Assembly: GCF_003363715.1 (NCBI RefSeq)
Contig: NZ_QREV01000005.1
Span: 62,001-126,000, forward strand
Source: Parabacteroides acidifaciens
GTDB taxonomy: Bacteria > Bacteroidota > Bacteroidia > Bacteroidales > Tannerellaceae
DNA length: 64,000 nt
Direction: 5' to 3'
In this document: one piece after another, positions 1-64,000 of the stretch
How the letters are laid out: each line of letters opens with the position of its first letter
How positions within the stretch are numbered: the stretch's first letter is position 1
The notes under the pieces: generated by a model
Told to the model about the DNA's origin: nothing
Database searches by the model: none
What the model saw: only the letters and a program-made list of their open reading frames with translations
Made by a program: the position numbers and the translations under genes

Positions 1-1
1 G

Positions 2-1294
2 CGTGTCGGAGATGAAGAATTTGCCGGGCGTAAGAAGGTGGCGTTAGGGGATGATACTTCGTTTATTCTCGGCCGGAACTCGCAAACCAAATCAAAGCAA
101 GATACTGTTTCACGGAATGTCCTGACACAGCTTAGCTTGAACTTCGACAGGAAGGGGATGCCCGATACAGCAAACGAAGACCAGGTGAATATAACAAAGC
201 TTCGTATCTCTTTTGACCCATATCTTCCAGAGGACAGTATTATTCATGGCGTGGAGCGTAGTGTGGTCAATCACCATATACCTTTTCGGACGGAACGGCT
301 CGACAGTCTACTTAGGGAACGTTTGCCGCAGTATGATTTCCGGGTATCATTTTTGCCGGAGGGAGATACGTTAAGCCGGTTCGCTTCTTGGGAAATCTTG
401 CCGGGGCATCTATTCCCGCCTTGCTTAGGTGTCAAATACCGCTATGCGCCGTTAGAAAGAAAAGGAGTGATGATCGAGGTTGGCTTCACTGCTAATTCTT
501 TATTGAAGAAGATGGCTTGGCAATTGGTATTCAGTCTTTTCCTGATTGTCTTATTATTGGGCTGTTTAGTTTTCCTGATCAAAACGATCCTTACACAGAA
601 GAAGTTAGGCGAATTGCGCGAAAGCTTCGTCCACACAATGATTCATGAGTTGCGCCGTCCGGTGCAGACTATCAAGATGTGCATCGCTTTTCTGAATGAC
701 AAGCAGATGCGGACGGATGAGGCGGCGAGCGATGAGGCTGTGCAGGATGCGATGTTCGAGTTGGATAATCTTTCTGCTTATTTAGGGAAACTGAAGAATA
801 TGGTGAGTGCCGACGGTAGTGCGACGCTATTGCATCCTGTCGCGTTTAATCTACAGGAGTTGGTGGAAAAGGTCATTCGCCTGATCCATATCCCTTCCGG
901 AAAACAGGTTACGTTCTCCACGGCTTTCCCTCCGGAACTTCCGCCTGTTACGGCTGATCCGGTACATATCGCCAATATCCTCAGTAACCTGATCGAGAAT
1001 GCGATTAAGTACTCCGGTCCGGAAGTGAATATCCGGGTGGTTATTATCCGCAATGAACAGTCGGTCGTGTTGACGGTTGCCGATAATGGCGTGGGCATTG
1101 CTCCGGATGAACAAAGAAAAGTGTTTGATAAATTCTACCGTTCTGCCCGTCTGCCGGATAAACAGATTCCGGGATTAGGACTGGGGCTGAGCTATGTGCG
1201 CCAGGTTGTCGAGGCGCATCACGGGCATGTATCGCTCCGCAGTGAAGTCGGGAAGGGAACGGAAGTAACAGTGGAAATCCCTAATATAAGATGA
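2..1294 (+). CDS. Sensor histidine kinase, 3' part (RprX-like)
   Basis: The reading frame is open to the left edge of the window, so the 5' end of the gene is missing; the GTG at 38 is probably internal. The visible part has an extracytoplasmic segment, one membrane helix at about 515-590, a HisKA domain with the H-box HELRRP (phospho-acceptor His codon at 644), and an HATPase domain with N-box NLIENAIKYS, G1 box DNGVGIAP and G2 box GLGLGLSYV. It should autophosphorylate in response to an envelope signal and pass phosphate to the regulator downstream, whose ATG overlaps this stop codon (ATGA). The arrangement resembles the RprX/RprY pair of Bacteroides fragilis; that identification is inference because the sensor domain is cut off. 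Confidence 0.9.
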   Translation, partial: RVGDEEFAGRKKVALGDDTSFILGRNSQTKSKQDTVSRNVLTQLSLNFDRKGMPDTANEDQVNITKLRISFDPYLPEDSIIHGVERSVVNHHIPFRTERLDSLLRERLPQYDFRVSFLPEGDTLSRFASWEILPGHLFPPCLGVKYRYAPLERKGVMIEVGFTANSLLKKMAWQLVFSLFLIVLLLGCLVFLIKTILTQKKLGELRESFVHTMIHELRRPVQTIKMCIAFLNDKQMRTDEAASDEAVQDAMFELDNLSAYLGKLKNMVSADGSATLLHPVAFNLQELVEKVIRLIHIPSGKQVTFSTAFPPELPPVTADPVHIANILSNLIENAIKYSGPEVNIRVVIIRNEQSVVLTVADNGVGIAPDEQRKVFDKFYRSARLPDKQIPGLGLGLSYVRQVVEAHHGHVSLRSEVGKGTEVTVEIPNIR

Positions 1295-1980
1295 GTATGG
1301 CAGCACCTTTGAAAATACTTTTTGCGGACGATGACCTGAAATATTCCCTTCTTCTGAAGCGTTTTCTGGAGAAGGAAGGATATGATGTGACCTATACCGG
1401 CAACGGGACGATGGCGCTTGAGCAGTTTCCGGTCGTTAAGCCCGACCTGGTCCTGCTGGATATCAATATGCCGGGACTGAACGGTTTTGAAGTGGCGGAA
1501 AAGATACGCGAAGCCGATCGCCATGTCCTCATCTTCTTCCTTTCCGACCGCTCGGATAAGAGTGACCGTCTGAAGGGCTTTAGCCTGAAAGGAAACGACT
1601 ATCTTGCCAAACCGTTCTATCCGGAAGAGCTATTGGCGCGTATCAAAGAACGTCTGGAAACGAACCCCGAAGTGGAGGTCGAAGAAGAAACCTACCATTT
1701 CGGCAATACCGTATTCGATTACTCCACGAACGAGATACGGACCGGCAACAGCAAGACATTGATCACTTCCCGCCAGGCGGAAATCCTCCGTATCCTGGCC
1801 CGCAACCCGAATGTGGCGATCGACCGCGAAATCCTCCTTTCCACCGTATGGGGAAATGCCTCTTATGCCAATTCCCTCGCTTTGAATGTCCAAATCACTT
1901 ATCTCCGCAAAGCTCTCCGCAACGACCCCTCCACCGGCATCGTTTCTTTGACAAAAAAAGGCTATATGCTGAAAGGATAA
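1291..1980 (+). CDS. OmpR-family response regulator (RprY-like)
   Basis: A 229-residue protein with an N-terminal receiver domain (acidic pocket DDD near residues 13-15, phospho-acceptor Asp57 in LLDINMPG, conserved Lys in LAKPF) and a C-terminal winged-helix DNA-binding domain (SRQAEILRILA through YLRKALRNDPS and KKGYML). It is the cognate regulator of the kinase just upstream: the start ATG overlaps the kinase stop by four bases, which implies translational coupling. ATGs at codons 1 and 3 are both possible; the first is chosen because of the overlap. Length and domain order are normal for the family. Target genes cannot be deduced from the window. Confidence 0.93.
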   Translation: MSMAAPLKILFADDDLKYSLLLKRFLEKEGYDVTYTGNGTMALEQFPVVKPDLVLLDINMPGLNGFEVAEKIREADRHVLIFFLSDRSDKSDRLKGFSLKGNDYLAKPFYPEELLARIKERLETNPEVEVEEETYHFGNTVFDYSTNEIRTGNSKTLITSRQAEILRILARNPNVAIDREILLSTVWGNASYANSLALNVQITYLRKALRNDPSTGIVSLTKKGYMLKG

Positions 1981-1990
1981 AAAAACTTGT

Positions 1991-1998
1991 TATCTTTG
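1991..1998 (+). promoter_or_regulatory. Bacteroidota -7 promoter element
   Basis: TATCTTTG followed by T matches the TAnnTTTG consensus of Bacteroidota sigma-ABfr promoters. It sits in the 77-base gap before the glycosyltransferase cluster, about 60 bases ahead of the first ATG. No convincing -33 TTTG is seen at the usual 19-21 base spacing. Confidence 0.6.
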
Positions 1999-2057
1999 TA
2001 CACTGGTATTTACAAAGAGATTCATGCGGTACAAATGAAAATGTACGATAAAAAATA

Positions 2058-3128
2058 ATGGCAAAAATATTAGTCATACGACTTGCTGCTATTGCCGATG
2101 TGGCGATGACACTTCCGGTCATCTATTCTGCAGCCAAAGCTAATCCACAAGATTCGTTTACGGTGTTGACTCAGGCGTTTATGATGCCGGTTTTCATGAA
2201 CCGTCCTTCTAATTTGGAGGTGATAGGCATCAGTACGAAAGGGGCCGAAAAAACACTCATCGGTCTTTTGCGTTTTACTTCCGCCTTGGTGAAATTCGAT
2301 TATGATGTCGTATTGGATTTGAATGATGTCATTCGTACGATGATTATCCGTACACTCTTTTGGGTGAAAGGCAAGCCCGTTTATGTCTTGGACAAAATCC
2401 GGAAAAGATATCCGCCACTTATGCGGAAGGAAAATAAGAAGATGGAACCGCTACCGACTGTTATCGAGCGCTATGCTGATGTTTTCCGGGCTGCGGGACT
2501 GGCTTATACCGAGTCGTTTACTTCCCTTTATGAATCGCGTCCGGCAGACTTGTCCAAGATGGAAGCCATTGCCGGAGCCAAGACTGGTAAATGGCTGGGA
2601 GTTGCACCTTTTGCACGTTATCGGGGAAAGGTTTATCCGATAGATGAAATGGAACAGGTCGTGGCGACTCTTTCCCGGCGGGAAGATATAACGCTGTTTC
2701 TGTTCGGGGCGAAAGGATACGAGGAAGCGATACTGGAAGAATGGGAATATCGTTATCCGCATGTGAAGAATGTGGTCGGAAAATATACGCTCGACAACGA
2801 ATTGGCGTTAATAAGTCAGTTAGACTTGCTGTTGAGCATGGATTCGGCTAATATGCATTTTGCATCATTAGTCGGGACGCGTGTCCTGTCTGTCTGGGGA
2901 GCGACGCATACATATACAGGCTTTTACGGCTATCGCCAGCGTCCGAATGATGTGATCGGGCTGCCTTTGCCTTGTCGTCCCTGTTCGCAGTTCGGGCAGA
3001 AAGAATGTTCCCGGGGAGACTGGGCTTGTCTGACACAGTTGCCGGCGGAAACGATCGTCTCCCGTGTGTTGGATGCTTTGAGCGAAAAACAGCAGGTTAC
3101 AGCCGGTTTATCCGAACAGTACAAATAA
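2058..3128 (+). CDS. Glycosyltransferase family 9 (heptosyltransferase-like)
   Basis: A 356-residue protein with the GT9 layout: N-terminal ILVIRLAAIADV (usual consensus ILvirlsaiGDv), and a C-terminal nucleotide-sugar half with SMDSANMHFASLVGTRVLSV followed by WGATH, as in ADP-heptose:LPS heptosyltransferases. A cysteine-rich tail (CRPCSQFGQKEC) is common in Bacteroidales members. It is predicted to add a sugar to the LPS core or another surface glycan on the cytoplasmic face of the inner membrane. It is the first gene of a cluster running to 8485 and has its own -7 box upstream. The donor sugar cannot be read from sequence; ADP-heptose is only the family default. Confidence 0.88.
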   Translation: MAKILVIRLAAIADVAMTLPVIYSAAKANPQDSFTVLTQAFMMPVFMNRPSNLEVIGISTKGAEKTLIGLLRFTSALVKFDYDVVLDLNDVIRTMIIRTLFWVKGKPVYVLDKIRKRYPPLMRKENKKMEPLPTVIERYADVFRAAGLAYTESFTSLYESRPADLSKMEAIAGAKTGKWLGVAPFARYRGKVYPIDEMEQVVATLSRREDITLFLFGAKGYEEAILEEWEYRYPHVKNVVGKYTLDNELALISQLDLLLSMDSANMHFASLVGTRVLSVWGATHTYTGFYGYRQRPNDVIGLPLPCRPCSQFGQKECSRGDWACLTQLPAETIVSRVLDALSEKQQVTAGLSEQYK

Positions 3129-3136
3129 AGTTGCAT

Positions 3137-3853
3137 ATGAAACAATTACATATTATCACTCCGGTAAAAGATTCGATCGAGCTGACTTTGCAGACAATCG
3201 AATCGATACTTGCATCCGATTTTACCGTGCCTTATCGTTATTTTGTATATAATGATTTCAGTACGGAAGAAAACACGGAAAGGCTGCGCGAAGCTTCGGA
3301 AAGACTGGGCTTTGAACTGGTGAATCTGTCGGATCTGACCGAACATCCTTCTCCCAACTATCTGTTAATCCTTCAGACGGCACAAGAAAAGGCGATTGCG
3401 GCGGAAGCCGGATTGCTGATCGTGGAATCGGATGTTATCGTGAAGAAACATACCCTGCAGGCTTTGTTTGACGGTGCGTCGGATCGCCCGGATTGCGGGA
3501 TTGCCGCTGCCGTTACTGTTGACGAGCAGGAGAATATCAACTATCCTTATTTATATGCCAAAGGCAAAGAAGGACAGGTCTTTCCGGAGAAGAAACATCT
3601 GAGTTTCTGCTGTTCGTTGCTTACGCTCTCTTTCTTGAAGACGTTCGATTTCCATCAGTTGGATCCGGAAAAGAACTGGCACGATGTGACGATTTCGCAC
3701 CGTTCCCTGGAAAAGGGTTTTACGAATTATCTGTTTACTACGCTCACCGTGTGGCACCGTCCGCATGGCAGCCGTCCCTGGAAACAGCTTAAATATACAA
3801 ATCCCCTGAAATATTACTGGCTGAAGTATACGAAAGGCCTGGATAAAATCTGA
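3137..3853 (+). CDS. Glycosyltransferase family 2
   Basis: A 238-residue protein starting MKQLHIITPVKDS, with a GT-A type fold: an N-terminal nucleotide-binding strand, FVYNDFSTEENTERL (the usual DDGSxDxT region) and an acidic ESDVIV at the DxD position. The frame stays open upstream to 2972, but that extension lies inside the GT9 gene; the ATG at 3137, eight bases after the GT9 stop, is the sensible start. A late WHRPHGSRPWKQ segment may be near the acceptor site. The protein is somewhat short for the family and appears soluble. It probably acts on the same glycan as its neighbours. Confidence 0.8.
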   Translation: MKQLHIITPVKDSIELTLQTIESILASDFTVPYRYFVYNDFSTEENTERLREASERLGFELVNLSDLTEHPSPNYLLILQTAQEKAIAAEAGLLIVESDVIVKKHTLQALFDGASDRPDCGIAAAVTVDEQENINYPYLYAKGKEGQVFPEKKHLSFCCSLLTLSFLKTFDFHQLDPEKNWHDVTISHRSLEKGFTNYLFTTLTVWHRPHGSRPWKQLKYTNPLKYYWLKYTKGLDKI

Positions 3854-3860
3854 TTTGCTT

Positions 3861-5327
3861 ATGAATCATTCACCTTTGGTTTCGGTAATCGTGCCCGTGT
3901 ACAACATGGAACAGTATTTGAGTGAGACGCTCGATTCTGTTTTAGCTTCCGACTATCCTTCGTTTGAAGTGATTGTCATGGATGACGGTTCGAAAGATTC
4001 CTCCCTGCAGATTGCAAAAGCGTATGCATCGAAGGATGCACGGGTGAAAGCGTACACGCAACCGAATGCCGGCGCCTGTGCCGCCCGTAACCATGCGATA
4101 GCGTTAGCGGAAGGAGAGCTGATCCTGCCGGTCGATGCGGATAATACGATTACCCCGGTTTTTATCCGTAAAGCGGTCGAGGTAATCGTGCAGGATGATG
4201 ACATCAAGGTTGTCTGTCCGCGTGCAGACTTCTTCGGTGACCGTTCGGGCGAGTGGGTTTTACCACCTTTTTCCTTGAAACTGCTGGCCAGGAAGAATAT
4301 CATGGACACGTGCGCCCTGTACCGGAAGTCCGATTGGGAGCGGGTGAAAGGTTATTGCGAGGAAATCATTGCCCGCGAAGACTGGGAGTTCTGGATATCG
4401 ATACTGAAAGACGGTGGGAAAGTTGTGAAGCTTCCTGAAATCTCCCTGCATTACCGGGTCCGGAACAGTTCGAAACGCGTGACGGACCGTTCATTGAAAA
4501 AGCACGTCATCGACGTCTTGAATAAGCGTCACCCGGAATTTTTTGAACGGGAATTAGGCGGTCCTCTGCGATATAGGAGAACCTGGTCGAAGCTGATAAA
4601 TAAGGCTTATCGCCTGTTTCACCCTCGTGTGGTCTTTGTGAATAAGGACTTTGCGGACTTTACTTCTTTTATAAAGGCGCTTCCTGTTTATTTCAAGAAT
4701 AATGAAGGCCGGATCATTCATAAAGGTCGTAATGAGTTGCGTGAGATTGATTATAAAGGGAAAGAATTGGTCATAAAGTCTTTTTGCAAACCGAACCCGG
4801 TTAATCAAATCGTCTATGGCCTCTTCCGTTCTTCCAAGGCGCAACGTTCGTATGAGTATGCAGAACTGTTGTTGAAATCGGGTATCGGAACACCTCAACC
4901 GGTGGGCTATTATACCGAACGTACAGGTTTGCTGTTTACGCGCAGCTATTACGTTAGCCTGAAATCGGAATGCCCTCACATATATTATGATTTGGTGAAA
5001 AGCCATTTTACCGGACAGGAACGGATTCTCCGTGCGATAGCCCGTGCTACGGCGGCCATGCATGAACATGGCTATTTGCATAAAGATTACTCACGTGGCA
5101 ATATCCTGTTTAAGGAAACAGAACAGGACGTGAAAGTGGAAATTATTGATTTGAACAGAATACGTTTCAGAGAGATCGGGATGGAAGAAGGATGCAAGAA
5201 TTTTGAGCGATTGCCCGGCACGCATGAAATGTTTGCCGTGCTTGCCGACGAATATGCAAAGGCACGTGGTTTTGATGGTGCTGAATGTTTAAAACGAATA
5301 CTGAGCCATAATCCTCCCTCGCAATAA
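3861..5327 (+). CDS. Fusion of GT2 glycosyltransferase and LPS-kinase-like domain
   Basis: A 488-residue protein made of two enzymes. Residues 1-240 are a GT2 glycosyltransferase (VSVIVPVYNME, VMDDGSKDSS, PVDADN as the DxD motif, and REDWEFWI as the ED general-base region). Residues about 265-470 form a kinase fold of the Kdo-kinase/InaA type: a VIK lysine near 305, a SYEYAELL helix, a catalytic loop HKDYSRGN near 409-416 and a metal-binding DLNR near 430. Bacteroidales LPS is known to carry phosphorylated Kdo, so one polypeptide could add a sugar and phosphorylate the same core region; this is inference. A TTG at 3855 is in frame, but the ATG at 3861 is preferred. No frameshift joins the domains. 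Confidence 0.85.
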   Translation: MNHSPLVSVIVPVYNMEQYLSETLDSVLASDYPSFEVIVMDDGSKDSSLQIAKAYASKDARVKAYTQPNAGACAARNHAIALAEGELILPVDADNTITPVFIRKAVEVIVQDDDIKVVCPRADFFGDRSGEWVLPPFSLKLLARKNIMDTCALYRKSDWERVKGYCEEIIAREDWEFWISILKDGGKVVKLPEISLHYRVRNSSKRVTDRSLKKHVIDVLNKRHPEFFERELGGPLRYRRTWSKLINKAYRLFHPRVVFVNKDFADFTSFIKALPVYFKNNEGRIIHKGRNELREIDYKGKELVIKSFCKPNPVNQIVYGLFRSSKAQRSYEYAELLLKSGIGTPQPVGYYTERTGLLFTRSYYVSLKSECPHIYYDLVKSHFTGQERILRAIARATAAMHEHGYLHKDYSRGNILFKETEQDVKVEIIDLNRIRFREIGMEEGCKNFERLPGTHEMFAVLADEYAKARGFDGAECLKRILSHNPPSQ

Positions 5328-5381
5328 GTATCTGGTGTTTATGCCAGGTTATATTATTATCGTTAAATGTGAAATTTGAAT

Positions 5382-6293
5382 ATGAGTTACCTATTTTTAA
5401 ATAAGAAAATCCTTCAGGCCATCATGGAGAGCTATAAAGCTTTCAGGCCGTGTCCGGCTCCGCGGTTGATAATGACTTTGCTGGTCAAGAATGAAGAAGA
5501 CATGCTGGAAGAGAATCTGTTGTTTCACAAAGCAATGGGAGTGGACGGTTTCATTATTACTGATAATAACTCATCGGATCGGACACCGGAAATTATCCGT
5601 AAATATAAAGAAAAAGGCTGGATCCTCGAGGTTATCGAAGAGAAGGCGACGAACTATGAACAAAAGAAATGGGTCGATCGCATGATCTGGAAAGCAAAAT
5701 CTGTTTATCAGGCTGACTGGATCATTAATGCGGATGCTGATGAGTTGTGGTATGCCCCGTCCGGGAACTTAAAGACGGAACTTATTTCCACTGCTGCAAA
5801 TGTCCTGACTTGTGAGATGAAATGTGTTTATCCGGAAGAGGATAAACCGTTTTGGCAATGGAATCGGACGGTGGAAGTCGTTGCTGATCCTGAACTTTAT
5901 AATCTTTCCCGTTATTCTCTTTTTACCCGGCAGAATCAAAAAGTAATCCATCGCACAACAGGATATATTCAAATCTCGATGGGCAATCATAAAGTGACCA
6001 TGTTTCCGAAACGGACTGCAGCAAGTGAAATCCGTATTTATCATTATAATATTCGGGGAAAACAACCGTTTTTAGAGAAGATGATCAACGGAGGAAAGCA
6101 ACTGGAGCAAAATCCCAAGAAGCATGGCGGACGTCATTGGCGTTATTTCTACCAATTGTATAAGGATGGTTTGTTGGAAGCCGAGTATGATAGAGTGGTG
6201 GGAATCGCTTCGTTTGACCAACTGAAACGGGACGGATTTATCCGGGAGGATTCGACTATACCGGAATTCTTTGCACGCCTGAATAAAGACTGA
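5382..6293 (+). CDS. Glycosyltransferase, GT2-like (Glyco_tranf_2_4 type)
   Basis: A 303-residue protein with LLVKNEEDMLEENLLFH, then GFIITDNNSSDRTPEI and a DxD motif in INADADELWY, the pattern of the GT2/GT92-like family common in Bacteroidales polysaccharide loci. Many basic and aromatic residues follow (HKVTMFPK, HYNIRGKQPF) as in the acceptor-binding half. An in-frame TTG lies at 5376, but the ATG at 5382 is preferred. It is separated by 54 bases from the fusion gene before it and only 4 bases from the next gene, so it is very likely part of the same operon. Donor and acceptor are unknown. Confidence 0.8.
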   Translation: MSYLFLNKKILQAIMESYKAFRPCPAPRLIMTLLVKNEEDMLEENLLFHKAMGVDGFIITDNNSSDRTPEIIRKYKEKGWILEVIEEKATNYEQKKWVDRMIWKAKSVYQADWIINADADELWYAPSGNLKTELISTAANVLTCEMKCVYPEEDKPFWQWNRTVEVVADPELYNLSRYSLFTRQNQKVIHRTTGYIQISMGNHKVTMFPKRTAASEIRIYHYNIRGKQPFLEKMINGGKQLEQNPKKHGGRHWRYFYQLYKDGLLEAEYDRVVGIASFDQLKRDGFIREDSTIPEFFARLNKD

Positions 6294-6297
6294 CAAA

Positions 6298-7179
6298 ATG
6301 AAACACGCTTATTTGATTATTGCACATGGTGAGTTACCCGTGCTGGAAACTCTGCTATCCATGTTGGATGATGAGCGAAACGATGTTTATCTGCATGTGG
6401 ATAAACGTGCGCATGATTTATTTAGCCGGATAAGCTTCTTCAAGATGAAGAAAGCCGGGTTCTACATTCTGCAGAACCCGGTGAAGGTCTTTTGGGGAGA
6501 TATCAGTCAGGTGAAAGTGGAATATCTGTTATTTCAGGCAGCTTTCTTGAATGGACCGTATGCTTATTATCATCTTTTATCGGGCGTTGATTTGCCGATA
6601 CAGAGACAGGATTATATTCATGCCTTCTTTCAGGAGAATGGAGGAAAAGAGTTTGTCGGTTTCTGGCAGGATGAGGCACATCGGCGGGATCTGGACCGCA
6701 AAATATCGCGATATTACCTGTTTACGGAGCGTGTTAAAGGAGGAAATACTTTTTTGCATTCGGCCTCCTCTTTCAGTCGGAATATCGTATTAAGTTTGCA
6801 GAAGATTTCCTGGTATCGCAGGTATCATGAATTGGAATTCAAAAAAGGGCCAAACTGGGTGAGTGTCACGCAGGCCTTTGTCGAATACCTTATCGAGAGA
6901 AGGAATTTTGTCTTGAAACGTTTCCGGTACACACTTTGTCCGGATGAGATATTTCTGCAAACGATTCTGTGGAATTCACCTTTTCGTTCCAATGTTTATT
7001 CATTGGAGGATGCGGAAACAAGCTGTATGCGGGAAATAGACTGGAAGCGGGGACGTCCTTACGTGTGGAAAGATACGGATTGCGAAGAACTGTTTCGTTC
7101 GGATAAGCTTTTTGCCCGCAAATTCAGTTCTGCCAATCCCGGACTAATTGGAAGGATACGGAAACACTATAGTGAATAA
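6298..7179 (+). CDS. Beta-1,6-N-acetylglucosaminyltransferase-like (GT14)
   Basis: A 293-residue protein with the bacterial Core-2/I-branching enzyme signature: MKHAYLIIAHGELP at the N terminus, DVYLHVDKRAHDLF, VFWGDISQVKVEYLLF, the YYHLLSGVDLPIQ block and late CPDEIFLQTILWNSPF. The last block carries the acidic residue used for catalysis in this family. It should transfer a sugar, classically GlcNAc in beta-1,6 linkage, to a glycan acceptor. It begins 4 bases after the previous stop and ends 16 bases before the dehydrogenase ATG, so co-transcription is likely. Exact sugar specificity is unknown. Confidence 0.82.
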   Translation: MKHAYLIIAHGELPVLETLLSMLDDERNDVYLHVDKRAHDLFSRISFFKMKKAGFYILQNPVKVFWGDISQVKVEYLLFQAAFLNGPYAYYHLLSGVDLPIQRQDYIHAFFQENGGKEFVGFWQDEAHRRDLDRKISRYYLFTERVKGGNTFLHSASSFSRNIVLSLQKISWYRRYHELEFKKGPNWVSVTQAFVEYLIERRNFVLKRFRYTLCPDEIFLQTILWNSPFRSNVYSLEDAETSCMREIDWKRGRPYVWKDTDCEELFRSDKLFARKFSSANPGLIGRIRKHYSE

Positions 7180-7195
7180 AAACAAAGAGAATACG

Positions 7196-8485
7196 ATGGG
7201 AAAGATAAGAGTTGCCGTTATTGGCTTAGGATATGTGGGATTGCCGTTAGCGCGGTTGTTTGCTACGCTTTATCCGGTTGTCGGATTTGATGTGAAGCGG
7301 GAGCGGGTGGCTGCCTTGATGGCCGGACAGGATGCGACGCAGGAAGTATCCGGCGAGTTGTTGCAGTCCGTATTGCTTCCGCATCTTCCGGGCGAAGGGG
7401 AGAACGGTTTGTTCTGCACTTCCGATGTGGAAGAGCTTCGCTCGTGCAACTATTATATTGTAGCGGTTCCCACGCCTGTGGATCTTCATCACAGTCCCGA
7501 CTTGACACCTTTGTATTCGGCCAGCGAGACCGTCGGGAAAGTGTTGGGGAAAGGCGATATTGTGATCTATGAATCGACCGTTTGTCCCGGTATAACGGAA
7601 GAGGAATGTGTGCCGATTCTGGAAAAGACATCAGGACTCGTTTTCAACCGTGATTTCTTTGCCGGATATTCTCCGGAGCGTATCAATCCCGGCGATAAGG
7701 AACATACTGTAGAGAAGATTATGAAAGTCACCTCCGGTTCCACGCCCGAAGCGGCAGCCAAAGTGGATGCGTTGTATCGCTCGGTGATTACGGCCGGAAC
7801 TTTCCCTGTCTCCAGTATAAAAGTGGCCGAAGCCGCCAAGGTGATCGAGAACTCCCAGCGCGATATCAATATCGCTTTTATGAACGAGTTGTCCAAGATA
7901 TTCCATCTGATCGGCATCGACACGAATGAGGTGTTGGCTGCGGCCGGAACAAAATGGAACTTCCTGCATTTCAAACCCGGACTGGTTGGCGGTCATTGCA
8001 TCGGTGTCGATCCTTATTACTTGATTCGCAAGGCACAGGACTACGGTTTTCATCCGGGACTGATCTTGTACGGACGCCGCATCAATGATACGATGGGCGA
8101 ATATATCGCCGGGCGTGTCGTGAAATGCATGATTAAGAAAGATGTCCCGGTGCGGAATGCGGAAGCGTTGGTGTTGGGCTTTACTTTCAAGGAAAACTGT
8201 CCGGATGTCCGCAACTCCAAGGTCGGTGATGTCGTCCGCTATCTGCAGGATTACGGCATAAAGGTCACGATTTATGATCCTTGGGCTCGGCAGGAAGATG
8301 TGCGGCGCGAATACGGGCTGGAAGTCCTCTCTTCTCTGCCGGATAAGAAATTCGATGTAGTCGTGCTGGCTGTTGCCCATACGGATTTCCTTTCTTTGGA
8401 TGTCCCGGCTCTGGCAAAGGAGCACAGCGTCGTCTATGATGTGAAAGGCTGCCTGAATCCGGCTTGGGTGGATGACAGGCTATAA
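7196..8485 (+). CDS. Nucleotide-sugar 6-dehydrogenase (UDP-HexNAc dehydrogenase, TviB/WbpO-like)
   Basis: A 429-residue enzyme of the UDP-glucose/GDP-mannose dehydrogenase family. It has an N-terminal NAD site VIGLGYVGLPLA, YSPERINPGDKEH, the central helix KVIENSQRDINIAFMNEL, the catalytic Cys in GGHCIGVDPYYL, and the C-terminal domain start GFTFKENCPDVRNSK. These variants are closest to TviB/WbpO/CapL-type enzymes that oxidise UDP-GalNAc or UDP-GlcNAc to the uronic acid. The first in-frame start at 7148 lies inside the GT14 gene; the ATG at 7196 is chosen. It supplies a uronic acid donor for the cluster and possibly for the amino-sugar genes at 44-46 kb. Its 3' end overlaps the convergent nucleotidyltransferase by six bases. 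Confidence 0.9.
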   Translation: MGKIRVAVIGLGYVGLPLARLFATLYPVVGFDVKRERVAALMAGQDATQEVSGELLQSVLLPHLPGEGENGLFCTSDVEELRSCNYYIVAVPTPVDLHHSPDLTPLYSASETVGKVLGKGDIVIYESTVCPGITEEECVPILEKTSGLVFNRDFFAGYSPERINPGDKEHTVEKIMKVTSGSTPEAAAKVDALYRSVITAGTFPVSSIKVAEAAKVIENSQRDINIAFMNELSKIFHLIGIDTNEVLAAAGTKWNFLHFKPGLVGGHCIGVDPYYLIRKAQDYGFHPGLILYGRRINDTMGEYIAGRVVKCMIKKDVPVRNAEALVLGFTFKENCPDVRNSKVGDVVRYLQDYGIKVTIYDPWARQEDVRREYGLEVLSSLPDKKFDVVVLAVAHTDFLSLDVPALAKEHSVVYDVKGCLNPAWVDDRL

Positions 8486-8782
8486 CGGGTAGAATAATTT
8501 GCCGACCCGGTCTATATGTTCCCGAAGGGCAGGCTCTTTTATCGCGTCATAGAGGATTAAGTCTATTTTATATAACAACTCCAGTTTATCCAATTCGATT
8601 TGGATGTCCAACAATCCGGATGCCGGGAATCGTTCCGATTTGATTGCCAGGTCGATGTCTGATCCGGAATGATAATTTCCTTTAGCACGCGACCCGAACA
8701 ACCATACTTGTCCGATCTGCTGATACCGGGAAAAAACATTTCGCAGGCTTTCTATCGTTTCGTTGCTCAATCCGTATTCCAT
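8480..8782 (-). CDS. MNT-type nucleotidyltransferase (MntA-like)
   Basis: A 100-residue minimal nucleotidyltransferase with the active-site pattern GSRAKGNYHSGSDIDLAI (GS...DxD) and a third acidic strand KIDLILYD. Small proteins of this type are encoded beside HEPN or helical-bundle partners; in characterised MntA/HepT modules the MNT protein acts as an antitoxin by adding AMP to the HEPN ribonuclease. Here it follows its partner by four bases on the same strand. The partner is the HI0074 type rather than a classical HepT, so toxin-antitoxin function is inference. The stop codon overlaps the end of the convergent dehydrogenase gene. Confidence 0.87.
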   Translation of the reverse strand: MEYGLSNETIESLRNVFSRYQQIGQVWLFGSRAKGNYHSGSDIDLAIKSERFPASGLLDIQIELDKLELLYKIDLILYDAIKEPALREHIDRVGKLFYPL

Positions 8783-8786
8783 ACGA

Positions 8787-9215
8787 TTAAAACAGATTTA
8801 GTTGTTTTTGGTCTAACTCGTTTGTCAACCGGATGCAAAGTTGTTCCAGCAGGTGAACAAAAGTTCCGGCGATGTCGGATACGATCTGGTCTGCTTGTCC
8901 TTCGTCATAAGTATGAGACATCAATTCCCGCGATTTCTTCATCTTACGCCAACCGTCGGCGTCCGTAATGTAGCCGTCTTGCAGGGCTAACGATAAAGTC
9001 GCATTCGGCCCTGCAAAGTCTATATAGCCTTTGTAACGCAGGAAATCTTGTAAAGTCTTCCATGCTAATTCATATGTATATTCAAACCGTTGTATAAGCC
9101 CTTCTTTTTCCAGTTCAGACAAGGAAGGCAATTCGTTGGCTTGTACCGCTTGCAATCGCGCCAATGCTTTTTTGTAATTCATAAACCGCTGTTCCCAGCG
9201 AATATCTTCTGCCAT
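8787..9215 (-). CDS. HI0074-family nucleotidyltransferase substrate-binding protein
   Basis: A 142-residue, mainly helical protein with RWEQRFMNYKKALARLQ near the N terminus, GLIQRFEYTYELAWKTLQDF in the middle and SRELMSHTYDEGQA later. This matches the HI0074 family, a four-helix-bundle partner of minimal nucleotidyltransferases, structurally related to HEPN/KNTase C-terminal domains. It is the first gene of a two-gene unit with the downstream MNT gene. The SHTYDE segment takes the place of the HEPN RxxxxHxY motif, but no complete RxxxxHxY is evident, so ribonuclease activity is doubtful. A -7 promoter box lies just upstream. Confidence 0.85.
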   Translation of the reverse strand: MAEDIRWEQRFMNYKKALARLQAVQANELPSLSELEKEGLIQRFEYTYELAWKTLQDFLRYKGYIDFAGPNATLSLALQDGYITDADGWRKMKKSRELMSHTYDEGQADQIVSDIAGTFVHLLEQLCIRLTNELDQKQLNLF

Positions 9216-9232
9216 ATACTTTTCTTTTGGTT

Positions 9233-9240
9233 CAAAGATA
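9233..9240 (-). promoter_or_regulatory. -7 promoter element for the HI0074/MNT pair
   Basis: Read on the minus strand this is TATCTTTG, a perfect TAnnTTTG match, ending 18 bases before the ATG of the HI0074-family gene. A -33 element is not clear. Confidence 0.6.
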
Positions 9241-9260
9241 ACATTTTCTTTGTAATGATT

Positions 9261-9896
9261 TTATTTCCTCCCGAAATCCGCCGGAATCTCGCCCCATTCC
9301 GAGGTTTCCCATTTGAGGATGGTAGTTGTGTAAGTGTTTGTGTTGAGCCATTTCTCCGCCCGCTGGATCAGGTCGAAGATCGGTTCGTTCTCCGGTACGC
9401 GTTCCAATAGCGTCTTGCATTTTTTCTTTTTCACCCAGCCGATGGCGTTCCGGCTATCCGAATAGATCGGCAGGTTGCTGCCCATTTGCTTCAACAGGGC
9501 GAGGCCGTGCACGAGTGCCAGGAACTCTCCGATGTTGTTTGTCCCTTTCTTCAGCGGCCCGATGCGGAAGACCTCTTGCATGGTCGGTGGATAAACGCCC
9601 CGGTATTCCATGTCGCCCGGATTGCCGCTACAAGCTGCATCGACACAAAGGCTTTCCCAGACCGGCTTTCCAACGGGCGCTTTCGGAGTAAGACCGGCTG
9701 CCGCTTTGGCGGAGGATGCTGCTTTCAGATAATGTTCATATCCTTCATTAAAAGCCTTTGTCGCCTCTTCCTCGGTCTCGAACGACTTATATTTGGCTCC
9801 GTCCTGTCCTTCGACCTGCGCCTTGCATTCAGCCCAGTTGTCGTAGACGCCGGGATTCAGCCCTTTCCATACTACATAATATTTATTTTTTGCCAT
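9261..9896 (-). CDS. rnhA: Ribonuclease H1 with N-terminal viroplasmin domain
   Basis: A 211-residue enzyme that cleaves the RNA strand of RNA-DNA hybrids. The N-terminal 50 residues (KYYVVWKGLNPGVYDNWAEC through KSFETEEEATKAF) form the viroplasmin/hybrid-binding domain. An alanine-rich linker leads to the RNase H fold with catalytic acids in LCVDAACSGNPG, NIGEFLALVHGL, YSDSRNAIGWV and the C-terminal GEIPADFGRK. The usual GHxGxxxN loop is replaced by a WETSEWGEIPAD form, which I recall as typical of Bacteroidota type 1 RNases H. It stands alone, divergent from aroK. A minus-strand TAnnTTTG box is at 9987-9994, about 90 bases upstream. Confidence 0.9.
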   Translation of the reverse strand: MAKNKYYVVWKGLNPGVYDNWAECKAQVEGQDGAKYKSFETEEEATKAFNEGYEHYLKAASSAKAAAGLTPKAPVGKPVWESLCVDAACSGNPGDMEYRGVYPPTMQEVFRIGPLKKGTNNIGEFLALVHGLALLKQMGSNLPIYSDSRNAIGWVKKKKCKTLLERVPENEPIFDLIQRAEKWLNTNTYTTTILKWETSEWGEIPADFGRK

Positions 9897-9986
9897 TACT
9901 TCCTGTTTAAAAGATCCGCATCAAACTCCTCCGTTCTCCGGGAGAAGTTTGGATTCCCTGCTGGGGAAACCGGGAATGCATGGGGT

Positions 9987-9994
9987 CAAAGATA
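9987..9994 (-). promoter_or_regulatory. -7 promoter element for rnhA
   Basis: Minus-strand TATCTTTG followed by A. It would give a leader of about 85 bases to the RNase H start at 9896. No good -33 element is seen. Confidence 0.45.
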
Positions 9995-10038
9995 AAAATT
10001 TATCCGGCATAAAACGGGCGTTCTTAGCGGAAAAAGTA

Positions 10039-10046
10039 TACATTTG
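10039..10046 (+). promoter_or_regulatory. -7 promoter element for aroK
   Basis: TACATTTG followed by C fits TAnnTTTG and lies 20 bases before the shikimate kinase ATG, leaving a short leader. Confidence 0.5.
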
Positions 10047-10066
10047 CAGGAAACAATCGTTTAGAT

Positions 10067-10600
10067 ATGAAGCGTATATTTCTGATTGGATATATGGGAG
10101 CCGGAAAAACTACTGTGGGAAAGGTGTTGTCAAGGCAGTTGGGGCTCTCGTTTATTGATCTGGACCATTATATAGAAGGCCGTTATCATAAAACCGTCGG
10201 TCAGCTTTTTGCTGAAAGAGGGGAAGAGGCGTTCCGGGATGTCGAACGGAGGATGCTCCGCGAAGTGGCTATGTTTGAAGACGTCCTGGTGTCTACCGGA
10301 GGCGGTGCGCCCTGCTTTTTCGATAATATGGAGTTTATGAATGAAGCCGGACAAACCGTTTATCTCAAGGTCTCGGTCGATGAGCTGGCAAAACGCCTGG
10401 AACTCTGCAAAACGACGCGTCCGGTGTTGAAAGGGCGTTCGGGCGATGAGTTGAGAGCCTTTATCGCCGAAAGCTTGGAGAAAAGGGAACCTTTCTATTC
10501 GAAGGCATCTATCGTCTTCAATGCGGAAGAGATGATGACTGATCAGGATGTGCAGAATATATCACAAGCATTGGCAACGCTATTTTCAACTTTCAACTGA
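10067..10600 (+). CDS. aroK: Shikimate kinase
   Basis: A 177-residue P-loop kinase that phosphorylates shikimate in aromatic amino acid synthesis. It has the Walker A GYMGAGKTTVGK at residues 7-18, the shikimate-binding DLDHYIE, the FRDVERRML arginine region, the GGGAPC loop and the lid LCKTTRPVLKG. Length is normal. The gene ends one base before the ATG of the alanine dehydrogenase homologue, so the two are probably translated from one message although the pathways are unrelated. Confidence 0.95.
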   Translation: MKRIFLIGYMGAGKTTVGKVLSRQLGLSFIDLDHYIEGRYHKTVGQLFAERGEEAFRDVERRMLREVAMFEDVLVSTGGGAPCFFDNMEFMNEAGQTVYLKVSVDELAKRLELCKTTRPVLKGRSGDELRAFIAESLEKREPFYSKASIVFNAEEMMTDQDVQNISQALATLFSTFN

Positions 10601-10601
10601 T

Positions 10602-11807
10602 ATGACAGTAGGCAAACAAGGACAGGGAGTTTATATTCCCCAGGAATTATTGAAAGAACTCAGTAAGGTAAACAATCGCTTGCTGATAGGTATTCCCTGT
10701 GAGCGGGTAGAAGACGAACGGCGTCTGGCTTTGACTCCGGAAGCTGTCGATATGCTGACTGATCGCGGGCATCATGTCCTGGTCGAAACCGGGGCCGGGT
10801 TAGGAATCAACTATTCTGATAATCATTACTCGGAAGCGGGTGCTGAAATTGTGGCGACGCCGGCCGAAGTCTATCAGGCGGATGTTATCCTGAAGATATT
10901 GCCGCCGCTTGCCGCTGAGGTGGCGATGATGAAACAGCGAGCTACGTTGTTCTCCACTGTCCAGTTCAACGTCTTTTCACAGGAAGCCTTCGAGCTCATG
11001 ATGGCGAAACGGATCACGGCGATTGCTTACGAGCTACTGGCGGACGAAACGCAGTGCTGTCCGGTGTTAAATGTGATCTCAGAGATTGAAGGGACGGCCT
11101 CCATTTCCATTGCATCCGAACTGTTGAGCAATACGCAGGGAGGAAAGGGTATTTTACTGGGAGGCATACCGGGTGTTTCTCCGACGGAAGTCGTGATTAT
11201 CGGGGCCGGCAATGCCGGGACGGTTGCCGCTCGTGCTGCGATGGCGTTGGGAGCTTCCGTGAAAGTTTTCGATGACGATATCAACAAGCTTCGGACGATC
11301 CAGCAGGTTTTGGGGCAGGGATTGTTTACTTCCACCTTCCACCCGAATGTTTTGCAGAACGCTTTTCGCAGCGCAGATGTGGTAATCGGGGCAATGCGTT
11401 ATATAAATTCCCGCCACCGCTATATAATTGCCGAAGATATGATCCGGACTATGAAGCGCGGTGCGCTGGTCATCGATCTCAGGATCAACCAAGGCGGTTG
11501 CTTCGAGACGACCTGCTGTCTTTGCCCTTCCGATCCGGCAATTTTCGAGCAGTATGGTGTGTTGCATTATTGCAAGCAGAATATCAGCAACTATGTGGCG
11601 CGTACCACATCAATGGCATTGAGCAATATCTTTGTTCCGATGCTTTTCCAGTTGGGCGACGCCGGTGCCGTGCAGGGAATGGTCAAGAGTGATCCCGGGT
11701 TCAAAAGCGGCGTGTATATGTATTGCGGGAAACCCGTTAACAACTACGTTTCCAATAGATTCGGTCTATCTTCTAATAACATCGATCTATACCTGTCTGC
11801 GTTTTAA
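10602..11807 (+). CDS. ald: Alanine dehydrogenase
   Basis: A 401-residue protein of the alanine dehydrogenase / transhydrogenase-alpha family, interconverting alanine and pyruvate with NAD. It shows the N-terminal LLIGIPCERVEDERRLALTP (conserved substrate-site Arg), GHHVLVETGAG, and the dinucleotide fold VVIIGAGNAGTVAARAAMAL. An in-frame start at 10548 lies inside aroK; the ATG at 10602, one base after the aroK stop, is chosen. It has about 20 extra N-terminal residues compared with enzymes starting at the MxIGxPxE strand. A saccharopine/lysine-ketoglutarate-reductase-like relative is the main alternative. No obvious terminator follows. Confidence 0.88.
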   Translation: MTVGKQGQGVYIPQELLKELSKVNNRLLIGIPCERVEDERRLALTPEAVDMLTDRGHHVLVETGAGLGINYSDNHYSEAGAEIVATPAEVYQADVILKILPPLAAEVAMMKQRATLFSTVQFNVFSQEAFELMMAKRITAIAYELLADETQCCPVLNVISEIEGTASISIASELLSNTQGGKGILLGGIPGVSPTEVVIIGAGNAGTVAARAAMALGASVKVFDDDINKLRTIQQVLGQGLFTSTFHPNVLQNAFRSADVVIGAMRYINSRHRYIIAEDMIRTMKRGALVIDLRINQGGCFETTCCLCPSDPAIFEQYGVLHYCKQNISNYVARTTSMALSNIFVPMLFQLGDAGAVQGMVKSDPGFKSGVYMYCGKPVNNYVSNRFGLSSNNIDLYLSAF

Positions 11808-11895
11808 CCCTTAAAAGTTTTGAACTCGCGAAGTTTATGCTTTACTTTGCGGGAATCTTAAATATAAACAGGCGATTAAGCTAATAAATTATATT

Positions 11896-13752
11896 ATGGC
11901 AGAACAGACAAAAGTAACAACTCTGGAAAAGGTTGTCATCCGTTTCTCCGGGGACTCCGGGGACGGAATGCAGTTAACCGGAACAATCTTTTCGAATCTG
12001 TCGGCTATTTTTGGGAATGAAATATCTACATTCCCCGATTATCCGGCAGAAGTACGTGCTCCCCAGGGAACACTAAGTGGCGTATCAGGTTTCCAGGTTC
12101 ATCTGGGATCCCGTAAGATTTTTACTCCCGGTGATAAGGCGGATGTATTGGTGGCAATGAATCCCGCTGCGCTGAAAGTAAATGTAAAGAACTTAAAGTC
12201 CAATGCTATCGTCATTATCGATACCGATTCGTTCCAGAAGAGTGACCTGGATAAAGCGCTGTTTACGACAGACGATCCGTTCAAGGAACTGGGACTCGGA
12301 GGCGTTCAAGTTGTGGCAGCTCCTATCTCGACAATGGTGAAAGACGGTCTGGCCGAATTTGGTCTGGACAATAAGTCTGCGCTCCGTTGTAAGAATATGT
12401 TCGCATTGGGATTGGTTTGTTGGCTGTTCGAACGTCCGCTGGAAGAAGCCATGCATATGCTTCAGAATAAGTTTGCCAAGAAACCGGCAATTGCTCAGGC
12501 TAACATCAAGGCGCTGACGGACGGTTACAACTACGGACATAATATCCACGCTTCGGTTTCGACCTATCGTATTGAAAGTAAGAAAGCCGAACCGGGTTTC
12601 TATACCGATGTAAACGGAAACAAGGCTACTTCTTACGGTCTGATTGCAGCAGCCGAAAAGGCAGGATTGCAGCTGTTCCTGGGAAGTTACCCGATTACAC
12701 CGGCAACCGATATCCTGCATGAATTGTCGAAACGCAAAGATTTAGGTGTCGTTACTGTACAGGCAGAAGATGAGATTGCAGGTATCTGTACTTCCATCGG
12801 TGCCAGCTTTGCAGGTTGTCTGGCTGCCACATCAACATCCGGTCCCGGTCTGGCGCTGAAGAGTGAAGCGATCGGTCTGGCTGTGATTGCCGAATTGCCG
12901 CTGGTTATCATCGACGTACAGCGTGGCGGCCCTTCTACGGGTATGCCGACCAAGAGCGAGCAAACCGACTTGATGCAAGCGCTTTACGGACGTAACGGTG
13001 AAAGTCCGGTTGTCGTAATTGCTGCCTCCACGCCGACAGACTGTTTCGATGCTGCTTATTGGGCCGGTAAACTGGCTGTCGAACATATGACTCCGGTTAT
13101 CTTGTTGACAGACGCTTTCATCGCAAACGGTTCTTCCGCCTGGAAGTTGCCGAATCTGGATGAATATCCGGAAATCAAGCCGAATTATGTCTCCAACTAC
13201 GACGCAAGCGAAAAGGTATGGAAAGCCTATCGCCGCGATAAGGATAGTTTGGTTCGCTATTGGGCTATCCCCGGAACGGAAGGCTTTGCGCACCGTCTGG
13301 GCGGTCTTGAAAAAGACTACGAAACAAGCGCCATCTCGACTGACCCGGTTAACCACCAGAAGATGGTTAACACCCGTCAAGCCAAGATTGATAAGATTGC
13401 TGATTATATCCCTGATGTAGAAGTGATCGGAGATGAAGATGCCGACCTGTTGATCGTCGGATGGGGCGGAACATACGGACACCTGTACGAAGCAATGGAA
13501 ACGATGCAGGAACAGGGAAAGAAGGTGGCTTTGGCTCACTTCAAATTTATCAGTCCGTTGCCTAAGAACACAGCTGAAGTGCTGGGTAAATATAAGAAAG
13601 TGGTTGTTGCCGAACAGAACAACGGCCAGTTTGCAAACTACCTGCGTGGGCGGGTGGCCGGATTCAATCCGTACCGTTTTAACCGCGTAAAGGGACAACC
13701 TTTTGTCGTAGCGAGATTAGTTGAGGAATTCACGAAAATATTGGAGGCTTAA
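11896..13752 (+). CDS. korA: 2-oxoacid:acceptor oxidoreductase, fused gamma-alpha subunit
   Basis: A 618-residue subunit of 2-oxoglutarate:ferredoxin oxidoreductase. Residues about 10-195 are the gamma domain (VIRFSGDSGDGMQLTGT, FPDYPAEVRAP); the rest is the alpha subunit with SYPITPATDILHELSK, QAEDEIAGICTSIGAS, TSTSGPGLALKSEAIGLAV and GPSTGMPTKSEQTDL, followed by the transketolase C-terminal domain (LLIVGWGGTYGHLYE). With the beta subunit encoded three bases downstream it forms the TPP enzyme that interconverts 2-oxoglutarate and succinyl-CoA using ferredoxin, in the anaerobic oxidative or reductive TCA branch. A related oxoacid substrate cannot be excluded by sequence alone. Confidence 0.93.
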   Translation: MAEQTKVTTLEKVVIRFSGDSGDGMQLTGTIFSNLSAIFGNEISTFPDYPAEVRAPQGTLSGVSGFQVHLGSRKIFTPGDKADVLVAMNPAALKVNVKNLKSNAIVIIDTDSFQKSDLDKALFTTDDPFKELGLGGVQVVAAPISTMVKDGLAEFGLDNKSALRCKNMFALGLVCWLFERPLEEAMHMLQNKFAKKPAIAQANIKALTDGYNYGHNIHASVSTYRIESKKAEPGFYTDVNGNKATSYGLIAAAEKAGLQLFLGSYPITPATDILHELSKRKDLGVVTVQAEDEIAGICTSIGASFAGCLAATSTSGPGLALKSEAIGLAVIAELPLVIIDVQRGGPSTGMPTKSEQTDLMQALYGRNGESPVVVIAASTPTDCFDAAYWAGKLAVEHMTPVILLTDAFIANGSSAWKLPNLDEYPEIKPNYVSNYDASEKVWKAYRRDKDSLVRYWAIPGTEGFAHRLGGLEKDYETSAISTDPVNHQKMVNTRQAKIDKIADYIPDVEVIGDEDADLLIVGWGGTYGHLYEAMETMQEQGKKVALAHFKFISPLPKNTAEVLGKYKKVVVAEQNNGQFANYLRGRVAGFNPYRFNRVKGQPFVVARLVEEFTKILEA

Positions 13753-13755
13753 AAG

Positions 13756-14772
13756 ATGGCAACTGAAGAAGTAAAATTTCAACCGAAAGATTATAAGAGC
13801 GATCAATATGTACGCTGGTGTCCGGGTTGCGGAGACCATGCCGTGTTGAACTGCTTGCACAAAGCAATGGCCGAAGTAGGAGTGGCTCCTCATGATATGG
13901 CTGTAATCTCGGGTATCGGGTGTTCTTCCCGTTTACCTTATTATATGAATACATACGGCTTCCATACCATTCACGGACGTGGCGCCGCTATCGCTACCGG
14001 TGTGAAGACGGCTCGCCCGGACTTAAGCGTCTGGTTGATTACCGGCGACGGAGACTGTCTGGCTATCGGTGGTAACCACTTTATCCATGCCGTACGCCGT
14101 AACATCGATTTGAACATCGTTTTGTTCAACAATAAGATCTATGGTCTGACGAAAGGACAATATTCACCGACTTCCGACCGTGGTTTTGTATCCAAGAGTT
14201 CTCCTTATGGAACGGTGGAAGACCCGTTTGTGCCGGCAGAACTGGCATTGGGCGCCCGCGGTAACTTCTTTGCACGTGCGATCGATGTGGATCTGAAGAA
14301 TACGACAGAAGTGCTCGCTGCTTCAGCCCGCCATAAAGGGGCTTCCGTTACGGAAGTGCTCGTAAACTGCGTGATCTTCAACGATGGTATCCATAAAAAG
14401 ATTGTCGACAAAGAATTTCGTGCCGACCGTACGATTTTCCTGCATCACGGTGAAAAGATGCTGTTCGGTAAGGACAACGAAAAAGGTATTGTGTTGGAAG
14501 GTCTGAAGCTGAAAGCTGTAACAATCGGACAGGATGGTTATACACTGGACGATGTGCTGGTACACGATGCACATGAAAAAGATAACACTTTGCACATGAT
14601 GCTTGCCATGATGAGCGGCGATATGCCGGTTGCTTTAGGTGTGATCCGTGATGTCGAAGGCCCGACTTATGATGAAGCTGTCCATCAGCAGATTGCTGAA
14701 GTCCAAACTAAGACCCCGACCCGCAAACTGCAGGATTTCCTGATGAGCGGAGAAATCTGGGAAGTGAAGTAA
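13756..14772 (+). CDS. korB: 2-oxoacid:ferredoxin oxidoreductase beta subunit
   Basis: A 338-residue TPP-binding beta subunit. Markers are RWCPGCGDHAVLN at the N terminus, GIGCSSRLPYYMNTYGFH, HGRGAAIATGVKTARPDL, and the TPP motif GDGDCLAIGGNHFIHAVRR ending in NNKIYGLTKGQ. No 4Fe-4S ferredoxin domain is fused, as in other two-gene KorAB systems; the conserved cysteines may still hold one cluster. It is co-transcribed with korA (three-base gap) and followed by a strong hairpin terminator, so korAB is a two-gene unit. Confidence 0.94.
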   Translation: MATEEVKFQPKDYKSDQYVRWCPGCGDHAVLNCLHKAMAEVGVAPHDMAVISGIGCSSRLPYYMNTYGFHTIHGRGAAIATGVKTARPDLSVWLITGDGDCLAIGGNHFIHAVRRNIDLNIVLFNNKIYGLTKGQYSPTSDRGFVSKSSPYGTVEDPFVPAELALGARGNFFARAIDVDLKNTTEVLAASARHKGASVTEVLVNCVIFNDGIHKKIVDKEFRADRTIFLHHGEKMLFGKDNEKGIVLEGLKLKAVTIGQDGYTLDDVLVHDAHEKDNTLHMMLAMMSGDMPVALGVIRDVEGPTYDEAVHQQIAEVQTKTPTRKLQDFLMSGEIWEVK

Positions 14773-14797
14773 GAAACCCTATCTCAAATGACAATAC

Positions 14798-14848
14798 GAA
14801 GCTGCAGGCGCCGGAAAAATAATCCGGCGGTTTGCAGCTTTTCTTGTA
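14798..14848 (+). terminator. Rho-independent terminator after korAB
   Basis: An inverted repeat with outer stem AAGCTGCA / TGCAGCTT and inner stem CGCCGGA / TCCGGCG around an A-rich loop, followed by TTTTCTTG. It begins 26 bases after the korB stop. Confidence 0.85.
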
Positions 14849-14857
14849 TAAATTGTG

Positions 14858-14865
14858 TATCTTTG
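14858..14865 (+). promoter_or_regulatory. -7 promoter element for the second MNT/HepT pair
   Basis: TATCTTTG followed by T, 21 bases before the nucleotidyltransferase ATG and directly after the korAB terminator. A TTTG at 14831-14834 is 23 bases upstream, slightly wide for a -33 box and inside the terminator stem. Confidence 0.6.
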
Positions 14866-14885
14866 TGAAACAAAAGGGTATAGAT

Positions 14886-15179
14886 ATGAAGACAACAGCC
14901 GAAATTGTAGAAATATTGCGCGATTATAAAGCCCGTTCCGCAGAAAAGTACGGGATAGAAATGCTTGGCCTTTTCGGTAGTGTTGCCCGTGGAGAACAGA
15001 ATGAGGATAGTGATATTGATGTGTTTGTGAAGTTGCGGATTCCTGATTTTTTTGTCCGCATGAAAATTAAGGAAGAATTGGAACATTTGTTTCATACTAA
15101 AATTGATTTAATCCCTATTTTTGAAACTATGCGTGCTTTGCTTCAACAAAATATAAAACGTGATGCGATCTATATCTAA
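14886..15179 (+). CDS. MNT-type nucleotidyltransferase (MntA-like antitoxin)
   Basis: A 97-residue minimal nucleotidyltransferase with GLFGSVARGEQNEDSDIDVF (GS...DxD active site) and a third acidic strand KIDLIPIF. In studied MntA/HepT systems the protein AMPylates and inactivates the HEPN ribonuclease toxin. The ORF can be extended to 14832, but that would place the start before the promoter -7 box; the ATG at 14886 is chosen. It overlaps the HepT-like gene by 17 bases, typical of a coupled toxin-antitoxin pair. It is clearly different in sequence from the MNT gene at 8.5 kb. Confidence 0.88.
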   Translation: MKTTAEIVEILRDYKARSAEKYGIEMLGLFGSVARGEQNEDSDIDVFVKLRIPDFFVRMKIKEELEHLFHTKIDLIPIFETMRALLQQNIKRDAIYI

Positions 15180-15576
15180 ATCTTTTATTTTAGAACATTT
15201 GTCTTTTATCAGCGAGAAGGCAGAGTTTACTTTAGAACGCACTTCTTGCATTGAAGGAGTCAATGATTTTTTATTAACTCCTTCAGGCGTGGATCTGTTT
15301 GATGCAACAACTATGCGCCTTCAAGTTATTGGTGAAATGATAAAACAGATAGATGTTGCAACGAAGGGACTGTTATTGAAACAATATCCGGAAATACCAT
15401 GGCGTAGTGTGTTTGGTTTGAGAAACTTAATTTCACATGAATATGCGTCTGTTGATCCAAATGAAATACTTAATATCGTCAAACATAATTTATCCCCTTT
15501 ATTGGCTGTACTTCATCGTATCGCTGATGATCTAAATGCAGGTAAACACGATGCTATTTTTCAAGAAAAGGTCTGA
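15163..15576 (+). CDS. HepT-like HEPN ribonuclease (DUF86)
   Basis: A 137-residue helical protein of the HepT/DUF86 family. The HEPN motif RxxxxHxY is intact as RNLISHEY in FGLRNLISHEYASVD, and the helical core includes DATTMRLQVIGEMIKQI. With the overlapping MNT gene it makes a complete MntA/HepT-type toxin-antitoxin module; HepT proteins are RNases neutralised by AMPylation of the motif tyrosine. Translation probably starts at the ATG at 15163; a GTG sits one codon upstream. The retained motif suggests an active toxin, which is inference. Confidence 0.87.
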   Translation: MRSISKSFILEHLSFISEKAEFTLERTSCIEGVNDFLLTPSGVDLFDATTMRLQVIGEMIKQIDVATKGLLLKQYPEIPWRSVFGLRNLISHEYASVDPNEILNIVKHNLSPLLAVLHRIADDLNAGKHDAIFQEKV

Positions 15577-15686
15577 TTTGTAAACTATAGATTGCAAAAT
15601 GACGGGGTTTAATGTTAACAGCCTGGAAAAGTGTAATTATTACTGAAAAATTTCCTTAATACGGTATGTACTATGAAAATTTGTAT

Positions 15687-15813
15687 TACTTTTGTACCGC
15701 GATTAACAAGGCGAGGGAACAGCAAGTAAAAAAACAATGATGATGAGCCTTGTGGTTTTAATAGAGTAGAGAGAAAAAGTTATATAAAGTCAATCAATTA
15801 AATTAATTACAAG
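15687..15813 (+). promoter_or_regulatory. pckA promoter and long 5' leader
   Basis: TACTTTTG at 15687-15694 fits TAnnTTTG, giving a leader of roughly 115 bases before the pckA ATG. The leader can pair CAAGGC (near 15708) with GCCTTG (near 15747) and carries a ten-codon ORF. No known riboswitch consensus was recognised. Confidence 0.45.
15737..15769 (+). other. Possible upstream ORF in the pckA leader
   Basis: ATG ATG ATG begins a ten-codon frame encoding MMMSLVVLIE, ending TAG 44 bases before pckA. Its first part overlaps the 3' arm of the possible leader hairpin. It may be a leader peptide or chance; there is no direct evidence of translation. Confidence 0.25.
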
Positions 15814-17421
15814 ATGGCTACATTAGATTTAAGCAAGTACGGAATTAAAGACGTGAAGGAAGTTCTTCACAATCCGTCTTATGACGTTCTGTTCGCAGAA
15901 GAAACAAAACCAGGTTTGGAAGGCTTTGAAAAAGGTCAGGTAACTGAACTGGGTGCTGTAAACGTAATGACTGGTGTTTATACAGGTCGTTCTCCTAAAG
16001 ATAAATTTTTCGTAAAGAACGAAGCCAGCGAAGATTCAGTATGGTGGACTTCTGAAGAATATAAAAACGATAACAAGCCTTGTTCTGAAGAAGCTTGGGC
16101 TGATCTGAAAGCTAAAGCTGTAAAAGAATTGTCAGGCAAACGTCTGTTCGTTGTTGATACTTTCTGTGGCGCTAACGAAGCAACTCGTATGAAAGTACGT
16201 TTCATCATGGAAGTAGCATGGCAGGCACATTTCGTAACTAACATGTTCATCCGTCCGACAGCTGAAGAACTGGCTAACTACGGAGAACCTGATTTCGTAT
16301 GTTTCAACGCTTCTAAAGCAAAAGTTGACAACTACAAAGAATTAGGCTTGAACTCTGAAACTGCTACAGTTTTCAACCTGAAGACTAAAGAACAGGTTAT
16401 CCTGAACACTTGGTACGGTGGTGAAATGAAGAAAGGTATGTTCTCTATCATGAACTACATGAACCCGTTGCGTGGTATCGCTTCAATGCACTGCTCTGCT
16501 AACACAAACATGGAAGGTACAAGCTCTGCTATCTTCTTCGGTTTGTCTGGTACAGGTAAGACTACTTTGTCTACAGACCCAAAACGTAAGTTGATCGGTG
16601 ATGACGAACACGGATGGGATGACGAAGGTGTATTCAACTATGAAGGTGGTTGCTACGCTAAAGTTATCAACTTGGATAAAGAAAGCGAACCGGATATCTA
16701 CGCTGCTATCAAACGTGACGCTCTTCTGGAAAACGTTACAGTTGCTGCTGACGGTAAGATCGATTTCGCTGATAAGAGCGTAACAGAAAACACTCGTGTT
16801 TCTTATCCGATCTATCACATCGAAAACATTGTTAAACCGGTTTCTAAAGGCCCGCACGCACAACAGGTTATCTTCCTGTCTGCTGACGCATTCGGTGTAT
16901 TGCCTCCGGTATCTATCCTGAACCCGGAACAGGCTCAGTACTACTTCCTGTCTGGTTTTACAGCTAAATTGGCTGGAACAGAACGTGGTATCACTGAACC
17001 GACTCCTACTTTCTCAGCTTGCTTCGGTGCTGCTTTCTTGTCATTGCACCCGACAAAATATGCTGAAGAACTGGTTAAGAAGATGGAAAAGACTGGTGCT
17101 AAGGCTTATTTGGTTAACACTGGTTGGAATGGTTCTGGCAAACGTATCTCTATTCGCGATACTCGTGGTATCATCGATGCTATCCTGGACGGTTCAATCG
17201 ACAAAGCTCCGACAAAAGTTATCCCGTACTTCGATTTCGTTGTACCGACAGAATTGCCGGGTGTTGATCCGAATATCCTTGATCCGCGTGATACTTATGC
17301 TGACGCTGCTCAGTGGGACGAAAAAGCTAAAGATTTGGCTGGTCGTTTCATCAAGAACTTTGCTAAGTTTACAGGTAACGAAGCTGGTAAGAAGCTGGTT
17401 GCTGCTGGTCCGAAATTGTAA
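15814..17421 (+). CDS. pckA: Phosphoenolpyruvate carboxykinase (ATP)
   Basis: A 535-residue ATP-dependent PEP carboxykinase. Markers are [10 protein letters not shown] (substrate Arg), the ASMHCSAN region, the P-loop [11 protein letters not shown] at residues 243-253, the kinase-2 motif [11 protein letters not shown] with metal-binding Asp, and the [12 protein letters not shown] adenine loop. In succinate-producing Bacteroidales it is thought to fix CO2 onto PEP to give oxaloacetate and ATP. Codon use is strikingly biased (GAA, AAA, GGT, GCT, AAC) compared with neighbours, which suggests very high expression. It has its own promoter with a long leader and ends at a strong terminator. Confidence 0.97.
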
Positions 17422-17440
17422 TTACATACATAACGACTAT

Positions 17441-17472
17441 AAAGCGCAGGACTTCGGTTCTGCGCTTTTTTT
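17441..17472 (+). terminator. Rho-independent terminator after pckA
   Basis: A perfect 12-bp stem (AAAGCGCAGGAC, with one G-T pair) closed by a TTCG tetraloop and followed by seven or more T residues; 19 bases after the pckA stop. Confidence 0.95.
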
Positions 17473-17571
17473 GTATATATACATTAATTTTAGCACAAAT
17501 GTTAGGATGTTTTAAAATCTATTTCTATCTTTACACCAAATTATCTGTTAATGTGGGATGTGAGGTATAAA

Positions 17572-18678
17572 ATGATAAAACGTTTATTGCTGATCGTAGG
17601 AATTATTGTGTCTTTGTCATCATGTGGCGAAGATATTGCTTACCGGATAGAGGGCAAACTGACCAATCTGGAAGATCAGACCTTATATGCCGTTTTTGAA
17701 AATGATGATATAAAGGCGGTAGACACTGTCATTTGCGAGAAACCGGGTCAATTCCTGATAGAACGAAAACAAGGTGATTTCCGGGAAGTCACAATTTTCT
17801 TTGAGGATAAGACACATTGGGTCACTGTTTACCCTGAAAAAGGGGAAAAGGTGACAATTACCGGTGATGCCAATTATCCGACTATGCTGCGCGTGAAAGG
17901 AGGACATATAAACGATCGTCTTTCTGCCATAAAAAAAGAGTTGGCCCCTTTGTTGAAAGAGCAGGCTGATCTGATTCACCAACTTCATAATAGAGGTAAG
18001 GAGAGCGTTAACAATACGATAGAAGAGACAGATGTCGCTTCTCGTCTGGCGAATGTGAATCATTTGTTGAGTGAGGAAGTCGCAGCTGCCGTTAAGAAAT
18101 ATCCGGATGAGGAAGCTTCTGTGATATTGATCCAGAATTATTTTATGCATCCGGATGATACAAGGCGGATGGATGAACTGCTGGCTGTGTTGAATCCTAA
18201 ATTGAAAGATTTCTATCTGGTACAGAAGTTACAGGAATATAGTGCACGGGCAAAGCGTACAGCTTTAGGAGCAGAAGCTCCGGGATTTAATGTGAAAAAC
18301 ATATATGGAGCGCCTGTTAGCCTGGATTCTTTCCCCCAAAGATATTTATTGCTTGCCTTTACGGCTCCCTGGTGCGATATGTGCCAGACGGAAGATCTGT
18401 ATTTGGATAAAGTCGCAACAAAATATCCGAAGGACAAAGTGGATATGTTGTTGATTAGTTTGGATGACAATCAGAGTGAAGTTCGTAAAGTCCTTGCAAA
18501 AGACAGTATCGATTGGAATTTGGTTACTGACTCAGCCGGACAAGCGGCTATGTTGGTCGATTTATATAATGTAAGTGCTCTACCCCGTTGCTTCTTGATT
18601 GATGAAGAAGGGAAGATTATTCTGAAAACGGATAATGGAATGGAGATCAAGCACACACTGGAAAACTTAATAGAATAA
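17572..18678 (+). CDS. Thioredoxin-like lipoprotein (DUF4369 + TlpA-type domain)
   Basis: A 368-residue predicted lipoprotein: signal peptide ending at lipobox SLSSC (Cys about residue 19), then a DUF4369-like beta domain (YRIEGKLTNLEDQTLYAVF), a helical middle and a C-terminal thioredoxin/AhpC-TSA fold starting GAEAPGFNVKNIYG. The redox motif is CDMC in FTAPWCDMCQTED, with a cis-Pro region NVSALPRCFLID. It is probably a periplasmic disulfide reductase anchored to a membrane. The ATG at 17572 is chosen over 17551 because it gives a clean signal peptide. TATCTTTA at 17526-17533 is a near-consensus -7 box. Confidence 0.85.
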   Translation: MIKRLLLIVGIIVSLSSCGEDIAYRIEGKLTNLEDQTLYAVFENDDIKAVDTVICEKPGQFLIERKQGDFREVTIFFEDKTHWVTVYPEKGEKVTITGDANYPTMLRVKGGHINDRLSAIKKELAPLLKEQADLIHQLHNRGKESVNNTIEETDVASRLANVNHLLSEEVAAAVKKYPDEEASVILIQNYFMHPDDTRRMDELLAVLNPKLKDFYLVQKLQEYSARAKRTALGAEAPGFNVKNIYGAPVSLDSFPQRYLLLAFTAPWCDMCQTEDLYLDKVATKYPKDKVDMLLISLDDNQSEVRKVLAKDSIDWNLVTDSAGQAAMLVDLYNVSALPRCFLIDEEGKIILKTDNGMEIKHTLENLIE

Positions 18679-18741
18679 TGGATTTATTATTCATTGATTC
18701 TTAGTCTATAAGTCATAATTTATAATTCAAAATTCTTAACT

Positions 18742-20280
18742 ATGTTAGTCAAGTCTTATGCTGCCGCCGTGCAGGGTATATCGGCAACGATCGTTACGAT
18801 CGAAGTGAATTGCACAAAAGGTATCCAATTCTTTTTGGTAGGTCTTCCGGATGTAGCTGTCCGTGAAAGTCATGAACGTATCATTTCAGCCCTTCAAGTG
18901 AGTGGCTATAAATTCCCCCGTAACCGTATCGTGATTAATATGGCTCCTGCCGATATTCGGAAGGAAGGTTCTGCGTATGACCTGCCGCTTGCAATCGGTA
19001 TTTTGGCCGCTGCAGAAGCATTGGATGCTTCTCGTCTGGACCAGTTTCTGATGATGGGTGAACTGTCGCTTGATGGTAGCCTGCAACCGGTCAAAGGGGT
19101 ACTTCCGATTGCGATTAAGGCCCGGGAGGAAGGTTTCAAAGGCTTCATCGTGCCTAAGCAGAATGCCCGGGAAGCGGCTGTTGTCAATGATTTGGAAGTA
19201 TATGGCGCCTCTACAATTAAAGAGGTAATCGAGTTTATTGCCGGGAAGCGGGATTTGGAGCCAACTGTTGTCAACACGCGCGAAGAGTTCTACGCCCGCC
19301 AGTTGCAGTTTGAATCTGATTTTTCAGATGTGCGTGGACAGGAAAACGTAAAGCGTGCGATGGAAGTGGCGGCAGCCGGTGGCCACAATCTGATCCTGAT
19401 CGGCCCGCCGGGCAGCGGAAAATCGATGCTTGCCAAACGCCTCCCATCTATTTTACCCCCTTTTACTTTACAGGAGTCGCTGGAAACAACCAAAATACAT
19501 TCAGTCGCCGGCAAAATAGGTCTGGAGACCTCTTTGATGACACAACGTCCGTTCCGTTCCCCTCACCATACGATTTCGAATGTGGCAATGGTTGGCGGAG
19601 GCGCTTTCCCCCAGCCGGGAGAGATCAGTCTGGCGCATAACGGTGTTTTGTTTCTTGATGAGCTGCCGGAGTTTAACAGGAGTGTCCTCGAAGTTATGCG
19701 GCAGCCTTTGGAAGATCGGACGATCACGGTTTCCCGTGCCCGTTTCTCTGTCGATTATCCGGCAAACTTTATGTTGGTGGCCTCTATGAATCCTTGTCCA
19801 TGTGGTTATTATAATCATCCCGATCGTCCATGCCTCTGTTCACCGGGAGCTGTCCAGAAATATATGAACCGTGTTTCCGGTCCCTTGTTGGATCGTATCG
19901 ATATCCAGATAGAAGTCGTACCTGTCCCCTTTGAGAAGATATCCGAACAGCGTCCCTCCGAATCCAGCGAAGCGATCCGTGAACGGGTGATGCAAGCCCG
20001 TGCCATTCAGGAAAAGCGTTTTGCCGGTTGCGAAGGCATTTACAGCAATGCGCAGATGACCTCCAAACTGCTCCACGAATATGCCGTGCCGGATGCTGCC
20101 GGCCTCTCCCTGCTGAAAGTGGCGATGCAACGTCTCAACTTGTCTGCCCGGGCCTATGACCGTATTCTAAAAGTATCCCGTACCATTGCCGACCTCGAAG
20201 CCTCTCCAAGTATTGAAGCACGCCATCTGGCGGAAGCAATCAACTATCGTAACCTGGACCGGGAGACATGGGGACAGTAA
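18742..20280 (+). CDS. comM: ComM/YifB-family Mg-chelatase-like AAA ATPase
   Basis: A 512-residue protein of the YifB/ComM family. The N-terminal ChlI-type domain (GIQFFLVGLPDVAVRESHER, APADIRKEGSAYDLPLAIG) precedes an AAA+ core with Walker A GPPGSGKSMLAKRLP, the RPFRSPHHTIS motif, Walker B VLFLDELPEFN and sensor NPCPCGYY; a C-terminal lid with SARAYDRILKVSRTIADLE follows. ComM is known as a branch-migration helicase in natural transformation of Vibrio and Acinetobacter; in Bacteroidales its role is untested. Full length, single gene, no overlap with neighbours. Confidence 0.93.
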   Translation: MLVKSYAAAVQGISATIVTIEVNCTKGIQFFLVGLPDVAVRESHERIISALQVSGYKFPRNRIVINMAPADIRKEGSAYDLPLAIGILAAAEALDASRLDQFLMMGELSLDGSLQPVKGVLPIAIKAREEGFKGFIVPKQNAREAAVVNDLEVYGASTIKEVIEFIAGKRDLEPTVVNTREEFYARQLQFESDFSDVRGQENVKRAMEVAAAGGHNLILIGPPGSGKSMLAKRLPSILPPFTLQESLETTKIHSVAGKIGLETSLMTQRPFRSPHHTISNVAMVGGGAFPQPGEISLAHNGVLFLDELPEFNRSVLEVMRQPLEDRTITVSRARFSVDYPANFMLVASMNPCPCGYYNHPDRPCLCSPGAVQKYMNRVSGPLLDRIDIQIEVVPVPFEKISEQRPSESSEAIRERVMQARAIQEKRFAGCEGIYSNAQMTSKLLHEYAVPDAAGLSLLKVAMQRLNLSARAYDRILKVSRTIADLEASPSIEARHLAEAINYRNLDRETWGQ

Positions 20281-20386
20281 GAATTTTCTTTCTCTTCGTC
20301 TTTATGCTTCTTTTTTTCGTTTTCCTTCTTTAAGCAGGTAAAGTAATGATTATTTTCTTTTCCTTTGTTACTGAAAAGAAGATGTT

Positions 20387-21409
20387 ATGGACTCGTTCGA
20401 TATTTATATTACCCGGAAGCTTCCACTGGTCGGCCTGATCAGTGCGGTGTTTATCGTATATCCCAACATCGCCTGTATTCCCTGGGAGCTGAGATTCCTC
20501 AAAGCATCCGAACACGCCGGCTTTCTTGCGTTTTTTGTCTACCGCTTTTTTTTCTTTTGGGGGCTGATCTGCCTTCTGATACACTATAATCTGAAGAAGA
20601 TGCCGGCCGCCCTGTTCCGGCAACGGTTGATGCGTAATTTCCTGTTTTCGCTGGTTGCCTATCTGATCTATGCCTCTGTTTCATACGGAGTCTCTTCCAT
20701 GGGGATTCATACGGATGCGTTGGGCAGCATCCTGATCTTCCAGTTTTTCGTGACCTGCTTCCTTTGTACGTTTATCGGATATATATCGATGCTCTATTCC
20801 AGGCAGCGGGAAAAAGAGTCGGAGATCGAGCGCCTGCGTTTCGAGAACCTGCAGAGCCGGTGCGACGCGCTTGCCAACCAGATCAACCCGCACTTCTTCT
20901 TTAATTCGCTGAACGGGATATCCGCCCTGATCCGCAAGAAGGATGACGAGAAGACGCTGATGTATGTCTATCAGTTGTCCGACATCTTCCGGTATATCCT
21001 TCAGAGCGACAGGAAGGGACTGGTCTCCTTGCGGGAGGAGCTGGAGTTTATGCTTTCCTTCCAATATGTGATGGAAGTCCGCTTTGCCAACAAACTGGTC
21101 TTTTCCGTCCGGGTGGATGAGGAACGGAAGGACCGGCTGATGTTGCCCGTTCTTTCTTTGTTGCCATTGGTCGATAACGTGGTTGTACATAACACGATAG
21201 ATAGCGAGCATAAGATGGAGATTTCGATTGTGCTCAACGAACTGGACGAACTGGTCGTCTCGAATCCTGTCTATCCGAAGCTATCCATCCCCGATACGAA
21301 CGGTACCGGGCTGAAGAACCTGGAAAGCCGTTTCGCCCTGTTGATGGACAGGCAGATACGGATAGAGTCCACAGAAGAGACCTTCCGCGTTTATCTTCCT
21401 TTAAAATGA
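20387..21409 (+). CDS. LytS-type sensor histidine kinase
   Basis: A 340-residue kinase with about four N-terminal membrane helices (residues about 10-145), a short coiled segment (RQREKESEIERLRFENLQSR) and a His_kinase domain with phospho-acceptor His in NQINPHFFFNSLN. The ATPase part is compact (GTGLKNLESRF as G2 region) and weakly conserved, which is normal for this subfamily. It is followed seven bases later by a LytTR regulator, its obvious partner. The region has higher G+C and longer codons of CTG type than the lipoprotein operon at 30-42 kb. Signal and targets are unknown; the iron-sulfur genes downstream are candidates. Confidence 0.9.
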   Translation: MDSFDIYITRKLPLVGLISAVFIVYPNIACIPWELRFLKASEHAGFLAFFVYRFFFFWGLICLLIHYNLKKMPAALFRQRLMRNFLFSLVAYLIYASVSYGVSSMGIHTDALGSILIFQFFVTCFLCTFIGYISMLYSRQREKESEIERLRFENLQSRCDALANQINPHFFFNSLNGISALIRKKDDEKTLMYVYQLSDIFRYILQSDRKGLVSLREELEFMLSFQYVMEVRFANKLVFSVRVDEERKDRLMLPVLSLLPLVDNVVVHNTIDSEHKMEISIVLNELDELVVSNPVYPKLSIPDTNGTGLKNLESRFALLMDRQIRIESTEETFRVYLPLK

Positions 21410-21416
21410 AAGCCGT

Positions 21417-22169
21417 ATGAGAGTATTGATTGTAGAAGACGAAACTGCTGCTTATGAGAACCTGGTGGATATATTGAAAGAGGTGGCACCGGATATCCGG
21501 ATTGCCGGGAATACGGAAAGCGTCACGCAGACTGTCCACTGGCTTCAGGAGAATCCTGCCCCGGAGCTGATTTTTATGGATATCCATTTGTCGGACGGCT
21601 CGGCGTTCAACATTTTTGACAAGATCGAGCTCGAGACGCCGATCGTGTTCACGACCGCCTACGACCGCTATGCGATAGAGGCGTTTAAGGTGAACAGTAT
21701 CGATTACCTGCTGAAACCGATAAAGGTGGAAGACATCCGGCATGCACTGGCCAAATACGGCAAGCTGAACCGGCAGGATATTCTCCAATACCTGTCCCAA
21801 TTAGCACGGTTGGCGCCTGCCCCCAAATACAAGGATAAACTGCTGGTTCCCTATAAAGACAAGCTGTTGCCGGTCAACCTGAAAGAGGTCTCCTGTTTCT
21901 ATACCTCCGACAAAAGCACATGCATCTATTTGAAGGACGGGACGCAATATCCTTATTCCAAGACACTCGAACAGATCATGCCTTCACTCGATCCGGCGGA
22001 CTTTATCCGGGCGAACAAACAGTTTATCGTCAACAGAGACAGCATCTCCGACATAACGGTTTGGTTCGATAACCGTCTGCTGGTGACCCTGGATGTGGAA
22101 GTCCCCGAACGTATCTATGTAAGCAAGAACAAGGCTTCCGAATTCAAGTCGTGGCTGGTGAGCGACTGA
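21417..22169 (+). CDS. LytTR-family response regulator
   Basis: A 250-residue regulator: receiver domain with VEDE acidic pocket, phospho-acceptor Asp in LIFMDIHLSDGS, TTAYDRYAIEAF and LKPIKVEDI, then a C-terminal LytTR DNA-binding domain (YTSDKSTCIYLKDG, FIRANKQFIVNRDSI). It belongs with the kinase upstream (seven-base gap). The downstream polyferredoxin gene starts about 100 bases later on the same strand, so it may be a target. Family members bind pairs of short imperfect direct repeats; none is obvious here. Confidence 0.92.
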   Translation: MRVLIVEDETAAYENLVDILKEVAPDIRIAGNTESVTQTVHWLQENPAPELIFMDIHLSDGSAFNIFDKIELETPIVFTTAYDRYAIEAFKVNSIDYLLKPIKVEDIRHALAKYGKLNRQDILQYLSQLARLAPAPKYKDKLLVPYKDKLLPVNLKEVSCFYTSDKSTCIYLKDGTQYPYSKTLEQIMPSLDPADFIRANKQFIVNRDSISDITVWFDNRLLVTLDVEVPERIYVSKNKASEFKSWLVSD

Positions 22170-22271
22170 GCGGCATTTCGCGATGATCCACCTTTTTTTC
22201 GTTTTGGTGAAGTGCCTGTGTATATGTAAAGTAGAATTTTTGCATCTTTGTAGTTATATTTTTAACCAATA

Positions 22272-23798
22272 ATGAGATACGCGATGTTAAGAAAGATTAG
22301 ACTAATGGCGGCCACGTTGTGTTTCGTGCTTATCACACTACTGTTCCTCGACTTTACGGGGACGTTGCACGGATGGTTCGGATGGCTTGCCAAGATCCAG
22401 TTCTTGCCTGCCGTGCTGGCTTTGAATGTGGGTGTTGTGTTACTTTTAATTCTCCTGACGCTGGTGTTCGGACGTATTTACTGCTCCGTGATTTGTCCGT
22501 TAGGTGTTTTTCAGGATGTGATAGCGAGGTTCGGCAGGATAGGGAAGAAGTTGCCCTATTCCTATTCGCCTGCGCTTTCCTGGTTGCGCTATGGAGTGCT
22601 GGCCGTTTTTGTGGCGGCTTTAGTGGCGGGGGTTGGTTCCTTTGTCGCTTTGCTGGCGCCTTACAGTGCCTACGGGCGTATTGCCAACAGCTTGCTCCAG
22701 CCGCTTTGGATGTGGGGCAATAATTTGTTGGCCTATCTGGCGGAACGGATGGACAGCTACGCCTTCTACGAGGTGGATGTCTGGATGAAGAGCCTGTCGA
22801 CGCTTTTAGTTGCGGTCGCTACGGTGGTCGTGCTTTTCGTCTTGGCCTGGCGGAACGGGCGTACGTACTGCAATACGATCTGTCCGGTGGGGACAGTGTT
22901 GGGCTTCATCTCCCGCTTTTCCCTCTATCGCATCACGATCGATACGGAGAAATGCAACAGTTGCGGCCTCTGTACCCGCCAATGCAAGGCGGCCTGTATC
23001 GACGGCAAGCAGCATAAAGTAGACGGCAGCCGTTGCGTTGTCTGCATGAATTGCCTGGATGTTTGCCGCAAGAATGCACTTTCGTATGCTCCGGTATGGA
23101 AAGCGAAGAAGCAGGAAACGGACCAACCGGCAACAGAAGACAAAACAAATCTTTCCCGCCGCAGAGCCTTGTCGACAACAGCCCTCGTTCTTATGGGCGG
23201 TGCGTTGAAAGCGCAGGAAAAGAAGGCGGAAGAGGTCGAGATGAAAAGAGACGGTGGACTGGCGCCGATCAAGGAACGGAAAGAGCAGGAACGGTTGACG
23301 CCTATCGTCCCGCCCGGTGCACAAAGCATACGCAACATGAGACAGCATTGCACCGCTTGCCAGTTGTGCGTTTCGGTCTGTCCCAGTCATGTGTTGCGCC
23401 CTTCCGGCGGCCTGATGACCCTGATGCAGCCGGAGATGTCTTACGAGCGCGGCTATTGCCGTCCCGAATGTACGAAATGCTCCGAGGTATGTCCGGCGGG
23501 TGCGATCCTGCCGATCACGAAAGAGGATAAGTCGTCTGTCCAGATCGGCCATGCCGTATGGGTGAAGGCTAACTGTGTGCCGATCACCGATGGTGTCGAG
23601 TGCGGCAACTGTTCCCGCCATTGCCCGACGAATGCGATCGAGATGGTGGCATCCGACCCTGCCGATCCGAAATCCCTGAAGATACCGGCTATCAATGTCG
23701 AACGATGCATCGGTTGCGGTGCTTGCGAGAACCTTTGTCCTTCGCGCCCGCTGACGGCTATCTATGTGGAAGGCCATGAAAGGCATCGAGTTATATAA
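22272..23798 (+). CDS. Membrane-bound polyferredoxin (NapH/NosR-like 4Fe-4S protein)
   Basis: A 508-residue protein. The first ~210 residues contain several membrane helices with two CxxxCP motifs (YCSVICPLGVF and YCNTICPVGTV) typical of the NapH/RdxA/NosR family. A ferredoxin region follows (CNSCGLCTRQC, CVVCMNCLDVC), then a linker with a RRRALSTTALVLMGGA hydrophobic stretch, then further cluster sites (CTACQLCVSVCP, CTKCSEVCP, CGNCSRHCP, CIGCGACENLCP). It probably moves electrons across the membrane to a periplasmic reductase, most likely the aldo-keto reductase encoded 21 bases downstream. The ATG at 22284 is an alternative start. The electron donor is unknown. Confidence 0.87.
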   Translation: MRYAMLRKIRLMAATLCFVLITLLFLDFTGTLHGWFGWLAKIQFLPAVLALNVGVVLLLILLTLVFGRIYCSVICPLGVFQDVIARFGRIGKKLPYSYSPALSWLRYGVLAVFVAALVAGVGSFVALLAPYSAYGRIANSLLQPLWMWGNNLLAYLAERMDSYAFYEVDVWMKSLSTLLVAVATVVVLFVLAWRNGRTYCNTICPVGTVLGFISRFSLYRITIDTEKCNSCGLCTRQCKAACIDGKQHKVDGSRCVVCMNCLDVCRKNALSYAPVWKAKKQETDQPATEDKTNLSRRRALSTTALVLMGGALKAQEKKAEEVEMKRDGGLAPIKERKEQERLTPIVPPGAQSIRNMRQHCTACQLCVSVCPSHVLRPSGGLMTLMQPEMSYERGYCRPECTKCSEVCPAGAILPITKEDKSSVQIGHAVWVKANCVPITDGVECGNCSRHCPTNAIEMVASDPADPKSLKIPAINVERCIGCGACENLCPSRPLTAIYVEGHERHRVI

Positions 23799-23819
23799 TC
23801 CGTTTTAAAGAATAAATCT

Positions 23820-25199
23820 ATGAAAGATCAATATATCAACCGCCGTGATTTTCTGAATATAGTAGGCATCACGGCTGCGACGACAACAGCCGCCCTTTAC
23901 GGCTGTGCCCCGAAAGATCAAAAAGGTTCCGGCAGCAAGGGCTCTTCGCCTGTCCCGACCGACAAGATGACTTACCGTTCGTTCCCCAGCTTGGGAGATG
24001 ATAAGGTATCCCTGCTGGGCTATGGTTGTATGCGCTGGCCGACAATCCCTTCTCCCGACGGAAAAGGCGATCTGATCGATCAGGATGCGGTCAACGAACT
24101 GGTCGACTATGCCATTGCCCATGGTGTGAACTATTTCGATACGGCCCCCGTCTACGTGCAGGGCTGGTCGGAGAAAGCAACGGGGATCGCCCTGAGCCGT
24201 CATCCGCGCGAATCGTATTATCTGGCGACCAAGCTGTCTAACTTCTCGAACTATACGCGCGAGAACTCGATCGCCATGTACCGCCGCTCGCTGAGCGAAC
24301 TGCAAACGGACTATCTGGATTACTACCTGCTCCACTCGATCGGTGGCGGAGGGATGAAGATGTTCAACGAACGTTACATCAACAACGGGATGCTTGACTT
24401 CGTGATGAAGGAACGTGAAGCGGGACGTATCCGCCACTTGGGCTGGTCATTCCACGGGAAGCCGGATGTCTTTGACGAAGTGCTGGCTTTGCACGACACG
24501 GTGCATTGGGACTTCGTGCAGATACAGATGAATTATGTCGACTGGCGTCATGCCACGGGAAACAATGTAAACGGCGAATATCTGTATCAGGAGTTGGAAA
24601 AACGGAATATACCCGCCATTATCATGGAACCGTTGTTGGGTGGCCGCCTGTCGAACGTTCCCCAGCATATCATGATGCGTTTGAAGGAACAGCGTCCCGA
24701 GGATAGCGTTGCGTCGTGGGCTTTCCGCTTTGCCGGTTCTCCCGAACTGGTCCTGACGGCATTGAGCGGTATGACCTATATGGAACATTTGCAGGATAAT
24801 ATCCGTACTTATTCCCCGCTGGTTCCGCTTACCGATGCGGAAAAAGACTTCCTGGAAGAGACGGCGCAATTGATGATCAAATATCCGACAATCCCCTGCA
24901 ACGACTGCAAGTATTGTATGCCATGCCCGTATGCGATTGATATCCCGGCTGTGCTGCTTCACTATAATAAGTGTGTGAACGAAGGAAATGTCCCGAAAAG
25001 CCGGACGGACGAGAACTACCGGAAAGCGCGCCGCGCCTTCCTGGTGGGCTACGATCGCAGCGTGCCGAAATTGCGCCAGGCTGATCATTGCGTCGGGTGC
25101 GACCAATGCAACGAGCATTGTCCCCAATCGATCGACATACCGAAAGAGTTGCAGCGCATCGATAAGTTTGTCGAACAGTTGAGGCAGGAGACGCTGTAA
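23820..25199 (+). CDS. Exported aldo-keto reductase with C-terminal 4Fe-4S domain
   Basis: A 459-residue protein beginning with a twin-arginine signal (NRRDFLNIVGITAATT) that ends in ALYGC, so it may be a Tat-exported lipoprotein. The AKR barrel follows (LGYGCMRWP, NYFDTAPVYVQGWSE, ATKLSN, YYLLHSIGGGG), with the catalytic Asp, Tyr and Lys in place. The C terminus has ferredoxin-like motifs CNDCKYCMPCP and CVGCDQCNEHCP. A redox enzyme outside the cytoplasm could not use NADPH easily, so electrons may arrive through the clusters from the membrane polyferredoxin upstream; this is inference. Substrate unknown. Confidence 0.88.
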   Translation: MKDQYINRRDFLNIVGITAATTTAALYGCAPKDQKGSGSKGSSPVPTDKMTYRSFPSLGDDKVSLLGYGCMRWPTIPSPDGKGDLIDQDAVNELVDYAIAHGVNYFDTAPVYVQGWSEKATGIALSRHPRESYYLATKLSNFSNYTRENSIAMYRRSLSELQTDYLDYYLLHSIGGGGMKMFNERYINNGMLDFVMKEREAGRIRHLGWSFHGKPDVFDEVLALHDTVHWDFVQIQMNYVDWRHATGNNVNGEYLYQELEKRNIPAIIMEPLLGGRLSNVPQHIMMRLKEQRPEDSVASWAFRFAGSPELVLTALSGMTYMEHLQDNIRTYSPLVPLTDAEKDFLEETAQLMIKYPTIPCNDCKYCMPCPYAIDIPAVLLHYNKCVNEGNVPKSRTDENYRKARRAFLVGYDRSVPKLRQADHCVGCDQCNEHCPQSIDIPKELQRIDKFVEQLRQETL

Positions 25200-25233
25200 A
25201 ACCGGAAATCATCTCATTAAACAGGAATAGGCC

Positions 25234-27798
25234 ATGAAGAAAAAACTAATTGCACTACTCGTCGTCTTGATTCTGATCCCCGGTTGGACATCCGCCCAGC
25301 AAGCCTATTTTATAGACGGATATCATGGTGGAATCTACGGGCATTATCCGGTCGGACAGACCGCCTTTATCGCCCTCAAGTTGCGCCAGAATCCGGATTG
25401 GCGCGTGAACCTCGAGATCGAACCGGAGTCGTGGGACGTGGTCAAGCAACGCGACCCCGAAGGATATGCCGCCTTTAAGCGCTTGTTCAAAGACCAGTCG
25501 GTGGAGACCGGGCGGATCGAATATGTTAATCCGACGTATGCGCAAAGTTATTTCTTCGGCACTTCGGGCGAAAGCGCGATCCGGCAGTTTGAATATGGGA
25601 TGCAGCTGATACGGAAACATTTTCCGGAAGCTGAATTCACCACTTATTCGGCTGAAGAGCCTTGCTTCACGAGCTGTCTGCCTACGATCCTGAAGTCTTT
25701 TGGTTTTTCGTACGCTTCCACCAAGAACCCGAACACGATGTGGGGCGGATATGTCAATGCTTACGGTGGGGAACTGGTGAACTGGGGGGGACCGGACGGC
25801 ACGAAGTTACTCACTGTTCCCCGTTATGCCTGTGAGAATTTGTCGCCCAACTCGACCTGGACATCTGTTGCCAGCTACAATTCGAAAGAATATATACGTA
25901 AATGCCTGGCAGCAGGTATCGGGAATCCGGTGGGAATGTGTATCCAGGATGCTGCCTGGAGTCATGGTTGGGATAACGGACCCTGGCTGGGACGGGATAC
26001 TTCCGCCTATTACACGCCGACGGCCTATAAGACCTGGCGCGATTATATCCGGAACTGTTCTGTCGGAACGACTACGGACGACTGGCACGCAACGCAGGAA
26101 GATTTCTTGCCCGGCTTGATGTGGGGAACCCAGGTCATGCAACGCCTGGCAACGGAAGTGCGCACCTCGGAAAACGCAATCGTGCAGGCTGAGAAAATGG
26201 CGGCTTACGGACGTTTGTATAAAGGCATGGAATGGCCTGTCGAACGGATTGACGAAGGATGGCGGACACTTCTGTTGTCACAACACCACGATTGCTGGAT
26301 TGTCCCTTACAATAATTTAAAGGATAATAAAAACTGGGCGGAAACAGTCACGGACTGGACAGCTTCGACAAACCGGATCAGCCGCGAGGTCATCCGGGAA
26401 GCGCTCGGTTTGATGACCGAAAAGGGACAGACGGCCGTGCGTGTCTATAACACGTTAGCGACGGAGCGCGATGAGCTCGTCTCCGTCGAGGTCCCCGGTG
26501 CCTGGGCAAGTGACAAATGGGTGGTAGCCGACAGAAAAGGCAAGACCTATCCTGCGCAGTTGGTTGCGGAAAACGGGCATACCCGGTTGTTCTTCCGGGC
26601 ACAAGTCCCTTCTGCCGGTTACGCCTCGTACGCCCTTCGCAAAGCGGAGCCTGCAAAGACGAACGGTCCCCGGATCACACAAAACGCGGATGGAACCTAT
26701 CTGCTGGAAAGTGATTTATACGCCTTGGTTATCGACCCGTCCCGGGGAGGAATTATACGCAGCCTGAAGTCTGCGAAGGCCCGGGGGCACGAGTATGTCG
26801 ACCGGACGGATGAACGTAGTTTCAATGAGATGCGCGGTTATTTCGTGGACGAAGGACGGTTTATCTCCAGTACGGAACAGCCGGCAAAAGTCCGGATAGT
26901 GGAACAGGGACCCCTGTTTGCCACTGTTGCGATAGAGGGCCGGATCGGCAATCATCCGTTTACGCAAACCATCCGCCTGGTGCAGGGCGATCCGCGTATC
27001 GAGATGCGTGTGAAGTTGGATTGGAAAGGTAATCCGCATATCGGTGAACCGGGTATCCCGTTTGATTCGAAAAATCCCCGGAAAGCATTTTATGACGACC
27101 GCTACAAGCTGTTGGTGCATTTCCCTGTCAACCTTCCGGAACAACAGATTTATAAGAATGCGCCTTTCGATGTTTGCGAAAGCCGTCTGGAGAACACTTT
27201 CTTCAACCGGTGGGACAGTATCAAGAACAATCTTATCCTGAACTGGGTCGATTTGGGAAGCCGGAATAAGTCGTACGGCTTGGCTCTTTTCACCGACCAT
27301 ACCACCTCTTATGCACACGGACAGGATTTCCCGCTCTCGTTAGATCTTCAATATGCCGGAAAAGGTCTTTGGGGAAGGGATTATGATATCACCCGTCCAA
27401 CGGAGATCACCTATGCCATCATGCCCCACACCGGCACATGGGAAAAGAGCCGCCTGTGGACTTGGAGCGAGCGGCGCAATGAACCGCTGTTAGCAACCCT
27501 TACCGGCGATTCTTCTCCCGACTCCGGTTCTTTCTTCCGGATAGAAGATCATGCATACGAGCTGGTGTCCATGACCTGCAAGGGGAACGACCTGTATATC
27601 CGTCTGTTTAATGCACAAGGAAACCAAGCCCCCAAAACGCTGACCTTCTCGGTGGAAGACATGAAGGCTTGCCTGGTGGAACTGGACGGACGTCCCGCGG
27701 GGGATTTGGCTGTGTCCAAGAAGAACAAAGCTTCATCCGTCACGTTCTCCATCCCCCGGTATGGAATAAGGACATTGAAAATAAGCGATATCTTCTAA
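25234..27798 (+). CDS. Glycoside hydrolase family 38-like (alpha-mannosidase-type)
   Basis: An 854-residue secreted protein: signal peptide (hydrophobic residues 4-20, ending TSAQQ), then a GH38-type N-terminal barrel (YFIDGYHGGIYGHYP with metal-type His, FTTYSAEEPCFTSCLP, WGGPDGTKLLTVPRY), a helical middle domain near QHHDCWIVPYNN, and C-terminal beta-sandwich domains (GGIIRSLKSAKARG, RLVQGDPRIEMRVKLDW). GH38 enzymes remove alpha-mannosyl residues in the periplasm. It follows the aldo-keto reductase by 34 bases on the same strand. Its stop overlaps that of the convergent AraC gene by four bases. The nucleophile Asp was not assigned with confidence, so activity is an inference. Confidence 0.83.
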   Translation: MKKKLIALLVVLILIPGWTSAQQAYFIDGYHGGIYGHYPVGQTAFIALKLRQNPDWRVNLEIEPESWDVVKQRDPEGYAAFKRLFKDQSVETGRIEYVNPTYAQSYFFGTSGESAIRQFEYGMQLIRKHFPEAEFTTYSAEEPCFTSCLPTILKSFGFSYASTKNPNTMWGGYVNAYGGELVNWGGPDGTKLLTVPRYACENLSPNSTWTSVASYNSKEYIRKCLAAGIGNPVGMCIQDAAWSHGWDNGPWLGRDTSAYYTPTAYKTWRDYIRNCSVGTTTDDWHATQEDFLPGLMWGTQVMQRLATEVRTSENAIVQAEKMAAYGRLYKGMEWPVERIDEGWRTLLLSQHHDCWIVPYNNLKDNKNWAETVTDWTASTNRISREVIREALGLMTEKGQTAVRVYNTLATERDELVSVEVPGAWASDKWVVADRKGKTYPAQLVAENGHTRLFFRAQVPSAGYASYALRKAEPAKTNGPRITQNADGTYLLESDLYALVIDPSRGGIIRSLKSAKARGHEYVDRTDERSFNEMRGYFVDEGRFISSTEQPAKVRIVEQGPLFATVAIEGRIGNHPFTQTIRLVQGDPRIEMRVKLDWKGNPHIGEPGIPFDSKNPRKAFYDDRYKLLVHFPVNLPEQQIYKNAPFDVCESRLENTFFNRWDSIKNNLILNWVDLGSRNKSYGLALFTDHTTSYAHGQDFPLSLDLQYAGKGLWGRDYDITRPTEITYAIMPHTGTWEKSRLWTWSERRNEPLLATLTGDSSPDSGSFFRIEDHAYELVSMTCKGNDLYIRLFNAQGNQAPKTLTFSVEDMKACLVELDGRPAGDLAVSKKNKASSVTFSIPRYGIRTLKISDIF

Positions 27799-28643
27799 CT
27801 GTTTCTGTATTCCAACGGCCCCATTCCGACATTGCGTTTGAAATATTTGCCGAAGAAGGACATGTTGGTGAAGTTCAGCGAATAGGCGATATCGTGGATG
27901 CTCAGGTTTGTCGATTTCAACTGTGTTTTGGCATCCATAATCACCATCAGGGTAATGATCTCGACACAGGTTTTACCGGTTGTCTGTTTGACGATCGTAC
28001 TGAGGTGTGCCGCAGTTATGCCAAGCTTTTTGGCATACCACGCAACGTTTCGTTGCGTGGTATAGTTCTGCATCACCAGGCGGCTGAAGTTCTTACTGAT
28101 CTGTTCGGCTTTGGATATGTTTGCCTTGCTTTGGATTTTGTCCTTGTGCATGGCGCCCACTCCCATCAGTATTCCGGACAGAAGGTGGTTCAGAATATCT
28201 TTGTTTAACCGGGAGCCACAAACCTCGTATGTTTTAAGAAGTAATGAAAAGTAGTCTTTCAACAGTTGCGCGTGCTGCTCTTTCAACTCGATGATCGGGT
28301 TGTCTTTGACTGCATAAAGCATATCCATTGCCGATTTACCGATATTGGAATGTTCGATAAAATCCGACGAGAATCCCATAAAATAGATCTGCAAATCCCC
28401 CTCTACCTTATGGATTTGTAAAATCGTACCCGGCAATATCGTGATAAAGCTGCCCGGCTTCACCTGCTTGCGCGTCAGATTGACAGAGGCTTCAATTTCC
28501 CCTTGCATGCAAAGCACGAATATCTCCGCTTTCAACCGGCACGGATAATTGGCATACAGGCTGAGCAAACCGATATCGTTGTGAGTAAGATTTCCGATGA
28601 TCCAATCCTCGGGAAGGTCTATTTTAGGAATGTCGTTCTCCAT
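27795..28643 (-). CDS. AraC-family transcriptional regulator
   Basis: A 282-residue regulator with a cupin-like N-terminal sensing half (LTRKQVKPGSFITILPGT) and a C-terminal double helix-turn-helix (KKLGITAAHLSTIVKQTTGK, then NLSIHDIAYSLNFTNMSFF and FKRNVGMGPLEYR). It is convergent with the GH38-like gene, so it may but need not control it. A consensus -7 box is on the minus strand at 28667-28674. Length is standard for this class. Confidence 0.92.
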   Translation of the reverse strand: MENDIPKIDLPEDWIIGNLTHNDIGLLSLYANYPCRLKAEIFVLCMQGEIEASVNLTRKQVKPGSFITILPGTILQIHKVEGDLQIYFMGFSSDFIEHSNIGKSAMDMLYAVKDNPIIELKEQHAQLLKDYFSLLLKTYEVCGSRLNKDILNHLLSGILMGVGAMHKDKIQSKANISKAEQISKNFSRLVMQNYTTQRNVAWYAKKLGITAAHLSTIVKQTTGKTCVEIITLMVIMDAKTQLKSTNLSIHDIAYSLNFTNMSFFGKYFKRNVGMGPLEYRNS

Positions 28644-28666
28644 ATTTGTGTTTATTATCTCCTTCG

Positions 28667-28674
28667 CAAAGATA
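28667..28674 (-). promoter_or_regulatory. -7 promoter element for the AraC gene
   Basis: Minus-strand TATCTTTG followed by C, about 24 bases ahead of the start codon. Matches TAnnTTTGY. Confidence 0.6.
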
Positions 28675-28735
28675 AACGGATTTTGCGGAAAATCTATACA
28701 AGTATTGAAAAATAGGACTTCATCGTCGGGAATTT

Positions 28736-29248
28736 TACAATAAGCCCCCTTTTCGGCTGTTTTTCTATTTCGTCCGAAATTTTGATCGATTTTGGATTGA
28801 CTCTTTTCTCTGTTTTAGCCTTGTGGGCTGACACCGGATGGAACGAGGTGCCGAGGTCGTCCCGGAAAATGTGCAAATTGATTACCGGAAAGTTGAAATG
28901 CCGACAAAGTGATAAAGCTTAACTCCCGGAGAATCGAATATTTGAAAACAAAACGGACGGCGTCCCAAATATCCCAAGGAAATTCAGGTGCTTTTTTGCC
29001 CTTTAGACGGTCCTCTTTCCAATTACGACCGTCCAAATCGCCATTACGACCGTGCTAATCTTCGCGAGGTGCCGAGTGCACTACACATTAGCACGGTCGC
29101 AATGGCAAAGAGGACGGTCGTAATGGCTGGAAACGCTCAAAAAAGAGGAAAAAGTCCCTTTTTGAGGTCGAAAAAGCGGATTAACATTTGTTTTGTTTCG
29201 GCTGTCTTTTGAACCTGAAAAATACGTTTTTTACAATAAGTCCCCCCT
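28736..29248 (+). repeat. Inverted element, left copy (about 513 bp)
   Basis: The outer ~249 bp (28736-28984) is the inverted, strongly similar counterpart of 29839-30087, and the inner ~100 bp (29144-29248) is the weaker inverted counterpart of 29576-29680. Both ends of the element carry the same short motif TTTACAATAAG followed by a C-run (28735 and 29231), in direct orientation. The middle 28985-29143 is not shared with the other copy and holds its own hairpin. No transposase or credible gene is inside; short frames such as the one encoding FPWDIWDAVRFVFKYS reflect nucleotide conservation. Confidence 0.85.
29040..29106. repeat. Hairpin in the variable middle of the left element
   Basis: Arms 29040-29059 and 29087-29106 are complementary over 20 bp with a single mismatch, around a 27-base loop. 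A second nested complementarity joins GACGGTCCTCTTT (from 29006) with AAAGAGGACGGTC (from 29107), in swapped order. ACGACCGT or its complement recurs several times here. Confidence 0.85.
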
Positions 29249-29340
29249 AAGTAGTTGAAAGTTGAAAGTTAAGAGTTGAAAGTTAGAAGGGATCATATTT
29301 AAGAAAATCTGAACCTGCAAATGATGATTTAGCAACCTTG

Positions 29341-29552
29341 TCTTAGGGCTGTAAGCCCGGCAGATCTCAGCCCAAGGCGTGAGCCTTGGGTTAAGGAAAC
29401 GTCCACCTCCCCCTCTTAGCCCTGTAAGGGCGGCACCGGTAACATCTTGTGTCACAAGGTATCGCCCTTACAGGGCTCGAAGACAGGAGGTGGTCCTATT
29501 TAAACCCAAGGCTCACGCCTTGGGCTATGATCTGTCGCCCTTACAGGGCTTT
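29341..29552. repeat. Palindromic REP-like core between the two elements
   Basis: 29371-29392 is a perfect inverted repeat of 29503-29524 (CCCAAGGCGTGAGCCTTGGG type, each arm itself palindromic). Inside it, 29403-29410 pairs with 29486-29493 (CCACCTCC / GGAGGTGG) and AGCCCTGTAAGGGCG near 29418-29432 pairs with CGCCCTTACAGGGCT near 29463-29477. A third copy of the last motif is at 29536-29550, and a relative GGGCTGTAAGCCC at 29346. These look like REP-type palindromes. The flanking 29250-29290 holds short direct repeats of GTTGAAAGTT. Confidence 0.85.
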
Positions 29553-29575
29553 GGGCGGTTCGCGAATCGCCTACA

Positions 29576-30087
29576 GGGGGGGCTTATTGTAAAAAACGGA
29601 TTTTTTGAGCTCGAAAGGTTCCCTAATTCAAACAAATGTCAACCCACTTTTCAGCTGTCAAAAAGGGGCTTTTTCCTATGATTCGGCACCTTATCGCCAT
29701 GAAGAGGGACTTTATCGCTCTGATCCGGAACTTTGTTGCTCTGAAGTCAGACTTCATATAGCACGAAGTCAACCTTCAGAGCGATGAAGCGTTACTTCAA
29801 GGCAATTTTCTGCGCACCTCACGGCAACAAGCCTCCAAAATTTCCTTGGGATATTTGGAACACCGTCCGTTTTGTTTTCAAATATTCGATTCTCCGGGAG
29901 TTAAGGTTTATCACTTTGTCGGCATTTCCATCTTCCGGCAATCAATTTGCACGCTTTTTGGTATGGGCTCGGCACCTCATTTCATCTGTTGTCATCCGAG
30001 CCGGTTAAAACAGAGAAAAGAGTCAATCCAAAATCGATCAAAATTTCGGACGAAATAGAAAAACAGTCGAAACAGGGGGTTATTGTA
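29576..30087 (-). repeat. Inverted element, right copy (about 512 bp)
   Basis: The mirror image of the left element: 29839-30087 matches 28736-28984 and 29576-29680 matches 29144-29248, both reversed. The boundary motif CTTATTGTAAA (after a G-run) is at the inner end near 29583, and GGTTATTGTAA at the outer end near 30078. The unrelated middle, 29681-29838, is 158 bp, almost exactly as long as the 159-bp middle of the left copy. No gene is credible inside it. The remaining 30088-30252 shows nothing recognisable. Confidence 0.85.
29738..29782. repeat. Hairpin in the variable middle of the right element
   Basis: Arms 29738-29755 and 29765-29782 pair over 18 bp with three central mismatches (GCTCTGAAG...GACTTC) around a 9-base loop. 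The motif CGCTCTGA/TCAGAGCG also appears just upstream at 29716, so the middle is built from repeats of its own. Confidence 0.75.
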
Positions 30088-30252
30088 ATCATTTGGTTTA
30101 CGTTTCCTATGTTGGTAGTTGAGGGTTGTAAGGGTCATCTCCCAACCGGATACCATAAAAAACAGAACACTGTGTATTACTATATGAGGACTTTACTGTA
30201 TGCTCATACCTTGATTTCTAAAGAAAAGAACACGTAATCGGATAAATAGACC

Positions 30253-30283
30253 TTGTGGAATTTTGGGGATTGTCGTTATTTTG
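30253..30283 (+). promoter_or_regulatory. Possible promoter of the surface-protein operon
   Basis: TTG at 30253-30255 and TATTTTGC from 30277 are spaced by 21 bases. The -7 box is one base short of TAnnTTTG, so this is a weak call. It would give a leader of about 95 bases before the first lipoprotein gene at 30382. Confidence 0.3.
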
Positions 30284-30381
30284 CAGCGTTTTTTGGGGAG
30301 AAGGGGCGAAAATCATAAGGTGTATGTGTTTTTTCAAGAAGGTATAGTCTGAAGTTTAGGTAAATAACGATTTCTTATTAG

Positions 30382-31203
30382 ATGAAAGAATGTATAATTG
30401 AATATAGTCTCGGGAGGACTACCGCATTATTAATTTGTGTATTGGGAGTGCTTGTAAGTGTATCTTCCTGCGATTCCGATCGTGTAAATGCCGGTGGAAT
30501 TGGAAAACTGCGTTTGTCATTATCTGCTGATACGACTTCTTTGAATAAAGGTGTCAATAGCCCGACTAAAGCTTCCGTTTCGGATGAATTTGAGAAATTC
30601 CTGACTACAGGTGATTACAAAATTCGCATCGTGCAAGGGTCCGATACCGTCCTGTCGTATGACCGCTTCGATGGAATGCCCTCAGAAATAGAATTGAAAG
30701 AGGGTGCCTATTCCATGATCGCCTATAAAGGCGACAACCTCCCTTCCGCATTTGAAAATCCCTATTTTGAAGGAAATTCCGATTTTACGGTGAAAGCTGA
30801 CATGAGTACGCCTATCGATGTGACTTGTACGTTGGGGAATGCACGGGTGACGGTGGATTATACGGAAGATTTTAAAAAAATCTATTCAAGCTATACAGCA
30901 TTATTAAAAACATCTTTTACATCAACTGATATGAAAATTACGAAAGAGGAAACTCGTCCGGCTTATTTTCAGGTAGCAAAAGATGGTTCAGAATTAAAGC
31001 TTACTCTCCTCTTAACTAAAGTTGGAGAAACAAAAGAAATTAAGTTTTCCGTTCCTACAGCAATCCCATTAGAGCGTCGCCAAAGTGTACGCCTAATATT
31101 TAAAACGGATGGGACGTCTAACGGACTCGGATTAGATATTTGGTTGGATGATGAACTCAATGAGCAACCTTTATGGGAGGACATCCCAGGATATATGGAA
31201 TAA
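30382..31203 (+). CDS. DUF4493-type lipoprotein, first of operon
   Basis: A 273-residue predicted lipoprotein: hydrophobic signal (residues 13-29) with lipobox VSSC at Cys30, followed by acidic DSD, which fits the surface-export signals known for Bacteroidota lipoproteins. The mature part has the DUF4493 pattern: KLRLSLSAD, an NSPTKASVSDEF stretch, LKEGAYSMIAYKGD, then NPYFEGNSDFTVKAD and VTCTLGNARVTVDYTEDF. The same skeleton recurs in the next three genes. It opens a seven-gene AT-rich operon. Function is unknown; a surface-assembly component is plausible. Confidence 0.85.
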   Translation: MKECIIEYSLGRTTALLICVLGVLVSVSSCDSDRVNAGGIGKLRLSLSADTTSLNKGVNSPTKASVSDEFEKFLTTGDYKIRIVQGSDTVLSYDRFDGMPSEIELKEGAYSMIAYKGDNLPSAFENPYFEGNSDFTVKADMSTPIDVTCTLGNARVTVDYTEDFKKIYSSYTALLKTSFTSTDMKITKEETRPAYFQVAKDGSELKLTLLLTKVGETKEIKFSVPTAIPLERRQSVRLIFKTDGTSNGLGLDIWLDDELNEQPLWEDIPGYME

Positions 31204-31228
31204 TGAATATTGTTTAATCGTGAAAAGA

Positions 31229-32002
31229 ATGAAACTGATAATATCTTATATTGTGATACTTGCATCTGCATTTGTATTAAGTGGATGCAACGAAGAGGTT
31301 ACGCCGAATACTTTATTTTCTGCCGGAGAAGGAGGATTAAACCTATTGCTGCCAACAGTAGAGGAAGATATAAAAATACCTGTTATCTACACTCGTGCTG
31401 ACACTACTTTGAATGTGGAAGTTGATCCGAACGTTTTTGCTGTTGAGATTGATGGTCCGAAACCCAAAAGTTTTGACTCGTTCTCGGCGATGCGTGATTC
31501 AGGAGTTCCACTTCTTTTACCTATTGGATCTTATGTGGTAAAAGCTTATTTCCCAATAAATGTGGAGCATGTTTCTGAAGAGCCTTACTTTGAAGGAATC
31601 CAATCATTTGAAATAGTAGAAAAACAAACTACAAATGTAGATTTTGTATGTAAGTTTAAATCATTGGGGGTTGAACTTCAATTATCAGATCGTTTTAAGA
31701 AGCTATTGGAAGAAAAGCCCTATAGTTATGATTATAGAGTTACAGTCTTGAATGGTAAGGCTGATAAAGAATTTAACAAAGAAAATATGAGTCCCTGCTA
31801 TTTTAAAGAAGGATGTGAACGATTAGTCGTTAAAGTAAATATTGTAATGAATGGTTTACCTTTTCCGGAGCGGACTTGGTATTTTACAAATAATGGAAAT
31901 GCACCTCGACAGGGAGAGTATTATGTGATAACATTAGATGCTGGCAAAAGTGATGTGAAAATGACATCTTTCTTATATAATAAAGAGGAGGGAGAGAAAT
32001 GA
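31229..32002 (+). CDS. DUF4493-type lipoprotein, second of operon
   Basis: A 257-residue predicted lipoprotein with signal MKLIISYIVILASAFVLSGC followed by NEE. The mature part carries the operon's shared module: PLLLPIGSYVVKAYFP, then EEPYFEGIQSFEIVE and VDFVCKFKSLGVELQLSDRF. It is shorter than the following proteins and lacks an extra C-terminal domain. A GTG at 31220, which would add three residues, is an alternative start; the longer frame from 31148 overlaps the previous gene. Its stop overlaps the next ATG by four bases (ATGA), so translation is coupled. Function unknown. Confidence 0.82.
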   Translation: MKLIISYIVILASAFVLSGCNEEVTPNTLFSAGEGGLNLLLPTVEEDIKIPVIYTRADTTLNVEVDPNVFAVEIDGPKPKSFDSFSAMRDSGVPLLLPIGSYVVKAYFPINVEHVSEEPYFEGIQSFEIVEKQTTNVDFVCKFKSLGVELQLSDRFKKLLEEKPYSYDYRVTVLNGKADKEFNKENMSPCYFKEGCERLVVKVNIVMNGLPFPERTWYFTNNGNAPRQGEYYVITLDAGKSDVKMTSFLYNKEEGEK

Positions 32003-33360
32003 AACTACAAAAATATACTTATATAGTAGGTCTGTTTTTATCATTAGCATTGTTTTCATGTGAAATGAAGAAAGATTTGTTAGGGGGGAAAGATAAAACG
32101 GATAGCGGAAATAGTGAAATACCATTGGATCAAGCGGGTTTATTGGATTTGGAATTGAAACCATATAAAGAGGCTGACATTCCCGATACAAAAGGGGGGA
32201 TATCTGGTTCTGATGTGACTGTTATAGACGTGAATGATTTTACTGTGGATATATTGGATAGTATCGGTCAGGTATATAAACATTACGAGAGTTATTCGGA
32301 ACTTAAAGGTGAAGGAGGATTGTTATTGCCGATCGGGAAATATTCGGTACGCGCTACATTGGGCGAAGATGTGAATGCCGGCTTTGATGCCCCTTTTTAT
32401 TCTGGTTCAAATGCTTGTGAAATATCACCTAAAGAGGTTATAAAGGTTATTACGGATTGTGTATTGAGTAATAAGAAGATTGTATTTCGTTGTTCAGACG
32501 AATTTCTTTCAAAGTTTAGTGATGATTATTCTGTTGTAATAGATAATGGGAGCGGAGCGTTATCTACATTTAAAGATGAAACTCGTATCGCATATCTTAA
32601 AAATACAGGTGTCTTGCAATTCACTCTTTATGCTACAACCGCGAATGGCGCAAAAGATTTGATATATAGTTTAGATTTATCAAAAAATTCGGAGGTACAG
32701 GAACATAATAATATATTAGTAGATTTAGGAATTGTGGATGAAATCCCGGACGAGAAGCCCAGTGATCCTACAGGGCCCACTGATCCGGATGAACCGGAAG
32801 ATCCAGGAGATGATAAGCCTGAAATTGAAGTGCCTGTTAAAGCTCCTCAAATAAAGGTTGATATATCTTTAGTTGAAAGAGATTATATAATAGAAATACC
32901 TTCAAATATCGTAGATCCGGATGATCCAAGCGGTGGGGAAGAAGAACCTACGGTTGGTAAACCAACAATTGTAGGGCAGGGCTTTGATATAAAAAATCCG
33001 GTTACGGTTCCTAAGAGTAATCCGAATAAGGTTGTAAAAGTCTCGATTAATACTCCGGGAAAATTAAAAGTATTGCAAGTTGATATTTCGGAAGGACTTT
33101 GGGTTGCATTGGATGTGGTTAAATTGGATCATAGTTTTGATATGTGTAACCCTACGGACCAACAAAAAGAAGCATTGCAAAATGTCAAGTTGCCATTGCC
33201 AACCCCTAATGTCGAGGAAAATGAATTTGATATTACTGAGTTTGTCCCAATGATAGCTAAGACTATCGGAGTTGGAACGTATGATTTCAAAATAACGGTA
33301 AAGGATCATGCAGGTCAATCGACAACAGCAACGTTAACAATTGAGGTTACAAATAATTAA
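31999..33360 (+). CDS. DUF4493-type lipoprotein with proline-rich linker and extra beta domain
   Basis: A 453-residue predicted lipoprotein (signal MKLQKYTYIVGLFLSLALFSC). The N-terminal half holds the shared module (GLLLPIGKYSVRATLGED, DAPFYSGSNACEIS, VLSNKKIVFRCSDEF). Residues about 250-275 form a Pro/Asp/Glu linker (PTGPTDPDEPEDPGDDKP), and a second beta-rich domain follows, ending in an Ig-like strand pattern (TYDFKITVKDHAGQSTTATL). The C-terminal domain shares layout with the middle of the next protein (KLPLPTPNVEENEFD compared with KFPVPANQENYNDLNLD). Coupled to the gene before (ATGA) and one base from the gene after. Function unknown. Confidence 0.82.
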   Translation: MKLQKYTYIVGLFLSLALFSCEMKKDLLGGKDKTDSGNSEIPLDQAGLLDLELKPYKEADIPDTKGGISGSDVTVIDVNDFTVDILDSIGQVYKHYESYSELKGEGGLLLPIGKYSVRATLGEDVNAGFDAPFYSGSNACEISPKEVIKVITDCVLSNKKIVFRCSDEFLSKFSDDYSVVIDNGSGALSTFKDETRIAYLKNTGVLQFTLYATTANGAKDLIYSLDLSKNSEVQEHNNILVDLGIVDEIPDEKPSDPTGPTDPDEPEDPGDDKPEIEVPVKAPQIKVDISLVERDYIIEIPSNIVDPDDPSGGEEEPTVGKPTIVGQGFDIKNPVTVPKSNPNKVVKVSINTPGKLKVLQVDISEGLWVALDVVKLDHSFDMCNPTDQQKEALQNVKLPLPTPNVEENEFDITEFVPMIAKTIGVGTYDFKITVKDHAGQSTTATLTIEVTNN

Positions 33361-33361
33361 T

Positions 33362-35539
33362 ATGTGCGGAATGAAATATTATATCTATAGTTGTTTATGT
33401 CTTTTGTTTATCTTAGGATGTGTTTCCTGTAATGAAGATAAAAGCAGCATAGCCCCAACTGGAACTCTTTGTTTAAGTGTGGATCGGAATGATGCCTTAT
33501 CGACAAAAGCTCTCAAGGAGGTGACGGATGAGGTGTTGAATGTATATATTGCAAATTCGGATGGGGATACAATAAAGACCTATAACGATTATCTTAAAGA
33601 GGTGCGCAATGAGAAAATATTATTGCCGATCGGTACATATAAAATTACTGTATGCTCCAACCAGTCAGAAGAAGCAGGATGGGAAAAACCTTTTTATGTC
33701 GGAGAAAAGTCTGTAGAGATAAAATCGGGTGAAATAACAACAACAACTGTTACTTGCACTATTGCAAATACAAAAGTGTCGGTCTTTTATACTGATGATG
33801 TCAAAAACGTTTTTGTAGACTATATAACGACAGTAAGCAATAGTTGTGGTTCGCTGACTTATGTCCGTGATGAATATCGCTCAGGCTTTTTTATACCGGA
33901 AAAGTTAGTTGCCGATTTGAAATTGGTCCGAAAGAAAGATGGACAAGAATTTTATCTAAGAAGGGTATTTCCTGATATAGAGCCTCGCTTTCATTATACA
34001 TTATCATTTAGAATGGCTTCTTCTTCGGAAGACGAAGCGGGTGGAGATTTTAATCTCACTGTAGACAAAGATGCCGAAAGAGTGGATTGTGAAATAGTGA
34101 TTGATGAAAGTACATTGGAACATCAAGATGTCCCTGAAATTAAGTTGTCAGAATCTTTTGAAGATAATAAAATCATATTGAAAGAAGGCCAGTCAGTCCC
34201 AGCAGCATCTTTGTCAATTAAGTCATTGGTTGGCTTGCAATCATTAGTGGTAGAGGCGAATTCTGAATTGTTTCAATCAGAAGGTCTTCTGTCTTTTGAC
34301 TTGTTACATTTGGATGATGTAACAAATATGACATTGAGTGGACTTAAATTCCCTGTTCCGGCAAATCAGGAAAACTATAATGATCTGAATCTTGATTTTA
34401 ATGAATTGCTGAGTTTTCTGCTGGAAAAAATAAAAGTAGAATTAGATACAAAAATACATACGTTTACTTTCTATGCAATGGATAAGTTGCATCAGGAAGT
34501 ATCTCAGACCGTTACTTTTGATGTCAGTCCTAAATTACCGGCTAAGACGGTAAAAGCAAATGCTTTTGCCAAATATGCATATTTATATGGTGAAAGTTCT
34601 GAATCGACTGGTTTGGGATTCAAATATAAGTTGGAAGGTGAAAGTGAATATAAAACGATAGAGGCTAATCCTGAGTCGGATGGAACTTTTTCTGCTTTGA
34701 TTACAAATTTGCAGCCCGGTAAAACATATGTGTATTATGCAATTGCCGGAGAGGACCTAAAAGGTGCAGAAAAGACATTTAATACAGAAAAGGATGAGAA
34801 TCTTCCGAATGCAAGTTTTGAAGAATGGAATGGTAATAATCCTTGGGCTTCCGGTTCTATAACTGATTTTTGGGATACAGGAAATGGTGCAGCCTCTGCT
34901 GCAAGTTTAGTCTTGACACAGTCCTCTGATTATGTTCCTGATAATATGACAGGGAAGTCTGCTTATTTGAAGTCTCAGTATAAAAAATATATAGGGCAAG
35001 ATATTTTTGCAGCCGGAAATCTTTTCTCTGGTGTTTTTGGAGGAATTGTTGATTTGAAAGGGGCAGATATGAACTTTGGCCAGCCGTTTACTTCTCGTCC
35101 AAGCAAATTGACCGGATATTATAAATATATATCTGTTCCAATAGATTGGGATAAAAAAGGAGGTCTGAATGGAAAAAATGATCGCTTCCATATCTATGTG
35201 ATGTTGGTGTATTCAAAACATTATCTTAATACATTAAAGCAAGAAACATTCTTTGATTACGATAAGATAAAAAGGGGGGAAGATCCTGGTGTCATTGGTT
35301 TTGGTGAGTTGACAAATGAAAAAATAGAAAATGGGGAAGATGTTACACCTGCAGTGAATATGGCAGCTTATGAGAAGTTTGAAATTCCGATAGTTTATTA
35401 TAAAGAGGATAAACCTTCATATATAATTGTAACATGTACTTCCAGTAAATATGGAGATTACTATACAGGTGGAATCGGAAGTCAGATGTGGGTAGATGCT
35501 TTTGAATTAATATATGATGATGCACCAAATAACGAATAA
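33362..35539 (+). CDS. DUF4493-type lipoprotein with C-terminal PCMD domain
   Basis: A 725-residue predicted lipoprotein (signal ends ILGCVSC, then NED). It combines the shared module (ILLPIGTYKITVCSNQSEEA, KPFYVGEKSVEI), the beta domain found in the previous protein, a fibronectin-like stretch (TFSALITNLQPGKTYVYYAI) and a PCMD (putative carbohydrate metabolism) domain from about residue 480: LPNASFEEWNGNNPW, ITDFWDTGNGAASAAS, GADMNFGQPFTSRPSKLTGY, and SKYGDYYTGGIGSQMWVDAF. The last domain recurs in the gene at 36280. ATG at 33371 is an alternative start. It lies one base after the previous stop and directly abuts the next ATG. PCMD may bind glycans; that is inferred from the family name only. 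Confidence 0.83.
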   Translation: MCGMKYYIYSCLCLLFILGCVSCNEDKSSIAPTGTLCLSVDRNDALSTKALKEVTDEVLNVYIANSDGDTIKTYNDYLKEVRNEKILLPIGTYKITVCSNQSEEAGWEKPFYVGEKSVEIKSGEITTTTVTCTIANTKVSVFYTDDVKNVFVDYITTVSNSCGSLTYVRDEYRSGFFIPEKLVADLKLVRKKDGQEFYLRRVFPDIEPRFHYTLSFRMASSSEDEAGGDFNLTVDKDAERVDCEIVIDESTLEHQDVPEIKLSESFEDNKIILKEGQSVPAASLSIKSLVGLQSLVVEANSELFQSEGLLSFDLLHLDDVTNMTLSGLKFPVPANQENYNDLNLDFNELLSFLLEKIKVELDTKIHTFTFYAMDKLHQEVSQTVTFDVSPKLPAKTVKANAFAKYAYLYGESSESTGLGFKYKLEGESEYKTIEANPESDGTFSALITNLQPGKTYVYYAIAGEDLKGAEKTFNTEKDENLPNASFEEWNGNNPWASGSITDFWDTGNGAASAASLVLTQSSDYVPDNMTGKSAYLKSQYKKYIGQDIFAAGNLFSGVFGGIVDLKGADMNFGQPFTSRPSKLTGYYKYISVPIDWDKKGGLNGKNDRFHIYVMLVYSKHYLNTLKQETFFDYDKIKRGEDPGVIGFGELTNEKIENGEDVTPAVNMAAYEKFEIPIVYYKEDKPSYIIVTCTSSKYGDYYTGGIGSQMWVDAFELIYDDAPNNE

Positions 35540-36274
35540 ATGAAAAAAATAGGATTAAGTATAGTATGCCTGTTGGTTTCTGTTGCTGTGATGGCAAGAG
35601 GGAACAAATACGACAGAGGGATTGAAATGAAAACTTTCATTCCGAAAGGGCAATGGATGGTGGGGGCGACATTCTCCTACTCGGAACATGTTGATGATAA
35701 TTTTGAATTTATGTCTGTATTGAAAGATATTGATTCGGAAGGATATTCTTTTAAAGTAACTCCTTTAGTCAGTTATTTCATACGGGATAATATTTGCATA
35801 GGCGGACGCTTGGCTTATTCGCGTTCCTATACTAAGCTGGATAACCTTTCTTTAGCGTTAGGTGATGATATCAATATTTCAATTGATGAATGGAATGATA
35901 AGTCGAATACTTATACAGCAACAGCCTTTATTCGTACCTATCTGAATTTGGGTGATAGTAAACGATTTGGTCTTTTTAATGAAGGCAGGGTTGCATATGG
36001 CTATTCTGAGGGCACGAGTAGTAATGATTTTGGAGGGGGATTGAGTGGCGTTTATCAATTGAAGCACAATCTGAATATCGGAGTAGCACCGGGGATAACT
36101 TGCTTTGTAAATGATATTGTTGCTGTAGAGGCCTCAATTGCTGTCGCCGGTCTTAATTTTAACTGGTATGATCAGAATAAAGATCAAGTAGAAAAGGGAA
36201 AACGTACATCCAGTTCTGCGAATTTCAAGATTAATTTATTATCCATCGATTTAGGTATTGTATTTTATTTGTAG
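35540..36274 (+). CDS. Small outer-membrane beta-barrel protein
   Basis: A 244-residue protein with a signal peptide (MKKIGLSIVCLLVSVAVMAR) and alternating amphipathic strands rich in Gly, Tyr and Phe: WMVGATFSYSEHVDDNF, PLVSYFIRDNICIGGRLAYS, AFIRTYLNLGD, GGLSGVYQLKHNLNIGVAPG, and a final LLSIDLGIVFYL. The closing strand with aromatic residues suits BAM-dependent outer-membrane insertion. Eight to ten strands seem likely. The ATG follows the previous stop with no gap. As the only barrel of the operon it could anchor or export the lipoproteins, but no specific family beyond an outer membrane beta-barrel is recognised. Confidence 0.8.
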   Translation: MKKIGLSIVCLLVSVAVMARGNKYDRGIEMKTFIPKGQWMVGATFSYSEHVDDNFEFMSVLKDIDSEGYSFKVTPLVSYFIRDNICIGGRLAYSRSYTKLDNLSLALGDDINISIDEWNDKSNTYTATAFIRTYLNLGDSKRFGLFNEGRVAYGYSEGTSSNDFGGGLSGVYQLKHNLNIGVAPGITCFVNDIVAVEASIAVAGLNFNWYDQNKDQVEKGKRTSSSANFKINLLSIDLGIVFYL

Positions 36275-36279
36275 CTTAA

Positions 36280-37908
36280 ATGAATATCAAAATTAGATAT
36301 ACGCTTTGCTTCCTCTGCATATTCTTTTGGAGTTGTGTGGAAAATGATTTGCCGGAACGAGTGGTCGTTTGCGGTATAGAAGAAATGCAGGTTGAAGGGA
36401 TGGTTTCATGTAAAATTACGGATGAAACTTCTACCGTTACAATTAAAGTTATAGATACAATGGATTTGCATAAAATACAAGTGGAGAAGTTGATCGTAAC
36501 AGATATGGCAACCATTTTCCCGGACTCATCTGCTTGTATGGATGTTTCCCGTTTCCCTGATTCAAGTTTTGAATCTTTGGATCAACTGCCGGAAGATGCA
36601 AATACATTTATGGATTTTAGTAAGCCTGTCCTTTTTCGTTTGAGTTTATATCAAGACTATAAATGGACTATAAATGTTACACGTGATATTAATCGGAGTA
36701 TTAAGGTTAAGAATCAGGTTGGAACAGCCTTGATTGATGAGAATACCAAACAAGTTGTGGTGTATGTAGACTCTGTTTCTCAGCCGTCTTTGCGTAATAT
36801 TGAGATTTTAAGTATGCAACTTGGTAGCTCGATCGCCAAAACGGAGCCGGAACCAAGTCTGGTAACAGATTTTACTCGTCCCCGTGTCTTTTTCGTTTCG
36901 GCTTTTGGTGAAAGGGAGAAATGGACAGTAAGCGTACAATATCCTACGGCGAATGTCCAAACAACAGAGCTTTCAGCATGGACACGAAGGGCATATTTAA
37001 AAGGTTCAACTTTAACTGGCAATGTTTCTGTTGAATATCGAAAGAAAGGAGAAGAGATGTGGGAATCTGTTCTTTCAAATGAAATGAGTTATACTGAAGG
37101 TGAATTTCTGGCAATGATGACTCATTTGCAGCCTCAGACAACATATGAATATCAAATGAATATCGATGGTAAGAGCAGTGATGTAGCAGAATTTGTAACT
37201 GACTCAATCAGCCAAGTCCCTAATCTCTCATTTGAAGATTGGATAATGGATAGTAAAGCATGGTATCCGAATATAGATATGGATGACGCCAATCACTTTT
37301 GGGATTCGGGAAATGACGGAGCGAGTATAGCTTCCCGTAACCCTACCAGCCCGGAGACGAAGGAAGTGATAAAGGGTAAGGCTGTACGTATGGCTTCTGA
37401 TTATATTGATATGGCATCCAAGTTTGCTGCAGGTAATATTTATACTGGTCGATTTATACAGGTTACGTCTGATTTAAGAGGGGCTGAACTTGATTTTGGC
37501 CAAAAATATGAGAGCCGTCCTTCCGGAATAAAGGGGTATTATAAGTATACCCCTGGTATAATCAATCAGGTGAAGCCACCTTTTGAAGGATTGTTGGGGC
37601 AAACAGATTCATGTCATATCTATATGGCATTATTTGATTGGACCGGCCCATTTCGGGTAAATACGACAAAAGGTATATTTGTTGATTTGACATGGAAAAA
37701 TGAATCGATGATTGCTTTTGGTGAGATGAAGACTAATCAGGCAACAGATACTTATAAGGCATTTAATGTGCAGTTGCAGTACCGCGATTATTTTAAAAGG
37801 CCGACTTATATACTGATTGTGGCTTCTGCAAGTAAGTATGGTGATTATTTTACGGGTAGTACGAGTAGTGTATTGCTTTTGGATGAGTGTGAATTGGTAT
37901 TTGAATAA
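36280..37908 (+). CDS. PCMD-domain lipoprotein
   Basis: A 542-residue predicted lipoprotein (signal ends CIFFWSC, then VEND). The N-terminal ~210 residues are two beta repeats typical of Bacteroidota surface proteins (SFESLDQLPEDANTFMDFSK, WTINVTRDI and, again, PSLVTDFTRPRVFFVSAFGE, KWTVSV). A fibronectin-like linker follows (TEGEFLAMMTHLQPQTTYEY). The PCMD domain begins near residue 313: VPNLSFEDWIMDS, HFWDSGNDGASIAS, GAELDFGQKYESRPSGIKGY and SKYGDYFTGSTSSVLLLDEC. These blocks align one-to-one with the C terminus of the protein encoded at 33362-35539. No DUF4493 module is present. Function unknown. Confidence 0.85.
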   Translation: MNIKIRYTLCFLCIFFWSCVENDLPERVVVCGIEEMQVEGMVSCKITDETSTVTIKVIDTMDLHKIQVEKLIVTDMATIFPDSSACMDVSRFPDSSFESLDQLPEDANTFMDFSKPVLFRLSLYQDYKWTINVTRDINRSIKVKNQVGTALIDENTKQVVVYVDSVSQPSLRNIEILSMQLGSSIAKTEPEPSLVTDFTRPRVFFVSAFGEREKWTVSVQYPTANVQTTELSAWTRRAYLKGSTLTGNVSVEYRKKGEEMWESVLSNEMSYTEGEFLAMMTHLQPQTTYEYQMNIDGKSSDVAEFVTDSISQVPNLSFEDWIMDSKAWYPNIDMDDANHFWDSGNDGASIASRNPTSPETKEVIKGKAVRMASDYIDMASKFAAGNIYTGRFIQVTSDLRGAELDFGQKYESRPSGIKGYYKYTPGIINQVKPPFEGLLGQTDSCHIYMALFDWTGPFRVNTTKGIFVDLTWKNESMIAFGEMKTNQATDTYKAFNVQLQYRDYFKRPTYILIVASASKYGDYFTGSTSSVLLLDECELVFE

Positions 37909-37919
37909 AAGTTTTGTAT

Positions 37920-40900
37920 ATGGTTGTAAATAGCAAGTTCTCTTTTTTTAAAAACACTATATCAATTGCAGCGTTAATGCTTTTATTGATTATGTCACAG
38001 GTTGTGTATGCTCAAGATGTAACTGTTGTGACAGATGTAACACAATTAAGAAGTGCTGTTAAGGATGGGAAATCTTATATAAAATTGGCGTCTCCTGATG
38101 GGAATATAGAATTAGGGGAGAATCCTTTAGAAATAAAGGATGGAACTATAATATTGGATTTGAATGGACAGACTTTGTCTGCTATAAATGCAGCTAATAT
38201 GAATGAAGCAATTTGTATAAAAGTCAATGGGGCGAATGCTAATTTGAAATTAAAGGATAACGGTAATGGTGGAATTTATGTGAAAGGAAGAAAGGCTGAT
38301 GATAAGGGGAAATATAGTATTTCAAGTGGAGATAATGGCGCAAATGCTTCGGCAATAGTCTTAACAGAAGGTTCTATTTTAATAAAAGGTGTAACTTTAA
38401 ATATAGAGCCAGGGGCTGGAGGAAAAAAAGGTGGTTCAGCCTTTTTGGGAAGTGATGGTAAACAAGGTAATGCAACTTTTATACGTTCTGAGAATGGTGT
38501 AAAATATAAAGACATAATAGCAGAAGGTTGTATTTTAAAGCAAGGAACTAATATTATAACAAATTTAGATGTTACTGAATTAAAATTTGAAGCAACATCT
38601 TCTATTTATTATGTAGAACAAGTAACCTACAAACTAACTTACGATACAAAGGGGGGTGAAAATCCTTCTCGCATATTAGAATCCTACACAATTGATGATA
38701 ATGATTTAGACTTGCCTATCCCTGGTAAAAGTGGATATAATTTTGATGGATGGTATAAGGATGATGAAAAGCTTAGTAGTGTAGCTCCTTTCCCAAGAGC
38801 GACAGAGAATCCTTATTTGATGAATTTGATTGCTCATTGGGATCCGATAAAATACAAAATTACATATCATTTGGATGAAGGAGAGAATCCAAATGATGCC
38901 ATTGATGTATATACAATTGAATCTGCAGTTACTTTGAAAGAGGCCTCTAAAGATGGGTATCGATTTATGGGATGGTATGATAATGCAAACTTCAGTGGAA
39001 ATAAAGTGACTACTATATCTGAAGGTTCTGCCGGTGATAAGTCTTTTTATGCAAAGTGGTCTCAGATATATAATTTGACATATCATGCGAATGGCGGCAT
39101 TATGCCCGACTCTTATTCTCTGACTTATATCAAAGAAGACACTAATACTCCATTCTTGTTGCCTGTTCCAACTCCGCAAAATGAAAATTATACGTTTATG
39201 GGATGGTGTGAGAAAGCCGATTGTTCTGATGCTCCAATTTTGGAATTGCCCGAAGGAAGTATTGCCGATAAGGTCTTATATGCAAAATGGAATGAAACTT
39301 ATCATATAACCTATCATTGGCTTGTCCCTGCGGATAAGCCTACGATGAAAGAAATGGTTGATAAAACGATTTCTTATACAAAGGATGATGAAGTTATATT
39401 GTCTGATTCGATAAATGGTGCATATAAAGTAGGTGGTTGGTACGATAATCCGGATTTAACCGGAGAGGCTAAATCATTTGTAATACCAAAAGGAACAAAA
39501 GAAAACTTCCATTTTTATGCGAAATGGATTCCTGTTGTTTATACTATTAAATATGAAACTTATTACGGCTCTTTCCCTGCCGGTATAACTGTTCCAACTG
39601 AATATACCTATGAATCGGGAGATATCAACTTGCCTTATCCTGTACGGGGTGGTTATACTTTTAGCGGTTGGTTCACCGATGCAGCCTTGACTAAAGAAGC
39701 CGTTTCTTTGGCAAAAGGTTCGATGGGAAATAAAACTTTCTATGCGAAATGGACACTTGGTAATGTTGTTAGTATTTCCCAACCTGCCAATGGAAAGATT
39801 AAAGTAACGAGTGGAAATCTGGAAATTAAAAACAATGAAAAGGTCGGAGCCGGGATTGCCTTGAAGGTTACGGCTACACCGGATTCATCTATTTATAGTT
39901 TAGTAAAACTAAGGATTGGGGATAAAACATACACCTCAAGTCCGGTTGATACGATTATGCCGGGTTCTGATGGGCTTACTATTTCTGCTGAATTTGCAGA
40001 TAATCGCCCTGCTGTTTCTGCCCCGAAGATCGTAACGAATCCAGTTTCTACTGATTTTATTGCAGCGGGTGAAAGTGTGACGGTCACTTTAGAGAATACC
40101 GATAATACCTCTACATTATATTATAGTTTGGATGGCTCTACACCGAAACTTTATTCAAAGCCCTTCCAAGTCAGTAGCTTGACAACGGGTAAGACCATAC
40201 AAATAGTCGCATACGCCAAAAAGGAAGGATATAAGGATGGTATAGCTACGCGTGATATTGTTTTTGCTGCGGGAAAGATAACGATCACATTTGATTTGCC
40301 TAAAGGAATTACTGCGGTTAATCCAGAAGGTGGTGAAGTCGTGTCGGCTATAGCGACTGGCGGATCATTTGAATTTAAACTGGTTATAGATAAGAATTAT
40401 TTTGAATCGTTGGATTCTTTGGTTGTTTCGGTAGGTGGTAAAAATATAACACCTGATAGCCAAGGTGTTTATACTTTGACGGGCAACACCTCGAACGTAG
40501 TTGTTAAAGTGACTGGCATAACCGGAATTAAGCATAAGGTTGTTTTGTCGCAGACAGCTAACGGTTATATCTATTTTACAAGTGATGAAAATGCGGGTTC
40601 TTCGCAAATTGTTAATTATGGCGATCGTATATCCATAACAGCCAGGCCGGATGAAGGTTATAAGTTCTTTACTTGGTCTGATGGTATAACGGATAATCCT
40701 CGTATTGTAACGGTAGAGAAAGATACGACTATCCAAGCCCGTTTCGTACAGGAAGATCCGGGTTATTTGGTTGTTCTTCCTACTCTTACCGGTGTTAAAG
40801 TGAAGCCGTTGACCGGTTATCCTACGGAAGTAAAGAAGGGTGGAACGTTTAAATTCTATATTAGCAAAGATGCGGATTATAGCGAATCAGAACCGGAAGT

Positions 40901-41942
40901 GTATGCAAATGGAGAGAAACTGACTGTTTATAAAGATGTTTATAGTGTTTATAATATAACAAAGAACATCGTGATAGCTGTCAATGGAATCAAACTGAAT
41001 GAGATGAAATTGGATTTACCTGAAAATGTTTCCGGTATCCACCTGGAAACAGGTAAAGATGTGAAAGATGGTGGTTTGACACCTGTTTCTATGATTGCTA
41101 TTCGGGCAATGGCTCCGTCTGGTAAAACGTTCTCTATGTGGAATGATGGAAAGGCTGATAATCCGCGTATTATAGCTGCGAAAGATGCCGGACAACTTTT
41201 GCCGTTGTTCGTCGAGGCTTCTGATGAACCGGTGGTTAAGGTTGAACTTCCTGTCTTGATGGGGGCTGGGGTTGGCACTGTGAATGCTAACTCTGATGCT
41301 GTTGCGTTAGGAGGTGATATTCAGTTGAAACTTGTTGTTCTTCCTCAATATAGCAATAGTCAAATTAAAGTTACTGCTAACGGGGATGTGTTGGATACTG
41401 ATTTGTCTCTTCGAGCTTCTTCAGAAACAAAAACGTTATTTTATAATTTGAAGAAGGTGACAAAGGACGTGAAAATAGATGTTTCAGGGTTGGAGATCAA
41501 CAACTATAAATTTTCATTGCAACAGACTGTGGGTGGTACGATAAGAGCGGATAAAACCGGTTCGTTGAAACATGGAACCGTCGTAACACTGACTGCGTCA
41601 CCAGTAAATGGTAGTATATTCTTGAAATGGAGTGATGGTAATACATTGAATCCATATGCTTATACTTTGACTGGCGATTGTGTCATGAGTGCTCAATATG
41701 GAAATGCAGATATTCCATTGGCTAATGCAGATATTCAACTCGGAGATATACGGATTTATGCTATTGATAATATGTTACATGTCGAGACGGAACAGCCTGC
41801 CCGTTTATCTGTTTGGAACTTGGGGGGACTGCAGATAAAAAGCGAAACTCTTCCCGGAGGACATTCTGCTTATCAAATGTCTGCCGGAACATATGTGGTA
41901 AAAGTGGGAGAACAAGATGCTGTAAAGGTTTTCATCCGGTAA
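37920..41942 (+). CDS. Giant InlB-repeat surface protein with C-terminal sorting-like domain
   Basis: A 1340-residue secreted protein and last gene of the operon. After a signal peptide (cleavage near VVYAQD) comes a beta-helix-like region ([18 protein letters not shown], then Gly/Lys-rich). Residues about 237-612 hold five InlB B-repeats (for example [15 protein letters not shown] and DKSFYAKW). A chitobiase-type [18 protein letters not shown] block lies near 732, and three divergent repeats with WSDG/WNDG lie near 919, 1073 and 1237. The last ~65 residues ([33 protein letters not shown]) resemble type IX secretion C-terminal domains. It is probably an adhesin or scaffold. A TTG at 37914 is in frame; the ATG at 37920 is preferred. 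Confidence 0.86.
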
Positions 41943-41960
41943 TATCTAAAATTATTTTCT

Positions 41961-41968
41961 TACCTTTG
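41961..41968 (+). promoter_or_regulatory. -7 promoter element for metG
   Basis: TACCTTTG followed by T fits TAnnTTTGY, 24 bases before the methionyl-tRNA synthetase ATG and just after the surface operon. No hairpin terminator is visible between the two. Confidence 0.6.
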
Positions 41969-41992
41969 TGCCTCAAAAAGAGAACACAAGGT

Positions 41993-44032
41993 ATGGAAAA
42001 ACAGTTTAAGAGAACACTGATTACTACGGCGTTGCCGTATGCGAACGGGCCGGTGCACATCGGTCACCTGGCCGGAGTGTATGTGCCTGCAGATATTTAT
42101 GCACGCTATCTTCGCCTGAAAGGAGAAGAGGTTCTGATGATTGGTGGATCGGATGAACACGGAGTGCCTATCACGTTGAGAGCGAAGAAAGAAGGCATCA
42201 CTCCGCAGGATGTGGTTGACCGCTATCATGGCATTATCAAGAAGTCTTTCGAGGATTTCGGTATCACCTTCGATATCTATTCCCGCACGACTTCGGCCAC
42301 ACATCGCCAGGTTGCGTCGGATTTCTTCCGTACCTTATATGACAAAGGCGAATTCATCGAGAAAACGAGCGAACAGTATTATGACGAAGAGGCAAAACAA
42401 TTTCTTGCCGACCGCTATATCACCGGAACTTGCCCTCACTGCGGAAACGAAAAGGCCTACGGCGACCAGTGCGAAGCCTGCGGCACATCCCTGAGCCCGA
42501 CAGACCTTATCAATCCGAAATCCGCGATCAGTGGAAGCCAGCCGGTGATGAAGGAAACCAAACACTGGTATCTGCCTCTCGATAAATGGGAACCGTTCCT
42601 GCGCCAGTGGATTCTGGAAGGACACAAGGAATGGAAACCGAACGTCTACGGCCAGTGCAAGAGCTGGTTGGATATGGGCTTGCAGCCCCGCGCCGTAAGC
42701 CGCGACCTGGATTGGGGAATCCCCGTTCCGGTGGAAGGTGCTGAAGGCAAAGTGCTGTATGTCTGGTTCGATGCGCCTATCGGATATATCTCCAACACGA
42801 AAGAGTTGCTGCCCGAAAGCTGGGAAACCTGGTGGAAAGATCCGGAAACCAAGATGGTCCATTTCATCGGAAAGGATAACATCGTGTTCCACTGCATCGT
42901 CTTCCCGGCGATGTTGAAGGCGGAAGGCAGTTTCAACCTGCCGGAAAACGTGCCGGCCAACGAGTTCCTGAACCTCGAAGGCGATAAGATCTCCACTTCC
43001 CGCAACTGGGCTGTCTGGTTGAATGAATATCTGGTCGATATGCCGGGCAAGCAGGATGTCCTGCGCTATGTCCTGACCGCCAATGCTCCGGAAACGAAGG
43101 ATAACGATTTCACCTGGAAAGACTTCCAGGCGCGTAATAACAACGAGTTGGTTGCTATCTTAGGTAACTTCGTCAACCGCGCACTGGTGCTGACCGAGAA
43201 GTATTTCGAAGGAAAAGTGCCCGCAGTCGGCGAACTGACCGACTATGACCGCCAGACGCTGACGGACTTCGCCAACGTGAAAGCCGACGTGGAGCGCCTG
43301 CTGGATACATACCATTTCCGCGACGCCCAGAAGGAAGCCATGAACCTGGCCCGCATCGGTAACAAATACCTGGCCGACACCGAACCCTGGAAGTTGGCTA
43401 AGACCGACATGGGACGTGTGGCAACCATCATGAACATCGCCCTGCAGATCACGGCTAACTTGGCGATCGCCTTCGAACCGTTCCTGCCCTTCAGCATGGA
43501 GAAACTGAACAAGATGCTGAACGTCGCGCCGTTAGGCTGGAACCGTCTCGGCTCGACCGACCTTCTGGAAGCCGGCCATCAGTTAGGCAAATCCGAACTG
43601 CTGTTTGAAAAGATCGAAGACAGCGTGATCGAAGCGCAGGTGCAGAAGCTGCTCGACACCAAGAAAGCAAACGAAGAAGCCAACTACAAGGCAAAGCCGG
43701 TTCGCGAGAACATCGCTTTCGACGACTTTACGAAGTTAGACATCCGTGTCGGGACAATTCTGGAATGCACAAAGGTGCCTAAAGCGGACAAACTGCTTCA
43801 GTTCCGCATCGACGACGGTTTGGAAAAACGTACGATCGTCTCCGGTATCGCCCAGCACTACGCTCCCGAAGATCTCGTCGGCAAGCAGGTCTGCTTCATC
43901 GCCAACTTAGCGCCGCGCAAACTGAAAGGTATCGTCTCCGAAGGAATGATACTGTCCGCCGAAGATTTCAACGGAAGTCTCTCCGTAATCATGCCGGAGA
44001 AAGCTGTGAAACCCGGCAGCGAAGTGAAATAA
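41993..44032 (+). CDS. metG: Methionyl-tRNA synthetase
   Basis: A 679-residue class I synthetase charging tRNA-Met. It shows [14 protein letters not shown] (HIGH motif), a four-Cys zinc knuckle [18 protein letters not shown], the [10 protein letters not shown] block, the KMSKS equivalent [13 protein letters not shown] near residue 335, and a C-terminal EMAP/OB-fold tRNA-binding domain from about residue 575 ([20 protein letters not shown]). The frame runs back to 41813 inside the InlB-repeat gene, but the promoter and HIGH spacing support the ATG at 41993. The A+T content drops sharply compared with the upstream operon, marking a return to core genome. Confidence 0.97.
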
Positions 44033-44049
44033 ACACCTTCGGGAAGAAA

Positions 44050-45198
44050 ATGTTTGAAGAACAGATACAAATGGTCGATTTGCACGGACAATATCTCCGC
44101 TTCAAGGAGGAGATAGACGCAGCCATGCAACATGTGATCGACAATTGTGCCTTTATTAACGGCCCGCAGGTGAAAACCTTTTCAGCGCATTTGGGTGAAT
44201 ATCTCCGGATTCCTTACGTGATTCCATGTGGAAACGGTACGGATGCGTTGCAGATAGCCCTGATGGCGCTGGAACTCGAGCCGGGCGATGAGGTGATTCT
44301 GCCGGCGTTCACCTATATCGCTGCTGCCGAAGTGGTCGCGTTGTTAGGACTGACGCCAGTGCTTGTCGATGTCGATCCGCGCACATTCAATATCGATCCG
44401 CAGAAGATAGAAGCGGCCGTTTCTGAGCGGACAAGAGCGATTATCGCCGTCCACCTCTTCGGACAATCCTGTGAAATGGAGAAGATTATGGCCTTGGCCG
44501 ACGCTTATCATTTGTATGTGATAGAAGATAATGCCCAGTCTATCGGGGCGGAATATACTTTCCCGGACGGACGGGTGCAGAAGGCCGGGACAATCGGCCA
44601 TATCGGGATTACTTCCTTTTTCCCCTCCAAGCCATTGGCGTGCTATGGCGACGGCGGTGCGTTGATGACCCAGGACGAGGCGTTGGCTACGCGTATCCGC
44701 ATGATTGCCAATCATGGACAGGAATGTAAATATCATCATAAACGGATTGGCTGCAACTCCCGCTTAGACACGTTGCAGGCTGCTATTCTGGATGTCAAGT
44801 TGAAGCATATCACAGCCTTTACCGAAGCCCGCCGGAAGGTTGCCGCCCACTATGACGAGACGCTTGCCGCTTGCGAGCAGTTTGTTCTGCCGGTGCGTTC
44901 CCCGTTTTCCACCCATGTCTATCATCAATATACGATTCAGGTGAAAGACGCTAACCGGGATGCACTGCAAGGTCTGTTGAAGGAGCGGGGAATCCCTTCG
45001 ATGGTTTATTATCCTCTGCCTGTGCATCACCAGGAAGCATACGGCTCTATTTCCCGCATCTCCGGCAGTTTGGACGTCGCTACTCGTTTGTGTGAATCCG
45101 TCCTTTCCCTGCCCATTCATACCGAGATGCCGATCGAACAACAGCAATACATAACAGAAACCCTCGTAGAGGCGAGTTCCAAACTTGCCCTCAAATAA
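44050..45198 (+). CDS. DegT/DnrJ/EryC1/StrS-family sugar aminotransferase
   Basis: A 382-residue PLP aminotransferase acting on nucleotide keto-sugars. Family markers: QIQMVDLHGQYLRFKEEID, IPCGNGTDALQIALMAL, VILPAFTYIAAAEVVAL, VHLFGQSCEM, the cofactor Lys in SFFPSKPLACYGDGGA, and GCNSRLDTLQAAIL. It is followed three bases later by a Gfo/Idh/MocA dehydrogenase resembling WlbA. In Pseudomonas and Bordetella such a pair (WbpE/WbpB or WlbC/WlbA) oxidises and aminates C3 of UDP-GlcNAcA, leading to 2,3-diamino-2,3-dideoxy uronic acid. That assignment is inferred from the pairing. It begins 17 bases after metG. Confidence 0.88.
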   Translation: MFEEQIQMVDLHGQYLRFKEEIDAAMQHVIDNCAFINGPQVKTFSAHLGEYLRIPYVIPCGNGTDALQIALMALELEPGDEVILPAFTYIAAAEVVALLGLTPVLVDVDPRTFNIDPQKIEAAVSERTRAIIAVHLFGQSCEMEKIMALADAYHLYVIEDNAQSIGAEYTFPDGRVQKAGTIGHIGITSFFPSKPLACYGDGGALMTQDEALATRIRMIANHGQECKYHHKRIGCNSRLDTLQAAILDVKLKHITAFTEARRKVAAHYDETLAACEQFVLPVRSPFSTHVYHQYTIQVKDANRDALQGLLKERGIPSMVYYPLPVHHQEAYGSISRISGSLDVATRLCESVLSLPIHTEMPIEQQQYITETLVEASSKLALK

Positions 45199-45201
45199 AA
45201 T

Positions 45202-46227
45202 ATGATTATGGATAAAAAGATAAAATTCGCAGTAGTCGGTTGTGGCCATATCGGTAAACGCCATGCCGAGATGGTGACCCGCGATCCGGATGCCGAACTG
45301 GTAGCCCTTTGTGACATCCGTCCCCGTGAAGAACTGGGTGTCGAAGCCTACGACGTTCCTTTCTTCTCCTCTCTGGCGGAGTTGTTGCAGAGCGGTCTTG
45401 CGATCGATGTCGTGAATATCTGCACCCCGAACGGCCTGCACGCTGCGATGGCTATCGAAGCTATTCAGGCTGGTTGCCATGTTGTGATCGAGAAGCCTAT
45501 GGCACTGACGCTTGCCGACGCCGAGAAGGTCGTTTATGCCTCGTTGAAATACCGCAAACAGGTCTTCTGCGTCATGCAGAACCGATATTCTCCTCCTTCC
45601 GTCTGGATCAAGGAAATGGTGGAATCCGGCAAGTTAGGCAAGATCTATATGGTTCAGCTGAACTGCTACTGGAACCGCGACGAACGCTATTATAAGCCGG
45701 GCGGCTGGCACGGAGATGCCAAGCTGGACGGAGGGACGCTCTTCACCCAATTCTCCCATTTCATCGATATCATGTATTGGCTTTTCGGGGATATCTGCAA
45801 CATTCAGGCCCGTTTTGCCGACTTCAACCATGCCGGGCTGACCGCTTTTGAGGATTCCGGCTTCGTGAACTTCAATTTCGTAAACGGCGGGATGGGAAGC
45901 CTGAGCTATTCCACTTCCGTCTGGAACAAGAACATGGAAAGCAGCATGCTGATCGTAGCGGAGAACGGCAGCGTGAAAATAGGCGGGCAGTATATGAATG
46001 AAGTGGAATACTGCCATGTCAAAGACTACGAAATGCCAGTGTTGGCGCCGACCAATCCGGGAAATGACTACGGCCCTTACAAAGGTTCCGCCCAGAATCA
46101 CAACTTTGTGATCCGCAACGTGGTACGCGTCCTTTCCGGCGCCGACGCCGAATGCATCACGACCAACGTGCTGGAAGGCATGAAAGTGGTGGACATCATC
46201 CAGCGCATTTATGCGTTGAAGAAATAG
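45202..46227 (+). CDS. Gfo/Idh/MocA oxidoreductase (WlbA/WbpB-like)
   Basis: A 341-residue NAD-dependent sugar dehydrogenase. The N-terminal Rossmann domain has FAVVGCGHIGKRHAEM and ICTPNGLHAAMAIEA, then the conserved HVVIEKPMALT with catalytic-region Lys. The C-terminal domain shows VFCVMQNRYSPPSVWIKEMV, YWNRDERYYKPGGWHGDAKL and GGTLFTQFSHFIDIMYWLFG, close to UDP-N-acetyl-2-amino-2-deoxyglucuronate 3-dehydrogenases. Its partner transaminase ends three bases upstream. ATG at 45208 is an alternative start. The uronic-acid substrate could come from the dehydrogenase at 7.2 kb, although that enzyme may prefer the galacto isomer. No other genes of the pathway (acetyltransferase, epimerase) are in the window. 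Confidence 0.87.
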   Translation: MIMDKKIKFAVVGCGHIGKRHAEMVTRDPDAELVALCDIRPREELGVEAYDVPFFSSLAELLQSGLAIDVVNICTPNGLHAAMAIEAIQAGCHVVIEKPMALTLADAEKVVYASLKYRKQVFCVMQNRYSPPSVWIKEMVESGKLGKIYMVQLNCYWNRDERYYKPGGWHGDAKLDGGTLFTQFSHFIDIMYWLFGDICNIQARFADFNHAGLTAFEDSGFVNFNFVNGGMGSLSYSTSVWNKNMESSMLIVAENGSVKIGGQYMNEVEYCHVKDYEMPVLAPTNPGNDYGPYKGSAQNHNFVIRNVVRVLSGADAECITTNVLEGMKVVDIIQRIYALKK

Positions 46228-46299
46228 GCAGGAATGGTAAATTCGTCATCCTATTGACGAATTTAATATAAAAATCGTCAGTTGAGAGATCGTTTTTAC

Positions 46300-46307
46300 T
46301 ATCTTTG
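46300..46307 (+). promoter_or_regulatory. -7 promoter element for the DUF4143 ATPase gene
   Basis: TATCTTTG followed by C, a full TAnnTTTGY match, 17 bases before the ATG at 46325. Just upstream, GAATTTAATA and AATTCGTC words flank a weak palindrome (AATTCGTCATCC...GACGAATT, 46230-46264) that could end the preceding transcript. Confidence 0.6.
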
Positions 46308-46324
46308 CTGTAAACTAAGTGGAT

Positions 46325-47458
46325 ATGGAGACAGTCAAACGAATCCTACAGGATAAAATATCAGAGCGGATAGAGCCGGGTAAGGCAATTCTGCTCTTTG
46401 GAGCAAGGCGAGTTGGTAAAACTGTCCTTATGCGCGAATTAATCAAGACGTTTAAAGGGAAAACGATGTTGCTCAACGGTGAAGACTATGATACAATCTC
46501 TTTGCTGAGTGAACGCAGCATATCCAACTATAAACATTTACTCGAAGGAATTGACTTGCTTGCTATTGATGAAGCTCAAAACATTCCGGACATTGGTGCT
46601 AAGTTGAAACTGATTGTAGACGAGATTGAGGGAATAAGAGTGATTGCAAGTGGTTCATCTTCATTCGACCTGCTTAACAAAGCCGGCGAACCGTTAGTCG
46701 GGCGTTCAACCCAGTTCCATTTGAACCCATTTTCGCAAAAAGAGATATCTCAAATCGAGAATGCTCTGGAGACGAAGCGTAATTTAGAATCCCGGTTGAT
46801 ATATGGCTCCTATCCTGAAGTGGTAATGCTGGAGAGTTTTGAGCGTAAAACGGATTATCTCCGGGATATTGTTGGAGCTTATTTGTTGAAGGATATTTTG
46901 GCAATCGACGGTTTAAAGAACTCCGGTAAGATGAGGGAACTTCTACGACTGATTGCTTTTCAAATGGGAAGTGAAGTTTCGTATGAGGAACTTGGGCGGC
47001 AATTAGGCATGAGTAAGAATACAGTAGAGAAATACCTTGACTTACTTTCAAAGGTATTTGTTGTCTACCGTTTGGGAGCATATTCACGGAATTTGAGAAA
47101 AGAAGTTGTAAAAGCCGGAAAGTGGTATTTCTATGATAATGGAATTCGCAATGCTATTATTGGTAATTTTAACCCGTTGGCTGTGCGCCAGGATATTGGT
47201 GCCTTATGGGAGAATTATTTGATTAGCGAGCGTATTAAGAAGTGTAATAACCAAATGCAGATAAAGGAGTTTTATTTCTGGCGTACGTATGATAATCAGG
47301 AAATAGACTTGATTGAAGAGTCCCCGGACGGGATTTCTGCATTTGAATTTAAATGGGGCGATAAGAAGCCTTTAGCGCCGTCTGCTTTTTCGGCCGCATA
47401 TCCGGAGGCCTCTTTCGACGTAATAAATAAGGATAACTATTTGGACTTTGTTTTATAG
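46325..47458 (+). CDS. AAA ATPase with C-terminal DUF4143
   Basis: A 377-residue ATPase: Walker A in LLFGARRVGKTVLMREL, Walker B in LLAIDEAQNIPD, sensor region VIASGSSSFDLLN, then the DUF4143 winged/nuclease-like half (SYEELGRQLGMSKNTVEKYL, GKWYFYDNGIRNAI, REFE-type pattern YDNQEIDLIEESPDGISAFE and FKWGDKK). The last part resembles PD-(D/E)XK folds with an E..D..E..K pattern. Such proteins are widespread in Bacteroidales, often in variable numbers, and their role is not known. It is a lone gene with its own promoter. A GTG at 46319 is in frame; the ATG at 46325 is chosen. Confidence 0.88.
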   Translation: METVKRILQDKISERIEPGKAILLFGARRVGKTVLMRELIKTFKGKTMLLNGEDYDTISLLSERSISNYKHLLEGIDLLAIDEAQNIPDIGAKLKLIVDEIEGIRVIASGSSSFDLLNKAGEPLVGRSTQFHLNPFSQKEISQIENALETKRNLESRLIYGSYPEVVMLESFERKTDYLRDIVGAYLLKDILAIDGLKNSGKMRELLRLIAFQMGSEVSYEELGRQLGMSKNTVEKYLDLLSKVFVVYRLGAYSRNLRKEVVKAGKWYFYDNGIRNAIIGNFNPLAVRQDIGALWENYLISERIKKCNNQMQIKEFYFWRTYDNQEIDLIEESPDGISAFEFKWGDKKPLAPSAFSAAYPEASFDVINKDNYLDFVL

Positions 47459-47472
47459 GTGAGTTTTAACCG

Positions 47473-47943
47473 TCAGATATGTATCCCGTATTGATGTTTC
47501 ACCTCGGCCATTACGAATGTGCTTTCGAGGGAGCCGAGGCTGTCGATTGTTCCTAATACGTTCAGGATAAATTCCTGGTAGTATTTCATATTAGGTGCGT
47601 GTATTTTGAGCAGGTAATCATAGCGGCCCGATATATTGTAGCATTCCGTTACTTCCGGAATGTCTTGTACGATTCTTGTAAACTCGGCGGCAATTTCCTT
47701 GTTCAACCTTCTGAGCTTTACGCTGCAAAACACCACAAAACCCTGGTTCAGCTTTTCTGCATCCAGCACGGCAATGTACTTCTTTATATATCCTCCGTTT
47801 TCAAGACGTTTCAGGCGTTCGAAGACGGGGGTCGATGAAAGGCTGACGCTTGCCGCCAGCTCTTTTGTCGTCAGTCGGGCGTTGCTTTGCAGGGTTCGCA
47901 GGATCTGCAGGTCCACTTTGTCTAATTTCTCCGGTGTGTTCAT
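47473..47943 (-). CDS. Lrp/AsnC-family transcriptional regulator
   Basis: A 156-residue regulator with an N-terminal helix-turn-helix (KVDLQILRTLQSNARLTTKE, SSTPVFERLKRLENGGYIKK) and a C-terminal RAM ligand-binding domain (VVFCSVKLRRL, VTECYNISGRYDYLLKIHA). Family members sense amino acids. It is divergent from the O-acetylhomoserine sulfhydrylase gene metY with a 175-base gap, a classic layout for a local regulator of sulfur amino acid synthesis. A symmetric CTATAG pair next to the metY promoter is a possible binding site. Confidence 0.93.
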   Translation of the reverse strand: MNTPEKLDKVDLQILRTLQSNARLTTKELAASVSLSSTPVFERLKRLENGGYIKKYIAVLDAEKLNQGFVVFCSVKLRRLNKEIAAEFTRIVQDIPEVTECYNISGRYDYLLKIHAPNMKYYQEFILNVLGTIDSLGSLESTFVMAEVKHQYGIHI

Positions 47944-48046
47944 AAGAATAAAATTCTATTGAGAGCTACTTTCGGCACGCTGTGCCTTACGCTTGTTCTG
48001 TTTGATGCGGTAAAAATAGTATTATTTTCTGTATTTAGTGCAAATC

Positions 48047-48077
48047 TTGTTTGAAGTATCTATAGTCTATAGTTTTG
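48047..48077 (+). promoter_or_regulatory. metY promoter with overlapping CTATAG repeat
   Basis: TTG at 48047-48049 and TAGTTTTG at 48070-48077 are 20 bases apart, fitting the -33/-7 spacing. Two CTATAG copies (48060-48065 and 48067-48072) separated by one base overlap the -7 box. A regulator bound there, perhaps the divergent Lrp protein, would block initiation; this is inference. Confidence 0.5.
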
Positions 48078-48118
48078 CTGGAAAATAAACAAGAAGAATA
48101 ATTTAAAAGAATAAGACT

Positions 48119-49408
48119 ATGGCAACAAAGAAATTGCATTTTGAGACCTTACAACTCCATGTCGGACAAGAGCAGCCGGATCCCGCAACAGATGCGCGTG
48201 CAGTCCCTATTTATCAGACAACTTCCTATGTGTTCCACGATTCGCAGCATGCGGCAGATCGTTTCGGTCTTCGCGACGCGGGTAATATCTATGGTCGCCT
48301 GACTAACTCGACACAGGGCGTTTTTGAGGCACGTGTAGCGGCTCTTGAAGGAGGTGTCGCCGGCTTAGCTGTCGCTTCCGGTGCGGCTGCCGTTACCTAT
48401 GCGTTGCAAAATATACTGCGTGCAGGCGACCATATCGTTGCTGCCGATAATCTTTACGGCGGCTCTTTCAACCTGATCACGCATACGTTAGTCGGTCAGG
48501 GCATAAGCAATACGATTGTCAACGTAAATGACCTTGCCGCTTTGGAGGCCGCTATCCGGGAGAATACGAAGGCTGTTTATGTGGAAACATTCGGCAACCC
48601 GAACTCCGATGTGACCAATATCGATGCTGTGGCGGAAGTGGCTCATCGTCATCATATCCCGTTGATTGTCGATAACACTTTCGGCACGCCGTATCTGATC
48701 CGTCCGATCGAGCACGGTGCCGACATTGTGGTCCACTCTGCGACCAAGTTTATCGGAGGTCACGGCACGAGTTTGGGAGGCGTGATTGTTGATAGCGGTA
48801 ATTTCGACTGGAAAGCGAACGCTGACAAGTTCCCGACACTGGCCCAGCCGGACCCGAGTTATCACGGCGCCGTTTTTGCGGATGTGGCCGGTCCGGCAGC
48901 TTTTGTGACCCGCATCCGTGCCGTCATCCTGCGTGACATGGGGGCGACTATTTCTCCATTCAACGCTTTTATCCTGCTGCAAGGTTTGGAAACATTGTCG
49001 CTTCGTGTGGAACGGCATGTGGCAAATGCCTTAAAGGTTGTGGATTACCTGTCCCGTCACCCCAAAGTGTCAAAAGTGAACCATCCGTCCCTTCCGTCCC
49101 ATCCCGACCATGAGCTGTACAAGAAATATTTCCCTAAAGGCGCCGGCAGCATCTTTACCTTTGAGATTAAAGGCGGACAGGAAGCTGCCTGGAAGTTTAT
49201 CGATTCATTAGAAATCTTCTCTCTTCTTGCCAATGTCGCCGATGTGAAGAGCCTCGTCATTCACCCTTATACGACCACCCATTCGCAGATGACCCCGGAA
49301 GAACTGGCCGGACAACGCATCACGCCTTCCACTGTGCGCCTGAGTATCGGAACCGAATATATCGACGACATCATTGACGATTTGGAGCAGGCGTTTGCCC
49401 AAATCTGA
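48119..49408 (+). CDS. metY: O-acetylhomoserine aminocarboxypropyltransferase
   Basis: A 429-residue PLP enzyme of the Cys/Met metabolism family that makes homocysteine from O-acetylhomoserine and sulfide. Markers: [82 protein letters not shown] and the PLP lysine in [17 protein letters not shown]. Length and the long insert after the lysine ([19 protein letters not shown]) match MetY rather than cystathionine gamma-synthase. It is divergent from an Lrp-type regulator. No SAM riboswitch is evident upstream. A -7 box for the next gene follows within 30 bases. Confidence 0.95.
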
Positions 49409-49428
49409 TAAAAGATATAATAATTTGC

Positions 49429-49436
49429 TACATTTG
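49429..49436 (+). promoter_or_regulatory. -7 promoter element for the cupin gene
   Basis: TACATTTG followed by C, a TAnnTTTGY match, 66 bases ahead of the cupin ATG. It sits inside TTTGCTACATTTGCAAATG, a weak palindrome. Confidence 0.5.
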
Positions 49437-49502
49437 CAAATGTCCGACTCAGATTAACCTCTATGGATGGATATGTAGTGCAATATATAAAATATTAGAG
49501 CA

Positions 49503-49955
49503 ATGAAGAATGTAGAACAAATTACAAAAGGCAAAGGCTATACCGCCATTGATATGGGTGCGCTGGATCGTGTCGGAGAGTATTCTCTTATTCATCCGAA
49601 GTTGAAAACCGAGATATTCGGGAAGCTGTTCCTGAAAGATCTTACGGGAGCTACCGGAACGGAGATCTCATTCAATACTCTGCCACCCCATGCAGAAGTT
49701 CCCTACTTTCATCGCCATGCTGATAACGAAGAGACTTATATCATCCTTAAAGGCAATGGCGACTTCCAGATAGACGATGATTGCTTTCCCATTTGTGAAG
49801 GCTCGGTTATCCGTGTTGCACCTGCACCTTCGAGGGGCATGAGGAATTCGTCTGATGAACCGATGATCTATATGGTCATCCAATCCAAAGAAAACTCTTT
49901 GGGTAATTACTCCACTGAAGACGGTACGAGAACCGAATGGAACCCGAAGTGGTAA
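49503..49955 (+). CDS. Cupin-domain protein
   Basis: A 150-residue single-domain cupin. The first motif is PHAEVPYFHRHADNEETYIIL, with His-x-His and a later Glu as likely metal ligands; the second motif (ICEGSVIRVAPAPSRGMRNS) has lost the usual second-motif His, with Arg at the equivalent turn. Cupins of this type may be enzymes or ligand sensors. It has its own promoter box and is followed by a hydrolase gene after 37 bases on the same strand. Specific function unknown. Confidence 0.85.
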   Translation: MKNVEQITKGKGYTAIDMGALDRVGEYSLIHPKLKTEIFGKLFLKDLTGATGTEISFNTLPPHAEVPYFHRHADNEETYIILKGNGDFQIDDDCFPICEGSVIRVAPAPSRGMRNSSDEPMIYMVIQSKENSLGNYSTEDGTRTEWNPKW

Positions 49956-49992
49956 TCATAGAAGCATAAAGAAGATTAATGCTTAAACAGGT

Positions 49993-51042
49993 ATGTTGAA
50001 AAAGATTTTAAAGATCATACTATGGATAGTAGGTGTTGTGGCCGGATTGGTTGTGCTGCTGTTATTATCTATATGGATATCCAGTGGGAATACGCCGGAA
50101 GGCGGGACTAAAATAGCTAAGAAAGGCTGGGCGGAAATCGGAGGAATTAAGCAGGGATATTTTATTCGTGGTGAAGATGAGCGGAATCCGGTCATCCTGT
50201 TTCTGCACGGTGGTCCGGGAAGCCCGGAGCTATCGATGATTAAAGATACCGAACTGGAGAAGTACTTCACCATCTGTTATTGGGATCAACGTGGAGCAGG
50301 AATGACATTCGATTCCGATACGGATCCGGCGACGATGAACACGGCACAACTTGTGGAAGATACCCAGCAGATAACCGACTCACTCCGCAGTTGGTATGGT
50401 GTCGATAAGGTTTACCTGATGGGCCATTCCTGGGGTTCTTTTCTCGGCATCAAAACCATTGGGAAGTATCCTGAACTGTACCATGCGTATATTGGAATCG
50501 GTCAGGTATGCCATCAACTGGAATCGGAGCGGTTGGCATACGATTATCTTGTTGCCCAAGCGCGCGAAGCGGGGGATACAGGGACTGTGGAAGCCTTTGC
50601 TGCATACGATAAAAACAGCAACGATTTCCCCTCCAATGAATATTTACTGAAAGTCCGCACCATTGCCATGAATAAGTATGGCGTGGGTATTAAGCACAAA
50701 GATATATCGATGTTGGATATCGCCAAAGATCTTCTTTACTATCAAGGCTATACATTGGGTGAGAAGCTAAACTATTTGAGGGGAACAATGTTTTCACTCA
50801 ATATGTTTCATGAGGTAATAGATGATAACCTTTTCGAGACATCCACCCGATTTGAAATTCCGATCTATATCATCCAGGGCAAGTATGACTATCAGGTTTC
50901 CTATGACTTGGCTAAGGAGTATCTGGATTCAATCGATGCTCCGAAGAAAGCATTTTTCACCTTTGACGAGTCTGCTCATTCGCCTAACCTGGAAGAACCG
51001 GAACGGTTTGTGGAAGTTGTCAGGTCAATCGCTAAGCAGTAA
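49993..51042 (+). CDS. Alpha/beta hydrolase (proline iminopeptidase-like), membrane-anchored
   Basis: A 349-residue protein with an N-terminal membrane helix (ILWIVGVVAGLVVLLLLSIW) and an alpha/beta hydrolase fold. Oxyanion region LFLHGGPGSPELS and CYWDQRGAGMTF match proline iminopeptidases; the nucleophile is Ser in MGHSWGSFLG, the acid is probably Asp in QGKYDYQVS and the base His in DESAHSPNLEEPERF. The catalytic domain probably faces the periplasm. Substrate is unknown; peptidase versus esterase cannot be separated by eye. The next gene starts four bases after the stop. Confidence 0.88.
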   Translation: MLKKILKIILWIVGVVAGLVVLLLLSIWISSGNTPEGGTKIAKKGWAEIGGIKQGYFIRGEDERNPVILFLHGGPGSPELSMIKDTELEKYFTICYWDQRGAGMTFDSDTDPATMNTAQLVEDTQQITDSLRSWYGVDKVYLMGHSWGSFLGIKTIGKYPELYHAYIGIGQVCHQLESERLAYDYLVAQAREAGDTGTVEAFAAYDKNSNDFPSNEYLLKVRTIAMNKYGVGIKHKDISMLDIAKDLLYYQGYTLGEKLNYLRGTMFSLNMFHEVIDDNLFETSTRFEIPIYIIQGKYDYQVSYDLAKEYLDSIDAPKKAFFTFDESAHSPNLEEPERFVEVVRSIAKQ

Positions 51043-51046
51043 TGTT

Positions 51047-51790
51047 ATGCCAGCAAACGCTATCGTCAAGAAATCTGCCCTGTGGAATCCGTGGCACGGC
51101 TGTCACAAGTTGAGTGAGGGCTGCATGCATTGCTATGTCTATCGGGGAGATGCAAGAAGAGAGGTGGACAGTACTGTGGTGACACAAACCAAGAGCTTTG
51201 ATGTACCCATCCGCCGGAAGCGTAACGGGGAATACAAAATCCCGTCCGGGACATTGGTCTATACCTGTTTCACTTCCGATTTCTTTGTCAGCGACGCCGA
51301 TGAATGGCGTTCCGATGCCTGGGAGATGATACGGCAGCGCAGTGACTTGAACTTCATGATGATTACCAAACGGATCGATCGCCTTGCCCAATGTCTGCCG
51401 GATGATTGGGGAGAGGGATACGACAATGTGACCATCTGCTGCACAGTCGAGAATCAGTCCCGTGCCAATTATCGTTTGCCGATTTACCGCACTTCTCCCA
51501 TCAAGCATAAGATCATCATCTGTGAGCCGTTGCTGGAACGGATCGATCTCACCCCTTTCCTCATAGGCGAATGGGTGGAACAGGTTGTCGTCGGAGGTGA
51601 ATCAGGCTATGATGTCCGTCCCTGCGATTTCGACTGGGTGATGGAACTTCATGATGTTTGCGCAAAAAACGGCATCTCGTTCTGGTTTAAGCAGACCGGG
51701 GCAAAGTTTATCAAAGATGGCAAACTCTATCACGTCAAACGCCAATTCCAGCACTCGCAGGCACGGAAGGCGGGGATTAATCTCCTATAA
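51047..51790 (+). CDS. DUF5131 family protein (phage Gp37/Gp68-like)
   Basis: A 247-residue protein with KSALWNPWHGCHKLSEGCMHCYVYRGDARR, shown here as CHKLSEGCMHCY (Cys-x6-Cys-x2-Cys), then IPSGTLVYTCFTSDFFVSDAD shortened to VYTCFTSDFF, FMMITKRIDRLAQCLPDDWG, CTVENQSRANYRLP and VVVGGESGYDVRPCDFDWV. This is the DUF5131/Gp37-Gp68 family, found in phages and bacteria; the Cys cluster suggests a metal or radical-SAM-like centre. The frame is open back to 50822 inside the hydrolase gene, but the ATG at 51047 precedes the conserved region. No other phage gene is near. The 3' end overlaps the convergent acyltransferase by 14 bases. Function unknown. Confidence 0.84.
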   Translation: MPANAIVKKSALWNPWHGCHKLSEGCMHCYVYRGDARREVDSTVVTQTKSFDVPIRRKRNGEYKIPSGTLVYTCFTSDFFVSDADEWRSDAWEMIRQRSDLNFMMITKRIDRLAQCLPDDWGEGYDNVTICCTVENQSRANYRLPIYRTSPIKHKIIICEPLLERIDLTPFLIGEWVEQVVVGGESGYDVRPCDFDWVMELHDVCAKNGISFWFKQTGAKFIKDGKLYHVKRQFQHSQARKAGINLL

Positions 51791-52868
51791 CCCATTTGCT
51801 GCCCGGTATATACGAGATAATCTTTGTTGTTACGAAACAGCAAATGAAAGTACTTACAGCAATACAGGGTATGGCGGCAACAGTAGGCAATCCCAATGTC
51901 TGCTTGAATACTGTTACCCATAGTCCGAGCCAGAATATATGCATAAGGTATATGCCATAGCTGAGTTTTGACAATTCCGTTATGAGTCGTGGGGCTTTCG
52001 GCCGGCTTATGCATGTAAACATAAGGAATGTGCCCGTTGTGAGAATCACACAGTTAATTGTGCAGAAGGCCCATCCTATCTCTATAACAGGAGTGGTAAG
52101 TGTTTCTCCGGGTATAGCCTGGATATAGAACGAATAGATGGTTGAAACCGCTCCGATAAGCATTAAAACGGTTCCTATAGCGAGGCGTTTTGTGCGATCC
52201 CATGTCAGATGAACACGTATGTAGTGCGCCAATACGAGGTATCCTAAATAACCGGAGAAATACCACAACATATGGTATTCGTTCCAAAAACATTGTCCCC
52301 ATACTTCACCGGACCATCGGTTGAGATACGGCATGCATGTCGATAAGAGGAACAGCCCTATGAAGAAACGTTCTTCTTTTGCTGTGGCTTTGCTCAGCCA
52401 TGGAGAGATTATAGGGATGAAGAGATACAGACTGATCAAAGGATACATAAACCACAGATGTCCGGCCAGCGAAGGAAAGTTCAGTAATATTCGCGACAGG
52501 TCGGTTAAGGATGTATCCCTGTCTATCTGTCCCCATAGCAGAGGTAGCGTGCTATACAGTATCATGAATATGAAAAACGGCGGCAGGATGCGGGTGAAAC
52601 GCCGGCGGTAGAATTGCCACATACTCTGTTCTTCCTTCATCGGTACAAGAAGAAAAGCAGAAACAATCATGAACAGAGGAACTGCCATACGCGAGAAACC
52701 GTCGTACACGGAAACCCAGAGCCGGTCGGCCTCGTTGGCCAAATAGGATTGCGGTCCCGCCATGTCTGTAGATCCGGCTGCACCATAAAAGTTCTCACTG
52801 GCATGGACGACAATGACGAGGAAGCATGCGAACACGCGCACATAGTCTAAAAAAACGATACGTTTCAT
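51777..52868 (-). CDS. Acyltransferase family 3 membrane protein
   Basis: A 363-residue integral membrane protein with about ten helices, of the acyltransferase 3 family that O-acetylates surface glycans. It starts MKRIVFLDYVRVFACFLVIV, with the conserved His in VVHASENF and the RR-type loop FYRRRFTRILPPFFIFMILY. Helix-rich repeats LWFMYPLISLYLFIPIISPW and YGIYLMHIFWLGLW are characteristic. An in-frame upstream start at 52895 exists, but the ATG at 52868 is the usual position. A possible link to the glycan genes elsewhere in the window is only suggestive. Confidence 0.9.
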   Translation of the reverse strand: MKRIVFLDYVRVFACFLVIVVHASENFYGAAGSTDMAGPQSYLANEADRLWVSVYDGFSRMAVPLFMIVSAFLLVPMKEEQSMWQFYRRRFTRILPPFFIFMILYSTLPLLWGQIDRDTSLTDLSRILLNFPSLAGHLWFMYPLISLYLFIPIISPWLSKATAKEERFFIGLFLLSTCMPYLNRWSGEVWGQCFWNEYHMLWYFSGYLGYLVLAHYIRVHLTWDRTKRLAIGTVLMLIGAVSTIYSFYIQAIPGETLTTPVIEIGWAFCTINCVILTTGTFLMFTCISRPKAPRLITELSKLSYGIYLMHIFWLGLWVTVFKQTLGLPTVAAIPCIAVSTFICCFVTTKIISYIPGSKWVIGD

Positions 52869-52896
52869 TTTTGTAACTGTCTTATAAGGTAACAAA

Positions 52897-52933
52897 TAAA
52901 AAAAAGGCTTGGAGATAAGTCTCTAAGCCTTTA
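52897..52933 (-). terminator. Terminator after tRNA-Lys
   Basis: On the minus strand AAAGGCTTAGAGA pairs with TCTCCAAGCCTTT around a short loop, followed by a run of eight T. It lies 8 bases after the tRNA 3' end. Confidence 0.9.
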
Positions 52934-52941
52934 AGTTTGAG

Positions 52942-53014
52942 TGAACCGCCTGGGGTTCGAACCCAGGACCCCATCCTTAAAAGGGATGTGCTCTACCTGC
53001 TGAGCTAGCGATTC
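52942..53014 (-). tRNA. tRNA-Lys (anticodon TTT)
   Basis: A 73-base cloverleaf on the minus strand: acceptor GAATCGC with GCGGTTC (one G-T pair), D-stem GCTC/GAGC, anticodon arm CATCC-CTTTTAA-GGATG with anticodon TTT, variable loop GGGTC, T-arm CTGGG-TTCGAAC-CCCAG and discriminator A. CCA is not encoded. A terminator follows directly; no other RNA gene is adjacent. Confidence 0.97.
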
Positions 53015-53091
53015 ATCCTGTGCGTTACTTCTGTAATGCGGGTGCAAAGGTAGGGCTTTTTTTTATATATGCAACACTTCAGGTGAGTTTT

Positions 53092-54240
53092 TTACTCATC
53101 GGGTGTCGTTTTTCTCTTTTGAGCCTTTGATATCTCGTTCTTTTCCGTGAGTGAATGATCATCTTCCATCAGTATAAAACGTTTATAATAAGAGAGAAAG
53201 AGCGTCGTTAGGGGCAGTGCTATGATCAGGCCTATAAATCCGAGCAAAGTACCCCATATGGATAGAGACAGAAGAATGATGGCGGGATTCAATCCCATGG
53301 CCTTTCCCATGATACGGGGGGTGAGGAACAGATCCTGTATGCATTGTACGATACCCAGGACAAGAATACCCGAACCGAAGATTATCCAGAAGTTATCGCC
53401 TGTTTCGGCAGACTTGAGGAGGCTGAGCAATATCATCGGGATAATACCGATGGCCTGCATATAAGGAATCAGATTCAGGACACCGATGAACAATCCCAAG
53501 ATGACTGCCAGCGGGAAACCGACAATCCTGAATCCGATAGCGAGCAGAACCCCGACACTGAGCGCAATCAGTGACTGGCCGCGGAAATAACGGTTCATAC
53601 TGTATTCGACATCGTCAGCCAAGCCTTGCACGAAAGGCCGGTAGCGTTCCGGGATCAGATGAATCCAGCCGCTTGCTATCCGTTCGTAGTCCAGCAAGAT
53701 AAAGATGAAATAGAGGAAAATTACAAAGACAATTGTGATGCTGAAAAGTATGGAAAAAGTATTGGTCAACACCACCCACATTTTCGGTGCGATCTGTTTG
53801 ACGGCTTTCTCAATATTCTCCTTACTCAGCAATTGGGCCAACTGGTCGGGGTCGATGTTTTTCTCGATATATTCGGTCCAAGCCTGCGGGATCATCGGAA
53901 TACGTCCGTAGTTCCGGTTATGTTCCTGCATCAGTTCGACAGTCCTGTTGACCTCCTGTGTGACGGAAGGAACGACCAATACAGTGACTAACGATAAAAT
54001 AAGAAGTGTGGAGATGAGTACGGCCAGAATAGATAATAACCGGCTTTTCAGCTTTACTTTATATTGGAAAAAACGGACAAATGGTTGCATCATATAGGCC
54101 AGCAGCCAGGCTATCAGGAAAGGCAACAAAGCATTACGCAGGACAGCAATCAGATAGATGATACCACTGATCACGGCGAGGCCGAAAAGGATACGCGCCA
54201 CCCTGTCGAATGTAAACGGTTTATCGAATAGTGGGTTCAT
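53092..54240 (-). CDS. AI-2E family transporter (PerM-like)
   Basis: A 382-residue membrane protein with about eight helices, of the AI-2E/PerM/YtvI family. N-terminal helices include GLAVISGIIYLIAVL and FLIAWLLAYMMQPFVRFFQY; a large loop (residues about 95-150) follows, then the signature ESMNR-type region YSMNRYFRGQSLIALSVGVL, FPLAVILGLFIGVLNLIPYM and PRIMGKAMGLNPAIILLS. Members have been linked to AI-2 export or Na+/H+ antiport; the substrate here is unknown. It is divergent from the PBP4 gene and shares a 49-base intergenic region with two facing -7 boxes. Confidence 0.93.
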   Translation of the reverse strand: MNPLFDKPFTFDRVARILFGLAVISGIIYLIAVLRNALLPFLIAWLLAYMMQPFVRFFQYKVKLKSRLLSILAVLISTLLILSLVTVLVVPSVTQEVNRTVELMQEHNRNYGRIPMIPQAWTEYIEKNIDPDQLAQLLSKENIEKAVKQIAPKMWVVLTNTFSILFSITIVFVIFLYFIFILLDYERIASGWIHLIPERYRPFVQGLADDVEYSMNRYFRGQSLIALSVGVLLAIGFRIVGFPLAVILGLFIGVLNLIPYMQAIGIIPMILLSLLKSAETGDNFWIIFGSGILVLGIVQCIQDLFLTPRIMGKAMGLNPAIILLSLSIWGTLLGFIGLIIALPLTTLFLSYYKRFILMEDDHSLTEKNEISKAQKRKTTPDE

Positions 54241-54250
54241 ATATAATTAT

Positions 54251-54268
54251 TATCTTTGGGCAAAGATA
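54251..54268. promoter_or_regulatory. Two face-to-face -7 promoter boxes
   Basis: TATCTTTG (plus strand, 54251-54258) and TATCTTTG (minus strand, 54261-54268) form an 18-bp perfect palindrome separated by GG. The plus box drives the PBP4 gene (start 54290) and the minus box the AI-2E transporter (start 54240). Each start site would lie inside the opposite -7 box, so simultaneous initiation is unlikely. Confidence 0.7.
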
Positions 54269-54289
54269 AAATAAAGTCTAATAGAAAGG

Positions 54290-55747
54290 ATGATACGAAA
54301 CAAAATATTACCGATTTGCCTGTTCTTTTGTTTTCAGCTGTTGGCAGAAGCGCAAGTACCCGCGCCTGTTAAACAATTGCTGCAGGCCCCTTATATGCAG
54401 GGTGCTTCTTTTTCACTGATTGTAAAAGACGTGAAGGAAGGCAAAACAGTTTATAGTTATGATACCGACCGCCTGCTTTCTCCGGCATCGGTTTTGAAGA
54501 CTGTTACTACAGCTACGGCGCTCGAGATATTGGGGGAAGACTATCGCTATCCGACTTCGCTGGAATATGACGGAGCGTTGCGAGATGGTGTTTTGCGCGG
54601 CAATCTGTATGTAAAGGGGAGCGGTGACCCCTCTTTGGGCTCTTCACATTTCGCTCCGGAGCAAAACAAGTTCCTGGCTACCTGGATCGCTGCTTTGCAG
54701 AAAGCGGGTATCAAACAGATTACGGGTTCCGTTATTTCGGATGAAAGCATTTTCGATACGGAAGGCATCTCTATCAAATGGCTTCGGGAAGATATGGGAA
54801 ACTATTATGCCGCCGGTAGCTATGGCATCTCCGTTTTCGATAACCTGTATAAGCTGTCTTTGCAGACCGGTCCTGCCGGGACGCAGCCTTCCGTAAAGGG
54901 TACGGACCCGGATATTCCCTCTATCTGTTTTAAGAATTACCTGAAAGCCCTTTCCGTCTCTTCGGACAGTGCCTATATCATAGGCTCGCCGTTTGATAAT
55001 GTGCGTTATTTATATGGAGTCCTCCCTGCCAACCGTGAGCAATATGTGTTGAAAGGGGATATCCCTGATCCGGCCTTGTTTATGGCAGAATACCTGACTG
55101 CCCGGCTGCGCCAGAAAGGAATCCGGGTGGACGGAGCTCCTTCCTGCTATCGTATGGAAATGGAACAGAACCGATGGAAGAAACAAGAACGCACCCGTGT
55201 AGTCACCACTTATTCGCCTACTTTGGGGGAGATCGCAAGCGTATGTAACCATGTCAGCCATAATCTGTTTGCGGACGCCTTACTCAAAACGGTCGGTTTG
55301 CAGTATAAGCCTCGCCGGAATGAAGTGATTTCTTCTTTTGGCCGTGGCGTACAGGTGGTAAAGGAGTATTGGGAGAAGAAAGGATTGGATGTTTTCCCGT
55401 TGAAGATGCATGACGGTTGCGGTGCTGCCCCTGCGGATAAGGTCTCTGCCGCGTTTATCGGGGAACTGTTGGTCTATATGGCTACGCAGTCTGACGTATC
55501 CGATGCTTTCATCGCTTCTCTTCCGCAAGCCGGGGTGGAAGGTTCCGTCCGTAATCTGTTAAAAGGGACGAAGCTGCAAGGAAATACCCGCCTGAAGAGT
55601 GGAGGCATGACCGGCGTCCGGAGTTATGCCGGCTATATCACCAAAGATGGAAAGACGTATGCCGTCGCCGTCTTCTCGAATAACTACTCATGCAGTATGG
55701 GGCAGATGACCAAAGGCCTGGAGAAACTCCTGTTGCAGCTCTTCTGA
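54290..55747 (+). CDS. dacB: D-alanyl-D-alanine carboxypeptidase/endopeptidase (PBP4, S13)
   Basis: A 485-residue secreted penicillin-binding protein of peptidase family S13 that trims or cleaves peptidoglycan cross-links. It has a signal peptide (MIRNKILPICLFFCF), the SxxK motif in LSPASVLKTVTTATAL, SGDPSLGSSHF, a SxN-type motif SHNLFADALLKTVG, and the KTG box as KSGGMTGVRSYAGYI. Length is as expected with the inserted domains of the class-C type. It is convergent with a LytTR regulator gene with no gap (the two stop codons are adjacent). Its promoter is described separately. Confidence 0.94.
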   Translation: MIRNKILPICLFFCFQLLAEAQVPAPVKQLLQAPYMQGASFSLIVKDVKEGKTVYSYDTDRLLSPASVLKTVTTATALEILGEDYRYPTSLEYDGALRDGVLRGNLYVKGSGDPSLGSSHFAPEQNKFLATWIAALQKAGIKQITGSVISDESIFDTEGISIKWLREDMGNYYAAGSYGISVFDNLYKLSLQTGPAGTQPSVKGTDPDIPSICFKNYLKALSVSSDSAYIIGSPFDNVRYLYGVLPANREQYVLKGDIPDPALFMAEYLTARLRQKGIRVDGAPSCYRMEMEQNRWKKQERTRVVTTYSPTLGEIASVCNHVSHNLFADALLKTVGLQYKPRRNEVISSFGRGVQVVKEYWEKKGLDVFPLKMHDGCGAAPADKVSAAFIGELLVYMATQSDVSDAFIASLPQAGVEGSVRNLLKGTKLQGNTRLKSGGMTGVRSYAGYITKDGKTYAVAVFSNNYSCSMGQMTKGLEKLLLQLF

Positions 55748-56464
55748 TTACGGAAGCAGTGACCGCTGGGCGAGGAAATCCATGAACTTCTGTTTGTAGT
55801 TGTCGGAGATCGGGATGTATTCTTTGCCGAACACAATCCGGTTCCGTTCGATCACCCTGATTTTTTCCGGCTGGACGATGAAGGAACGGTGTACGCGGAT
55901 GAAACGGTCTGTCGGAAGCATTTCTTCCAGCGACTTCATGCTCATCAGGGAGAGAACAGGATGCGCTTCATCCTCGATGTAAATCTTGACATAATCCTTC
56001 AACCCCTCGATATAGAGTATCTTGCGCAGTTCGATCTGCACTAATTTGTATTCCGTCTTGATAAAGATCGATTCGAAGCCCGTTGTCGTAGGGGCGGTTC
56101 GCGCCAACTCATACCATTGCAACGCCTTGTTGGCCGCCTTGAGGAAATCCGGGTAACTGATCGGCTTCAACAGATAATCGAGCGCATTCACCTTATAGCT
56201 GTCGAGTGCATATTGCCCGAAAGCCGTCGTAAAGATGATACGGGTATTGGCCTCCAAGATGCGCGAGAACTCCATACCGCTCAATTCCGGCATCTGGATA
56301 TCCAGGAAAAGCAGATCGACAGGTTCCTTGCTGAGTATGGGAAGTGCGTTGACGGCGCTATTATATTTCCCCGCCAACTCCAGGAAAGGCGTCTTGTTCA
56401 CATAGCTTTCCAAAAGGCTGATCGCCAGTGGTTCGTCGTCAATGATGGCACAGGTCAGTTTCAT
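55748..56464 (-). CDS. LytTR-family response regulator
   Basis: A 238-residue regulator, last gene of the efflux operon. Receiver domain: CAIIDDEPLAISLLESYV with the acidic pair, phospho-acceptor Asp in LLFLDIQMPELSG, TTAFGQYALDSYKVNALDYL, and LKPISYPDFLKAANKAL. The C-terminal LytTR DNA-binding domain has KTEYKLVQIELRKILYIEGL, YVKIYIEDEAHPVLSLMSM and FIRVHRSFIVQPEKIRVIE. The kinase upstream (83-base gap) is its partner, and the transporter genes beyond are likely targets. A tandem LytS/LytTR pair behind an ABC/MacB operon is common in Bacteroidota. Confidence 0.93.
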   Translation of the reverse strand: MKLTCAIIDDEPLAISLLESYVNKTPFLELAGKYNSAVNALPILSKEPVDLLFLDIQMPELSGMEFSRILEANTRIIFTTAFGQYALDSYKVNALDYLLKPISYPDFLKAANKALQWYELARTAPTTTGFESIFIKTEYKLVQIELRKILYIEGLKDYVKIYIEDEAHPVLSLMSMKSLEEMLPTDRFIRVHRSFIVQPEKIRVIERNRIVFGKEYIPISDNYKQKFMDFLAQRSLLP

Positions 56465-56547
56465 ATGCGGTTATCTGTTAGATGATGCAAGCAAAAGTAA
56501 GCAAAATCCTGTAACCCCGTCACATCCGGCCCATGAATTATGTCATA

Positions 56548-57636
56548 TCATTGATCGATGAGGGGAGACGCCTGCAGTTCCAGTAAGCTGTGGTAGTTGT
56601 CGCCCTCTGCCTTGCACGAGAAAATATGGCGGTTGGGATACAGCAACTCCAGCCGGCGGCGGAGGTTCTGTAAGCCGATGCCGGAACCGCTCTTGTCCTG
56701 GTCGGTATCTTTCGGGAAATAGCTGTTGCGGATGGAACAGATGATCCGCTCGTTCTCCTGATGGATGTCCAGATCGATGAAAGAGGGTTTGTTATTGCTC
56801 ACCCCATGCTTGAACGCATTCTCGATCAGCGAGATGAAAAGGAGCGGAGCTACGGGTGTTGACGGATTGACGGATGAGATGGCAGTGGTCAACCGGGCAT
56901 GTTCCGGCAGGCGGATACGCATCAACTCCACATAATTACGGATAAAATCGAGCTCTTTCTCTAACGGCACGACAGGCTGGCTGCTCTCATAGAGGACGTA
57001 ACGCAAGAGGCGGCTCAGGTCGTGCACCGCTTCCTGTGCCCGTTCGGGGCTGAAAGCGATCAGGCTATAGATATTATTCAGCGTGTTGAATAGGAAATGC
57101 GGGTTCAGCTGGCTCTTCAGGTTCTGTAGTTCGGCTTCGGCACGGCTCTTCTCCAATTCCCGCCGGGCGGTTTCGGTCTGATACCAGCTCCCTGTCATTT
57201 TGATCGCGACGCTTAGTCCTGCTACAAGCAGGTATAGCATGGCATTCACGATGAAGAAACCGATGACCTCCTGTATCTCTTTCTCCGGTCTGGGGTGCGT
57301 CCATTCCGGATGCGGAAGCAATTCGAACATCAGATGGACACCGCCCATTGCAGCGGCTATTAATACGATATTGCTGAGGAAGAATTTCCATGTATGCTTG
57401 GTGAACAGAAAATGATCGATCAACAGGACATAGTTGGCATAGAACACCAGCATGAACGACAGCGGAACGATGACGGAACGGACGTAGCTGATAACAGTCA
57501 CCGTTTGCGACTCCCGGCCTGTAAAGAAGAAGGGTAGCCCGAAGAGGATACCCCAGGCTACGATATGTATCAATTTTCCCATCCCTTTAAAAGGGGGAGC
57601 CGGCAGTGTATTATGCATTGTCTCCGTAGTTTTCAT
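56548..57636 (-). CDS. LytS-type sensor histidine kinase
   Basis: A 362-residue kinase with about four membrane helices (for example IHIVAWGILFGLPFFFTG, FFLSNIVLIAAAMGGVHLM), a coiled linker (ETARRELEKSRAEAELQNLK) and a His_kinase domain with phospho-acceptor His in SQLNPHFLFNTLNNIYSLIA, and the ATPase pieces NAFKHGVSNNKPS and GSGIGLQNLRRRLELLYP. The frame runs back to 57672 and overlaps the ABC permease by eight bases. A minus-strand -7 box (57642-57649) lies six bases ahead of the ATG at 57636, so a start there would be almost leaderless; ATG at 57618, preceded by GGAG, is an equally good choice. Confidence 0.88.
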   Translation of the reverse strand: MKTTETMHNTLPAPPFKGMGKLIHIVAWGILFGLPFFFTGRESQTVTVISYVRSVIVPLSFMLVFYANYVLLIDHFLFTKHTWKFFLSNIVLIAAAMGGVHLMFELLPHPEWTHPRPEKEIQEVIGFFIVNAMLYLLVAGLSVAIKMTGSWYQTETARRELEKSRAEAELQNLKSQLNPHFLFNTLNNIYSLIAFSPERAQEAVHDLSRLLRYVLYESSQPVVPLEKELDFIRNYVELMRIRLPEHARLTTAISSVNPSTPVAPLLFISLIENAFKHGVSNNKPSFIDLDIHQENERIICSIRNSYFPKDTDQDKSGSGIGLQNLRRRLELLYPNRHIFSCKAEGDNYHSLLELQASPLIDQ

Positions 57637-57641
57637 TTGTG

Positions 57642-57649
57642 CAAAGATA
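57642..57649 (-). promoter_or_regulatory. Internal -7 promoter box ahead of the kinase gene
   Basis: Minus-strand TATCTTTG followed by C, a full TAnnTTTGY match, inside the end of the transport operon. It would allow the kinase/regulator pair to be made separately from the transporter. No clear -33 element. Confidence 0.5.
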
Positions 57650-57664
57650 CGTTTTATTTGCATT

Positions 57665-58885
57665 CTATTCATATCGGATCGCCTCTATCGGGTCGAGTTG
57701 TGCAGCCTTCTTAGCCGGGTACCAGCCGAAGAATACGCCGGTGACGGTACATACGGCAAACGACAGGACCACGCTCCAGGGCTGGATGTAGATTGGAAAG
57801 TGGGCGACCCCGTTCACAATGAGCGCTGCGCCCACTCCAAAGACTACACCTATCAGACCACCTGTCACACTGATCAGGATAGACTCGATCAGAAACTGTG
57901 CCAGGATGTCAATGCCTTTTGCCCCGATACTCATGCGGAGGCCTATTTCACGTGTACGTTCGGTGACGCTGACGTACATGATGTTCATAATTCCAATACC
58001 ACCTACGAGAAGAGAAATACCCGCCACAGCCGCCAACAGCACCGTCATCATATCCGTAGTACTTGTCAACATCGTGCTCAACTCCTGCTGGCTACGGATC
58101 GTAAAATCATCATCATCTGTATCCTTCAACTTATGGTTGCGGCGGAGTATCTCTGTTATCTCGTCGATGGCCTGGTCGGTATATTCCTCTTTGAGGGCCG
58201 AACAGGTAATGCCTTGCAAATGGGTAATGGCCAGGACCTTTTTCTGAATAGTTGTGTATGGAGCTAAGATTAGGTCGTCCTGGTCCATTCCCATGCTGTT
58301 GTATCCTTTGCTTTCCAGCACGCCTACGATGCGGAAAGGCAGACTCTTGAATCGTATCACTTTGCCGACCGGATTGCCCCCTTCGGGGAAGAGGTTGTCG
58401 ACAACGGTTTTCCCTACTACACATACCTTGGCGGCGGTTTGCACGTCCTGGTCACTGAACATCTCGCCGTCCTGCACCTTGTAACGGCGGATCTCGAGAT
58501 AATCGGAACTGATGCCGTAGACGGTGGTCGGCGCGTTGTTGGCTCCGTAGATAGCCTGCCCGCTACTGCTGACAGAAGGGGAGACGGCGGAGACATAGCG
58601 GGTTTCGTCGGCTATGTCTTCATAATCCTGTAACTTCAGCGTTTCCATGGCCGAGGCATCCTGGCGGACACCGCCACGCACGTCGGCTCCGGGATGTATC
58701 ATGATCATGTTGGAACCCATTTCGCTGATCTGTGCCTGTATGCTTCGCTTCGAACCTTGTCCGATGGCGAGCATCGTGATCACGGATGCAACGCCGATAA
58801 TGATACCCAGCATCGTAAGGAAGCCGCGCAGCTTGTTATTGGCGAGTGCCCGGAGGGCTATTTTTATTAGGTTTGTTCCGTTCAT
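57665..58885 (-). CDS. MacB-type ABC transporter permease (FtsX fold)
   Basis: A 406-residue permease with one N-terminal helix (KLRGFLTMLGIIIGVASVIT), a large periplasmic domain (MacB_PCD, residues about 45-250: GNPVGKVIRFKSLPFRIVGV, MLTSTTDMMTVLLAAVAGIS after it) and three C-terminal helices of the FtsX domain (GGIGIMNIMYVSVTERTREI, GLRMSIGAKGIDILAQFLI, VFFGWYPAKKAAQLDPIEAI). The ATPase is encoded as a separate gene, unlike Escherichia coli MacB. It works with the MacA-like adaptor and TolC-like channel upstream to pump a substrate from the periplasm. The 111-base gap before it holds an inverted repeat. Confidence 0.93.
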   Translation of the reverse strand: MNGTNLIKIALRALANNKLRGFLTMLGIIIGVASVITMLAIGQGSKRSIQAQISEMGSNMIMIHPGADVRGGVRQDASAMETLKLQDYEDIADETRYVSAVSPSVSSSGQAIYGANNAPTTVYGISSDYLEIRRYKVQDGEMFSDQDVQTAAKVCVVGKTVVDNLFPEGGNPVGKVIRFKSLPFRIVGVLESKGYNSMGMDQDDLILAPYTTIQKKVLAITHLQGITCSALKEEYTDQAIDEITEILRRNHKLKDTDDDDFTIRSQQELSTMLTSTTDMMTVLLAAVAGISLLVGGIGIMNIMYVSVTERTREIGLRMSIGAKGIDILAQFLIESILISVTGGLIGVVFGVGAALIVNGVAHFPIYIQPWSVVLSFAVCTVTGVFFGWYPAKKAAQLDPIEAIRYE

Positions 58886-58886
58886 T

Positions 58887-58996
58887 GTGAATAATGTGCT
58901 AATGTGTTAATATGCCAATGTGCCAATGTGCTACAGCCGTATTGCCTTTTGTGATTTCATATTGGCATATTGGCACATTTGCACATTGAATAATTA
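58887..58996. repeat. Inverted repeat between ABC permease and ATPase genes
   Basis: The arms are made of short iterations of AATGTGCCAATGTG (58895-58931) and their complement CATATTGGCATATTGGCACA (58958-58990), giving a roughly 35-bp imperfect stem around TACAGCCGTATTGCC. The same word repeats within each arm. It could stop or stabilise transcripts inside the operon. Confidence 0.75.
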
Positions 58997-59740
58997 TTAA
59001 TCATCGTTCTTTGGTAGTTTTGCCAAAGCTTCAGCTGCGTCTTGGATATTCGTATTGACCGTGTCGGAGGTGACATGCCCGTCGCGCAGTGTGATGTTGC
59101 GGCTGCTGTATTGGGCGATCTCCGGGTTGTGGGTCACGAATATGATGGTGCGTCCTTCGGCATGAAGTTTCTGGAAGAGTACGAGGATCTCGAACGAGGT
59201 CCGGGTATCGAGGTTTCCGGTCGCTTCGTCCGCCAGGATCACGGCAGGGTCGTTGACCAGTGCACGGGCGATGGCGACGCGTTGCATCTGTCCGCCGGAC
59301 ATCTGGTTGCTCTTGTGCATCAGGCGATCGCCCAGGCCTACGGCTATCAGCGATTCGATTGCCTTTTCACGGCGGGCGGCTGCGCTGTAGTTGGGGTTGT
59401 ACATCAGGGGCAGTTCTACATTCTCGATCGCTGTCGTTTTCGGCAACAGGTTGTAGCTCTGAAAGACGAATCCGATCTTGCGGTTGCGCAGGGTCGCACG
59501 GGAGTTTTTCCCCATCGTACGGACCGACACGCCGTCGAGGTAGTATTCTCCGCTGGTCGGTGTGTCGAGGCAACCTAACGTGTTCAGCAAGGTACTCTTA
59601 CCGGAGCCGGATGTCCCCATGATGGTGACAAACTCGCCTTCGTAGATCGTGAAGGAGACGCCACGCAGGGCATGGACGGTCTCGTCGCCGACCTTGAAGT
59701 CACGTTTGATGTTTTCTAATTTGATTATCTCTTTCATCAT
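58997..59740 (-). CDS. ABC transporter ATP-binding protein (MacB/LolD-type)
   Basis: A 247-residue ATPase: Walker [14 protein letters not shown]-loop [20 protein letters not shown], signature [15 protein letters not shown], Walker [16 protein letters not shown] and switch His in [12 protein letters not shown]. It energises the FtsX-type permease downstream. The frame runs back to 59821 inside the adaptor gene; the ATG at 59740 is chosen because AGGAG precedes it by four bases and lies just after the adaptor stop. The C terminus has a 25-residue tail ([18 protein letters not shown]) beyond the usual end. Confidence 0.94.
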
Positions 59741-59747
59741 GATTCTC

Positions 59748-60977
59748 CTACTTTGCACTCTTCTTGTTCTTATTGCTTCCCGGAGGGCCTGGCATGAAAG
59801 GGCTGCGTTCCGTTTCGGCACTGGCGGTCGGGGCGGCGGAGGCTGCTTCGAGGTCTACAGCCAGCTCTTCGCCTTCATTGAGGCCGTCGGTTATCTCGAT
59901 CATGTTGCCGCTGGTGGAACCTACGGTGACAAGCTTCGGCTTCAGTTCCTGTCCGTTCTTGATCCATACCATTCGCTTGCCGGTCGGGGCTTCCATGTTT
60001 GCATCGGATACGACGTAACCTAATTGGGCCAACATCTCTGCATCCGGCACGAAACGGAGCGATTTGGTCGGAACGGTGAGGACATTGTCGCGTTCCAGCG
60101 TGAAGATCGTCACATTGGCCGTCAGGCGCGGTTTCAACTTCAGGTCCGGGTTTTCGGCCGAGATGACTACTTCATAGGTCACAACCGTTGACGTGGAGGT
60201 CGAAGCGGAACTGCTGCTCTCGCTGTCGCCGAGGCGGATCTGGGTGACTGTCCCTTCAAAGACATCGTTCGGATAGGCATCGACGGTGAAGGAGACGCGC
60301 TGTCCGTTCTCGACATTGCCTATATCGGCTTCATCCACATCGGCGATCACCTGCATCTTGGTCAGGTCGGCGGCGATCGTGAACAGGGTCGGTGTTTCGA
60401 ATCCTGCTGCAACGGTCTGTCCTTCTTCAACGGCACGATTGATGACAACGCCGTCTATCGGGCTGGTAATGGTTGCGTATTCGAGGTTGCGGTTCACCTT
60501 GACCATAGAAGCCTGGTTCTGTTCGTAAGCGGCTTTTGCTTTCTCGTAGTTGTAAGTCGCGGTCTCGTAGTCGGAGTCGCTGATCAGCTTCTTTTCATAG
60601 AGGACCTTGTTGCGGGCATAGTTCTTTTGCTGGTATTCGTACTCGCATTTACTGCTTGCCAACTGTGCCTGGGCGGAGGCGAGTTCGGCTTTCAGGTTGA
60701 CCTTGTCCATTTCGGCGATCAACTGTCCTGCCTTTACCACGTCGTTGTAGTCCGCATAGAGTTTGTCGATGATGCCGGATACCTGTGTACCGACTTCCAC
60801 TTCTGTTACCGGTTCGACTGTTCCGGTTGCTGTCACCGTGTTCGAGATGGAACTACGGCCCACTTTGGCAGTCTCGAGTCTGATACCGCCTTTCGACGAT
60901 TTACCGGTGAAGAACCAGATGCCTCCGGCTACGACCAGTACGCCTACTATACCGATGATTAGTTTCTTCTTGTTCAT
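59748..60977 (-). CDS. Efflux periplasmic adaptor (MacA/HlyD-type)
   Basis: A 409-residue membrane-fusion protein: N-terminal anchor (KKLIIGIVGVLVVAGGIWFF), lipoyl half EVEVGTQVSGIIDKLYADYN, an alpha-helical hairpin (residues about 95-160, KAELASAQAQLASSKCEYEY) and the second lipoyl half (ATITSPIDGVVINRAVEEGQ), then a beta-barrel domain (QRVSFTVDAYPNDVFEGTV). A Ser-rich insert (GDSESSSSASTSTSTVV) sits in the barrel domain. The C terminus ends in a Pro/Lys-rich tail. It links the inner-membrane transporter to the TolC-like channel encoded just upstream. Confidence 0.93.
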   Translation of the reverse strand: MNKKKLIIGIVGVLVVAGGIWFFTGKSSKGGIRLETAKVGRSSISNTVTATGTVEPVTEVEVGTQVSGIIDKLYADYNDVVKAGQLIAEMDKVNLKAELASAQAQLASSKCEYEYQQKNYARNKVLYEKKLISDSDYETATYNYEKAKAAYEQNQASMVKVNRNLEYATITSPIDGVVINRAVEEGQTVAAGFETPTLFTIAADLTKMQVIADVDEADIGNVENGQRVSFTVDAYPNDVFEGTVTQIRLGDSESSSSASTSTSTVVTYEVVISAENPDLKLKPRLTANVTIFTLERDNVLTVPTKSLRFVPDAEMLAQLGYVVSDANMEAPTGKRMVWIKNGQELKPKLVTVGSTSGNMIEITDGLNEGEELAVDLEAASAAPTASAETERSPFMPGPPGSNKNKKSAK

Positions 60978-61103
60978 ATCCTTGTCTGTTTTTATTTCTT
61001 CTTTGATGCTGATTCCCTTTTTGAGGGTCCCTGCCGGAGTGCTATTCCGAACAGGGACTGAAACAAAAAGAGAGTGAATATATTCATTAGTGTCTCACCC
61101 TTT

Positions 61104-62459
61104 TTAAAATAGATTAATTTCTTCTCCCTGGTAGAAACGGAGCAGGCCGGCGTTCAGGATGGCTGTGTATTTGGCCTGAAGCGTTTCCTGTTGTGCACTT
61201 AGCAGGTTGTTCTTTTCGGTGAGCAGTTCGACGGTGTTTTTCATACCCACGTTGAACTGTTCGCTGACGAGCGAGTAGCTGGTCTCAGTGCTTTTCAGCT
61301 TCCGGGCAGCGGCTACGTATTGCTGTTGTGCGCTGTTAGCGCTTAACCAGAGGCTTTCGATCGTCTTATAGAGTGTCTTTTGCTTGTCAAGCAGGTCCAA
61401 CTGGCTGGTCTGCCGTTGTAACTTGGCCTTGTTGATGGAGCTTTTTGTCTGTCGCTTGTCAAAGATGGGAATGCTTAGGGTCAGGCCTAACGAGTTGTTC
61501 CAGTTCTGTTTGACCTGTTCGCTGAAACTGAAGTCGCTCCCGTTGGCATTGGTCGTTCCGATGCCTGCGCTGAGGCTGAGGGCCGGAAGGTATCCGGCAC
61601 GTGCCGTCTTGATGCTCAGATCGGAAGTCTCCACATTCAGCTTGCCGGATTCTATTTCGGGACGGAGGCTGAGGGCGGTATGATAGACATCGTCTTTGGC
61701 AGGCAGCGGGATCAGCACGTTGCTGTCGTCTAATTGCGGCAGGTAGAGGGCCATTTCGAAGTCTCCGTCCAGTTCGAGAAGCTGTTTTAGTTGCAGCTTG
61801 TAATCCTGCAGGGTAGCTTGCGAAGTGACTAATTGGTAATTGTCGTTGCTTACCTGCGCTTCCAGTTGGGCGAGGTCGCTCGAGGCGATGCTCCCGACGT
61901 TGAACAGTTCCTGGCCGCGTTCGTACTCCTTCCGGCTCACTTCTAAGGTCGATTCGTTCACCTTTACGGCTTCGGCGGAGTAGAGTATCTGCACATACAG
62001 TTGGGTGATGCTTTCTTCGATGGAGTTCTCGCTTTCGGAAACGTTGAGTTCGGCTATGCGGCTGTTCAGCTCTTGTTGTTTGATGGTGTTTAACCGCTTG
62101 CTTCCGTTGTAGACGGTCCAGTTGGCATCGATGCCGTAGCTTCCGTTGTAGGAGGTCTTACTCTGGCTGGTGGTGATATTGTCACCACTGATGATCGTGC
62201 CGCTTGCACTGTTCGGGCGGTTTACGACACGTTGGCTTATACTTCCGTTCAGGGAGGGGAGCAGATTAGCTTTCGCTGTCTTTACGTCTTCTTGCGTGCT
62301 TTCGACGTTGATACGGTTACGCCGGATCGTGATGTTATGCTCCAATGCATAATCGATACAGTCGCTGAGCGTCCACTGTTTTGGCACGTCGTCCTCCGCT
62401 TTCATCCCGGCTGGCAGGAGAAGCAGGCAGGAGAGGAGTATGGATGATATTCGTTTCAT
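61104..62459 (-). CDS. TolC-family outer-membrane efflux protein
   Basis: A 451-residue channel protein. The signal peptide (MKRISSILLSCLLLLPAG) is followed by two TolC/OEP repeats: WTLSDCIDYALEHNITIRRN with SQEDVKTAKANLLPSLNGSI-like strand region (here VKTAKANLLPSLNGSISQRV), and later KTARAGYLPALSLSAGIG and KQNWNNSLGLTLSIPIFDKR. The last helix region ends NAGLLRFYQGEEINLF. The longer frame from 62477 adds six residues before the signal peptide; the ATG at 62459 is preferred. It is the first gene of a six-gene operon (channel, adaptor, ATPase, permease, kinase, regulator) with a good promoter upstream. Confidence 0.93.
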   Translation of the reverse strand: MKRISSILLSCLLLLPAGMKAEDDVPKQWTLSDCIDYALEHNITIRRNRINVESTQEDVKTAKANLLPSLNGSISQRVVNRPNSASGTIISGDNITTSQSKTSYNGSYGIDANWTVYNGSKRLNTIKQQELNSRIAELNVSESENSIEESITQLYVQILYSAEAVKVNESTLEVSRKEYERGQELFNVGSIASSDLAQLEAQVSNDNYQLVTSQATLQDYKLQLKQLLELDGDFEMALYLPQLDDSNVLIPLPAKDDVYHTALSLRPEIESGKLNVETSDLSIKTARAGYLPALSLSAGIGTTNANGSDFSFSEQVKQNWNNSLGLTLSIPIFDKRQTKSSINKAKLQRQTSQLDLLDKQKTLYKTIESLWLSANSAQQQYVAAARKLKSTETSYSLVSEQFNVGMKNTVELLTEKNNLLSAQQETLQAKYTAILNAGLLRFYQGEEINLF

Positions 62460-62508
62460 AATGCTTTTGTTTTGCAACCTGACAATCTTTTTACCTTGTT
62501 TACGGAAG

Positions 62509-62539
62509 CAAAACTACAAAGCGGTGGAAACCTGTACAA
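62509..62539 (-). promoter_or_regulatory. Promoter of the efflux operon
   Basis: On the minus strand TTG (62539-62537) and TAGTTTTG followed by C (62516-62509) are separated by 20 bases, the standard -33/-7 layout of Bacteroidota promoters. The transcript would start near 62502 with a leader of about 43 bases. Apart from this and the inverted repeat beyond it, 62460-62761 holds nothing gene-like. Confidence 0.7.
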
Positions 62540-62630
62540 TCGGATTAGAAAAAGAGGGGCTTTCCCTCGACAAAAGGGGAATTTCTATCGATGAAAGGTT
62601 TTAAATGATGATTTATCGGTGTGTTTGCTC

Positions 62631-62750
62631 GTATTTACCGGACGCAGACGGGCGCAGATTACGCAGAGGAACGCAGACTTATTTTTCTTTTAAAACAATA
62701 AATGATCTGCGTTCGTCTGCGTCGTCTGCGGAATCTGCGTCCGGTAATAC
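62631..62750. repeat. Large inverted repeat of GCAGA units upstream of the efflux operon
   Basis: The arm 62631-62677 (GTATTTACCGGACGCAGAC... ending GAACGCAGA) is the imperfect inverted counterpart of 62706-62750 (TCTGCGTTCG... ending CCGGTAATAC). Both arms consist of GCAGA(C/T) iterations (for example ACGCAGACGGGCGCAGATTA). The loop is 28 bases, A/T-rich. It starts 12 bases after the stop of the chromate transporter gene and could act as a terminator-like stem. Confidence 0.85.
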
Positions 62751-62761
62751 TATTTTAATAT

Positions 62762-63313
62762 TTACCAATAGAGGGCAATCCCGGCAATACCTGCTAAAAT
62801 GATCATCAGGATAGGGTTGATCTTGAACTTCCAGGTCAGGATAAAGGCTGCGCCGAATATCAGGAAGCTCTTATAGTCGATGAAGTTTTCGCTGTTCATC
62901 AGCAGCAAGGCTGCCGCCGCAATCAGGCCGACCGTTGCCGGGCGAAGTCCGTAGAAAGCGGCAGAGACATATTTATTATTCCGGAACTTGGCGAAGGCGT
63001 ACGAGATAGCCAATACCAACAGGAAAGAAGGAAGGCAAACGGCGAAAGTCGTCAGGCAGGACCCTAAGATTGCCATTCCCGGTGAATAGCCGGCATTATG
63101 GATCGCCGTATATCCTATATAGGTAGCACTGTTGATCCCGATCGGTCCCGGTGTCATCTGCGAGATTGCCACGATATCCGTAAACTCCTGCGAGGAAATC
63201 CACCCGTAACGGTCTACCACGTCCGCCTGGATCAGGGAGAGCATGGCATAGCCACCGCCAAAGCCGAATATTCCGATTTTCAGATATACGTAAAACAGTT
63301 GCAACCAGATCAT
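62762..63313 (-). CDS. Chromate transporter family protein, second half (short CHR)
   Basis: A 183-residue membrane protein of the CHR family with about six helices. Its start is the family signature FYVYLKIGIFGFGGGYAMLS (short form: GFGGGYAML) followed by DVVDRYGWISSQEFTDIVAI, and TPGPIGINSATYIG. Two short proteins of this type, encoded side by side, take the place of the one long ChrA with two repeats. Start codon lies one base after the stop of the first half, so they are co-translated. Substrate may be chromate, sulfate or another oxyanion; a role in the gut is unknown. Confidence 0.88.
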   Translation of the reverse strand: MIWLQLFYVYLKIGIFGFGGGYAMLSLIQADVVDRYGWISSQEFTDIVAISQMTPGPIGINSATYIGYTAIHNAGYSPGMAILGSCLTTFAVCLPSFLLVLAISYAFAKFRNNKYVSAAFYGLRPATVGLIAAAALLLMNSENFIDYKSFLIFGAAFILTWKFKINPILMIILAGIAGIALYW

Positions 63314-63314
63314 A

Positions 63315-63845
63315 TCAGTCTTTCTTTATTTTCAGTCCGTAAATAAGTCCCCCTACAATGGCCGCCACGATAATCCATACCGGAGACAGGCCGCCCTGCC
63401 AGATCAGTAGCGCCGCCGCAATAGGAATAATCAGCTCTTTGTAGCTCATCTTGATGGAGCGCGCCGTTGTCAGACAGGGCACGGCAATCAGCGCCACAAC
63501 AGCCGGGCGCAGTCCTTTGAACGCTTTCTCCACCCATACATTGTCCTGTACGTGTGTAAAGAACAGCGCAATCGCTAATATAATAAAGAAGGAAGGGAGT
63601 ATGCTTCCCAAGGCGCAGACAACGCCTCCCGGCACTTTCTTCAGCTTATAACCGACAAAGATGGAGATGTTTACCGCAAATATCCCGGGCAGCGACTGGG
63701 CGACGGAGAAAAGATCGACAAAGTCTTCTTTCGAAAGCCACCCTTTATCCACCACCTCCCGTTGGATCAGGGGAAGCATCGCATATCCTCCCCCAATGGT
63801 AAAAGTCCCTATCTTTACAAATGTCAGAAATAGTGTCCAGTACAT
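63315..63845 (-). CDS. Chromate transporter family protein, first half (short CHR)
   Basis: A 176-residue membrane protein with the same signature as its neighbour: FLTFVKIGTFTIGGGYAMLP followed by QREVVDKGWLSKEDFVDLF and SLPGIFAVNISIFVGYKLK. The PGP motif of the partner is PGI here, a difference expected between the two halves. The frame begins with a TTG at 63854; the ATG at 63845 is chosen. It begins one base after the stop of the upstream XRE-type gene, so the three genes are probably one operon. The pair together equals one full-size ChrA. Confidence 0.88.
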   Translation of the reverse strand: MYWTLFLTFVKIGTFTIGGGYAMLPLIQREVVDKGWLSKEDFVDLFSVAQSLPGIFAVNISIFVGYKLKKVPGGVVCALGSILPSFFIILAIALFFTHVQDNVWVEKAFKGLRPAVVALIAVPCLTTARSIKMSYKELIIPIAAALLIWQGGLSPVWIIVAAIVGGLIYGLKIKKD

Positions 63846-63846
63846 T

Positions 63847-64000
63847 TTATACAAATTGAATATCGAAGTTTATTTTACCCCCGAGAGCCTCAACTAATTG
63901 GACAATAGTGGAGATTGTCAGATTGCGCCCCTTCTCAATCCTGGAAATCTGTGTTTTATCTTTGCCTACCAACTCTGCAAGTTGGGCTTGTGTCATATTT
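63847..64000 (-). CDS. XRE-family helix-turn-helix protein, 3' part
   Basis: A partial frame runs in from the right edge and ends at TAA 63849-63847. The visible 51 codons encode MTQAQLAELVGKDKTQISRI, then EKGRNLTISTIVQLVEALGG and KINFDIQFV. This is a Cro/C1-type helix-turn-helix (GKDKTQISRIEKG is the recognition part) with the short C-terminal extension of small single-domain regulators. The ATG seen is probably internal, because family members have about ten residues more before MTQAQLA. It is directly followed by the chromate-type transporter genes, which it may control. Confidence 0.8.
   Translation of the reverse strand, partial: NMTQAQLAELVGKDKTQISRIEKGRNLTISTIVQLVEALGGKINFDIQFV

Follow-up and report, generated by a model that had tools for sequence, protein, structure and literature searches.

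A large family of non-coding elements with direct terminal motifs and alternative middle cassettes in Parabacteroides acidifaciens

Nearest known systems

In plan, BOX and BrickBuilt are the nearest known systems to the element family described here. Porphyromonas gingivalis, the host of BrickBuilt, belongs to the Bacteroidales like the present host, and of the other interspersed repeats that invite comparison, the palindromes of the REP/BIME type are short. In Streptococcus pneumoniae and S. suis, BOX elements are composite interspersed repeats in which two constant end modules flank a tandem series of middle modules, and they cluster with other repeats (PMC3049150), much like the present family, whose members have a leader of ~250 bp, a cassette of about seven 21-bp units and a tail of ~95 bp. 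The S. suis end pairs A/C and E/F stand around the same boxB, like the leaders of subfamily D and of types A, B and C share arrays here, but the number of boxB modules is variable, whereas the unit number here is nearly fixed, and the terminal inverted repeats of BOX are said to resemble ISSpn2, whereas the terminal repeats of the present family are direct (PMC3049150). BOX also belongs to another host phylum, and the likeness rests on architecture, not on sequence comparison.

BrickBuilt likewise consists of a leader, a minisatellite (23 nt) and a tail, is intergenic, has predicted stem-loops, and gains and loses units at shared loci (PMC4596501). It differs in its IS5-type terminal inverted repeats GAGACCTTTGCA, in contrast to direct TACAATAA ends here, in having 1 to 22.8 units in 19 copies, four of them with both ends intact, and in the 23-nt unit, whereas the present family has 21-bp units, a near-constant length, and swapped and inverted cassettes (PMC4596501). 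Also MITE464/PgRS of P. gingivalis is a MITE with internal tandem repeats, but these are 41-nt repeats, with GAGACTGTTGCA-type inverted ends (PMC4596501). REP/BIME sequences are high-copy extragenic repeats of alternating orientation that are bound by protein (PMC2817692), but they are simple palindromes.

In the literature searched on interspersed repeats of Parabacteroides, Bacteroidales and Bacteroidetes, and on the terminal motif, no description of the element was found. The original prediction that no described element fits holds in this respect, but BOX and BrickBuilt come closer in architecture than it had allowed for. With MITEs the family has in common that it is short, non-coding, intergenic and present in high copy number, but its ends, TACAATAAC...TACAATAAG, are direct and not inverted, which together with the near-fixed length and the swapped cassettes sets it apart from a simple MITE.

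The element pair in the window

The window, a stretch of 64,000 nucleotides of the P. acidifaciens genome, contains two inverted elements, A and B, which are two members of a large non-coding element family. The inverted arrangement that had been predicted is confirmed by arms at 28735-29000/29823-30088 (87% complementary) and 29146-29248/29575-29677 (77%), and the two elements had been placed correctly, but the lengths of 513 and 512 bp had included the flanking C-run. As judged by exact ends and length, element A (28736 to 29240, forward strand, type-A middle) and element B (29583 to 30087, reverse strand, type-B middle) have 505 bp each, and the core between them, put at ~327 bp before, has 342 bp (29241 to 29582). 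In both elements, the two ends carry the terminal motif in one and the same orientation, although it is not the identical one throughout, as B begins with TACAATAAC and ends with TACAATAAG. Element A has TACAATAAG at 28736-28744, followed by a C-run, where most copies have TACAATAAC, and again at 29232-29240 in the same orientation, followed by TCCCCCC.

The leaders of A (28736 to 28984, element positions 1-249) and B (29839 to 30087, reverse strand) are 88% identical, and the tails (29145 to 29240 in A; 29583 to 29679, reverse strand, in B) 75%, in agreement with the predicted good conservation of the outer 249 bp and moderate conservation of the inner ~100 bp. The most conserved inner block, CTTAACTCCCGGAGAATCGAATATTTG, lies at 28918-28944 in A and is kept in other species; its counterpart in B, recognised by its sequence, lies at 29879-29905 on the reverse strand. 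The cassettes, 28998 to 29144 in A (element positions 263-409) and 29680 to 29825 on the reverse strand in B (263-408), are unalike with an identity of 51%, which is slightly above chance (shuffled B middles: mean 46%, SD 2%, maximum 52%, 200 shuffles). The view that the middles differ completely was a little strong, as the arrays examined follow a common plan of 21-bp units with related words. A stem-loop had been seen in either middle; the type-A array can indeed form a long hairpin (38-nt arms at 29022-29059/29087-29124, 87%), and that of B is weaker (31- and 25-nt arms, 74-76%).

In the core, two Acido-Lenti-1 matches (RF01687, 55-57 bits) face each other at 29345-29390 (reverse) and 29505-29550 (forward), which represent a palindromic repeat of the type CCCAAGGC...GCCTTGGG and are at gathering score the only Rfam matches in the pair. 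AGTTGAAAGTTAAGAGTTGAAAGTTG repeats at 29253-29282 recur 3' of many copies and represent another interspersed repeat. Among the 8 ORFs scanned from 27795 to 41942 there is no transposase; the neighbours are an AraC-type regulator and DUF4493 proteins, and the region 30382-41942 beside the pair is a run of DUF4493 and PCMD-domain proteins with a large InlB-type repeat protein.

The family in its own genome

The 20-nt 5'-end motif has 124 exact matches (63 forward, 61 reverse) in the 5.10-Mb draft genome, and the same motif read backwards has none. Uniqueness of the two copies, or a relation by recent local duplication only, would have spoken against the original prediction; the copies are spread across the genome, which rules out local duplication. 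At a length of 504 bp, the 124 matches, or the ~145 copies that result from scaling up 24 copies in 843 kb, would make up ~1.2-1.4% of the genome. In this genome at least 39 further matches cover most of element A, 84-91% identical, among the 40 of 178 candidates that were scored, and relatives of element B are present among 40 scored of 186. A query with the B cassette (29680-29830, 151 bp) found at least 31 places among 40 scored of 49 candidates, namely itself, 29 places with 82-98% identity, and one 30-nt piece. Several copies lie at contig ends, as is the case with repeats that break assemblies.

Both ends of the family's members carry the direct terminal motif TACAATAA(C/G), accompanied by a C-run. 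Copies span TACAATAAC to TACAATAAG, usually followed by the C-run, whose first five positions 3' of most copies are C in 71-89%, and A-rich DNA lies 5' of their start. The 5' end is TACAATAAC in 66 of 97 listed copies and GACAATAAC in 14, and the 3' end is TACAATAAG in 72 of 81 and TACAATAAC in eight, with one row empty. There are 106 distinct copies with a 5' end, 15 of which have no 3' motif in the available sequence; 82 of the other 91, which have both end motifs, are 503-507 bp long, three are 525-526 bp long (+21), and six have aberrant lengths (399, 409, 418, 483, 519 and 538 bp). For 51 of 101 left flanks, and likewise for 37 of 85 right flanks, no in-register relative was found among the compared copies, and the ends are exact nonetheless. 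A roughly 45-bp repeat resembling TTTTGGACCTTCTGCAAATTG lies 5' of many copies, in up to half of the left flanks.

A coding function is ruled out, as the longest ORF starting with ATG has a median of 47 amino acids in 77 copies, in comparison to 43.5 in 40 shuffles, and there is no codon phase. All 23 sampled copies that have an ORF on either side sit between ORFs of at least 90 amino acids, with an overlap of up to 30 bp allowed and ORFs overlapping the element itself set aside in five copies, and the gene on the 5' side of the element points away in 16 of the 23. A phage or plasmid origin is rejected, as element A had no match in the phage collection and element B none in the plasmid collection; four exact hits of two short words in viral contigs are without element ends and look like chance.

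Cassette types and their exchange

The predicted replaceable-cassette, non-coding and transposase-free element is supported. Across the copies, the ends are constant and the middles fall into types, three of which dominate; each type recurs, and the middles are thus not random. Four of 86 full copies were dropped beforehand (length <480), and the 82 clustered copies comprise 48 of type A, 22 of type B, 11 of type C and one with Ns, with D being rarer. As the 86 copies were partly brought in by the A and B queries, these counts are biased; an unselected 843-kb sample of the same genome gave 25 hits, of which 15 are A, 4 B, 2 C, 1 D, 2 reversed-A (best matched by the reversed A query, one of them cut by a contig end) and 1 a fragment. 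The mean identity of the middles is 0.85-0.89 within and 0.53-0.59 between types (0.845 within A, 0.529 between A and B), and the first 100 bp of the element are free of a type effect (0.817 within A, 0.813 for A-B, 0.814 for A-C). The next 145 bp do have a type effect (0.820 within A vs 0.805 and 0.789), and so does the tail (0.831 vs 0.778 and 0.783). The nearest neighbour is of the same type in 60 of 82 cases when leaders are compared and in 58 of 82 when tails are compared, with a random expectation of 35. Cassette and leader are therefore loosely, not fully, unlinked, and their dependence counts against the explanation that is preferred below.

The clearest swap is found between L084 (type B) and L111 (type A), whose leaders and tails are 87-100% identical per 30-bp bin, with a middle of 30-50% in five such bins and 67% in the sixth; both copies are enclosed by nested repeats of one kind, outside of which the DNA is unrelated. 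Subfamily D has a shorter and diverged leader, 62-63% identical to the other leaders, and its array is the reverse complement of the B array (80% over 146 bp, ungapped) between flanks of the same orientation, an inversion that is seen between diverged subfamilies. One copy with a D leader (85%) bears a type-A array (88% local match, 71% end to end). The family shows modular exchange in a non-coding element, and the simplest route for this would be homologous recombination or gene conversion, with the conserved leader and tail as anchors.

There are eight distinct pairs whose members lie within 800 bp of each other and point inward with their tails, and all eight combine A with B, as do three more pairs that are cut by contig ends; random pairing at the observed type frequencies would give about 27% A/B. 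Six of the eight have a related core of 215-266 bp and are thus probably copies of few events; the window pair has a different core, and the L108 pair a third kind, 145 bp in length. In one other close arrangement, a fragment lies beside a copy that has the same orientation. An avoidance of long perfect palindromes is one possibility to explain the restriction to A/B pairs.

The 21-bp units

With array limits chosen by hand, 10 of 11 arrays have their strongest autocorrelation at lag 21 (4/4 of the own types, 6/7 from other species), and its z exceeds 4 against mononucleotide shuffles in 9 of 11; in the type-A consensus lag 21 is on top with a z of 7.2. The two weak arrays are that of L121, with a z of 2.7 at lag 21, and that of L133, in which lag 18 comes first (z 0.9). 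Leaders and tails have no 21-bp period, save for a weak value in the D leader (z 2.2). A 17-bp near-palindrome per unit is suggested by z values of 2.8-5.1 in D and five arrays of other species, with 2.2 in A and 1.5 in L121, and is not supported in B (0.0), C (0.8) and L133 (0.8). Three unit words, with up to two mismatches, occurred 73 times inside and twice outside of elements in the 843 kb, both outside hits falling in a copy cut by a contig end, and 15 shuffled words gave one hit in total. It may be guessed that the array, being phased at two helical turns, serves as a scaffold for a DNA-binding protein or forms a hairpin for mobilisation, and changes in unit number could come about by slippage.

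Relatives in other species

Five of the 38 genus genomes have the strict 5'-end pattern, and so do five of the 123 family genomes; they are the same five and all Parabacteroides species, with 117 matches in the own genome (G000), 12 in G020, 7 in G011, 3 in G014 and 1 in G013. By one host gene, the latter four are the nearest to the own genome (81-84%; next 76%). With element A, blastn gave at least a short match in 10 of 38 genus genomes, and genomes with short matches and without the strict pattern include G003, G004, G018, G025 and G032. A 22-mer of the inner block was found in P. massiliensis (NZ_LT700189.1), the sole matching contig record in a collection in which records of the own genome may be absent. 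In G020, 9 of 11 two-ended copies have 482-484 bp, about one unit less, one has 486 and one 504 bp. Insertions at L137/L125/L179, at L123/L133 and at L198/L189 are each common to different species, which does not speak for present-day movement. At the last of these loci, the elements of two species lie beside the same gene and have 487 bp (L198) and 505 bp (L189), with the 18-bp difference being within the array.

A sister family consists of seven elements of 184-187 bp (L277-L281, L287, L288), five in G011 and two in G013, with ends near-identical to TACAATAAC...TACAATAAG (two elements have a one-base 3' variant) and a different interior, for which, judged by eye, there are two alternative middles of equal length. 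A 5-kb query with one such element had at least 38 further element matches in G013 and at least nine in G014, with 40 candidates scored each, and many of these cover about 120 bp of the element. The own genome contains a 269-bp element with the same ends and another interior at G000 C1:57177-57445 (L215:17177-17445), with CATGCCCATG-type words in the interior and partial matches only elsewhere.

How the family may have spread

Copies with exact ends in unrelated flanks, together with different interiors between the same ends, argue for non-autonomous elements that are moved in trans. It is probable that the family is BOX-like and composite, MITE-like in being non-autonomous and mobilised in trans, and that its cassettes are exchanged by recombination. 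The copies may have been spread by an enzyme supplied in trans that would read the terminal motif, or they may have hitch-hiked within larger inverted-repeat units that enclose some of them. No enzyme and no autonomous copy came to light in the 843-kb sample of the own genome or in the pieces of four relatives that were examined (20 of 52 end-motif places). L188 (1170 bp) and L293 (1210 bp), chosen as long candidates by the distance to the next end motif, were rejected as autonomous parents, as they contain ordinary-looking host genes and no transposase, judged by reading of the ORFs. Clean empty sites were not encountered at the places compared: the MFS locus is not syntenic, G014 holds unrelated sequence at the places of L280 and L281, and at that of L279 it has a decayed 3' remnant of the element. 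The listed copies have no target-site duplication outside the terminal motif. Site-specific recombination, single-strand transposition and hitch-hiking in inverted-repeat units may each account for the movement.

A more far-reaching and rather doubtful view is that the family represents a new class of non-coding mobile elements with a short direct terminal motif, in which one recombinase would move fixed sizes of ~187, 484, 505 and possibly 269 bp. The cargo would be an exchangeable, invertible and helically phased array with an element-private vocabulary that is conserved across species, and copies could be equipped anew with other binding arrays. A dedicated enzyme reading the TACAATAA ends, if there is one, would represent a novel mobilisation system of gut bacteria.

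It is unlikely that the host retains the copies as phased sites for protein binding or chromosome organisation, with the spread being old. The ratios of substitutions to indels, 120 in A, 57 in B and 41 in C (44/48, 22/22 and 11/11 copies used; copies of at least 512 bp or with N, and an unread copy, left out), together with the tight length suggest a constraint, although they come without a neutral yardstick. A host role would be in line with the insertion at L137/L125/L179 that is common to three species, and with the comparison of L137 and L125 in 50-bp windows, where the element is 82-96% identical and the left flank 62-78% in four of five windows (the outermost has 86%), but the right flank has 72-92%, and between L123 and L133 the element (84-100%) does not exceed its flanks (90-100%) in conservation. 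The conservation at shared loci is mixed in that the L137/L125 element exceeds most of the left flank and not clearly the right. Against host sites speak also the variation of 5'-end pattern matches from 1 to 117 per genome in five species, the inconsistent gene context, and the absence of the three tested array words from the rest of the 843-kb sample. Whatever its cause, the constancy makes the family a test bed for what keeps a non-coding element at constant length.

It is very unlikely that the elements are ordinary MITEs, to which a parent with a transposase would have given rise by deletion and whose middles would be random. They are short, non-coding, intergenic and numerous, and some copies lie within a unit that has 28-bp inverted repeats, but the element's own ends are direct, the middle types recur and are conserved at a near-constant length, and no transposase-bearing full-length parent, which the original prediction had named as a contrary outcome, is seen in the sequence examined. 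The nested units, ~0.6 kb long with inverted ends GGGCTCACCCGATAATCATTGGGGATAA, enclose the 504-bp element in unrelated surroundings (L084, L111, L101). Their 28-bp ends are perfect in L111 and degenerate in L084, where the right one has 3 mismatches and the left has no match within 4, and in L101 the right inverted end is not matched.

The predicted structured non-coding RNA family with a variable domain is hardly credible despite the long type-A hairpin and the predicted folds of the consensus sequences (made without a shuffled control), as the elements have no Rfam match at gathering score, with sub-threshold miRNA-type matches only for the A hairpin and the core, and as no convincing covariation was found: few pairs are double-sided (2-8 of the 62-109 predicted) and the two strands show no clear G-U asymmetry, both without a formal null. 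Within the leader, at positions ~201-212, the consensus types of the own genome have either AATATTTG or CYTGTAGC, the latter occurring in G020 as well, and it looks as if a second small module were exchanged there.
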